DNA from: a virus
Virus record (IMG/VR): IMGVR_UViG_3300006737_000008
Location: 1 to 35,144 of that record
Strand: one strand, 5' to 3'
DNA length: 35,144 nucleotides
Position numbers and translations under genes: made by a program. The first letter of the stretch is position 1, and each line of letters starts with the position of its first letter. Under the pieces are notes generated by a model. That model worked only from the letters and a program-made list of their open reading frames with translations, was not told where the DNA came from and made no database searches. This document shows positions 1-35,144 of this stretch, piece after piece.

Positions 1-123
1 CGTCCAGACATTTTTTGGAAGGGTAGACTTCATTCTGTTTACGCTACTTTACCAGCCGTTAAACAATACTCAAATGAAGAAACAAGTTGGACTAACGAAA
101 ACGCATGCGTTAATCAAGCAAAC
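1..123. repeat. Terminal direct repeat, left copy
   Basis: Bases 1-123 are identical to 35022-35144. The large tail gene that begins at 33834 is open through the right copy and continues in the same frame after base 123 here. This is what an assembler leaves when a circular or circularly permuted molecule is cut arbitrarily, so the unique genome length is 35,021 bp. A true short terminal repeat is less likely because it would lie inside a coding sequence. Confidence 0.95.
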
Positions 124-1008
124 CGAATTGGCCGAAGATTTTACGATAGATTTAGATGCGATCCAGTAAATGTAATTCTTACGGGCACGTTTGGAAATCT
201 TAATGACTTAGTGCTTTGGCCTGGGGCGCAAGAAATTACTTGGTCAATCACGGGGCGGGGTCCAGTTACTAAGATTATAGGATCTTACAATCATCCTTTG
301 TTTGGGATGATGCCAGACAACAATCTAAGCTCTGGAAGTGTTACTTCTACTGCAACTACAAAAGTCGTTCATAGACCAGACGGAAGACTCAACATATCTT
401 CTGCCCCTGTCGATGTTCGGCAAACTGTGTACCACGCAGTAATAACTGAAGTTAACCAATCAAGTGCTGCTCAAAGACCTTACTACAGTGCAGAAGCAGT
501 TACAGACGCTCGAGTAGCAGTTGTAAACATTGCACCGAGAAGCGTCCACGATTCTGACAAGGTAGATATTAAGCCGTTGCAAGTTGGGGACTTCTGTATG
601 ATTGGGGTTTTGCCAAATACAGATGACGAGGGGATTGCTTCAAGAAACGTAGTGGTTAATCCAATTGCGCCAGGCATTAGAACTTTGAACGGAAACGGAA
701 GTACGACCGTCATAAGTCAAAGATCAATGGTTCAGCCGCAGCAAAAATATCAAAATATAGATCCTGTATTCAATCCAAACGTGCCACAAGAAATAATTAG
801 TTCGGCGGAAAAAGGCATAGATATAACGAATGGTATGTTTGGTCAATTTACACCAGGTCAAATCTACAAAGTAGGAACTGGTGAAGATGAGTTATCATTG
901 GTTTTGTATGTATGGGAATACCCTTTGTATTCTGCATGCACAAGTGAACCGGGATTTCGCAGCGCCGGATTCTTTGGCGACTATATTGCAACAATGGGTA
1001 GGTATTAA
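1..1008 (+). CDS. Large distal-tail/virion protein, C-terminal part (continues from 33834)
   Basis: This is the C-terminal part of the gene that starts at 33834. Frame 1 is open from the first base to the TAA at 1006-1008, and codons 1-41 duplicate the last 41 codons of the right terminal repeat. Joined at the repeat, the gene has 2,196 nt and encodes 731 aa. The C-terminal half has no signal peptide or membrane segment and is rich in Thr, Asn, Pro and Val, as in beta-rich virion proteins. It lies after the tape-measure candidate and the 664-aa tail protein and directly before small fibre-type genes, with ATG of the next gene immediately after its stop. A hub, distal-tail or baseplate role is inferred from position only; I do not recognise a domain. 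Confidence 0.85.
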   Translation, partial: RPDIFWKGRLHSVYATLPAVKQYSNEETSWTNENACVNQANRIGRRFYDRFRCDPVNVILTGTFGNLNDLVLWPGAQEITWSITGRGPVTKIIGSYNHPLFGMMPDNNLSSGSVTSTATTKVVHRPDGRLNISSAPVDVRQTVYHAVITEVNQSSAAQRPYYSAEAVTDARVAVVNIAPRSVHDSDKVDIKPLQVGDFCMIGVLPNTDDEGIASRNVVVNPIAPGIRTLNGNGSTTVISQRSMVQPQQKYQNIDPVFNPNVPQEIISSAEKGIDITNGMFGQFTPGQIYKVGTGEDELSLVLYVWEYPLYSACTSEPGFRSAGFFGDYIATMGRY

Positions 1009-1359
1009 ATGGCACTAGCTACAGCAAACGCAAAAGGTTTGTACGAAGGTACGGATGAAATAACTCTAGTCCCATCGGAACCCAACGGGCTAAGTGTCGT
1101 TACGATGCTTCGAGTTGTAAACACTGACACTACAACCATTATTCCTATACTAAGAATTTTGGACGAAAACAAACTTGGACTTGATGAAGAGTATTTGAAA
1201 TTGATACCCGACATTACTTTGCAAACATCGGAGTATTTGGAGTATCAAGGCGTTGTTTGCGTTCTTAGTCCAGGCCAAAGCTTGGTAACAAAACTTACAT
1301 CTTCTGTTTCTGCTAACGAACCAGAGTGGACAGTAGTGTGGGCAAAGGAAACTTTCTAA
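1009..1359 (+). CDS. Small beta-rich virion protein, unknown
   Basis: A 116-aa protein whose ATG directly follows the stop of the large tail gene; its own stop overlaps the next ATG (TAATG), so the genes are translationally coupled. It has alternating hydrophobic and polar Val/Thr/Leu stretches throughout and no signal peptide, membrane segment or catalytic motif. Its place in a row of tail and fibre genes suggests a small virion protein such as a tail-tip or fibre-attachment subunit. That is inference from neighbours; no family is recognised. Confidence 0.8.
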   Translation: MALATANAKGLYEGTDEITLVPSEPNGLSVVTMLRVVNTDTTTIIPILRILDENKLGLDEEYLKLIPDITLQTSEYLEYQGVVCVLSPGQSLVTKLTSSVSANEPEWTVVWAKETF

Positions 1360-1988
1360 TGGGCGTTCAAGTATACGACAGTAGCGGAAGGCTAAAGACT
1401 AACTCTGTCACAACTATTGACAGCAACCAGTTGGGCCACCCAGGCTTTAGGACCGATCAAACAACTGATGGTTTTTACCTTGGTTACACAACCACGGGTA
1501 ACGACGCTGGGATTGCTCACAATGCTGCAACTATGTATCAGCTCTGGTACATCCCGTACACGATTGCTATTGCCCAGTATGGGATCAATGGCGACGATGC
1601 TGGAAACACTGGCAGCTTGAAAATCGCCATGTACACAAACGTAAATGGTTTGCCGTCATCCAAAATAGCGGCAACTGAAGGGGCGATTACAGGAAACGGA
1701 ACAGGCGATTCGTCTGTGGCGTTCGTGACAGCTCCTACCCTAACAGCAGGTTGGTATTGGATGGGGTCTCACATTGCATCTGGAGCAATCGACATTGAGC
1801 ATTCGTACTCAGGCGCGGTAAACAACAGCAAATCTTTCTATTCACAACCGCTTTCCACATTTAACGCCGACTTTGGTTGTTACCTGGAAACCAACTCAAC
1901 TTCTGATCTTCCAACAAACGCAAATGCTAATAGCAAAATGTCCGCAGGTTACGTTCCTCGAATCGGAATAAGGTTTACTTCAGCATGA
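1359..1988 (+). CDS. Putative tail fibre / receptor-binding-type protein
   Basis: A 209-aa protein starting at the ATG that overlaps the preceding stop. The N-terminal 40 residues are polar (Ser, Asp, Thr); residues about 45-190 are rich in Gly, Tyr, Trp, Thr and Asn, with a segment around residue 130-145 (TAGWYWMGS) like that seen in beta-sandwich modules of phage fibres and tip proteins. No signal peptide or membrane segment. It is coupled by ATGA overlap to the next gene. Virion surface or receptor-binding function is inferred from composition and position; the exact family is not recognised. Confidence 0.75.
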   Translation: MGVQVYDSSGRLKTNSVTTIDSNQLGHPGFRTDQTTDGFYLGYTTTGNDAGIAHNAATMYQLWYIPYTIAIAQYGINGDDAGNTGSLKIAMYTNVNGLPSSKIAATEGAITGNGTGDSSVAFVTAPTLTAGWYWMGSHIASGAIDIEHSYSGAVNNSKSFYSQPLSTFNADFGCYLETNSTSDLPTNANANSKMSAGYVPRIGIRFTSA

Positions 1989-2332
1989 GCAATTACAAAT
2001 CAACAATGAGGTGTAGCCAGGATGGATCGGTCATCGAGATTATTGATGAGCGCGAGGTTGAAGCTGTCCGCACTTATCGTTTGTCTAGTATTCGTAAGCG
2101 AGCGGCCAGGCACATCGAAGAATTTGTGCCAGAGTTCAAGCAACGGAACATTGCAATGGGCATTATCAAGGGGGAAGAAAAAACATCTCTCCTGGCAAAG
2201 ATCAATTCAGTTCGAGATTATTGCAATGGACTCGAGGAACAAATCAATGCGGTTGCCTGGGACGGAAAAGCGTCTTCCCGTGCGTCGGCATGTGACGAGA
2301 TCGAATCCGTAGGTTGGAATTATGAGGGTTAA
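1985..2332 (+). CDS. Small helical protein, possible fibre-assembly-type
   Basis: A 115-aa, mainly helical and charged protein. Its start overlaps the previous stop (ATGA). The stretch at residues 36-60 (basic helix, then aromatic residues and FKQRNIAMG) recalls the ending of tail-fibre-assembly and XkdW/DUF4376-like phage proteins, where an Ile/Arg-rich helix is followed by a W/F-KQ-N pattern. The similarity is short and from memory, so function is tentative. It sits between a fibre-type gene and the cysteine-rich gene in the same tight operon. Confidence 0.7.
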   Translation: MSNYKSTMRCSQDGSVIEIIDEREVEAVRTYRLSSIRKRAARHIEEFVPEFKQRNIAMGIIKGEEKTSLLAKINSVRDYCNGLEEQINAVAWDGKASSRASACDEIESVGWNYEG

Positions 2333-2335
2333 ACA

Positions 2336-3742
2336 ATGAAGGTGTGGCCGTATGATTACGACGAAGACTTTCAATTTAATGAACTTCGTGGAATAGAAGG
2401 CGATCCAGACACGAAGAAAATCCTTACTCGTCTTAGAGTCGCAGACGGTACTTTTAGATATGTCATCAGAACAGACGATGAAGGAAACAGAACACTAACA
2501 ACGGTATCTGAGTCTAATGACTACGAATGCCCTGAGTGTTGCCCAGAAGACGATGGTGGAGGCGGCGGCGGCGGGGGTGCAGGATCGTGTAGCCCATGTT
2601 GGACGCCAAACAATTCAAACGGTTACACAGGGTTTAGCGGTTCATTTACAACACAATGTCAAAGAAACCCAGACGCTCACCTTCTAAATACATGCGCAAA
2701 CTGTTGTAGTTATACATCTACGTTTGACGATCCGTGTTGGGGTGGAGATTACGGATATTGCATTGGTTGTAGCGCGTGTTACTCTGACATAAATGGTTAC
2801 GCTGACGCTTCAATATGTGGTCAAACATACGGGTTTAACAGCCCAAATTTGTTTTATCAAACAAAGCTTATTGTTGTAGGAAGTGAACCAGTATTTGAAG
2901 AAGGCGCTGGGTATTGCGCTAATATGCAAGCGATTCTTGACGCAAATGCTTACGGGTCTTGTCAGTGGTATTCTGTTCCAACTGTTTCTATACATATGTC
3001 TGTATCTTGGAACGACAACAACAATGATGATTACGAGCATTATGTAGGTTGCCCACCATTTGTAACATGCGAAGATTGTACTAAACAAAGTCCTAATCAA
3101 ACTTGTCCCCCTTCTGGACTATGCGTAGAGCTTACTGGAGAACAAAATTGTGGTGGGTGTAATGCTTGTTTTGGAACTGCATACCCAGGCGATGGGCAAT
3201 GGGAAGCTACAACCAATGAAAACGGAGTTGGTGGAGGTTGCTGGATTCTAAGTATGTGGGCTAGGGAAGATTGCACGGCAAGCAAATGTACAGAATGGTG
3301 GGCAAACAAAAGGCTTTGTTCTGAACAAACTAATTGTCAGGGAGGAATGCCAGACGATATTGAAGAAATGAGGCCAGGCGTAGATTGTGAATGCAACTGT
3401 TCAGCAGATTCACTTGGATACGAACTGGGATATGGCTCTTGCTCACATTGTTCATCAGGATGCACGGCAAGAAGTGAAATGTATGGAGCAGCTTTGATTG
3501 TAAATACTGACCTTGAGGGTGCGTGTTCGCCGAAACCATACAACTTAAAAACCAAATGGGGTTGGGAAGGTGGTTGTGGTGACAATTGTGGCGGCGATGA
3601 AATGCCGTGTGGATATGGAACTGAAGAAGGTTGTGTAGACGAAAACGGAGATCCACTGCCCTGGGCTAGTTGCGGGACGCCTTGTTTCTTTGGCTATTCT
3701 TACGAAGCTTATTGCAAGGCTACATCGTTTAGTTTCATTTAG
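2336..3742 (+). CDS. Cysteine-rich protein (43 Cys in 468 aa), unknown
   Basis: A 468-aa protein starting 3 bases after the previous stop. Residues 1-63 are a charged domain with almost no cysteine. Then come a CPECC cluster, a run of eight glycines (about residues 74-81), and a long region packed with CxxC, CC, CxxCxxC and CGGC motifs, 43 cysteines in all, together with many Asn, Gly, Tyr and Trp. There is no signal peptide, so if it is external it probably reaches the surface as part of the virion. The cysteines suggest either a disulphide-rich surface protein or a multi-metal binder; a disulphide-rich fibre or adhesin is favoured by its place among tail genes. No known domain is recognised. 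Confidence 0.85.
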   Translation: MKVWPYDYDEDFQFNELRGIEGDPDTKKILTRLRVADGTFRYVIRTDDEGNRTLTTVSESNDYECPECCPEDDGGGGGGGGAGSCSPCWTPNNSNGYTGFSGSFTTQCQRNPDAHLLNTCANCCSYTSTFDDPCWGGDYGYCIGCSACYSDINGYADASICGQTYGFNSPNLFYQTKLIVVGSEPVFEEGAGYCANMQAILDANAYGSCQWYSVPTVSIHMSVSWNDNNNDDYEHYVGCPPFVTCEDCTKQSPNQTCPPSGLCVELTGEQNCGGCNACFGTAYPGDGQWEATTNENGVGGGCWILSMWAREDCTASKCTEWWANKRLCSEQTNCQGGMPDDIEEMRPGVDCECNCSADSLGYELGYGSCSHCSSGCTARSEMYGAALIVNTDLEGACSPKPYNLKTKWGWEGGCGDNCGGDEMPCGYGTEEGCVDENGDPLPWASCGTPCFFGYSYEAYCKATSFSFI

Positions 3743-3771
3743 TCTGAATTGTTAGGGAAGAACAACAAACT

Positions 3772-4422
3772 ATGTCCGTACCATTTAAATCTAATTTTAC
3801 TGTTTGCGATGAAGTGGGCGGCGTAAATCAATGCGTCGAGCTGTTCTTTAATAGCAATTTGCAACTGCTTAATGTGTCTGAGCCATACGAAGCTAAAGAA
3901 GGAACAATTCCGGTTGTTCATCCAGATGGTTATTTGGTTGAAGTAGTAAAAATGTCAGATATGACTGACGAGCAAATAGCTGCTTTGACTCATAATGGAA
4001 AACCAAATGATGAAGCAATGGAATTTCGACCCGAAAGCGATGCTTGGCATTTGCGAGATGCCTCAACAAACGAAAGCGGTTTAAATAAACTGTCTCAAGG
4101 ACAAGACGAGCCAGGTTGCACCGCATGCGAGCAACGCAAAAAAGAGTTGGAACTTCTAAACAATGACGTACAACACCAAAAAGCAACAAAGAAGAACCTT
4201 CTTAGTAGACTAGCTAAAGGCGTGCCAGGGCTGCTTAAATCTGAACTGGGCATTAACCAGGCGAGCTTAGAGGTGGTTGACAAACGGAAATCTATCTGTT
4301 TGAATTGCCCTGAAGGTATTTACAACTTCGGAGTGTGTGACGAGGAGCGGGGTGGGTGTGGTTGTTTCTTGGCGTCCAAGGTAACAATAGAAGGTGAGTC
4401 TTGCCCGAAAGGTCATTGGTGA
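3772..4422 (+). CDS. Phage protein with C-terminal Cys-rich zinc-ribbon-like domain
   Basis: A 216-aa protein. Residues 1-110 are a mixed, acidic domain; residues about 118-160 form a charged helical segment opening with CTAC; the C-terminal 45 residues carry CxxC, then CxxxxxxCGCF, and end CPKGHW. This ending matches a small cysteine domain common at the C-terminus of phage proteins of unknown function (pattern CxxC...CGCFLxxK...CPxGxW), probably zinc-binding. It follows the cysteine-rich gene after 29 bases and precedes the phosphoesterase-like gene. Role unknown; the zinc-binding call is from the spacing of the cysteines. Confidence 0.8.
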   Translation: MSVPFKSNFTVCDEVGGVNQCVELFFNSNLQLLNVSEPYEAKEGTIPVVHPDGYLVEVVKMSDMTDEQIAALTHNGKPNDEAMEFRPESDAWHLRDASTNESGLNKLSQGQDEPGCTACEQRKKELELLNNDVQHQKATKKNLLSRLAKGVPGLLKSELGINQASLEVVDKRKSICLNCPEGIYNFGVCDEERGGCGCFLASKVTIEGESCPKGHW

Positions 4423-4437
4423 TGCAGGGATACGCAG

Positions 4438-5256
4438 ATGCCAGATACAGCAAGATTCGCGGCCATATCGTGCGTTCACGTTGGCCCAGCTTCTAAAGAA
4501 CGTCTCAGGTCGCTGGATTTCATACTTAGCACCCTGACGGATGATCAGAAGCACAACGGACCATTACAATCATTTGTGATGTTGGGCGACCTGTTGGATG
4601 CCCAGGCGGCGTCGGTTCACCCAAGAGATGACAACATCGAGCATACCCTCGAGGACGAGTTTCGTGATGGAGCTGACTATCTTGAGGCGATTAGGCGAGA
4701 GCTTCCAAAAAACTGTGACCTTATCTGGTGCTTGGGTAATCACGATTCCAACATCCTGGTAGCGGACGCTAGGCGAATTCAATCTGATCTAAGGTCATTG
4801 TGTGACTGGAACGCCCATGCCGAGCATGGCAAGGTGTATCGCAAGTGGCGACAGGTTCCGTACCAGAAGCCATCTATCCATGATCGCAAGGGGTGCTATG
4901 AGCTTGGCCAGGCGGTGTTCTTTCACGGGTTTGATGCCGGTAGCAACTCTGACGAACTCGAGGGGCTTCAGGTTGCTTACGCCTTGGGTGGCAATGCCCA
5001 CAGGTTGATGGTCAGGGGTCACACCCACAGGCCGAAACACGTTACCCAGTGCAAGCGGAGTGCAAACGTGCTTCTTCCGTACTGGTACGCCAATGCAGGG
5101 ACGGCGGGACCGATGGGCATGGAAGTCCCCTACATGCAGCGGAAAGATCAGAACCAATGGAACTGTGGCGTGGTTATTGGAGAAGCCAAGCTTGGACGAG
5201 TGGGGCGGATGAACGGGAAATGCTGGAGTGCCAGGACGGTGATTCGTGACCAATGA
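4438..5256 (+). CDS. Calcineurin-like metallophosphoesterase, altered first motif
   Basis: A 272-aa protein of the metallophosphoesterase superfamily, which hydrolyses phosphomono- or diesters with two metal ions. In order it shows GDLLDA (about residues 49-54), GNHD (about 100-103), a later His in FFHGFD and GHTHRPKH near residue 200, followed by an NAGT segment. The first metal motif, normally DxH, reads SCVHVG here: the Asp is a Cys while the His is kept. A gene-start Shine-Dalgarno (CAGGGA) lies 7 bases before ATG. Substrate is unknown; phage members may act on nucleic acid or nucleotides. Base composition is richer in GC than the tail genes before it. Confidence 0.88.
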   Translation: MPDTARFAAISCVHVGPASKERLRSLDFILSTLTDDQKHNGPLQSFVMLGDLLDAQAASVHPRDDNIEHTLEDEFRDGADYLEAIRRELPKNCDLIWCLGNHDSNILVADARRIQSDLRSLCDWNAHAEHGKVYRKWRQVPYQKPSIHDRKGCYELGQAVFFHGFDAGSNSDELEGLQVAYALGGNAHRLMVRGHTHRPKHVTQCKRSANVLLPYWYANAGTAGPMGMEVPYMQRKDQNQWNCGVVIGEAKLGRVGRMNGKCWSARTVIRDQ

Positions 5257-5527
5257 CAGGTTCAAAAGTAACGACTCATGCGACGATCCCAAATTGTTCA
5301 AGTGGCTTGACATCACCAGTCAATCAGAACCGTGGATGTCGCTGGATGATGCCTTGGAAATGAAGCCTGCTGTAATGATGTCGGTTGGCTGGATTGTCAA
5401 AGAAACCCCTGAATACATCACGATTGCCAGCACCTACGACACGGACGAAGAGCTTGTTGGAGATGTGAACTGCATACCCCGCAAGACCATTATGGAAATC
5501 ATCCCGGTGCGTCCGGTCAACATCTAG
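5246..5527 (+). CDS. Small conserved phage protein, unknown
   Basis: A 93-aa protein from a GTG start overlapping the phosphoesterase-like gene by 11 bases; no in-frame ATG exists near the front. The central part (WLDI..., then PWMSLDDA..., SVGWIVKETPEYITIAS, and a C-terminal IPR.T) follows a pattern I recall in small phage proteins that sit near head or terminase genes, whose function is not known. No membrane segment or catalytic motif is seen. The start is the least certain part of this call. Confidence 0.75.
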   Translation: MTNDRFKSNDSCDDPKLFKWLDITSQSEPWMSLDDALEMKPAVMMSVGWIVKETPEYITIASTYDTDEELVGDVNCIPRKTIMEIIPVRPVNI

Positions 5528-5546
5528 CCTTGCTCCAGGTGTAGCC

Positions 5547-5906
5547 ATGAAGAATGTCACGATTCGGGGCGGCAAGTCACACGAACGCGAATACGTCGAG
5601 AAGTCTGTGGCCTGGTGCATTAGACGCCTAGGGCTGAACACCCTGCACACCCTGAAGGTGGCTGTGGTCATCAAGCCGTTGGACGATTGTTGCGGCTGGT
5701 GCAGGCCGGTGGCCGACTCCAACCGTGCCTTCCAGATCGTCGTAGCCAACAACCAGAGCCTCCGAAACTTCGTGATGACCGTGGTGCATGAGATGATCCA
5801 TGTGAAGCAGTACGCAAGGAACGAGTGGCTGATTGACGGTGAGCCGGAGGCGTGGGGTAGCCAAGAGATCCTGACGGACGAACTGTGGCTTGCCGACGTG
5901 CTTTGA
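5547..5906 (+). CDS. Putative zinc metalloprotease (HExxH)
   Basis: A 119-aa protein containing HEMIH, a zinc-protease HExxH motif, at about residues 80-84, followed by VKQYARNEW and a Glu-rich stretch (GEPEAWG) that could supply the third metal ligand. This layout resembles small SprT-like or gluzincin-type phage and bacterial proteases. There is no signal peptide, so it would act in the host cytoplasm or be carried in the virion. It is the last + strand gene before the convergent minus-strand gene. Its target is unknown; protease activity is inferred from one motif. Confidence 0.75.
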   Translation: MKNVTIRGGKSHEREYVEKSVAWCIRRLGLNTLHTLKVAVVIKPLDDCCGWCRPVADSNRAFQIVVANNQSLRNFVMTVVHEMIHVKQYARNEWLIDGEPEAWGSQEILTDELWLADVL

Positions 5907-5998
5907 TGGGCGCATAGATAAAGCCCCGTCTTACATGCCGAAGCAAAGCGGAGCGTGGGGAAGAACGCCGACAACGAGTCAGCGCGAAATAGATGTCA

Positions 5999-6565
5999 TC
6001 ATGCAGTCGCCTTGGCTACTGGGCGGTACGTTGCCCAGTCCATCGACCTGATGCCCTTGATGTCATTGATCTTGTCAAAGCCAAACCGTGTTTGAAGCGA
6101 GTCCATCAGTGCCATTTCCCATCGAAGATTATTCTTCTTGTCACTGACCTTGTACAGTCGTTTGTAGATGTAGTATTCGCCGTCGCCGCAGTCATCGGTT
6201 TGGACAAAGACCTTGGTTCGGGTCTTGGCCTTCCATTCCTTTGCGACCATGTGTTCGTCGAACATTTCGCCAAACAAGCCTTCCATGTTCAGAATCACGT
6301 CTTTGCCATTGAAAGTCGAAGTAAACCACACAATGTTGGCATCCTGCAACTTGTCTTCCAGTTTGCCATACTCAACCTCGTGACCGTGGTCATCAATCAT
6401 CAACATCCCGCCGTTGCCGTCATCGCTGATGTGAGCGATTTGCATACCGTCGTGCCACACTTCGGCGTTGTATGCGTGACCTTCGTGGATCGGCCCTGCC
6501 AGGACGTTGACCTTCTTCAGTTCGATGTTGTTCTCAGCGACGAAGTTCTTGATTTCATTGTTCAT
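5999..6565 (-). CDS. Minus-strand protein of unknown function
   Basis: A 188-aa protein and the only convincing minus-strand gene. The ATG at 6565-6563 is preceded by TTGAAAGGGG at ideal distance, within the same leader element found before three + strand genes. The N-terminal half has alternating beta-type segments with many Asp, His and Gly; the C-terminal half is basic and aromatic. No enzyme motif or membrane segment is seen. The + strand frame opposite it lacks a ribosome site and is a shadow. A divergent promoter region lies upstream, so it is probably expressed early like the opposite operon. Confidence 0.8.
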   Translation of the reverse strand: MNNEIKNFVAENNIELKKVNVLAGPIHEGHAYNAEVWHDGMQIAHISDDGNGGMLMIDDHGHEVEYGKLEDKLQDANIVWFTSTFNGKDVILNMEGLFGEMFDEHMVAKEWKAKTRTKVFVQTDDCGDGEYYIYKRLYKVSDKKNNLRWEMALMDSLQTRFGFDKINDIKGIRSMDWATYRPVAKATA

Positions 6566-6586
6566 TGTTGGCCCCTTTCAAGAGCG
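6563..6586 (-). promoter_or_regulatory. Shared leader element, minus-strand copy
   Basis: Read on the minus strand this is CGCTCTTGAAAGGGGCCAAC followed by AATG, ending at the start codon of the minus-strand gene. The same string stands directly before the genes at 10668, 11184 and 11525. It holds an extended Shine-Dalgarno (GAAAGGGG). Confidence 0.8.
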
Positions 6587-6654
6587 TTATTGACTACATA
6601 GATAATATCGGCTTTTCTTCTCTTGTGGGCCAAGTAAACCCTAAAAAGGCCCAA

Positions 6655-6684
6655 AATATACGATTTTCGTCTTTTTGTGGACAA
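6655..6684 (-). promoter_or_regulatory. Candidate sigma-70-type promoter for the minus-strand gene
   Basis: On the minus strand TTGTCC (6684-6679) and TATATT (6660-6655) are 18 bases apart. It would give a leader of roughly 85 bases before the ATG at 6565. Four of six bases match at the -35 and five of six at the -10; functional only if the host uses a sigma-70 consensus of this kind. Confidence 0.4.
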
Positions 6685-6695
6685 GTGGGCTTTGT

Positions 6696-6724
6696 TTGAC
6701 CTATATTGGCCTTCATGATATGTT
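6696..6724 (+). promoter_or_regulatory. Candidate sigma-70-type promoter for the early + strand operon
   Basis: TTGACC at 6696-6701 and TATGTT at 6719-6724 are separated by 17 bases, a good -35 match with a weaker -10. It faces the small genes starting at 6801. Confidence 0.4.
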
Positions 6725-6800
6725 TACTTTTCTGGCCTAGATATCTGATCATCGTTGGTTACGAGGTGGCCAGGACAGCTCTCTGTTGAAAGGGATTGTT

Positions 6801-6902
6801 GTGAGAATCATTATCGACATCTTTAAGGGCTTGTGGTTGGTGCTTTCGTTTCTGGGGAGACCAGCACCGCCAGATACAGACTTCCCCGGTCAGGATTGGT
6901 AA
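6801..6902 (+). CDS. Very small putative membrane protein (33 aa)
   Basis: A 33-codon frame beginning at GTG with GAAAGGG six bases upstream, the same style of ribosome site as its neighbours, and ending exactly one base before the ATG at 6903. Residues 3-18 (IIIDIFKGLWLVLSFL) are hydrophobic with one Lys and could form a short membrane helix; the C-terminal 15 residues are polar and proline-rich. It is the first gene after the divergent promoter region. No homologue is recognised; the ribosome site and gene packing are the main support. Confidence 0.5.
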   Translation: MRIIIDIFKGLWLVLSFLGRPAPPDTDFPGQDW

Positions 6903-7088
6903 ATGGAAAGCAGACCGACTCCCGGTACGATTGCCGGACTTATTTGGATACGCGATCACCTGAAGAAAACTACTCCGCCTGGGTGCGGTCTTCCGGTTGA
7001 TGCGATGTTGTACATCGAAAGCATTATCAAGAAAGGGTACGTTCGTGGAAGTGACAGCAACAAAGAAAGTGGATTACGTCGAGTTTGA
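6903..7088 (+). CDS. Small early protein, unknown
   Basis: A 61-aa protein. ATG directly follows the preceding stop (TAA-ATG) and AGGA stands 7 bases before it. It is a mostly helical, basic small protein with no membrane segment. Its 3' end overlaps the next gene by 44 bases, a longer overlap than elsewhere in this operon, which lowers confidence a little. Function unknown. Confidence 0.6.
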   Translation: MESRPTPGTIAGLIWIRDHLKKTTPPGCGLPVDAMLYIESIIKKGYVRGSDSNKESGLRRV

Positions 7089-7377
7089 ACACCAGGGCAA
7101 GAAGTTGTTTGCCGAAGCTGAATTTGTCTTCAATGTTGAAGTAACATCAGCCGCACCATACAGCGGAAACGATTATGAGCCGTCTGAATTTTATGTTCTC
7201 TTGACTGACGTTACAGACGGTGACAAGGAATATCCAAACATAGAACTTCGTGGCAAGGAGGCTCAGAACATTTTTGAAAGTTCTAACATCGACTTGTCTG
7301 AGGTTAGTGAAGATTCTTATGAAACAGAAAAGGATGACTACGATGACCACAGACGGCGTAGTAGTTATGATGATTGA
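7045..7377 (+). CDS. Acidic early protein, unknown
   Basis: A 110-aa protein from GTG at 7045, chosen because GAAAGGG lies seven bases upstream; a longer frame from 6997 has no ribosome site and starts with unlikely sequence. Residues 1-75 alternate beta-type and acidic segments; the last 30 residues are strongly acidic (Asp/Glu) and close with a short basic RRR segment. This layout is common in small early phage proteins and single-strand-binding-type proteins, but no domain is recognised. It precedes the ERF-like gene. Confidence 0.65.
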   Translation: MEVTATKKVDYVEFEHQGKKLFAEAEFVFNVEVTSAAPYSGNDYEPSEFYVLLTDVTDGDKEYPNIELRGKEAQNIFESSNIDLSEVSEDSYETEKDDYDDHRRRSSYDD

Positions 7378-7391
7378 TTCGCCTAGCGGAC

Positions 7392-7447
7392 AGTCTGACT
7401 CCCAGACTTGAAGCAACTGGTAGGCGCATGGATGCGGACCTACCAGT
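7392..7447 (+). promoter_or_regulatory. Two hairpins in the leader of the ERF-like gene
   Basis: AGTCTG (7392-7397) pairs with CAGACT (7403-7408). Then ACTGGTAGG (7416-7424) pairs with CCTACCAGT (7439-7447), nine perfect base pairs, with an inner CGCA/TGCG helix in the loop. No run of T follows, so it is not a standard terminator. It sits 37 bases before the ATG at 7484 and could control translation or RNA processing, or bind a protein. Confidence 0.6.
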
Positions 7448-7483
7448 AAACCAAACGCATCTTTACCTTGAAGGGGTAAGCAA

Positions 7484-8158
7484 ATGACTGAGAAAAAGAC
7501 AACCAAGAGTAAGACAACATGGGGCATGTCATTGCTCCAGGCACAACGCGATATCGTTAGCGTCTCCAAAGACAGCACAAACGATTACCAGAAGTTTGAT
7601 TACACATCAGCTGAACACATGATTCAGGAAGCAAGTGCGGTACTGAATGACAACGGACTTATTGTTTACGAAGAAGAGCAGCAGACCAAGGTAGACGGTT
7701 CTGGTCTGATGTTGGTAGACACCGTGTTTGTTGTGGAGCATCCCGAATCAGGAGAGTCAAGAAAGATGAAGAGGGATCTTCCGTCATGCCCAGGCAAGGG
7801 AAGGCCAGAAGACAAAGCCGCACTTGGAAGCGGAACGACTCTTCTTAGTTACTTCCTTCGCGGTCTTCTTCTCATCCCTCGAGTGGACGAAGAAGTTTGC
7901 TCAAGAGATGACACAGGTACAAGCCCGACTACAACAAGGGAAAACAGGAAGTCGGCAAAGAAGACTGAAGTTAAAGGCATCTATTCAAACGAGGTTATGA
8001 AGCTTGCCGATAAGTTGGCTTCGCATTCCGGCTGGCCTGGGAAGCACACCTTTACAGACGCCTTGCTTCTTGGAGAAGAACGAACGAAAAAGGCAGATAA
8101 CGATTCTATGATTGACTTTCTTACATCATCAATAGACCGCCTGGACGGCAAGGAATAA
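7484..8158 (+). CDS. ERF-superfamily single-strand annealing protein
   Basis: A 224-aa protein. The first 130 residues fit the ERF family: a helix with LLQAQRDI, KDSTNDYQKFDYTSAEHMI, LNDNGLIVYEE, beta strands, then KAALGSGTTLLSYFLRGLLLIP, the family's conserved K/G-S-x-x-(T)-Y-x-x-R-x-x-L element in slightly varied form. ERF proteins anneal complementary DNA strands and promote phage genome recombination or circularisation. Residues about 145-175 are a polar, basic linker and the C-terminal 45 residues are helical and may contact partners. The SSB gene follows after four bases. TTGAAGGGG is the ribosome site. Confidence 0.8.
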   Translation: MTEKKTTKSKTTWGMSLLQAQRDIVSVSKDSTNDYQKFDYTSAEHMIQEASAVLNDNGLIVYEEEQQTKVDGSGLMLVDTVFVVEHPESGESRKMKRDLPSCPGKGRPEDKAALGSGTTLLSYFLRGLLLIPRVDEEVCSRDDTGTSPTTTRENRKSAKKTEVKGIYSNEVMKLADKLASHSGWPGKHTFTDALLLGEERTKKADNDSMIDFLTSSIDRLDGKE

Positions 8159-8162
8159 ATCT

Positions 8163-8567
8163 ATGGCTAACGATCTCAGTACAATTACACTTGTCGGTCG
8201 ATTTACACGCGACCCGGAAGTAAAGAACATCAACACAAACTCAGGCGATACGGCGTTGGCGAAGTTCTCGCTTGCCAACAATCAATACGTCAGCGGAGAA
8301 GATCAGGTTTCATACTTTGACTGTGAAGCGTGGGGACACACCGCAACTATCATTGATAAGTATTGCCAAAAGGGTAAGCAAGTGGCGATTAACGGATCAA
8401 TCCGAATTGACAGGTGGGAAGACAAAGAAGGCAACTCCAGGTCGAAGCCGGTTGTTCGTGTCTTTGGTTTGCAGCTGCTTGGTTCAGAAGGATCAGGTGG
8501 GTCTAAGACTAAATCCAAATCATCACCCGCACCCGTCAAGGTAAATGAATCAGAAATCCCGTTCTAA
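8163..8567 (+). CDS. ssb: Single-stranded DNA-binding protein
   Basis: A 134-aa OB-fold SSB. It opens TITLVGRFTRDPEVK, includes FSLANNQ, YFDCEAWG, and KGKQVAINGSIRIDRWEDKEG, then a short Gly/Ser/Lys linker (about residues 105-125) and the acidic-hydrophobic tip SEIPF, the motif through which SSB recruits replication and repair proteins. It binds and protects single-stranded DNA during replication and ERF-mediated recombination. The ribosome site AAGGAAT precedes it, and it lies in one operon with the ERF-like gene. Confidence 0.95.
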   Translation: MANDLSTITLVGRFTRDPEVKNINTNSGDTALAKFSLANNQYVSGEDQVSYFDCEAWGHTATIIDKYCQKGKQVAINGSIRIDRWEDKEGNSRSKPVVRVFGLQLLGSEGSGGSKTKSKSSPAPVKVNESEIPF

Positions 8568-8580
8568 GAAAGCACATCGC

Positions 8581-8784
8581 ATGGCAAATACAACAATGCT
8601 AAAAGTCTCTGATGTGTCCGACATGCTTGGGGTAAAACCCAAGACGGTACGAAATTGGATCGCGGACGGGACAATACCGCCACCAGTCAAAATCAACAGT
8701 CGTACCCTACGTTGGGACGAAGATGTGATTAAGGAATGGATCAACAGCCGGAAAGGGGTAGTTGATGAGGATTCAACCAATTAG
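8581..8784 (+). CDS. Small MerR/excisionase-type helix-turn-helix protein
   Basis: A 67-aa protein with a MerR-like DNA-binding fold of the excisionase kind: residues about 6-50 read MLKVSDVSDMLGVKPKTVRNWIADGTIPPP...RTLRWDEDVIKEWI. Such proteins bind DNA as regulators, recombination directionality factors or replication-site factors. No integrase is present, so an excisionase role is unlikely and a regulator or replication accessory is favoured. ATG at 8581 is preceded by AAGAAAG; ATG at 8596 is an alternative. It overlaps the next gene by 20 bases. Confidence 0.8.
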   Translation: MANTTMLKVSDVSDMLGVKPKTVRNWIADGTIPPPVKINSRTLRWDEDVIKEWINSRKGVVDEDSTN

Positions 8785-9082
8785 GCCAGTCGAGGCTACG
8801 GGCTTAAACTGTCGGAACCAAAACCCGGATACATCCGCCCAGGCGTTCAAGAAGTTTGTCGAAAGCGGAAAGTTGGAATCCCACCGTGAACGTGTGATTC
8901 GATCAGTGACATCCAGACCAGGCAAGACGGCTGGTGAGCTTTCCGAGATTTCCGATTTATCTCATGTTGAGTGTCAGCGGAGGTTGAGCGATCTGGCACG
9001 GGATGGCATGATTTACAAGCAGGGGAAAAGGAAGTGTTCCGTGAAGGGTTCCGCCATGTCGTTGTGGTGGCCTTGTCTGTAA
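8765..9082 (+). CDS. Winged-helix-type DNA-binding protein
   Basis: A 105-aa protein. ATG at 8765 has AAAGGGG six bases upstream. Residues about 40-90 form a likely winged helix: RERVIRSVTSRPGKTAGELSEISDLSHVECQRRLSDLARDGMIYKQGKRKCSV, with the recognition-helix and wing pattern seen in MarR-like and replication-linked phage proteins. The N-terminal 35 residues look disordered. It sits between the excisionase-type gene and the DUF1376-like gene and may regulate the replication operon or bind its origin. Confidence 0.75.
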   Translation: MRIQPIRPVEATGLNCRNQNPDTSAQAFKKFVESGKLESHRERVIRSVTSRPGKTAGELSEISDLSHVECQRRLSDLARDGMIYKQGKRKCSVKGSAMSLWWPCL

Positions 9083-9134
9083 AACACAACGTCCCCCGTG
9101 GTTGGAGCGAGAGGGACGTTGCGGAGAAGAATTC

Positions 9135-9866
9135 ATGCCGTCAAATTTGCCGTACATACCGTTTAACATCGCTGACTTCTTGGCGGACGACAAGGTTGCC
9201 TTGATGTCTACCGAAGAGGTCGGGGCGTACATTCTACTGCTTTGTAGAGCGTGGCAGCAAGACAGACCAGGAGCAGTTCCAGATAACGACGAGTACCTTG
9301 CCGCCTGGACGAGACTGTCGCCGCTCAGGTGGAATCAGATCAAGGACAAGGTTCTGCTCCCGTTCACTTACAACCCATCGTGTCCCGGTGGCGAGTGGGT
9401 TCAAGAGCGGATGGCTCGAGATCACGCCGGAATCAGCGAGACTTTGGCTCAAAGGTCGGAGGCTGGTAAAAAGGGGGCTGAAGCACGCTGGAACAAGGAA
9501 AACATGCGACCGCAATGCGATGGCAATGCTAAAAGTAAAAAGGTAAAAGTAAAAAGAGAAAATACTACTAAGAAGCAGATGTTGGATTGGGATGAAGCTG
9601 AGGGCTTTCTTCACATCACCGATGAGCAGAAGGCGGGGTGGTCTGAGGCTTACCCGTATGCCGACGTTGACGGTGAATTGAGGAAGATGCACCAGTGGCT
9701 AGTATCCAACCCATCGAACCGGAAGACGAGAAAGGGATTGCCGAGGTTCATTACATCATGGCTTAATCGAGCTAACGACACGAAGGGGTCGAATCATGGA
9801 GATCAAAAGCGTATTACCGAGCATGACGAAACTGGAATTGGGAAAGTCATCGACATTCACCAATGA
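9135..9866 (+). CDS. DUF1376-type phage replication protein
   Basis: A 243-aa protein. The first 85 residues match DUF1376: LPYIPFNIADFLADDKVALMSTEEVGAYILLLCRAW, then PDNDEYLAAWTRLS. Such proteins are found next to helicase loaders in phage replication modules and probably act in origin recognition. Residues about 100-125 (SEAGKKGAEARWN) follow the usual family pattern and lead into a Lys-rich linker (near residue 140) and a C-terminal helical domain. ATG at 9135 is chosen for GGAGAAG just upstream. The following DnaC-like gene overlaps it by 71 bases. Confidence 0.88.
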   Translation: MPSNLPYIPFNIADFLADDKVALMSTEEVGAYILLLCRAWQQDRPGAVPDNDEYLAAWTRLSPLRWNQIKDKVLLPFTYNPSCPGGEWVQERMARDHAGISETLAQRSEAGKKGAEARWNKENMRPQCDGNAKSKKVKVKRENTTKKQMLDWDEAEGFLHITDEQKAGWSEAYPYADVDGELRKMHQWLVSNPSNRKTRKGLPRFITSWLNRANDTKGSNHGDQKRITEHDETGIGKVIDIHQ

Positions 9867-10458
9867 CGAAGCGAAGCGTTGCAACGGGCTTTGGATTAGG
9901 TCGGGTTTTCCGACTTTGCATCGTGAGGCAGCGAAACAGGTTCACAACGAAGCGGATGACGATTCAGCCTGGTCGGCGACGTACAAATATCTGATGGGTA
10001 GGCTTGGTAGCGGATCGCTGTTTCTGCTGACTGGCCCGAGGGGAACGGGGAAGACTCAGATGGCAACGTGCCTGGGTCGGCTGTACTCGCTCGAGCTTGC
10101 TTGCTCCAGGTATATGAGGGTTGCTGACCTGTACATGGTCATTAAGGCGACGTTCAACAACGAGGGCAGCGAGAGTCAGATCATTAACGAGTTGTCTGGA
10201 AGGGGTCGATGGGATGCAGAGAGTTTGCCCAGGCTGCTCGTTTTGGATGAGATGCACGACAGGGGTGGGTCTGAGTGGGAAGATCGGGTGTTGAATCAGA
10301 TCGTTGATGCCCGATACGGGGCGAAGCTGGATACGATCCTGATTACGAACGACCGTGGAGCAGCACTGAAGGACAAGATTGGCCCTAGCATCATCTCGAG
10401 GGCAGACGAGACAGGTGGGATCATCGAATGCTCTTGGGACTCATTTAGGAGCCGCTAG
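9796..10458 (+). CDS. DnaC-like AAA+ ATPase, helicase loader
   Basis: A 220-aa ATPase. Walker A is GPRGTGKT near residue 78-85 and Walker B is LLVLDEMH near residue 146-153, followed by a sensor-type ILITND segment and a final Arg-containing helix. It is like DnaC/IstB helicase loaders, which place the replicative helicase on DNA. No phage helicase is seen, so it probably recruits the host helicase with the DUF1376-type partner. ATG at 9796 has GAAGGGG seven bases upstream despite lying 71 bases inside the previous gene; ATG at 9823 is the alternative. It is the last gene before a terminator-like hairpin. Confidence 0.88.
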   Translation: MEIKSVLPSMTKLELGKSSTFTNDEAKRCNGLWIRSGFPTLHREAAKQVHNEADDDSAWSATYKYLMGRLGSGSLFLLTGPRGTGKTQMATCLGRLYSLELACSRYMRVADLYMVIKATFNNEGSESQIINELSGRGRWDAESLPRLLVLDEMHDRGGSEWEDRVLNQIVDARYGAKLDTILITNDRGAALKDKIGPSIISRADETGGIIECSWDSFRSR

Positions 10459-10498
10459 GAGGCCGTCTGAGGGACTTTAGGTGCTAAGGTGGGGGAAC

Positions 10499-10545
10499 GG
10501 AGCCTCTCAGGGCCAAATGCGGCTCAGGGAGGCTCCTTCCTTTAT
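10499..10545 (+). terminator. Terminator-like hairpin after replication operon
   Basis: GGAGCCTC (10499-10506) pairs with GAGGCTCC (10529-10536), followed by TTCCTTTAT. GAGCC can alternatively pair with GGCTC at 10521-10525, giving two exclusive folds. The loop is long (22 bases) and the T run is interrupted. Confidence 0.6.
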
Positions 10546-10596
10546 ATAAGGTGTGCAAAAAAGGTGAGATAATATCCAGATAGACTGGTCTAAAGG

Positions 10597-10624
10597 TTGC
10601 AAGACGGTCGAATACAGTTATAAT
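10597..10624 (+). promoter_or_regulatory. Candidate sigma-70-type promoter
   Basis: TTGCAA (10597-10602) and a perfect TATAAT (10619-10624) are 16 bases apart. It lies between the terminator-like hairpin and the gene at 10668, so the middle operon probably starts here. Confidence 0.65.
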
Positions 10625-10644
10625 GGGACGTATAAAGTCAAACA

Positions 10645-10670
10645 CTGCTCTTGAAAGGGGCCAACAAATG
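10645..10670 (+). promoter_or_regulatory. Shared leader element, copy before 10668
   Basis: GCTCTTGAAAGGGGCCAAC followed by AAATG; it has one more A before the start codon than the other copies. It provides an extended Shine-Dalgarno. Confidence 0.8.
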
Positions 10671-11117
10671 ACCAACGAAACAAACAACAACACGACTGAC
10701 GGCATCAACTTCGACGTAATGATTGCTGACCTCAAGTCCAGCCTGGAACGACAAGCGGAGTGGCTTGACCAGTTCGGACCAAACAATGGAGTCGTGTGCG
10801 TTTCAGATGGCGACTTCCTTCTAAGCGTCAACGGTAAAGCAGGGCCGTATGCACGAATGGAAAAACTCGAAGACGGCATCAACTGGAAGCATCGCGATAA
10901 CACTTACTGCATGGAAGAAGCGACCACGATGAGCAAGGTGAATGCCATGGAACTTGCTCATAAATTCAATGCCCAGCACCCAGACCGCAAAGAGAAGGCC
11001 CAAGTAATAAAGTTCGGACACGCCAAGCAGTTCAACTACGAACACACCAAGCGGGTTATCTCGATGCTTGAAAAAGCACAAGCAGAATATCTCGCTAGAA
11101 CAGCGGACGAATGTTGA
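10668..11117 (+). CDS. Middle-region protein, unknown
   Basis: A 149-aa protein. ATG at 10668 follows the shared leader element. The first 12 residues are rich in Asn and Thr; the rest is mixed alpha/beta and charged, with a long C-terminal helix (about residues 118-145). No signal peptide or catalytic motif. It is the first gene after the promoter at 10597. Function unknown; small proteins in this position often act in take-over of the host, but nothing here shows it. Confidence 0.75.
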   Translation: MTNETNNNTTDGINFDVMIADLKSSLERQAEWLDQFGPNNGVVCVSDGDFLLSVNGKAGPYARMEKLEDGINWKHRDNTYCMEEATTMSKVNAMELAHKFNAQHPDRKEKAQVIKFGHAKQFNYEHTKRVISMLEKAQAEYLARTADEC

Positions 11118-11142
11118 AATCACATTGAAGGGGGGGTCAATC

Positions 11143-11187
11143 GTGACCTTCCCGACACACCACGCTCTTGAAAGGGGCCAGCAATGA
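11143..11187 (+). CDS. Possible 14-aa leader peptide
   Basis: GTG at 11143 has GAAGGGGGGG six bases before it. The frame reads MTFPTHHALERGQQ and its TGA overlaps the ATG of the next gene (AATGA), as in translational coupling. The last residues come from the shared leader element, which is likely to be kept for its RNA and not its peptide, so this could be chance. Confidence 0.3.
   Translation: MTFPTHHALERGQQ
11163..11186 (+). promoter_or_regulatory. Shared leader element, copy before 11184
   Basis: CGCTCTTGAAAGGGGCCAGC then AATG. It differs by one base (A to G) from the copies at 11504 and on the minus strand at 6586. Confidence 0.8.
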
Positions 11188-11480
11188 ATTTGCGAAGATT
11201 AAATAATCACGATAGACAGACTTTGAGAGGAATGGCTGGGTTCAAGCCTAACACTCGCGTTCGGCTTATGTTTGACAGCGTTGATGATGTTGATTGTTTT
11301 CAGCATGATTTGAAAGATGTCAACGTAGTTCTGGAGGAAGGATTTACCCTCAACTGCCTTGTCTTTGTATGGAACTTCCACAAGGACTGTGGACCCGTAG
11401 GATGGGTAGAACACCATCACGAAGCATTTACATGGACAGGAGTTGATTGGGTGTTAAGCGAACCTTGCCACCTCAGTTAG
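11184..11480 (+). CDS. Small middle-region protein, unknown
   Basis: A 98-aa protein starting at the end of the second + strand leader element. It has a basic N-terminal helix and then a beta-rich, Trp-, His- and Asp-containing domain (near VWNFHKD and WVEHHHEAFTW). No membrane segment. The flanking copies of the leader element suggest it is expressed together with the genes at 10668 and 11525. No family is recognised. Confidence 0.7.
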   Translation: MNLRRLNNHDRQTLRGMAGFKPNTRVRLMFDSVDDVDCFQHDLKDVNVVLEEGFTLNCLVFVWNFHKDCGPVGWVEHHHEAFTWTGVDWVLSEPCHLS

Positions 11481-11503
11481 ACTACCTCAGTATCTACACA
11501 TCA

Positions 11504-11527
11504 CGCTCTTGAAAGGGGCCAACAATG
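11504..11527 (+). promoter_or_regulatory. Shared leader element, copy before 11525
   Basis: CGCTCTTGAAAGGGGCCAAC then AATG, identical to the minus-strand copy at 6563-6586 over all 24 bases. Confidence 0.82.
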
Positions 11528-11788
11528 CAAGAACTAACTGAAGCAAAACTCTCGTTCATGATTCCGACAGATGTAGCACGCATGATTACAGTCGGCGGAG
11601 CAGCCGAAGCGGCCTGGGACGGAAGAGAATGGACAGACGAAGATGATTATGTGCTTAGGTACAGAGAAGACATGAAAATGGATTCTGTTGATGACATATA
11701 CCAATGTATTAAACGAGCAACGGAAGAAGAATACGATTGGTACTTTGGCGTCTTGGTAAATTACTTCAAAGCACAACGACGCAAGTAA
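11525..11788 (+). CDS. Small acidic middle-region protein, unknown
   Basis: An 87-aa protein, acidic and probably helical (many Asp, Glu, Tyr and Trp), closing with a basic KAQRRK tail. ATG follows the third + strand leader element. No domain is recognised. It stands 28 bases before the methyltransferase gene. Confidence 0.7.
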   Translation: MQELTEAKLSFMIPTDVARMITVGGAAEAAWDGREWTDEDDYVLRYREDMKMDSVDDIYQCIKRATEEEYDWYFGVLVNYFKAQRRK

Positions 11789-11816
11789 ACATAAATCCTG
11801 GAAGGGGTGACGCACG

Positions 11817-12746
11817 ATGACACATAAGGTGCTTGACCTGTTTGCGGGCATTGGCGGATTTAGCCTCGGCCTGGAGCGAACGCAAGGATTTGAAACTGTA
11901 GCTTTCTGCGAGTTCAACAAGAAGGCCCAGATGGTCTTGAACAAGCATTGGCCCAATGTGCCGATATATGATGATGTCAAGGAGTTGACCGTTGACCAGT
12001 TATCAACAGATGGAATTATTCCCACAGTCATCACCGGAGGATTCCCATGCCAAGACATTTCAGGCGCAGGAAAAGGAAAGGGAATTATCGGGGAGCGGTC
12101 GGGCCTTTGGTCGGAGATGTTTCGACTCATCAGAGATGTACGGCCAACGTGGGCAATTATTGAAAACGTATCAGCCCTTCGATCTAAAGGGCTTACCTTG
12201 GTCTTACAAAATCTCTGCGAGATCGGGTATTGCGCTGAATGGCATTGCATACCCGCTAGTTCCGTTGGCGCGCCCCATCAGAGGGACCGAATCTGGATCT
12301 TGGCCTACCCCGTGCGCGAACACTCGACCGAACGAGGGGAACGTGAGAATGCTGAGAGCCAAAGTAATGGCCGGAGAGTTGAGCCGCCTGGACGCGAAGG
12401 CAATGTTGAATGGGAAAGATCCATTCGAGGCGCAGGGGAGCGTACCGGAAAGGTTTTGGCCTACACCAACGTCGGGAGGGGAGAAGACGGGAGGATACTT
12501 GATGGAGTGGGGGGGGTCGTGGTCACGCAAGACCATATCCGACTTGCCAAAGAGTCTTCAAAATGGAAAGTTGAACCCAGGATTCCCCGAGTGGTTGATG
12601 GGTTTCCCGGAAGGGTGGACAGACTTAAGCAACTAGGCAACAGCGTTGTACCGCAAATCCCACAACTCATTGGGCAAGCGATACTTGATTACGAGAACCA
12701 GATTGAAGCCGAAAGGGCTAAACATGAACAACGAATCACTGATTGA
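11817..12746 (+). CDS. DNA cytosine-5 methyltransferase
   Basis: A 309-aa C5 methyltransferase that would transfer a methyl group from S-adenosylmethionine to cytosine in phage DNA, probably guarding it from host restriction. Motif I is LDLFAGIGGFSLGLE (residues 6-20), motif IV GGFPCQDIS with catalytic Cys78, motif VI IIENV (114-118), motif VIII QRDRIW (155-160) and motif X LGNSVVPQI (273-281), so the catalytic set is complete. The target-recognition region (about residues 165-255) is rich in Arg, Gly and Glu and looks unusually loose, because a second long frame overlaps it. The ribosome site is GGAAGGGG. No restriction partner is present. Confidence 0.95.
   Translation: MTHKVLDLFAGIGGFSLGLERTQGFETVAFCEFNKKAQMVLNKHWPNVPIYDDVKELTVDQLSTDGIIPTVITGGFPCQDISGAGKGKGIIGERSGLWSEMFRLIRDVRPTWAIIENVSALRSKGLTLVLQNLCEIGYCAEWHCIPASSVGAPHQRDRIWILAYPVREHSTERGERENAESQSNGRRVEPPGREGNVEWERSIRGAGERTGKVLAYTNVGRGEDGRILDGVGGVVVTQDHIRLAKESSKWKVEPRIPRVVDGFPGRVDRLKQLGNSVVPQIPQLIGQAILDYENQIEAERAKHEQRITD
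11992..12636 (+). CDS. Overlapping +1-frame protein inside the methyltransferase gene
   Basis: A 214-codon frame wholly inside the methyltransferase gene, shifted by +1. It opens MTSYQQMELFPQ and carries SGSWPTPCA, a helix with LRAKVMAGELSRLDAKAML, a second FWPTPTSGG, and the ending NPGFPEWLMGFPEGWTDLSN. From memory, WPTP repeats and a C-terminal EWLMG(F/Y/W)PxGWT occur in phage proteins linked to C5 methyltransferases. Within about 12300-12600 this frame looks more protein-like than the methyltransferase frame. No strong ribosome site precedes ATG at 11992, so its start and expression are uncertain. It may be a real dual-coded protein or the trace of one. Confidence 0.55.
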   Translation: MTSYQQMELFPQSSPEDSHAKTFQAQEKERELSGSGRAFGRRCFDSSEMYGQRGQLLKTYQPFDLKGLPWSYKISARSGIALNGIAYPLVPLARPIRGTESGSWPTPCANTRPNEGNVRMLRAKVMAGELSRLDAKAMLNGKDPFEAQGSVPERFWPTPTSGGEKTGGYLMEWGGSWSRKTISDLPKSLQNGKLNPGFPEWLMGFPEGWTDLSN

Positions 12747-12873
12747 GTACATCAAGGAAACAGCTGCGTTGATGCACCAAGTGTCTATGCAGTCTCACGG
12801 GATCGAGCAGACCCAGACACAAGACGATAAAGTTGACAGCGATGCAACCAAACCTGACGATAAGACAACTTAA
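12724..12873 (+). CDS. Very small hydrophilic protein (49 aa)
   Basis: A 49-aa protein with GAAAGGG six bases before ATG, overlapping the methyltransferase end by 23 bases. A short helix (residues 5-25) is followed by a Gln-, Asp- and Lys-rich tail that is probably disordered. Function unknown. Confidence 0.55.
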   Translation: MNNESLIEYIKETAALMHQVSMQSHGIEQTQTQDDKVDSDATKPDDKTT

Positions 12874-13045
12874 GAAACACCTTCCCGCGCTCATGGAGAG
12901 ATGCAAGTTTGAGTACGGGATGACTCGAGATGAGACCGTCGCCTGGATCGCCAAGCATTATCGAACACCAGTTTTTATGGTTGCTGACGAAATCAACCGA
13001 TGGCAACGAATGAGCAAAGAGAAGAAGAGGAAGATTTACCTATGA
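12842..13045 (+). CDS. Small basic helical protein, unknown
   Basis: A 67-aa protein: LTIRQLKKHLPALMERCKFEYGMTRDETVAWIAKHYRTPVFMVADEINRW, then a Lys-rich end. The spacing looks like a helix-turn-helix-type fold (helix, turn at HYRTPVF, second helix), so a DNA-binding role is possible but unproved. ATG at 12842 has only a weak ribosome site, and it overlaps the 49-aa gene by 32 bases; coupling may help. It is the last gene before the terminator at 13146. Confidence 0.6.
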   Translation: MQPNLTIRQLKKHLPALMERCKFEYGMTRDETVAWIAKHYRTPVFMVADEINRWQRMSKEKKRKIYL

Positions 13046-13112
13046 GAAAGAGGTTCGCAAACCTACTAAAGCCAATGTAGGCCGTTTGATTCACAACGAA
13101 CCTCAATCTCCG

Positions 13113-13129
13113 ACCAACACGTTGTTGGT
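13113..13129 (+). repeat. Small inverted repeat
   Basis: ACCAAC (13113-13118) and GTTGGT (13124-13129) flank a 5-base loop. It lies 17 bases before the terminator stem at 13146 and may be an operator or an additional hairpin of the terminator. Confidence 0.5.
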
Positions 13130-13145
13130 TACTTAACCCAGTGTG

Positions 13146-13180
13146 GCCCCGTGCTGGCAAATTAACGGGGCTTTCTTCTC
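13146..13180 (+). terminator. Rho-independent terminator
   Basis: GCCCCGT (13146-13152) pairs with ACGGGGC (13165-13171), with a 12-base loop, followed by TTTCTTCT. It ends the middle operon. Confidence 0.85.
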
Positions 13181-13195
13181 CAGAAAGGGAGCAAA

Positions 13196-13519
13196 ATGAA
13201 AACAGCACTACTTTGGGTTGTTACTTACAACAAAACAGCAGATGACACCTATAGTCAGGTATTTATCAACAAAGACGATGCCGTCAACGAGTATCAAATA
13301 CGATGCTCACAAGAACTTGTCGAACATGCGTCACTGAACAAAGTAACTTTTAAATCTAAATCGACTCGAGAGCTTGCTTCGGCTTTGGTTCTGTACGGCG
13401 CAGAATTGGGTGGCAATGACGGTGTTTGCGGACCAGGCGGACCACCTAGACATGACAATGTTGAAACGTATTTCCGAAGAACTGAAGACTCGATTGCTAC
13501 TGAACCGGAATACGTCTAA
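13196..13519 (+). CDS. Protein of unknown function
   Basis: A 107-aa protein; AAAGGGAG lies six bases before ATG. Residues 1-85 look mixed alpha/beta, followed by a Gly/Pro-rich loop (GPGGPPRH) and an acidic end. It sits between two terminators, so it may have its own promoter, though none is obvious in the 15 bases between the terminator and its start. No family recognised. Confidence 0.65.
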   Translation: MKTALLWVVTYNKTADDTYSQVFINKDDAVNEYQIRCSQELVEHASLNKVTFKSKSTRELASALVLYGAELGGNDGVCGPGGPPRHDNVETYFRRTEDSIATEPEYV

Positions 13520-13527
13520 TATGTTGT

Positions 13528-13577
13528 TCGAGTAACTATTGACCGCTGGCGGCAACCGGCTGGACTGGTTTACTCGA
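13528..13577 (+). repeat. Inverted repeat upstream of terminator
   Basis: TCGAGTAA (13528-13535) and TTACTCGA (13570-13577) are perfect inverses separated by 34 GC-rich bases that contain further short self-complementary words. It may be an operator or an RNA stem before the following terminator. Confidence 0.5.
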
Positions 13578-13588
13578 CCCCTTTCACG

Positions 13589-13626
13589 ACAGGGTTGGTC
13601 TTCGGATCAGCCCTGTTGTTTTTTTT
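13589..13626 (+). terminator. Strong rho-independent terminator
   Basis: ACAGGG (13589-13594) pairs with CCCTGT (13611-13616); an inner TGGTC/GATCA helix is capped by TTCG. A TGTTTTTTTT tract follows. It isolates the 107-aa gene from the nuclease gene downstream. Confidence 0.9.
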
Positions 13627-13641
13627 GGGTAGCATGGACGC

Positions 13642-14025
13642 ATGGCAAAACTACCCAAAGTCAAAATACCCAAGCGCAACAAGTACAACGCCAATCCCAC
13701 TAGGTATAGGGGGTGGCGATTCGACTCCAAGTTTGAAGCCGAGTACGCCAAAAAACTAGATGCCCTGGTCGGTAAACGAATCGTGCTTTGGTGGCTACGC
13801 CAGGTTCCGATTGATTTGACCGAGGACGATAGGTACAAGGTTGACTTTTTGGTCTTCTACGAAGATGGAACTTTAGAGGCGGTTGAAATCAAAGGAATGG
13901 AAACAGCAGCGTTCCGCAGGACTAGACGGCTCTGGCTAAAGTACGGACCTATGCCCTTGAAGATTGTTAAAAAGAACCGTACAACCGAAACACTGTGGGA
14001 CAACGAAACTACAGCAATCGAGTAA
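13642..14025 (+). CDS. DUF1064-type nuclease
   Basis: A 127-aa protein of the DUF1064 phage nuclease type. It shows KYNANPTRYRGWRFDSKFEAEYAKKL (about residues 14-40), then VPIDL...YKVDFLVFYEDGTLEAVEIKG, the E...D...ExK arrangement of a restriction-enzyme-like nuclease fold with catalytic Glu34, Asp68 and Glu80-Lys82 as approximate positions. Family members resemble Holliday-junction resolvases and may resolve branched DNA before packaging. It begins 15 bases after a strong terminator, starting a new transcription unit. Confidence 0.82.
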   Translation: MAKLPKVKIPKRNKYNANPTRYRGWRFDSKFEAEYAKKLDALVGKRIVLWWLRQVPIDLTEDDRYKVDFLVFYEDGTLEAVEIKGMETAAFRRTRRLWLKYGPMPLKIVKKNRTTETLWDNETTAIE

Positions 14026-14313
14026 ATGATGGTTAAGGAAGCGACAGAACTGATATGGCTACTTGCTACTGGCGTGGCATCTAGCGGCACGACAGCCGTT
14101 GGACTCGCCGGAGTCATGGACGTTAGCTCGCCTGGGGGAAACGTAATAAACGAAAGCACACTAATACCACTTGGCTTGTTTTTGGCTGGTTTGGCGATGA
14201 CCACCACGGTCGTTTGGAAAGCAGCAAGTCAAAAGGCGGCGACTGATATGAAGCTCAAAGAGTTGATTGATCGGGTCGAACGCCTCGAGAGGCACCGAGA
14301 TAAGGAAACGTAG
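14026..14313 (+). CDS. Small membrane protein, holin-like candidate
   Basis: A 95-aa protein immediately after the nuclease stop (TAA-ATG). Two likely membrane helices lie at residues about 6-28 and 47-66, followed by a charged coiled-coil tail (KLKELIDRVERLERHRDKE). Size and layout fit a phage holin or another small membrane protein. No endolysin is recognised next to it, so the lysis role stays a guess. Confidence 0.65.
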   Translation: MMVKEATELIWLLATGVASSGTTAVGLAGVMDVSSPGGNVINESTLIPLGLFLAGLAMTTTVVWKAASQKAATDMKLKELIDRVERLERHRDKET

Positions 14314-14314
14314 A

Positions 14315-14956
14315 ATGGTCAGAAGACGCTATTGGGAGAGAATCACAGCCGCCATGTTTATCGCGGCTGTTTGTGCATCTTTCGCCACCGTTGGGGCAAT
14401 CTTCCTTACAGGCTGCTCGTCCGCAAAACAGGCAATTGGGTCTTCGGCTCAAAGCGTCAACGTCCAGGCCGCAAATTCAAAACGATCTGCTACGCAGATA
14501 ATTGAGCTTGCCCAGGCTACCCAGGCTCTCGAGTCAGTAAAAGCCGATTCTGTGGCTATGGAAGCTCAAGGCCAGATAGTCACGCTGGGCAGCTCGATCA
14601 TCGCGGAACAAGACCAGATCCAGGCCGCTACGATCAAAATTCAATCGTCATTGCACCGGGTAGAGGATTCGACCCCCTGGTGGGCGCGTCTGATGAGCAA
14701 CCTGGCTATTGCCGGTATCGTTATCGGGGTAATCGTACTCCTGTGGCAAACTGGCCTGGGAATGCTGATTAAGCGCGTTGTGTGGTCGTTGGGCATGTTT
14801 ATCCCCAAGGCTACGATGCGGTCAGCCGAAGCCGACCTAAAAATGTTAGATAACAACAATGAGATGGCTCAACGTGAAGCCGTCGCAATTCGACGTACAT
14901 CCGATCCAGCCTACGAAGCTGCACGGAAGAAACTCAAACGGAGTGAAATCAAATGA
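14315..14956 (+). CDS. Membrane-anchored lipoprotein
   Basis: A 213-aa protein. ATG at 14315 follows AAGGAAACG. Residues 9-28 are a hydrophobic signal segment ending in a lipobox LTGC near residue 33, so it is probably lipid-modified and exported. Then comes a long helical Ala/Gln/Ser-rich segment (about 35-105), a second membrane helix (about 127-150) and a charged C-terminal helix. Spanin subunits are one possible analogue, but the internal membrane helix is odd for an outer-membrane spanin. Part of a four-gene cluster of membrane or surface proteins. Confidence 0.75.
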   Translation: MVRRRYWERITAAMFIAAVCASFATVGAIFLTGCSSAKQAIGSSAQSVNVQAANSKRSATQIIELAQATQALESVKADSVAMEAQGQIVTLGSSIIAEQDQIQAATIKIQSSLHRVEDSTPWWARLMSNLAIAGIVIGVIVLLWQTGLGMLIKRVVWSLGMFIPKATMRSAEADLKMLDNNNEMAQREAVAIRRTSDPAYEAARKKLKRSEIK

Positions 14957-15090
14957 GCGATATTTGGATGATTCTGATTAGCGTTGCCGGTGGTATTGCT
15001 GTTAGCGAACTTGGCTATTTCAAGTGGATCATGTGCAAGCTTCGACGCAACTGCAAAGATAAATGCCCTAAAGAGGGCGGCAAAGGGTAA
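14953..15090 (+). CDS. Very small membrane protein (45 aa)
   Basis: A 45-aa protein whose ATG overlaps the previous stop (ATGA). Residues 3-27 form one hydrophobic helix (ending SELGYFKWIM), followed by a Cys- and Lys-rich tail (CKLRRNCKDKCPK). Possible role in the membrane with the lipoprotein partner. The overlap and membrane pattern support it. Confidence 0.6.
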   Translation: MSDIWMILISVAGGIAVSELGYFKWIMCKLRRNCKDKCPKEGGKG

Positions 15091-15093
15091 TGA

Positions 15094-15381
15094 GTGGAAG
15101 CTAGACGGATTCTGCATCACAACGCCCATCTTCCGGGGCCATCAAACAGCCTGATACGGACATCGGGCAAAGCAGCGTACCTGGCGTTTGCAACGAACAT
15201 GCAGGTTAGGTACGGCGCAGAATTTACCGACTGGAAAGACCTAAAAGACGGATATCAGGACATATGGGAGCAGGTCGCCAGGAGCGTCTACGCTGTGATT
15301 GCAATTGAAGGCGGGGCAGTCATCGAAACCATCAAAGACGTACCAAAGCTTGATGACCCAAAAAAGGGTGAAAACGGCTAA
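15094..15381 (+). CDS. Small conserved-looking protein, unknown
   Basis: A 95-aa protein starting at GTG 15094, with AAAGGG six bases upstream. It is mainly helical, with a TDWKDLKDGYQDIWEQVARSVYAVIA segment and an acidic end. It lies just before the candidate small terminase gene. No function recognised. Confidence 0.7.
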   Translation: MEARRILHHNAHLPGPSNSLIRTSGKAAYLAFATNMQVRYGAEFTDWKDLKDGYQDIWEQVARSVYAVIAIEGGAVIETIKDVPKLDDPKKGENG

Positions 15382-15402
15382 TCGGACGTTATAGTGTTAG
15401 CT

Positions 15403-15792
15403 ATGAGCAATACTGAAGAACACAAAAACAACAGTACAAACGGCGACCTCGAGAAAACCGATAAGCAGCCCTGGCTACAGCCGTACAGATTCAAGCCAGG
15501 CGAATCGGGGAATCCAGGTGGTAGGCCAAAAGGGACGGTCAGTATCGAAACCGAGCTGAAGCGTCGATTAGCTGATGGGGAGAGTGGGGACGACATCGTA
15601 CAGCAGCTAGTATCCCAGGCACTAGCTCAAGCTCTGGACGGCGATTACAAGTTCTTCAACATGATCCTCGAGCGAATTGACGGAAGGGTTGCCGACCGTC
15701 TAGCTGGTCATGATGGAGGCCCACTATTCACCGAAGACGATATGGAGCGTTTGACCCGCCTGGCGAAGCAAACCGACGAATGGCGAGATTAG
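15403..15792 (+). CDS. DUF5681-type protein, candidate small terminase subunit
   Basis: A 129-aa protein. RFKPGESGNPGGRPKG at about residues 29-44 is the signature of DUF5681, a domain found in phage proteins directly upstream of large terminases. A helical part follows (residues about 48-100) and an acidic end. Small terminases bind phage DNA and hand it to the large subunit; this role is inferred from the domain and from its position two genes before the large terminase. ATG at 15403 is taken; the ribosome site is weak and GTG at 15394 is an alternative. Confidence 0.75.
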   Translation: MSNTEEHKNNSTNGDLEKTDKQPWLQPYRFKPGESGNPGGRPKGTVSIETELKRRLADGESGDDIVQQLVSQALAQALDGDYKFFNMILERIDGRVADRLAGHDGGPLFTEDDMERLTRLAKQTDEWRD

Positions 15793-15795
15793 ACA

Positions 15796-16149
15796 ATGGA
15801 ATCCGGGGGAACAAAGAACGCAGCCAGGGGCGATTGTCCGAACTGCCAAAACAAAGAGGTTGACCAGCTCAAATCAGACCTGTTTAACTGCAAGAAAAGC
15901 ACCCAGGCCAAGGATAAGAAGATTCGAGAGCTGGACAAGCGTGTATTTACGCTGACCATCATTGCGGTGGCGATAGGGGTCATTTTTGGCAAAGAAACAT
16001 TGGACAGCCTGGTTGAATGGCTGGACTCGATTAACGCCTTCAAATCAGGTGCTTCAAACCTGACTGAAGTGATCGCACCAGCTCCCGGCACTTTGGCTGT
16101 ATTTGGGGTAGCCTTACTGCCGATACGCAGGAGAAAGCGACGAGCTTAA
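15796..16149 (+). CDS. Membrane protein with PEP-CTERM-like C-terminus
   Basis: A 117-aa protein. It opens with a CPNC motif (residues about 14-17), then a charged coiled-coil, a membrane-type helix (LTIIAVAIGVIFG, about 53-65), and ends APAPGTLAVFGVALLPIRRRKRRA. That ending has the tripartite plan of a PEP-CTERM sorting signal: a short Pro-x-Pro-Gly-Thr motif, a hydrophobic stretch and a basic tail, with APAP for the usual VPEP. Such signals direct bacterial proteins to an exosortase in Gram-negatives that make exopolysaccharide. Function in the phage is unknown. ATG is three bases after the previous stop. Confidence 0.8.
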   Translation: MESGGTKNAARGDCPNCQNKEVDQLKSDLFNCKKSTQAKDKKIRELDKRVFTLTIIAVAIGVIFGKETLDSLVEWLDSINAFKSGASNLTEVIAPAPGTLAVFGVALLPIRRRKRRA

Positions 16150-16186
16150 GCCAGGGGTGGCGCTACAGCGCCGAAAGGTGTGGAGC

Positions 16187-16432
16187 ATGAAAAAATCAGT
16201 TGAAGACGCTGACATAGTTGTTTTCCCGGATCTCGAGGACGCGCTTATTGGCACGGCCCATGATCCTGGTTACGGATATGCGGCGATCTACTCGACGGCC
16301 AAGATCATTCGTATCTTGATGGATCGTGACGGCATGGAGTACCAAGAGGCGTTGGACTGGTTCTACACGAACACGGTCGCCTGGTACGCTGAAACAGGCA
16401 ATCCGATGTTCATGGACGATCTGGATGACTAA
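16187..16432 (+). CDS. Small phage protein, unknown
   Basis: An 81-aa acidic protein with GAAAGG eight bases before ATG. It reads VVFPDLEDALIGTAHDPG..AAIYSTAKIIRILMDRDGMEYQEALDWFYTNT, resembling a common small phage protein found near terminase and replication genes whose function is not known. Its end overlaps the large terminase start by eight bases. Confidence 0.75.
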   Translation: MKKSVEDADIVVFPDLEDALIGTAHDPGYGYAAIYSTAKIIRILMDRDGMEYQEALDWFYTNTVAWYAETGNPMFMDDLDD

Positions 16433-17831
16433 GCAACTCGACGAGAACGACGTACTAACCCTGTGTAGGATCTCCCCTACTTGGTTCTGTACCTACGTTC
16501 TGGGCTTTGATCAAGCCAGACTACACAAACGCCTACACGACCACCTGGAGCAGTTTGACAATTGCTACATTGAGTTGCCCCGTGGACACGGTAAAACGTC
16601 TCAGATGGCCGCACGGTGTGCCTGGGAGATTGGTAAGAACCCGAACGTGCGGATCAAGTACATCCAGCAGTCAGACCGGGACGCTTCCAAGACAACAGCC
16701 CTAGTCAAGAACATCATCGAATCGCCGAAGTTCCAGGCAGTATTCCCCGAGATCAAGCCAGTTAAGGACTTTTGGGGCAATACAGACTTCAAGGTGCATT
16801 GCGACTCCTGGCAGCGTGACAGCACGATGGAAGCTAAGGGCATCTTCGGTCGAGCTGGTGGACGAGCTGACATCCTCCTGGCTGACGATATTTGCGACCT
16901 GAGAAACTCTATTCAGCAGCCGTCATTGCGCGAACAGGTCAAGGAGTTCTGGAACAACAACTGGCTTCCCATGCGGGACTTTACGCAGGGTAAGAGTCCA
17001 AAAACGTGGAAAATCGGCACTTGCTACCACGTTGACGATATCACCGCAGATTGGCGAAAGCAGCACGAAGAAGACGATTCACTGCTTCGAGTGCCGGTCC
17101 AGGGCGTTGTATCTCCCTGGCCTGAAGAGATCACAGAAGAGCAGCTAGAGGACATTAGGAAGGAAATCGGCCCTATTGCGTTCGGTCGAGCGTTCGAGCT
17201 GTCTCCGATTAGTGCTGAAACTATGATCTTCAGCGGAGATTGGATCGTCTCGAGCTACTACGATCACCAGGCTAAACCAGACAATGGGGAGATGGTAGCT
17301 GCCTTTGACTTCGCATTTAGCGATAGACGAGCTGGGGGCGACCCCGATTACAGCGTTTGCCTGGTGGGCTGGCTTGGCTTTGACAATCATCTGTACTTGG
17401 TGGACATGCTCAGGGTCCGGGCGACGTTCCCAGACTTCTCCAGGCGAGCTTTGGGGCTATGCAACCATCACGGCGTCGTTAGAGCCATAGGAGAGGCTAA
17501 CGGGCCTCAAAAGGGGCTTGTACAGCAGATGAACGAAACATCGAGGTTTCCGATCATGCCAGCTAAACGAACCACGGATAAGGTCACTCGAGCGGCGTCC
17601 AGGCAAGCGTTTGTGGAGGGGGGGCGTCTTCACTTCCCGGCAAGCGAAGGACAACGAATGCCGACCTTTGATGCGTTGTTTGACGAAATGACTACCTTCC
17701 CGATTGCAGCTCACGACGATAGTGTTGACGCCTGTATTGACTTGATGGACCTGGCTTCATCTTCCAAGCCTCCAGCGAAACCAAACCGAATTGAACGACG
17801 TGCTGGGCTTGGCAAGATATACGGAGCCTAG
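16425..17831 (+). CDS. terL: Terminase large subunit
   Basis: A 468-aa packaging motor and nuclease. The ATPase domain has Walker A RGHGKT (residues 53-58) and Walker B ILLADDICD (about 150-158, with Asp154-Asp155). The C-terminal RNase H-like nuclease domain shows AAFDFAFSDRRAGGDPDYS (first acidic residues) and HDDSVDACIDLM near the end. It pumps phage DNA into the prohead through the portal and cuts it. ATG at 16425 overlaps the preceding gene; the longer upstream frame to 16326 is only that gene's shadow. Confidence 0.92.
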   Translation: MTKQLDENDVLTLCRISPTWFCTYVLGFDQARLHKRLHDHLEQFDNCYIELPRGHGKTSQMAARCAWEIGKNPNVRIKYIQQSDRDASKTTALVKNIIESPKFQAVFPEIKPVKDFWGNTDFKVHCDSWQRDSTMEAKGIFGRAGGRADILLADDICDLRNSIQQPSLREQVKEFWNNNWLPMRDFTQGKSPKTWKIGTCYHVDDITADWRKQHEEDDSLLRVPVQGVVSPWPEEITEEQLEDIRKEIGPIAFGRAFELSPISAETMIFSGDWIVSSYYDHQAKPDNGEMVAAFDFAFSDRRAGGDPDYSVCLVGWLGFDNHLYLVDMLRVRATFPDFSRRALGLCNHHGVVRAIGEANGPQKGLVQQMNETSRFPIMPAKRTTDKVTRAASRQAFVEGGRLHFPASEGQRMPTFDALFDEMTTFPIAAHDDSVDACIDLMDLASSSKPPAKPNRIERRAGLGKIYGA

Positions 17832-17916
17832 CAGCGACCGGCAACGGTTGGCAGGCGGACTTTTACGGTAAAAAATCGGGATGCAATCGGAGCCGTAGCC
17901 CGATATAGTCTCTCGT

Positions 17917-19743
17917 ATGGCAAACCCAAAACAAGCGCGTAATGATAAGGGACGGTTCGCCAAGACAGAAGACGGCGAGATCGTCCCAAACGAAAATCCC
18001 CGCGCAGTGGTTGAACCGCCATTCGCGTCCGTAGTTGAGCTTCAACGCTCCTACATCAGTCACTTCACCAAGGTACTTCGTCGTTCTGACATGGCTTTGC
18101 GCAAGGATCGCAAGCTACAGCGACAGATGCGACGTGACCCGGACGTGATGGGACCGCTTTATCAGCGGCAATCAGCGGTAGCCCTGCTCGAATACGAGAT
18201 CAAGCCAGAAGACGAGAACGATCCGATTCAGGTTGAACAGGCGGCTACCCTCGAGAAACTGCTCAAGACCAATCTGTACAAGCCGTTTGAGTTCTTCATG
18301 GCGTTGCTTGACGCTGTTTGGTACGGACCTGCTGCCGTCCAGGTGACGCCGGAAATGCGAGAAGGCTTCGTTGTACCAGGCGAGTGGATGCCTATTCACT
18401 CAGACACGCTGGCGTTCACCACATACGGCGATCTGACCATGTACGTCGGCCTGAAATACGAGGGGGACAAGGAAACCGGGCCTTACGGCATGGTTCACAC
18501 CCTCGACGATGAGGAACGCGAATTGGTCGTTCTTCACACTCATGGCCGACAGGGACCGGATTACGAAGAACCAGAAGAAGCCGCATACGTCTATTCAGGC
18601 CGTGGCATCAGGGATACGGTCTGGTTCTACTGGATGATGAAGCAAACCGCTCTCCAGTTCTGGATGACTTGGATCGAGCGGTATGGCATGGGTATTCGCG
18701 TCGGAACCTACCCGGACGGCAACAACGCTGCCAAGGACGTGATGGAAGAGGTCTTGCAGAACCTCGTTGGCGACGTGTCGGTGGTTATCCCACGGCAACC
18801 AGGCGAGAGCCGCGATGCCTACTCAATCGAGGTTCAGGAGCCGAACGCAGGAAACGCCAAGACGTTTGCGGACCTGATCGAAGGCTACTTGGCCGGTCAG
18901 ATCAAGGAACTGATTATTGGGCAGACGGCAACGACCGAAGCCACATCTACCGGGCTTGGATCATCGGTAGGCGATCAGCACGCCGAGACGTTCAAGCGGA
19001 TGGTTCGTGCCGACGCTATGAACCTTGCCGACACCCTCACGCGGGAACTGGTCTGGAAGTACCACGAAATGAACTTCGGGGAAACGGCCTACAAGCCCCG
19101 ATTCGAGTTCTCGCTCGAGAAGAACGATCCGCATGAGTTTATGGAAGCTGTACGCGGATTCGTTGAGATGGGCGGCGAGGTATCACAGCGACAAGCACGC
19201 GAGATCCTTGGACTGACTGAACCCGAAGAGGGGGAGCCGGTTCTCTCGAGTCAGCAGCAGCAAGAGCAAATGGCTGCACCAGGCCAAGAGGAAAAAAACC
19301 CATTGGAAGCGTTGCTTGGCGGCGGACAGCCCCGAAGTGAGGCATTCAAGAAATACACCTACGCTCTTAAGACAGAGATGCAGAAGGAAGATGATTACAA
19401 GCCAACGGACGAGATGGCTTCACTTGCCGAACGGGGTCTTGAGCTTCGAGAGGAGCATGGCCGAGGCGGCACATCTATAGGCGTAGCAAGAGCTAGAAAC
19501 ATCAAGAATAAAGATAACCTGTCTGCTGACACGGTAAAGCGTATGCATTCATTCTTCTCGAGACATCGGGTAGACCTTGACGCACCAGCAGCAAAGCGGG
19601 GACATGAAGATTATCCTTCGGCGGGTGTAATCGCCTGGATGCTTTGGGGTGGAGATCCTTCAGACCCGGATGGCGCTGGAGCCGCCTGGGCAGAACGACA
19701 CGCAGAAAAACTAGACAAAACCAAGAAGGACAACACCAAATGA
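17917..19743 (+). CDS. Portal protein (DUF935/Mu gp29-like) with extra C-terminal module
   Basis: A 608-aa portal, the ring at the capsid vertex through which DNA passes. Residues about 45-460 follow the DUF935 (Mu gp29-like) plan: a helical front (RKDRKLQRQMRRDPDVMGPLYQRQSAVALLEYEI), DAVWYGPAAVQV, QTALQFWMTWIERYGMGIRVGTYP, and a helical domain with ELIIGQTATTEATSTGLGSSVGDQHAETF. Residues about 490-608 are an additional basic module (EHGRGGTSIGVARAR..., YPSAGVIAWMLWGGD) that looks separate. The start has only a weak ribosome site. The next gene overlaps by four bases (ATGA). Confidence 0.88.
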   Translation: MANPKQARNDKGRFAKTEDGEIVPNENPRAVVEPPFASVVELQRSYISHFTKVLRRSDMALRKDRKLQRQMRRDPDVMGPLYQRQSAVALLEYEIKPEDENDPIQVEQAATLEKLLKTNLYKPFEFFMALLDAVWYGPAAVQVTPEMREGFVVPGEWMPIHSDTLAFTTYGDLTMYVGLKYEGDKETGPYGMVHTLDDEERELVVLHTHGRQGPDYEEPEEAAYVYSGRGIRDTVWFYWMMKQTALQFWMTWIERYGMGIRVGTYPDGNNAAKDVMEEVLQNLVGDVSVVIPRQPGESRDAYSIEVQEPNAGNAKTFADLIEGYLAGQIKELIIGQTATTEATSTGLGSSVGDQHAETFKRMVRADAMNLADTLTRELVWKYHEMNFGETAYKPRFEFSLEKNDPHEFMEAVRGFVEMGGEVSQRQAREILGLTEPEEGEPVLSSQQQQEQMAAPGQEEKNPLEALLGGGQPRSEAFKKYTYALKTEMQKEDDYKPTDEMASLAERGLELREEHGRGGTSIGVARARNIKNKDNLSADTVKRMHSFFSRHRVDLDAPAAKRGHEDYPSAGVIAWMLWGGDPSDPDGAGAAWAERHAEKLDKTKKDNTK

Positions 19744-21599
19744 GTACCTTTAGCAGACGAGCCAAGGCGGAAGCCGCTAAGTATCAGCACCAGATTCACC
19801 ACAAGCACCGGCACAAGTACACGTTTGGGTCGGGTTGTGGTGCAGGCGAGCAAGGTAGCAAGGGCTTTCAGCCTGGTAACACCTGTGGCGGCGACGGCGA
19901 CGGTAAGAACGACGCTGGCGACCAGGGTGGTGGTGATAAGGTTGGAAAACCTGCATCACAAGTATTGTCTGACGGTACGCACGTTATAGACCATCAAGCA
20001 TACATGGATTATGTGTCTGGTCTGTCAGATGAAGAATTGTCGTACATACGGAAAGATGCGATGGAAGCAATGCGTGCTAATCCTGATGGTGATAAAGCAG
20101 GATATTATGCGGATGAAGTCAACTACGTTGAAATGGAAATGGCTAATCGAAACAAGTCTTCCGACGCACCCGCAGCAGGTTCGACTGTGTACGACCAAGT
20201 GAAAGATTTCATGGACACAAACCCAACCGAGGCTGAAATCGAGTCTTTCTACATCAACGAAATTCTTCCTCAAGATAAACGGTCGATGAATGAAATCCTG
20301 CAAGAAGAAGATCCTCGCGATTACGAAACTAGACGACAAGAAATAGACAGTAAGGAAGATTCTGGTGAGATTTCCGCTCAAGATGCTGCTGGACTTCGTG
20401 ATGATCTAGACGCTGCAATGGGCATGGGTGGATACGCACCCCCAGCGGATAGCCCATTTGGGCCTGGCGATGTTTTGCCAAGAGCAAGCGAAGAAGAGGG
20501 ACTAAGACTGGATCAAGAAGAAATTGACAGCCTTTCAAGCCAGGAACTTAAAAACCTTGGCATTGAGGTTGATGAGGCCGACGCACCCGCAGCCGCCGAC
20601 GCACCCGCAGCCGACACTTCTAATCTTGACGCAAGGTATCAACCAGGCAAACCAGACGAATACCTTGCTGAAGAGCGTGCAGACCTAAATCAACATCTTG
20701 AGGGTGCTGAGACTGGTTCGGATTTCCTAAACTCAGCAATGCAGTCTGAAGACCAAATTCTTGCAGATTCCGCTAAACGACTGCAAGAGGCTTATGACGA
20801 AGAGGGTTTTGACTTAAACCTCCCAATGTCCGAAGATGACGCAGAAACGGCTGCGTTTACTCTTGCTCAAGATGTTTACGAAAATAGAACCGACGCACCC
20901 GCAGCGGGCAACGCTGGTGATCTATCTGCTGGGGGTTCCGGTCCAGTAGCAGGTACTAGCCTGGAAGAAACGGTAGATGTTGTTGGGATGAGTCCACAAG
21001 AAGCAAACGAGTTCGTCGAAAGTTTGACTGACAACAATTTGCATACGGATTCTGTGGCAGCAATGGCTGTATGGTTGCAGGCTGAGAATCAATTTAAGGG
21101 AAGTGGTAATTCCGAGGAATTGGATCGAGTTATTAAATCCCTGGTTGAGTTGGATAAAGCTCACGAAGAACTAGGCGAACTTCCAGCAGATGGGTACGAG
21201 ATTCGCAAAGCCGCTATGGACACAATCCGGCCAATGTGGAACAAAGCAACTAATGCAGGTCAAGAAGCCCAGGCCGACGCACCCGCAGCGGGCGACCAAA
21301 GTGGCTCTGCATCAGATTCGGTTTATTCTTTGACCTCAAGCCTGGGTAATCTTCAAACTGAACCTAGCAATGAAGAATACAAATCAGCAGCAGTTGCCGC
21401 CTTGATGGCTTATGCCAGTGATAAAGGTTGGTCTGAAGCAAACACTAACCGCGCTTTGAATGTCGGTCCAGTGGCCGGAATTACAGATGATCCCGTATTT
21501 GCAGCCGCTAGATCGTTCTTGAAGGCCAACGAAAAGGGTGAAAGCACAAGTCAGGCTTGGGAAGACGTAGTTGCCGCAGAAGAATACTTTGAGGACTAA
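19740..21599 (+). CDS. Modular head-region protein with DAPAA linkers, unknown
   Basis: A 619-aa, strongly acidic protein. ATG at 19740 overlaps the portal stop. Residues 1-28 are basic and His-rich (HHKHRHKY), followed by GSGCGAGEQGSKGFQPGNTC (30-49), a motif found again in the head morphogenesis protein. Then come helical, acidic modules, each of about 45-140 aa, joined by DAPAA linkers encoded by identical 16-bp repeats. One module (GLSDEELSYIRKDAMEAM..., AGYYADEVNYVEMEMANR) resembles a small domain I recall in other phage structural proteins. A scaffold, packaged internal protein or cargo carrier is possible; no enzyme motif is seen. From about 19960 the base composition becomes richer in A+T. 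Confidence 0.75.
   Translation: MSTFSRRAKAEAAKYQHQIHHKHRHKYTFGSGCGAGEQGSKGFQPGNTCGGDGDGKNDAGDQGGGDKVGKPASQVLSDGTHVIDHQAYMDYVSGLSDEELSYIRKDAMEAMRANPDGDKAGYYADEVNYVEMEMANRNKSSDAPAAGSTVYDQVKDFMDTNPTEAEIESFYINEILPQDKRSMNEILQEEDPRDYETRRQEIDSKEDSGEISAQDAAGLRDDLDAAMGMGGYAPPADSPFGPGDVLPRASEEEGLRLDQEEIDSLSSQELKNLGIEVDEADAPAAADAPAADTSNLDARYQPGKPDEYLAEERADLNQHLEGAETGSDFLNSAMQSEDQILADSAKRLQEAYDEEGFDLNLPMSEDDAETAAFTLAQDVYENRTDAPAAGNAGDLSAGGSGPVAGTSLEETVDVVGMSPQEANEFVESLTDNNLHTDSVAAMAVWLQAENQFKGSGNSEELDRVIKSLVELDKAHEELGELPADGYEIRKAAMDTIRPMWNKATNAGQEAQADAPAAGDQSGSASDSVYSLTSSLGNLQTEPSNEEYKSAAVAALMAYASDKGWSEANTNRALNVGPVAGITDDPVFAAARSFLKANEKGESTSQAWEDVVAAEEYFED
20161..21289 (+). repeat. Five identical 16-bp linker repeats
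   Basis: CCGACGCACCCGCAGC occurs five times in the same reading frame, near 20161, 20578, 20596, 20890 and 21274, each encoding (A/S/T)DAPAA. They separate otherwise unlike modules. Their GC-rich sequence differs from the AT-richer module sequence around them. Confidence 0.85.
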
Positions 21600-21883
21600 T
21601 GCAAGGTTCTGATGTCATCAAGGTTATCGAGACTCTTGGCTTCCCCGTATTCATAGCGATTGCCCTGATGGGCGGTATCTACCTGTTGGGACGATGGATG
21701 ATGAATACGCTGATGCACAAGATGGATGCCCAGTGGAATATGATCACAAAGCTGATCGACCGCACCAGGGCATTGGATAACTCGATTATCCGACTCGAGA
21801 CGATGATACGACTGCTGAACGACATGAACCCGGACTGGGAACGCCTGGGCAAGCTGGACGATCAAGACAAACGCAAGGATTAG
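21599..21883 (+). CDS. Small membrane-anchored coiled-coil protein, holin-like candidate
   Basis: A 94-aa protein starting at the ATG that overlaps the previous stop (TAATG). It has one membrane helix at residues about 10-31 (GFPVFIAIALMGGIYLLG), then a long charged coiled coil. This one-helix plan resembles some small holin-like or inner-membrane phage proteins. Its place between head genes is unusual for a lysis gene. Confidence 0.65.
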   Translation: MQGSDVIKVIETLGFPVFIAIALMGGIYLLGRWMMNTLMHKMDAQWNMITKLIDRTRALDNSIIRLETMIRLLNDMNPDWERLGKLDDQDKRKD

Positions 21884-21886
21884 CGA

Positions 21887-23722
21887 TTGGCAAAGGTTCA
21901 TACAGACAAAGAGTTTGATGACCTTATGGCAGCTGCTTTCGAGGAAAGCGTTGTTCCATACATTGAGGCGGTCGCATCGACTATTGAAGGAAGGGCAGAT
22001 GGCCGAGCCTGGCACGACTTCGAGCTTGTCACGGCTCGCGCTATTCTGCTTTCCTACCTGTTGGGCTTGTCTCAGGTCATCGAGGACGCTGAAATAGCTG
22101 GTGCTGATTTCTTCTCCGACAAGGCGACCTACGCTAAATCTGGATGCGGTGCAGGTGAGGACGATGCCCCAGGCTTCCAGCCAGGGAACACCTGCGCGGG
22201 TGAAGGTGGTAATCAATCAGGAGACACTGACAAGCCCAAGAAACGGGTTCGATACGAAGCCGGAAGCAAGCTGACAAAGAAACAAAAAGAAGAGGTGCTG
22301 CAAAGTATTAACGACGTTTATTTGATGAACGGAATTAAGAAAGATGAGATTAAAGGGACGAACCACGACGGCGATCCCATATACGGTTATCCGCATCTTC
22401 CTGAGTTGTTCTATACGTCTGATATCACTGGAGCCAAGATTCGTCGTTTCATTACTTTGCCAGACGGTTCAATTGCACACCCTTCTGAGGTATACGGAGA
22501 TCAAGTCAAGCAAAGTGAAATTCTTGCAGCTTTGGAGATGAAAGAACACACAAAGCGCATGGCGAAACTTGATGACGAACAAAGACTGACACGAGTAGTT
22601 GGAGTTGAAAATACCGAGGTCGCGAGAGGAATGAATCTCTTGGGCAAGGTTAACTTGCTGTATAACAAGACTGGAAATATGTTGCCTTATTCTTACCTTG
22701 CGGAATCTCCAGACGGAGAAGTTGTCAGGGTCAACGGGGCCAGCATGAAAGATATGGAGTTTTTCAACGACGCTGGGTTTGTTGCTCTAACCCCTCCGAT
22801 TGATAAACCAGACAGTCTCACGTCAAACCAAATCAACTACCTTCGGAGTGTTGATAAAAAAGGCGATCTTCCTGATCAGGTGAAACAGGATTGGCCGGAA
22901 ATCTTTGGCGAGGCTAAATCAAAGAACGCCAAGGCGACCTACGCCAAGGAAGATTGGCCGATGGAGGTCGGATTCGAGGAGTTCGCTCCTGAGCCGTTCC
23001 AGGAGGCGATTGACCTGTTTGAAGATCGCGTTCCGATGCTGGCTCACAACGTCCCGCACATCGCTGAGATCGCCAGGCAGCAAGCCGCCGAGATTGCCAT
23101 GGCTGAACGCATGGGCGTGGTCGCCAAGCTCGATGCCCAGTCAAATGCGATATCCAAGGCACTAGGACAGGCGTTCTGGGTTTCTGACGTTGACATGCCT
23201 ACAACGATTGCCCTGAAAGACCTGATCGGCCAGGCGTTGCGGGGCGTGATGCCAGACGAACGCATGACCTTGCCTGAGTTTATTGACCGAGCATGGCTTG
23301 AGGGCGCGCAAAATCTTACGGCTGCACGACTTGAAACCGTTTACAGGACAAATATGCAAACAGCCTTCAACGAAGGTCATATGTCCTCTATGCGGTCGCC
23401 GGAGGTCAAAAGCGTTGCACCCCTTGCAATGATCGTAGAAATACAAGATCCTCGTTCTCGAGATCACCACGCGGCAATGGATGGATACATCAATACGGTT
23501 GAGTATTTCGACCGCTTGCAGCTGGCTCCCCCTAACGGCTTCAATTGCAGGGGGACCGTTCGTGTCGTATCTTGGACCGAGGCGGAAAACCTTGGCCTGG
23601 TGGGCGATGACGGGGAAATCAATTGGAAAGCTCTCGAGCGGTACAACGGCAATCGTCAGGGCTACATAGATCGCGGGGAATACCCCGATCCAGGATTCAC
23701 AAAATCCGTCCAGGCAGCGTAG
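21887..23722 (+). CDS. Mu F/SPP1 gp7-like head morphogenesis protein with inserted cassette
   Basis: A 611-aa protein from TTG at 21887 (AAGGA seven bases upstream; no better ATG). The C-terminal part (about residues 460-600) has the Mu F/SPP1 gp7 pattern: RLETVYRTNMQTAFNEGHM, DPRSRDHHAAMDG, APPNGFNCRGTVR. These minor head proteins help connect portal and capsid and may enter the host with DNA. Residues 1-78 and 355 onward read as one continuous domain that is split by a 270-aa insert, bounded by KATYAK on both sides. Without the insert the protein is 341 aa, a more usual family size. The insert opens with GCGAGE...GFQPGNTC and has no recognised function. Confidence 0.88.
   Translation: MAKVHTDKEFDDLMAAAFEESVVPYIEAVASTIEGRADGRAWHDFELVTARAILLSYLLGLSQVIEDAEIAGADFFSDKATYAKSGCGAGEDDAPGFQPGNTCAGEGGNQSGDTDKPKKRVRYEAGSKLTKKQKEEVLQSINDVYLMNGIKKDEIKGTNHDGDPIYGYPHLPELFYTSDITGAKIRRFITLPDGSIAHPSEVYGDQVKQSEILAALEMKEHTKRMAKLDDEQRLTRVVGVENTEVARGMNLLGKVNLLYNKTGNMLPYSYLAESPDGEVVRVNGASMKDMEFFNDAGFVALTPPIDKPDSLTSNQINYLRSVDKKGDLPDQVKQDWPEIFGEAKSKNAKATYAKEDWPMEVGFEEFAPEPFQEAIDLFEDRVPMLAHNVPHIAEIARQQAAEIAMAERMGVVAKLDAQSNAISKALGQAFWVSDVDMPTTIALKDLIGQALRGVMPDERMTLPEFIDRAWLEGAQNLTAARLETVYRTNMQTAFNEGHMSSMRSPEVKSVAPLAMIVEIQDPRSRDHHAAMDGYINTVEYFDRLQLAPPNGFNCRGTVRVVSWTEAENLGLVGDDGEINWKALERYNGNRQGYIDRGEYPDPGFTKSVQAA
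22121..22946 (+). repeat. Direct repeats bounding an 810-bp in-frame insert
   Basis: AAGGCGACCTACGC is at 22121 and again at 22931; with the next three bases the copies differ at one position. The copies are exactly 810 bp apart, so the enclosed 270 codons keep frame. Flanking DNA is GC-rich; most of the insert (about 22260-22900) uses A/T-ending codons. This looks like a domain gained by recombination between short repeats. Confidence 0.75.
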
Positions 23723-23724
23723 TC

Positions 23725-23928
23725 ATGGAAGACAAGCAACTAACACTTCAAGAAGTCGCGTCCCGCATGAGAGTGTCGGACGATACGATTTATCGCCTCT
23801 TAAAGAAGGGCGTGCTTGCTGGTTACAAGGTTGGGCTTCAATGGCGCATCAAACAGAGCGAGCTAGATCGGTTTATGTTCGCCATGAGCAACAACCGACA
23901 GCAATCGGCAACGACCGCAAACTGGTAA
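23725..23928 (+). CDS. MerR/excisionase-type helix-turn-helix protein in head operon
   Basis: A 67-aa protein starting one base after the preceding stop plus one codon gap (ATG at 23725). LTLQEVASRMRVSDDTIYRLLKKGVLAGYKVGLQWRIKQSELDRFM fits the excisionase-type helix-turn-helix family, with a short Gln/Ser-rich tail. It stands between head morphogenesis and prohead protease genes, where DNA-binding regulators are uncommon. It may regulate late genes or bind DNA in packaging; no integrase is present to need an excisionase. Confidence 0.8.
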   Translation: MEDKQLTLQEVASRMRVSDDTIYRLLKKGVLAGYKVGLQWRIKQSELDRFMFAMSNNRQQSATTANW

Positions 23929-23970
23929 GAACCTTCCACAAAAACGGTGACAAAGGACGAAATATCTAGT

Positions 23971-25302
23971 ATGAACGCTGAAATGCAGGCCGCAGAAGCA
24001 ACTATTTCTAATCCGTCTCATCAAGTATCCGAAAACGGGGATAAGGTCACGATCCACGACCTCGAACTATTTGTAGGCCACATCCCTGGCTTCGATGCGG
24101 ATGATTCGGGTATGGATGATTTGGACGATGAGGCTATTGAGAAGATCATTTCTCGCACCAAAGCTCACATGAGCGCCGGAAGCAACCCTAAGCTGGTTAT
24201 GCTTCATCAGGAAGAAGGCAAAGATTGCCCCCCTGAAGCTCTTGGCGATATCGTCAACATTGGTCGCAAGGATATCTACATCAATACCGGCGACGGGGAG
24301 AATTACAGCGGGCCTGGTATCGTTGGTGATGTTGTAATGTCGAAGTCTGACTTCGAGGAGTACATTTCCTCCAACCGTTTCCCACGTCGCTCTGCCGAGA
24401 TTTGGAAAGACGGCCACATGAGCGAGGTCGCCTTGCTTGGCCGGGAAACGCCAGCCCGTCCCCTACGAGACACACGGTTCGCCAAGACTGGCGAAAAATC
24501 AACGTATACCCGTCCTGTTACCTTTTCTGAGGTTGCTCCAGGCGGGTCTAACACTTTTGTCCCCGGTATGGCGGACTGTGAAAAGAAGGAACATGACATG
24601 CCTGAAGAAAATGACGGTCGCATGACGATCGAGCATGACGGTGATGACAAGGATCTCATCGCCAAGCTTCGTGCTGAGAATGACACCCTTCGTGAAGACC
24701 TGGAGCAGCTCAAAATGCAGCTCAATGGCGATGACGAAGAGGACGAAGAAATGATGATGGGAATGGACGAGGACGACGAAATGATGTCCGGCAAATCCCA
24801 TTATGACGAGGAAGCCAAAGAAACTCATTATGACGAGGAAGACGAAGAAGACGAGGACAAAGAAATGTTCTCACGCATTCGTCGCACCAAGAACGGCAAG
24901 GAAGTCGTTGCTCGTTTCAAGAAGCTCAAGAGCCAGCGAAACGCATACCGCAAGGTAGCGCGTGGCCTGGGTATGAAGCTCCGCAAGGCCAAGTTCTCTA
25001 AGGAACTGGACGCACTGCAAGCTGCTGGCTACCGAGTCCGAGAGCATCGCAATCACATGATGGATGAACTGCTCGCCACCAAGGACGTTGAGGCTAAGCT
25101 GAAGTTCTGGCGTGCAACCCTCAAGAAGAACCCGATTGGCAAGCGTTTGAATATGACAAATGCTCGAGTCAACGGCAAATCTGAGTATTCATCAGCAGAT
25201 CGTAAAGCGGCATCCGACCGCGCTGTAGTCCGTATGACAAAAGAGAACCTGGACTCGGATAAGTTCCAGCAGGTCTTTGAACAAGAATTGAAGTCCGGCT
25301 GA
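23971..25302 (+). CDS. Prohead protease fused to scaffold
   Basis: A 443-aa protein. Residues about 65-165 follow the prohead serine-protease pattern: NPKLVMLHQ (candidate catalytic His79), ALGDIVNIGR, GPGIVGDVVMSKSDFEEYISSNRFPRRSAEIW (candidate catalytic Ser141) and VALLGRETPARP. The remaining part is scaffold-like: a coiled coil (about 222-245), an extremely acidic Met/Asp/Glu/His region and a basic helical end. Such fusions build the prohead and then degrade the scaffold. Residues 186-199 nearly repeat the N-terminus of the major capsid protein. ATG at 23971 (AAAGGA 13 bases before) is chosen over GTG at 23947. Confidence 0.85.
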   Translation: MNAEMQAAEATISNPSHQVSENGDKVTIHDLELFVGHIPGFDADDSGMDDLDDEAIEKIISRTKAHMSAGSNPKLVMLHQEEGKDCPPEALGDIVNIGRKDIYINTGDGENYSGPGIVGDVVMSKSDFEEYISSNRFPRRSAEIWKDGHMSEVALLGRETPARPLRDTRFAKTGEKSTYTRPVTFSEVAPGGSNTFVPGMADCEKKEHDMPEENDGRMTIEHDGDDKDLIAKLRAENDTLREDLEQLKMQLNGDDEEDEEMMMGMDEDDEMMSGKSHYDEEAKETHYDEEDEEDEDKEMFSRIRRTKNGKEVVARFKKLKSQRNAYRKVARGLGMKLRKAKFSKELDALQAAGYRVREHRNHMMDELLATKDVEAKLKFWRATLKKNPIGKRLNMTNARVNGKSEYSSADRKAASDRAVVRMTKENLDSDKFQQVFEQELKSG

Positions 25303-25327
25303 TAGCCCGACACAGGAGACATTAAAT

Positions 25328-25732
25328 ATGCCTTTCGCATCAACCCCAAATATCGTTGCCGGAGAGACTATTGCTCCCTACCGGTTCGTGGAATGCAGCA
25401 CTGCTGCTGATAACACTGGTCTTTTGGCTGGAGATAACTCACGGGCTATCGGCGTTTCAGCAGGTGACACTAAGCAGTTCGATTCAGCAAACCACGCCGA
25501 AAGCGGCGATCAAGTCACTCTTCAGCCTGGTGCTGTTGTACTTGTCGAAGCTGGTGGCACTATTGCCCGTGGCAAGCAATGCACATCAGACGCAAACGGC
25601 AAGGCGACGGCTGCTACCGAAACTGGAACTACGGTTCAAGAAATCGCTGGCATTTGTCTTGAGTCCGCAGCATCAGGAACTATTTTCCGAATGCTCTGGC
25701 AGCCTAGCCAAACTCGTCCGGCACTTTCCTAA
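25328..25732 (+). CDS. Capsid decoration-type protein (DUF2190-like)
   Basis: A 134-aa protein, rich in Ala, Gly, Thr and Val, with regular beta strands (AGETIAPYRFVECS..., AIGVSAGDTKQFD..., VTLQPGAVVLVEAGGTIARGKQCTSDANGKA). It fits the DUF2190/decoration proteins that trimerise on the capsid surface and stabilise it. Its place between protease/scaffold and major capsid genes agrees. ATG follows AGGAGA. It would be made in large amounts with the capsid protein. Confidence 0.82.
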   Translation: MPFASTPNIVAGETIAPYRFVECSTAADNTGLLAGDNSRAIGVSAGDTKQFDSANHAESGDQVTLQPGAVVLVEAGGTIARGKQCTSDANGKATAATETGTTVQEIAGICLESAASGTIFRMLWQPSQTRPALS

Positions 25733-25765
25733 TCTGACCCTTTTAATTTATAGAGGAATAAAACA

Positions 25766-26782
25766 ATGGCAGAAGTCGCACCCGGTGGCGGAAACACATT
25801 CGTCCCCACATTCTCAGAAGCGACGGGGCAGATTCAAGTTGAATTCACCCGTTCCCCCAATTCGTTCCCGGTCACTCAGTATTGCAAGCTGACTCCGGTT
25901 TCAAAGTCAACTGGCTACTACCTCAAGATTGACGAGGAAGAAGCAAGCCGTATTGTCAGCACAAACGATTACGTTTGGCGTGATGGCAACGATGCTCCTG
26001 AAGGCAACCAAGTCGATCATGAGTTTACGACGTACTCGACGGAGCGTTTTAGCCCGACGTTTACGCTTGGACATCGTGCTGTCGGTAATGCTGATTGGGA
26101 CATTGTTGCAGCTCATGCTCGTATCGCAGCATCGAAGGCTATGCGTCTTCGTAGCTTCCGTGCAGCCACCCTTCTTACCACAGGTGGCAATTGGCCTACC
26201 GGAACCACTAACGATTGCAACACTCTGGTTGGCGGCAAGATGGACGCTGGTTCAGGAAACAACATCCAAAAGGGCTTCAACAAAGTCGTTGAAACCATTA
26301 TGGAGAACACTGGCGAAGCTGTGCAGCCGCAAGACATCATTGCAATCATGGGAACCGACACGGCATTCCAGCTTACCCAGGCTGCTGAATATCGTGAGTA
26401 TTTCCAAGGTTCGCCGTTTGCAGCCAACTTTGTTCGGGGCGATGGCGAGTTCAACGAGTTTGCAATGCTTAACCAGTTCTTTGGAGTTGGCGGCATCGTG
26501 GTTGACACTACTACTCGAGTCACCAATCGCAAGGGTGCTACGAAGGCTCGTTCAGCCATCTATGGCGACGATATTGTCTTTGTTAGCCGTCCTGGCGGAC
26601 TTCTTGGAACTGAAGGCGTCCCCGATTTCTCCACCGTTACTTGCTTCGCATACGAAGACATGACGGTTGAGACGATGGATGACACCTGGAACCGACGAAC
26701 CCGTGGCCGTGTTGTCGATGATTCGGCACTCGCCCTGACGGCTCCTCTTTCCGGCTTCCTCCTGACGGACGTTGTTGACTGA
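25766..26782 (+). CDS. Major capsid protein
   Basis: A 338-aa protein following a strong ribosome site (GAGGAAT). Position after protease/scaffold and decoration genes and before connector genes, together with length and even composition, supports a HK97-fold shell protein. It contains FTLGHRAVGNADWDIVAAHARIAASKAMRLRSFRAATLL and a long helical spine-like region near residues 165-200. Residues 2-14 (AEVAPGGGNTFVP) match a segment of the protease/scaffold protein. A terminator follows. Confidence 0.88.
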   Translation: MAEVAPGGGNTFVPTFSEATGQIQVEFTRSPNSFPVTQYCKLTPVSKSTGYYLKIDEEEASRIVSTNDYVWRDGNDAPEGNQVDHEFTTYSTERFSPTFTLGHRAVGNADWDIVAAHARIAASKAMRLRSFRAATLLTTGGNWPTGTTNDCNTLVGGKMDAGSGNNIQKGFNKVVETIMENTGEAVQPQDIIAIMGTDTAFQLTQAAEYREYFQGSPFAANFVRGDGEFNEFAMLNQFFGVGGIVVDTTTRVTNRKGATKARSAIYGDDIVFVSRPGGLLGTEGVPDFSTVTCFAYEDMTVETMDDTWNRRTRGRVVDDSALALTAPLSGFLLTDVVD

Positions 26783-26825
26783 TTGGACTGACCTCCACAA
26801 TCGGGCATTAGCCCACCCCTTCACG

Positions 26826-26862
26826 GCGGGTAGGGGTCAGCAATGGCCTCTACCCGCTTTGG
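26826..26862 (+). terminator. Terminator after capsid gene
   Basis: GCGGGTAG (26826-26833) pairs with CTACCCGC (26850-26857), followed by TTTGGGTT. The T run is short, so it may reduce and not stop transcription into the tail genes. Confidence 0.65.
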
Positions 26863-26878
26863 GTTGGAGAAGTAATAA

Positions 26879-27376
26879 ATGGCACAAACCAAGTACCTGA
26901 CAATCGCAGAACTGAAAGAATCGTTTGATACTCGCATGCTCAAGCAGTTGTGTTCCTACTCAGGTTCTCCATCTGCGCTTGACGACGAATCGAACGCGGT
27001 GGCTTTGAACGCTATCGAAAAGGCTTCTGGAGAAATCCAGTCTTATGCACTTCGAGGCGAGCGGTATACGTCTGATAACCTAGACACGATTTACGCAGCA
27101 GATGATTGGTCCCTGAAGGGACTGTGTGCCACTCTGACGGTAAAGCATTTGTTTCGGGGTAAAGCTACTTCAGCTCCCCCGGATGTCCAGGCGATGATTG
27201 ACGAGGCTACAGCGACCTGTGAGGCGTTGGGCAAAGGCGAGCGTATATTCAACCTTGGAACCATAGCTTCGGCTGGCAAGGCTGCTATTTCGTTGATAAG
27301 CAACGCCAACCGTGGCCGTATCAACATGGTGTCGGATTCTGAGTATTTCCCGCCTCGCCAGGACAGGGCGTACTAA
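26879..27376 (+). CDS. Head-tail connector protein (DUF1320/Mu gp36-like)
   Basis: A 165-aa protein with the DUF1320-like opening (KYLTIAELKESFDTRMLKQL), an Ala-rich helical middle with GEIQSYALRGERY and LKGLCATLTVKHLF, and a polar end. DUF1320 proteins join portal and neck in Mu-like heads. Its position directly after the capsid gene fits. Stop and next ATG overlap by one base (TAATG). Confidence 0.82.
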   Translation: MAQTKYLTIAELKESFDTRMLKQLCSYSGSPSALDDESNAVALNAIEKASGEIQSYALRGERYTSDNLDTIYAADDWSLKGLCATLTVKHLFRGKATSAPPDVQAMIDEATATCEALGKGERIFNLGTIASAGKAAISLISNANRGRINMVSDSEYFPPRQDRAY

Positions 27377-27933
27377 TGGCGACCATTCGCATCAGAGCCG
27401 ACGAGCTTCCCAGGCTAAAGAGCATTCTCAAGAAGAAGGCTATTGGTGCGTTGAACAATCACGAAGGCTTGAAAGGCATTCTTCGGGGCCAGGCCGTTCG
27501 CCGGATCAAGAACAAAGGCGATTCGACGCATCAATATCCTGACTTGTGGGCAAACAAGGTTTCAGGTCACTACAGGTCTGGAGGCAACCCCCTGCAAGAC
27601 AACGGTCAACTTATGGCTGGTTTGCATGGGAAGACTGTTACTAGCTCAGACACGTTCTCTATGTCGCTCAAGGACGGTGCTGGATACGGTGTTTACCACC
27701 AGTACGGTTACAAGACCGAAGGACCGAACTTTATACCCTTGACACTGAAAGCCAGGAGAAATCATCAGAAGGGCAATGACCCGGCTGAAGAAGGTCTGGT
27801 GGAAGGCAAGGATTACTTCATGGCGTGGAATGGCGTGACCGTTCCGCAACGCAAGATTTTTAACCTTCCACCAGAAGACGTTCAAGAGTTGAAACGTGCG
27901 ATTGGTGATGCAATAGCAAACAAGATAAGGTAG
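27376..27933 (+). CDS. Neck/tail-completion protein (Phage_tail_S/Mu gpG-like)
   Basis: A 185-aa protein of the Phage_tail_S (virion morphogenesis) kind: GGNPLQDNGQLMAGLHG, GAGYGVYHQYGYKTEGPNFIPL, then FNLPPEDVQELKRAIGDAI, matching the family pattern of G-PL-D-G-L, a Y-x-x-H-Q-x-G element and a final helix. These proteins cap the neck or complete tail joining. It lies in the connector operon. Confidence 0.82.
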   Translation: MATIRIRADELPRLKSILKKKAIGALNNHEGLKGILRGQAVRRIKNKGDSTHQYPDLWANKVSGHYRSGGNPLQDNGQLMAGLHGKTVTSSDTFSMSLKDGAGYGVYHQYGYKTEGPNFIPLTLKARRNHQKGNDPAEEGLVEGKDYFMAWNGVTVPQRKIFNLPPEDVQELKRAIGDAIANKIR

Positions 27934-27940
27934 GAACACA

Positions 27941-28498
27941 ATGGCAACAGCATTTAACATTCAGGGTCCGACGAGTTTGAGCGTTTTGACTGGATCGTCT
28001 GCCGACCCAACAGATGACCCCACATTTTCTTCTTCTCATATTCTTGGTCACACATCAAATGACGATTTGATTTCAGTTGAGTTTGACAACATTCTTGTTG
28101 ATCATACTTCTACTGAAAGTGGATCAATGCCCGCAGCACTTATTTATCACGGAACAATTGCCACCATTTCGGCAACTCTTGTTAAATACGACACAGCTAT
28201 AGCGGACACTATGCTTGAATCAATGTGGGCTGATCGGGCTGGACTCCCTGGGACTATTGGACAAGACCAATTTAACACTGCATTTACAAACGTAGCAGCA
28301 ATGCAAGTACACATTGCACCAGTTGCAAGCGGAACAGGTGCAGGCTACCCAGACAATGTAGATAGATATTCATACACGTTTAGGCAATGCTGGATTGATT
28401 CAATTGCAGAAACAGAATGGGGAAACTCGCCTAAGAAACTTGTATTGACTATTAAGGCACGAACAAGCGATTCCGGTCGTTTGTTTGAAAGAAACTAA
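27941..28498 (+). CDS. Candidate major tail (tube) protein
   Basis: A 185-aa protein, Ser/Thr-rich with regular beta strands and no cysteine cluster, membrane segment or signal. It lies immediately before the tail-chaperone frames and after neck genes, which is where the tail tube protein is normally encoded. Assignment rests on order and composition; I recognise no family motif. AGGA is five bases before ATG. Confidence 0.7.
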   Translation: MATAFNIQGPTSLSVLTGSSADPTDDPTFSSSHILGHTSNDDLISVEFDNILVDHTSTESGSMPAALIYHGTIATISATLVKYDTAIADTMLESMWADRAGLPGTIGQDQFNTAFTNVAAMQVHIAPVASGTGAGYPDNVDRYSYTFRQCWIDSIAETEWGNSPKKLVLTIKARTSDSGRLFERN

Positions 28499-28518
28499 AC
28501 CTTTGAAGGAGGTGGCTG

Positions 28519-28794
28519 ATGCCAATTATTAACACGGAAAACGATGACCATACGTTTATTGTCCAAGTTAAGGACAAGTGCAGCATTTGCGTCGATGCGT
28601 TTGAGTTGTCGGGAAAGCTAATGGAATCCTCTTTGATATCAGACGGCAAAGAGCCAACGATTGACGAGATTTCTGACATCATGAAAGAAATATGCTGGAC
28701 ACAAGGACACGAAAGCATGGACGAAGTAACTAAGTACGAACTGTTTGCAGTGGCTTCTAAGGCCATTGACAGGATGAACGAACTGGGAAAGTAA
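28519..28794 (+). CDS. Tail assembly chaperone, first frame (gpG-like)
   Basis: A 91-aa helical, acidic protein with AGGAGG well placed before its start. Its 3' end carries a lambda-type slippery heptamer, G-GGA-AAG, two codons before the stop, so ribosomes may shift to the -1 frame and make a 179-aa fusion with the following frame. In siphoviruses, such chaperone pairs (G and G-T) coat the tape-measure protein during tail building. Sequence similarity to lambda G is not visible; the call rests on location, size and slippery site. Confidence 0.8.
   Translation: MPIINTENDDHTFIVQVKDKCSICVDAFELSGKLMESSLISDGKEPTIDEISDIMKEICWTQGHESMDEVTKYELFAVASKAIDRMNELGK
28785..28791 (+). promoter_or_regulatory. 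Programmed -1 frameshift site (GGGAAAG)
   Basis: The zero frame reads CTG-GGA-AAG-TAA. GGGAAAG is the same heptamer, in the same frame phase, as lambda's G-T slippery site. A -1 shift after AAG enters the 28791-29057 frame. Confidence 0.8.
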
Positions 28795-29057
28795 TGATGC
28801 CTTACGCTCAGTTTGCCCGGACCTACGGCTACAGGCCAATAGTAAAAGGGATTACTGAAGGTGAGGCGGATATAGGATTGTTAGCCTGTATGACAAAGAT
28901 TGGCGCACTCGAGATACTTGCAACAGCTCAAGGAATCGGGGTAGCAATGGACGGAGATACATATTTGCACGTTCTCCAGGCAGCAGGCGCGTCAGACCAA
29001 CAACTGCAAAACGCAGAATTGCAGGTAATCAAGAGCAAGCACGCGAGTTCGCGTTAG
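28791..29057 (+). CDS. Tail assembly chaperone, -1 frame part (gpT-like)
   Basis: The -1 frame runs from the slippery site to 29057, adding 88 residues to the 91 of the first frame. It can also be read on its own from ATG at 28794 or 28797. It is mostly helical, with an opening YAQFARTYGYRPIVKG and a Gln/Ala-rich end. The extension is shorter than lambda T but similar in kind. Confidence 0.75.
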   Translation, partial: VMMPYAQFARTYGYRPIVKGITEGEADIGLLACMTKIGALEILATAQGIGVAMDGDTYLHVLQAAGASDQQLQNAELQVIKSKHASSR

Positions 29058-29067
29058 GAGTAGATAG

Positions 29068-30435
29068 ATGGCAGTTACCCTTACAGGCACAAATGGCCTT
29101 TTTACAAGACTTGGCAAGCTCTTTCAGATTGCTGTACAAGTTAAATCTTTTCAATCGACCTTGGCAACTGAAATCCAAGACGCGCTTGACGAGTTTGATG
29201 GCGGAGACAATGACCACGCCCTGGCTTTGACCGGGGTTAAACTTTCGTCTCAGAAATCATGCGCAGCTATTTACAACGCTATCAGAACTGTTGCCCATAA
29301 AACCTTGGTAGAAATGGTTAATGACGATGATCCGTTGACATCAAAAACAGTTTCTCACGCTTTGACTCGACTTATTAAACAAATGGAAGATGCGAGTGCG
29401 TCAATTAACGCTTCTCAATATGCTGCACCAGACTCCGCACACTCTGGAAACACTGGAAACGGAACAATCATATCTTCAACGTCTGCTTTGACTAAATCAA
29501 CTGCTAATACTCGAGCAGAATCATTGGTAGTCAAATGTACCAAAGACTCCCAGGTGACTGGAACATCGGGCAGAGAAGTGTTTACGGTTACTGGCGAAGC
29601 ACCCATTTCAGACATTATGGACCCTGATTGGCCAGGCGGTTCAGGATCAAACACAACTATTACTGTTACAGATCCTTCTGTAGATGCGTCTTCCCAGTTT
29701 GGAAAAAACCTTCTTACTAACTCTGCATTCAATTCGTTTAGCACAAACACACCCTCAAATTGGACGATTGCAACAGGAACAGCAGGAACACAGATTTCTA
29801 AGAACACAACCTCGTCTAAAATCTTTCAGGGTGACGCTTCTTTGCAGATCACGGGAGACGGTTCAAACCTTACAAAGATAACCCAACAGTTGAACACAGC
29901 GGGCGGAACTGCGGGCAAGCTTCTTCCAAATACTGTTTATTTCCTTCATTACAAGTATTACCTGGACGCCAGCATTGCAGCTGGTGTTTTGAAAGTTAGC
30001 CTGGAAGACGCTGGAGGCACTGAAGTAACAAATAATGGTTTGACGGCATCATCAACTATCAACCTTAGTTCGGCTGCTTCTGGGCAATGGAATTCATCTA
30101 CGACTTTCTTCAAAACACCTGAAGCTTTGTCTACTAATACTCCGTATCAACTTACCCTAGAGTTGACCACGGCTTTGACTAACACAAAAAATGCGTACAT
30201 TGATCAGTTGGCAGTTGCTAAAGCAGTGCAAATTGGAGGTGGTCCGTATATGGCAATACTTAGGGGTGTGACTGATTTTGTCAAAGACGATCAGTTTGTA
30301 ATTGCGGTGGCTAAAAGTAGCACTGGAACCATGCAGGAAAACTTTGATAAGTTCTTCGGCATGTACAACCGTGGGTTGCAGCTTCCCGAACACACCAGCG
30401 GTAGCGAAACAATCGCAGATGGCCTGATCGCCTAA
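29068..30435 (+). CDS. Virion protein with CBM4_9-like beta-sandwich module
   Basis: A 455-aa protein after AGGAG. Residues about 1-130 are helical; residues about 210-385 look like a carbohydrate-binding module of the CBM4_9 jelly-roll kind: KNLLTNSAFN...PSNWTIATG...ASLQITGD...KITQQL..., LLPNTVYFLHYKYYLD and repeated beta strands. The last 65 residues are another domain (MAILRGVTDFVKDDQFVIAV). The module probably binds glycan on host or neighbouring proteins. It lies between tail chaperones and tail terminator, an unusual place for a fibre. Confidence 0.75.
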   Translation: MAVTLTGTNGLFTRLGKLFQIAVQVKSFQSTLATEIQDALDEFDGGDNDHALALTGVKLSSQKSCAAIYNAIRTVAHKTLVEMVNDDDPLTSKTVSHALTRLIKQMEDASASINASQYAAPDSAHSGNTGNGTIISSTSALTKSTANTRAESLVVKCTKDSQVTGTSGREVFTVTGEAPISDIMDPDWPGGSGSNTTITVTDPSVDASSQFGKNLLTNSAFNSFSTNTPSNWTIATGTAGTQISKNTTSSKIFQGDASLQITGDGSNLTKITQQLNTAGGTAGKLLPNTVYFLHYKYYLDASIAAGVLKVSLEDAGGTEVTNNGLTASSTINLSSAASGQWNSSTTFFKTPEALSTNTPYQLTLELTTALTNTKNAYIDQLAVAKAVQIGGGPYMAILRGVTDFVKDDQFVIAVAKSSTGTMQENFDKFFGMYNRGLQLPEHTSGSETIADGLIA

Positions 30436-30908
30436 TGAGTACAACGCCTGACAAGATGTATCAAGCTCTCTTGGCAAAGGTCAAGACGGTTGTTGATTTA
30501 GTACATGATGACTTTATCTACATCTCGCATGAGCCTGTGTTTACTCAAGAGGACGATCAATACATTCAGATTGTTCCAGGCGTTCCGACTGCTGTAACTC
30601 CTCAGGCGGGCTACTACTTGATCCAAGAGGAGTTTGAGGTGGCGGTGTGGAGCCGCTTGTACTTAGATCAAGGAAACAGGTCTACCGAAAAGTTTGCTCA
30701 CCTAACGTATGGCGTCTTGAAGGTAATGACTCAAATTCGTTCTGGCTTGTTTAATCACATTTTGTCTTACGATGGAAATGCAGACATTGCGGATAATGCT
30801 TCGTTGCCAATTACGTTTGAGCGTGGCAGCAGGTTGTTTGAGTCTCCTGAACAGCCAGGTTGGTGCTACATGTCCGATACCTACAAGTTTGGATACGAGA
30901 TTACCTAA
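30435..30908 (+). CDS. Tail terminator/completion-like protein
   Basis: A 157-aa protein with ATG overlapping the previous stop. It has the pattern of small head-tail joining proteins: an N-terminal helix (DKMYQALLAKVKTVVDL), two or three beta strands with EEFEVAVWSRLYLDQ, a helix (EKFAHLTYGVLKVM) and a final Trp/Tyr-rich strand. Assigned by order and fold-like pattern, without certain family match. The next ATG overlaps its stop. Confidence 0.65.
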   Translation: MSTTPDKMYQALLAKVKTVVDLVHDDFIYISHEPVFTQEDDQYIQIVPGVPTAVTPQAGYYLIQEEFEVAVWSRLYLDQGNRSTEKFAHLTYGVLKVMTQIRSGLFNHILSYDGNADIADNASLPITFERGSRLFESPEQPGWCYMSDTYKFGYEIT

Positions 30909-31831
30909 TGGCTGAAAACCTTGGACAAATCGACGTTGTAATTCAATCTGATAATCAGACTCTTGTAGGGCCAGGAACAAGTCCAATAGGGCCAGGAGTC
31001 AGGCCAGGCGTGGGAGCAGCGACAGGAGCAGCAGCGGGAGCAGGAGCGGCTGGGTTTGCTAAAAGCCATCCAGTTCTATTAGGTCTTGCTGCCGCAGCTG
31101 CGGTTGCAACAGCAGGATTTTACGCAGCAGCAAAAGTTATTAAATCATGGAACAACGAAGCAAATGCACTTCGAGATCGTTTTGCTCGATTGAATAGCGG
31201 CGCGGCGTTGGCTGGAGCAATAAGGCAAGTCGGCCAGTTCAAACGCGATATGGAAATGAGCAAGACGCTTGGCCCGTTGCTATTGAACCTAGAAAAAATG
31301 AGAGAACGAGTAGCAGACGGGTCTAATAAGCTACGGACGTTTATTGCTGCCATTAAAGTAAGAGTTCTAACTTACTTGTTTGCTTTGTTTGCAAAGCTGC
31401 AAGAAAAAGTTCTTCCTAAGCTACTAGAAGCATTAGAAACTGCTGCAATAACCATTGCTAAAACAATGGAAACATTTGTTACGTTTGTTTCTGACATGCT
31501 TATTTCTTTTGGAAACATTATGACCGTTATGCTTCCATCAATGCTAGGTGGCGCAGCGGGTGAAAGCATAACTTCGGTTGGCCTGGGCATTAGAGATATG
31601 CTTGAGTTCTTAAAGAAGATTGGCCGAGACGTAAACGATATTAAAAACCAGGGTGAAATAGATCCGACATCTACGGCAAACGCCTTAGTCATGCAACATT
31701 TGCAAACAATGACTGGCGGACTTTGGAAATACAGCACGCAACAGCCTGGTGCATTGGCATCAGGAAGAGAACTAAACCCACAAGAGTTTAACCGCTTGTC
31801 TGATCAAGATAAAAAAAACTGGGGTAAATAA
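30908..31831 (+). CDS. Candidate tape-measure protein, short
   Basis: A 307-aa protein. ATG at 30908 overlaps the preceding stop. Residues about 15-50 are Gly/Pro/Ala-rich; a hydrophobic Ala-rich helix (about 50-75) follows, then long helices (RFARLNSGAALAGAIRQVGQFKRDM, ALFAKLQEKVLPKLLEALETAAITIAKTMETFVTFVSDM) and a second hydrophobic segment near MTVMLPSMLGG. This helical, membrane-active-like plan fits a tape-measure protein, which sets tail length and enters the host membrane. It is short for that role, implying a short tail. Confidence 0.6.
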   Translation: MAENLGQIDVVIQSDNQTLVGPGTSPIGPGVRPGVGAATGAAAGAGAAGFAKSHPVLLGLAAAAAVATAGFYAAAKVIKSWNNEANALRDRFARLNSGAALAGAIRQVGQFKRDMEMSKTLGPLLLNLEKMRERVADGSNKLRTFIAAIKVRVLTYLFALFAKLQEKVLPKLLEALETAAITIAKTMETFVTFVSDMLISFGNIMTVMLPSMLGGAAGESITSVGLGIRDMLEFLKKIGRDVNDIKNQGEIDPTSTANALVMQHLQTMTGGLWKYSTQQPGALASGRELNPQEFNRLSDQDKKNWGK

Positions 31832-31833
31832 GA

Positions 31834-33828
31834 ATGGCAAAATGGGCTGTTACTTACAATAATTTTGGTTCTGAAGGTGCTGCACAACACACTTGGTCGC
31901 ATGTAAACATTAAATCGCAAACTGCCGATCCTGTATTTTCTGACGATGGCATTTCAATAGAAACGGTTAAGCACACAATAACTGGAACAGCTCTTATCTC
32001 AGAAACTTCAGAAGCAAATTTCCGAACTGCTTTGTTGAACGCTCGAGAACACTTGACCAGTCAACCCATAAAAGGTGCTGCTACATCTATTCGCGTTTGG
32101 TTAGACTTTGCTGGTTCTGGCACAAATGAAATGTCATCAGGGCTAAACAGCGCAACTGGTGAAGACGGTCTTGATACAAAAATAAACACTTCTACGGCTC
32201 AAGGACGCTCTGTAGTTTATTTTGGGTCGATGGAAGATGATTACGGAGCGCCTTCCTGCTCGTACTCAATTAACGAAGTGTATGGGACTCTTACAGCACT
32301 TGTGTCGTTTACTATTACCTGGCACAAAATTGAACCACCAGCTAATGACGTTACTTATCACGTTCTTAGTCACACCTGGACGCAAGAATACACAATAGAC
32401 AATGCAGGATCGACTACCCTTGTTATTGACGGACAGCTCAGGGTAAGAAACTTTATTGATGGCCAAATGAACCTTGGTGCTTTTTCAACCACAGGATCTA
32501 GAGGCGCAAACCCAGACCGATACAGAACGCTTGTAATGCCCACAGTTCCACCTAACTATCGTGTGGAATCAATGCGTTGGGCTACTGACACAACTGGTTG
32601 CAAGCTTCTGTATCGAATAACTCTCAAAGAGTACGCCAGGCCGTTGCCATATCCGGCAAAAGTTGGAACGGGACGATTTACTTACCAACGTGGCTTAGGC
32701 AATATGCTTGGTACAAAGAGATTTGAAGGCGAATTAGAAGGCGATGTAAATTCAGATCCTCGAGAGCTGTTAAACTCTTTGATTCGTATTGCTTCATCAA
32801 GAATTAGTTTTGGTGGTGCAGTAGGAAACACAGACCAAACGGTAGATCGAATTGATTCTATTACTGTTTCTGAAAATGACATATTTTCTAAACGGTCTAT
32901 TTCCTTGAGCATTATTGCTACAGGGATGCAAACTACTTCACAGTTTGGCCTGGATGATTCAGAAGGATCTACGGGAGAGGGATTTGGTTTGCTTAAACCG
33001 TTCTTCTCTCAAGACAATCTTTCAGTAGCACCGAGACCAAACGAATACGGGGCGCAACTGATTTCGTCAGTAAAACGTCAGTTGTTTTTGCCTTGGAACC
33101 CAGATGATTCAGAAGGTTGGGATGCAACTGAATTTCCTGTTGCCACTTGGCGCACTGCAACCGAATGGAGTGGGGAAGACGTAGCTCTCGAGTTTGACGA
33201 AAATAAGTTTGAAGAAGCCGCATCTCCTCCAGTAGAACAAGACGGCGAACACACAAGTGACAACATAACTTCAACTGGTCATGTAAAATTCCCTTACGGA
33301 CATGTTTCTGGTTCTGAATCCGTAACTACGAAAAATAACATTGTTGTAGTTTCTTCTATGCACGCAAACGCCAGCGACCGTGTGTATCAAAGCGGGTCGC
33401 CTGAAGTTTACATTGAGTCTGAATATCAAATCTCACGGGCTGGAAAACCCCCAAGACGCATTACGTTGTCTAAACCAAACAACGGAATTACCCTCGAAGA
33501 ATCGTTTATTGTTAGTCGAGGAGACGTAGACGCAAATAATAACCGAACCTACATTGGGGTCTATCGAAGAGTTGTAAGGCTTCTTGACAATGCAGATGCG
33601 TCTGGTTTCTACATAACAAACGTAAACATCCCTGGCTGGGGCGAACAAACATTTACTGCTTGGTGGCCTCCAAACCGATCTATTAGCTCTCCTGGTGATC
33701 CTCGATTTGAAGGAAATGACAATTTGCCTGGGTCTGTGACGAGAAACCTGTTTGAAATTAACGAAAGCGCACCGGGAGTAGGACAGACGTTTAAACTTGG
33801 TCAACCAGATCAAATTTACGGGGACTAA
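31834..33828 (+). CDS. Large distal-tail protein, unknown
   Basis: A 664-aa protein, two bases after the tape-measure candidate. It is beta-rich and evenly polar, with many Ser, Thr and Gly, and no signal peptide, membrane helix or catalytic motif. Residues about 285-370 (PYPAKVGTGRFTYQRGLGNMLGTKRFEGELEG...) may form a separate domain. Order suggests distal tail or hub, the site where receptor-binding proteins attach. No family is recognised. Codons are AT-richer than in the terminase-to-capsid genes. Confidence 0.8.
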   Translation: MAKWAVTYNNFGSEGAAQHTWSHVNIKSQTADPVFSDDGISIETVKHTITGTALISETSEANFRTALLNAREHLTSQPIKGAATSIRVWLDFAGSGTNEMSSGLNSATGEDGLDTKINTSTAQGRSVVYFGSMEDDYGAPSCSYSINEVYGTLTALVSFTITWHKIEPPANDVTYHVLSHTWTQEYTIDNAGSTTLVIDGQLRVRNFIDGQMNLGAFSTTGSRGANPDRYRTLVMPTVPPNYRVESMRWATDTTGCKLLYRITLKEYARPLPYPAKVGTGRFTYQRGLGNMLGTKRFEGELEGDVNSDPRELLNSLIRIASSRISFGGAVGNTDQTVDRIDSITVSENDIFSKRSISLSIIATGMQTTSQFGLDDSEGSTGEGFGLLKPFFSQDNLSVAPRPNEYGAQLISSVKRQLFLPWNPDDSEGWDATEFPVATWRTATEWSGEDVALEFDENKFEEAASPPVEQDGEHTSDNITSTGHVKFPYGHVSGSESVTTKNNIVVVSSMHANASDRVYQSGSPEVYIESEYQISRAGKPPRRITLSKPNNGITLEESFIVSRGDVDANNNRTYIGVYRRVVRLLDNADASGFYITNVNIPGWGEQTFTAWWPPNRSISSPGDPRFEGNDNLPGSVTRNLFEINESAPGVGQTFKLGQPDQIYGD

Positions 33829-33833
33829 ACGAT

Positions 33834-35144
33834 ATGGGAATACAGCCAGAAGAAGGTTACAACCCGCTAGGAAGAGTTGAAATATCTTTTGGCGCAGAAG
33901 GTTTAGATGTCGTTAGTCCAGTCTCAATATCAAAACCTGTTGCAAACCTTCTTAAATCCGCAGGGTGGAACCCAGAAGAGTTTAATAAAGTTACTTGGCC
34001 TATTGGTGCTGCTAATCATGGCCTGGCTCGATTTCTTATTGACGGCAAAACAGCTAACGCAATAGCAGAAACGCTACAAGAAAACTTTATTACGGATGAA
34101 GATACTGGTTGGTATCGAAACGACGGAATAACAATAACATTTGATGGGTTGTTGTTTGACGGGATGCACATGCTTGCGCCTGTCCCGGTGTTGTCTCCGT
34201 CTACATATGCAGAAGACGTACAGTTTTACGTTTGCGACTTTGTGGATTACCGATATTGGTGGCAAAAACACACTATAGGATCACCGTATTTTGTTCCTAC
34301 TGGAGACGGTGGCACTGAACGCAAAGAAAGTCAATTTCAATACGGAATTAACATGCTTGAAGAAAGCATGGGACCAGGTGTTTTTCATCCAGAAACTATC
34401 TTTCAATCAAACGACACAAGTGACATACTTTGGAACCTCCCTAGGCTGCTTAACTTTATGCTTGGGTTGTACGATACAGACGAATTAGGATTTGATGGTC
34501 GTACTGAATTTTATTACTTACCAGTCGTAGACGCCTGGCGTTACGATCAAAATTCAGATTCAAGTGCTTTTTCAACAGACGATCTTATTGACATAAGTGT
34601 TTCTGGAAGGCCATTTGGTGAGTTTTTAGATTCTATTCTTACGTTGACAGGTCATGTGCTAATTGCATATCCAAGCGAATTTTGGGCTGGTGAGTTGTCA
34701 AGAAGGTATTGGATTTCGCCAATAGAAAACCAACAACCTTTGTTTGACGATGAAGAGTTTACAGAACAGTTTGAACACAGCATTGTTTCTGGCGGAATGT
34801 TGCCAACAGTTGTTCGTGGAGGGACTGAAGTAATTACAGACCCGACCCTGGATATGGCTCCAGCTTCTATTGCTGCATCTGTACCTGAATTTATTAACGT
34901 ATTTTTCCGAAACGCATTTTATGGCGGTGCGCCAAGCGAATACATTGAAGAAAACCCCGAACACAATCCGGCTTTGTCAGATTACCAAGTAGTCCAATCA
35001 CTAGACGAAAGTTTGAACCTTCGTCCAGACATTTTTTGGAAGGGTAGACTTCATTCTGTTTACGCTACTTTACCAGCCGTTAAACAATACTCAAATGAAG
35101 AAACAAGTTGGACTAACGAAAACGCATGCGTTAATCAAGCAAAC
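33834..35144 (+). CDS. Large distal-tail/virion protein, N-terminal part (continues at 1)
   Basis: Start of the 731-aa gene that runs across the contig end. ATG at 33834 is five bases after the previous stop. The 437 codons here read through the right terminal repeat without a stop and continue at base 124 in the same frame. The protein is Phe/Tyr/Trp-rich and acidic, with mixed beta and helical parts; residues about 205-290 contain WNLPRLLNFMLGLYDTDELGFDG and FLDSILTLTGHVLIAYPSEFW. No family is recognised. Position suggests hub or baseplate. Confidence 0.85.
   Translation, partial: MGIQPEEGYNPLGRVEISFGAEGLDVVSPVSISKPVANLLKSAGWNPEEFNKVTWPIGAANHGLARFLIDGKTANAIAETLQENFITDEDTGWYRNDGITITFDGLLFDGMHMLAPVPVLSPSTYAEDVQFYVCDFVDYRYWWQKHTIGSPYFVPTGDGGTERKESQFQYGINMLEESMGPGVFHPETIFQSNDTSDILWNLPRLLNFMLGLYDTDELGFDGRTEFYYLPVVDAWRYDQNSDSSAFSTDDLIDISVSGRPFGEFLDSILTLTGHVLIAYPSEFWAGELSRRYWISPIENQQPLFDDEEFTEQFEHSIVSGGMLPTVVRGGTEVITDPTLDMAPASIAASVPEFINVFFRNAFYGGAPSEYIEENPEHNPALSDYQVVQSLDESLNLRPDIFWKGRLHSVYATLPAVKQYSNEETSWTNENACVNQAN
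35022..35144. repeat. Terminal direct repeat, right copy
   Basis: Identical to bases 1-123; see the left copy for the reasoning on circularity. Confidence 0.95.

Follow-up and report, generated by a model that had tools for sequence, protein, structure and literature searches.

The locus analysed here lies in a window of 35,144 nucleotides (positions 1 to 35,144 of the viral record IMGVR_UViG_3300006737_000008 in IMG/VR) and raises the question whether the DNA of a C5-cytosine methyltransferase gene encodes a second functional protein in another reading frame. Long genes nested on the same strand are thought to be rare and annotation software discards them. An earlier inspection of the letters alone had predicted that a +1 frame lying wholly inside the methyltransferase frame is a real gene, whose product possibly guides DNA recognition. 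Here, we show that this frame constitutes a genuine gene and that its product (beta) is a conserved protein under selection. Very probably a single stretch of DNA in the window specifies both subunits of a C5-cytosine methyltransferase, alpha being the catalytic chain and beta the one that carries motif IX and the recognition modules.

The two reading frames and their products

The methyltransferase frame (alpha) matches PF00145 with an E-value of 4e-41, the match being confined to residues 4-170, and according to the criteria of this family motifs I, IV (PCQ), VI (ENV), VIII and X are all present. The original prediction had stated that this frame keeps all catalytic motifs, which holds for motifs I-VIII and X; motif IX is missing there and sits in the +1 frame. 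Since an in-frame small domain with motif IX is absent from frame 0 of alpha and motif IX is found in beta, alpha represents a large-domain chain and not a complete monomeric enzyme. In its AF2 model the large domain and the C-terminal helix with motif X are predicted with confidence (pLDDT above 90 for most of residues 1-160 and 281-309), and most of residues 171-262 fall below pLDDT 50. The top PDB match to this model is M.HhaI (Foldseek E 3e-15; Z 24.8, rmsd 3.1, 225 residues aligned).

The predicted 214-codon frame, starting with TTG and nested wholly within alpha in the +1 phase, was confirmed (Table 1), and both WPTP motifs (at 12301 and 12457), the helix LRAKVMAGELSRLDAKAML and the ending EWLMGFPEGWTDL that had been ascribed to its product were all found. 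Close relatives possess TTG, GTG or ATG at the same start site, preceded by AAGGA(G). An NTG codon together with a Shine-Dalgarno sequence occurs in the beta start zone of 77 of 157 relatives compared with 23.8 ± 4.4 in 200 synonymous permutations, the maximum of which reached 37. A further clade (47 of 243) has a beta that starts with MSW from an ATG 4 nt past the start of alpha (ATGAATG) and covers almost the entire gene.

Beta proteins contain between 0 and 6 WPTP-headed modules each (498 among 243 proteins), and related modules reappear in different loci and positions. They are located upstream of a conserved ending, GxLNPxWVEWLMGFPxGWTDL (LNPxxxEWLMGFPxGW). The window beta matches phrog_1008 over its full length (E 6e-14), and tblastn detects it with 25-33% identity in 36 phage records from Paenibacillus, Vibrio, Microcystis, Acinetobacter, Lacticaseibacillus, Pseudomonas, Salmonella and other sources. 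No match of the window beta was found in Pfam or NCBIfam, 72 beta members gave no Pfam family and the beta sequence yielded no credible match in the PDB. Modelled alone by AF2, beta shows no confident fold (mean pLDDT 59.6), its only well-predicted part being the RPNEGN helical unit in module 1 (pLDDT of at least 90 in blocks 111-140).

Table 1. Positions of the features of the nested locus in the window
Feature	Positions	Strand	Remarks
Alpha, C5-cytosine methyltransferase	11817..12746	+	309 aa; motifs I-VIII and X in frame 0, without motif IX
Alpha motif IV GGFPCQD (catalytic Cys)	12036..12056	+	From translation and invariant columns; the +1 frame there reads EDSHAKT
Alpha-frame reading of the recognition region, residues 171-262	12327..12602	+	Predicted disordered, unconstrained
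Alpha motif X GNSVVP, frame 0	12636..12653	+	Starts at the final base of the beta stop codon
Beta, nested +1-frame protein	11992..12636	+	214 aa from TTG 11992; 208 aa from ATG 12010
Beta ribosome-binding site AAGGAG	11979..11984	+	7 nt upstream of TTG 11992; also encodes Lys-Glu of alpha
Beta module 1, WPTP + RPNEGNVRMLRAKVMAGELSRLDAKAMLNGKDPFEAQG	12301..12456	+	From module analysis and beta-frame constraint
Beta module 2, WPTPTSGGEKTGGYLMEWGGSWSRKTISDLPKSLQN	12457..12564	+	From module analysis
Beta C-terminus GKLNPGFPEWLMGFPEGWTDL, equivalent of C5 motif IX	12565..12627	+	In frame with motif X in actinophages

Openness of the +1 frame and selection on both frames

For the null expectation the synonymous codons of alpha were permuted 20,000 times, by which protein and codon usage are kept. 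The longest open +1 stretch comprises 215 codons compared with a permutation mean of 89, and 8 of the 20,000 permutations reach 215, the exact beta span staying open in a single one. The +1 profile score amounts to 288 bits for the real sequence and to at most 141 bits in 300 permutations, about 100 bits coming from the methyltransferase protein itself. Stop codons were also sought in the +1 frame of relatives and none were found: it is open in all 182 distinct relatives, where 1.1 would be expected (about 0.6% of synonymous reshufflings). Because these relatives had been found through the +1 protein, a second set of methyltransferases was drawn by the motif-I region alone, which precedes the overlap, and here 73 of 74 complete methyltransferases possess a beta homologue in the same +1 frame. 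In the one exception (L223, 2408-3262) the +1 frame matches in its C-terminal part only. Of 120 occurrences of the pattern MGxP followed by GNxVVP in viral contigs, 117 have the nested phase.

Other long open frames occur in the window. As negative control served a 244-codon nested +1 ORF (25929-26663) in the major head protein gene (25766-26782), which was rejected as a real gene since codon usage explains its openness (P = 0.22) and it is without family match. The portal gene (17917-19743) contains 207 open +2 codons (ORF 18669-19136), more than all 2000 synonymous permutations (maximum 201); this is one of several frames tested, and no homologue was found in the phage collection. An antisense ORF of 238 codons (11534-12250, minus strand) covers the alpha start. 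Its openness is probably due to chance since L012 and L022 also keep it open over the alpha part whereas five other relatives do not.

A comparison of substitutions frame by frame, which had been proposed as a check, reveals that constraint shifts from alpha over motifs IV-VIII to beta over the recognition region, both frames remaining open. Among close relatives the third positions of alpha differ at 0.62 before the overlap versus 0.28 over motifs IV-VIII inside it, and the same drop is seen in 692 pairs (from 0.61 to 0.38). Between the window and its relative L011 the differences in the recognition region are 0.42, 0.18 and 0.12 at alpha positions 1, 2 and 3, respectively, the most variable being alpha position 1, corresponding to beta position 3. 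Amino-acid changes were further related to those expected from random placement of the observed substitutions. With blocks aligned by beta, which possibly introduces a bias towards beta, the ratio of observed to expected changes is 0.48 for alpha and 0.92 for beta over motifs IV-VIII (105 blocks), and 0.97 for alpha and 0.50 for beta over the WPTP modules and C-terminus (69 blocks); the same procedure still gives alpha as constrained in the first part. At the protein level, constraint on the first approximately 100 residues of beta is only weak. For the window and L011, 8 alpha changes compared with 27.8 expected were counted over motifs IV-VIII, and 21 beta changes compared with 48.4 expected in the recognition region. 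Additionally, modules common to several loci vary at beta third positions.

Motif IX in relatives and in known split enzymes

In C5 methyltransferases the recognition domain and motif IX sit between motifs VIII and X (PMC3404938). Within the same bacterial genomes conventional enzymes with in-frame motif IX (RRITVREAARLQSFPD and similar) occur without beta, whereas alpha-type enzymes without in-frame motif IX are accompanied by beta. Among 228 complete nested pairs the strict motif-IX pattern is found in beta 219 times, the remaining eight betas being near variants, and a single alpha has a motif-IX-like pattern, namely that of L151, in which the motif has shifted to frame 0. A nested second chain would explain the apparent lack of motif IX and a recognition domain in this methyltransferase subfamily.

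Homologues of the +1 protein outside the nested arrangement were sought and found. In actinophages the corresponding parts occur in other layouts: prophiGD91-2 gp27 and Cornucopia gp70 unite LPTP modules, RLAxAFxEWMMGWPAGWVT, motif X (GNGVVPQQ) and motifs I-VIII in one chain, with one more LPTP unit still in +1, and in Lymara gp76/77, Vash gp32/33 and Poompha gp76/75 motifs I-VIII form one gene and the modules together with motifs IX and X the next gene. CheeseTouch gp88 and L325 have the modules in +1 and motif IX in frame 0. The window-type beta profile matches the in-frame modules and motif IX of actinophages with an hhalign probability of 97.9% (E 4e-13), and phrog_1008 spans both nested betas and actinophage in-frame forms. 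The nested beta (182 aa) of L446, a locus from a gammaproteobacterium, ends with RRMLPSEYEILQGFPEGW, which is plainly a motif IX. The alpha of this locus covers PF00145 2-169 and TIGR00675 1-186, and the beta matches come just after (PF00145 173-295, E 0.079; TIGR00675 178-300, E 0.044), both below the cut-off. With an open frame, an own start and ribosome-binding site, purifying selection and independent homologues including non-nested actinophage ones, the predicted overlap of two genes is borne out.

Modules and motif IX are split between +1 and frame 0 in L440, L325, L444, L445 and L151, and such mixed layouts possibly represent steps between nested and single-chain enzymes. A methyltransferase of an E. 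coli prophage (L301, 1501-2262) is annotated as pseudogene with an internal stop; its alpha and beta frames are broken at nearly the same place.

For M.EcoHK31I, a small gene (176 aa) was reportedly described by Lee, Kam and Shaw in 1995 inside the large one (309 aa) in a different frame. The target sequences are YGGCCR for M.EcoHK31I and CYCGRG for M.AquI. Two E. coli chromosomal loci (L448 and L449, both at 2983-3912) contain an alpha of 309 aa with a nested +1 frame of 176 aa starting from ATG, and we take them to be of the EcoHK31I type. Both have a convergent NotI-family nuclease, the nested beta is annotated in neither, and DNA similar to this locus was detected in 106 of 5,426 genomes. 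Given this precedent, which the original prediction had not named, and the E. coli loci, the kind of system found in the window is already known.

The large chain of M.EcoHK31I comprises motifs I-VIII, X and a predicted recognition domain and the small chain motif IX (PMC3404938), and the enzyme has been termed naturally split (PMC3439449). Likewise, the window alpha has motifs I-VIII and X without IX, and motif IX, as an equivalent divergent in sequence, is found on a small second polypeptide nested in alpha in the same +1 phase as in the E. coli loci. The match between the window beta and the EcoHK31I-like beta of L314 (the same gene as in L446) is only a weak collinear one confined to the N-terminal part. 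In contrast with M.EcoHK31I, the window gene is a phage gene whose beta has WPTP modules and a motif IX of the form LNPxxxEWLMGFP instead of RRMLPSEYERLQGFP. Selection in the recognition region acts on beta rather than on alpha in the phage form; over the recognition overlap of the E. coli-type locus no clear preference for beta is seen. A further difference is that no nuclease partner was identified among the two ORFs checked (11525-11788 without family match; 13642-14025 resolvase-like).

M.AquI is split within the variable region and its small chain carries motifs IX and X (PMC3404938). It resembles the window in having the recognition half on a second polypeptide but differs in motif X, which stays in alpha in the window; the tandem genes of the actinophages Lymara, Vash and Poompha have a layout resembling that of M.AquI. 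In the phage ShiLan a hidden frame within the methylase gene is a homing insertion with HNH nuclease (PMC11855218). An insert of this type was rejected for the window since no HNH family match was obtained and the overlap covers conserved motifs and not an insert.

Homologues of beta are already present in databases, namely phrog_1008 ('DNA methyltransferase') and gp51 of Paenibacillus phage Redbud ('g50 internal gene'), with neither role nor architecture given in the records examined. No earlier report of the phage family was found in the open literature, where most subscription papers are missing. Confirmed candidates number at least 479 in viral contigs and 277 in genome contigs from many phyla, with nesting verified for the fetched loci only. 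The same nested arrangement occurs in hundreds of phage and bacterial sequences, with one studied bacterial precedent. The nested gene is ancient and near-obligate within its subfamily, and occurs in phages as well as in bacteria of many phyla. New are the phage version, its very wide distribution, the recognition modules in beta and the modules common to several loci.

Probable division of labour between the subunits

Beta is most likely the recognition subunit, as judged from its sequence. Its modules stand at the position of the recognition domain in single-chain relatives and it has motif IX, which supports the guiding role suggested by the original prediction. Alpha would fold as the catalytic large domain that binds SAM and flips and methylates the cytosine, its reading of the recognition region forming a floppy linker to motif X. 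Beta, for which alpha contains a separate start codon and ribosome-binding site, would bring the small-domain part with WPTP-headed recognition modules and motif IX. We infer that both chains join physically as a heterodimer, giving one active enzyme that would depend on both chains. Beta with its particular set of modules would then decide, or help to decide, which sequence is methylated, and this methylation would most likely shield the phage DNA from host restriction.

More tentatively, beta might serve as a cassette in which target-recognition modules (0-6 WPTP units per protein), each with its own target, can be exchanged. If so, phages would reprogram or widen their methylation specificity by shuffling WPTP units in one frame and the overlapping catalytic chain would only have to stay open.

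Alternatively, the tasks could be divided as described for M.EcoHK31I (PMC3404938), with alpha recognising DNA and beta supplying motif IX only. Since the recognition domain of M.EcoHK31I was placed in the large subunit, beta may give only motif IX in that enzyme, which agrees with the E. coli-type locus lacking a clear beta preference. For the window we judge this division unlikely because in the phage family the recognition overlap is unconstrained in alpha (0.97) but constrained in beta (0.50), the alpha linker is predicted to be disordered and the modules hold the recognition position in single-chain relatives.

A single polypeptide produced by frameshifting, which follows alpha to motif VIII, changes into +1 for the modules and motif IX and returns for motif X, would fit both the switch of the constrained frame at exactly those places and the presence of the same parts in one chain in actinophages. 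It is nevertheless very unlikely. Two shifts in opposite directions would be required, beta has its own start with Shine-Dalgarno sequences above the null, and the beta frame of relatives is open about 100 codons upstream of the switch point. Moreover, the tandem-gene forms of actinophages are separate chains and M.EcoHK31I was reported as two polypeptides (PMC3404938).

That beta is real but has another job (nuclease, anti-restriction or regulatory) and merely shares the methyltransferase DNA is suggested by the missing Pfam, NCBIfam and credible PDB matches of the window beta and by its N-terminal part, to which no role is assigned. We consider this highly improbable in view of the near-obligate co-occurrence (73 of 74), the complementarity in motif IX, the homology to in-frame recognition regions with motif IX and the lack of any nuclease family match. 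Finally, a +1 frame that is only a by-product of methyltransferase codon usage and protein conservation would account for the roughly 100 bits of profile score derived from that protein, but its probability is negligible as it is contradicted by the open-frame null, the co-occurrence, the enrichment of start and Shine-Dalgarno sequences, the selection pattern with beta third-position variation of shared modules and the existence of non-nested homologues.

With both chains encoded by one DNA stretch, a re-coded expression version of the annotated gene would no longer yield half of the enzyme. Modular DNA recognition in trans could also be tested directly with this locus.

Elsewhere in the window a 15-mer, CTCTTGAAAGGGGCC, is found in four exact copies, three on the plus strand (10648-10662, 11165-11179 and 11506-11520) and one on the minus strand (6570-6584). 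Two of them, those at 11165 and 11506, stop about 5 nt short of the ATG of the genes starting at 11184 and 11525, and the repeat is possibly a shared leader or ribosome-binding region.
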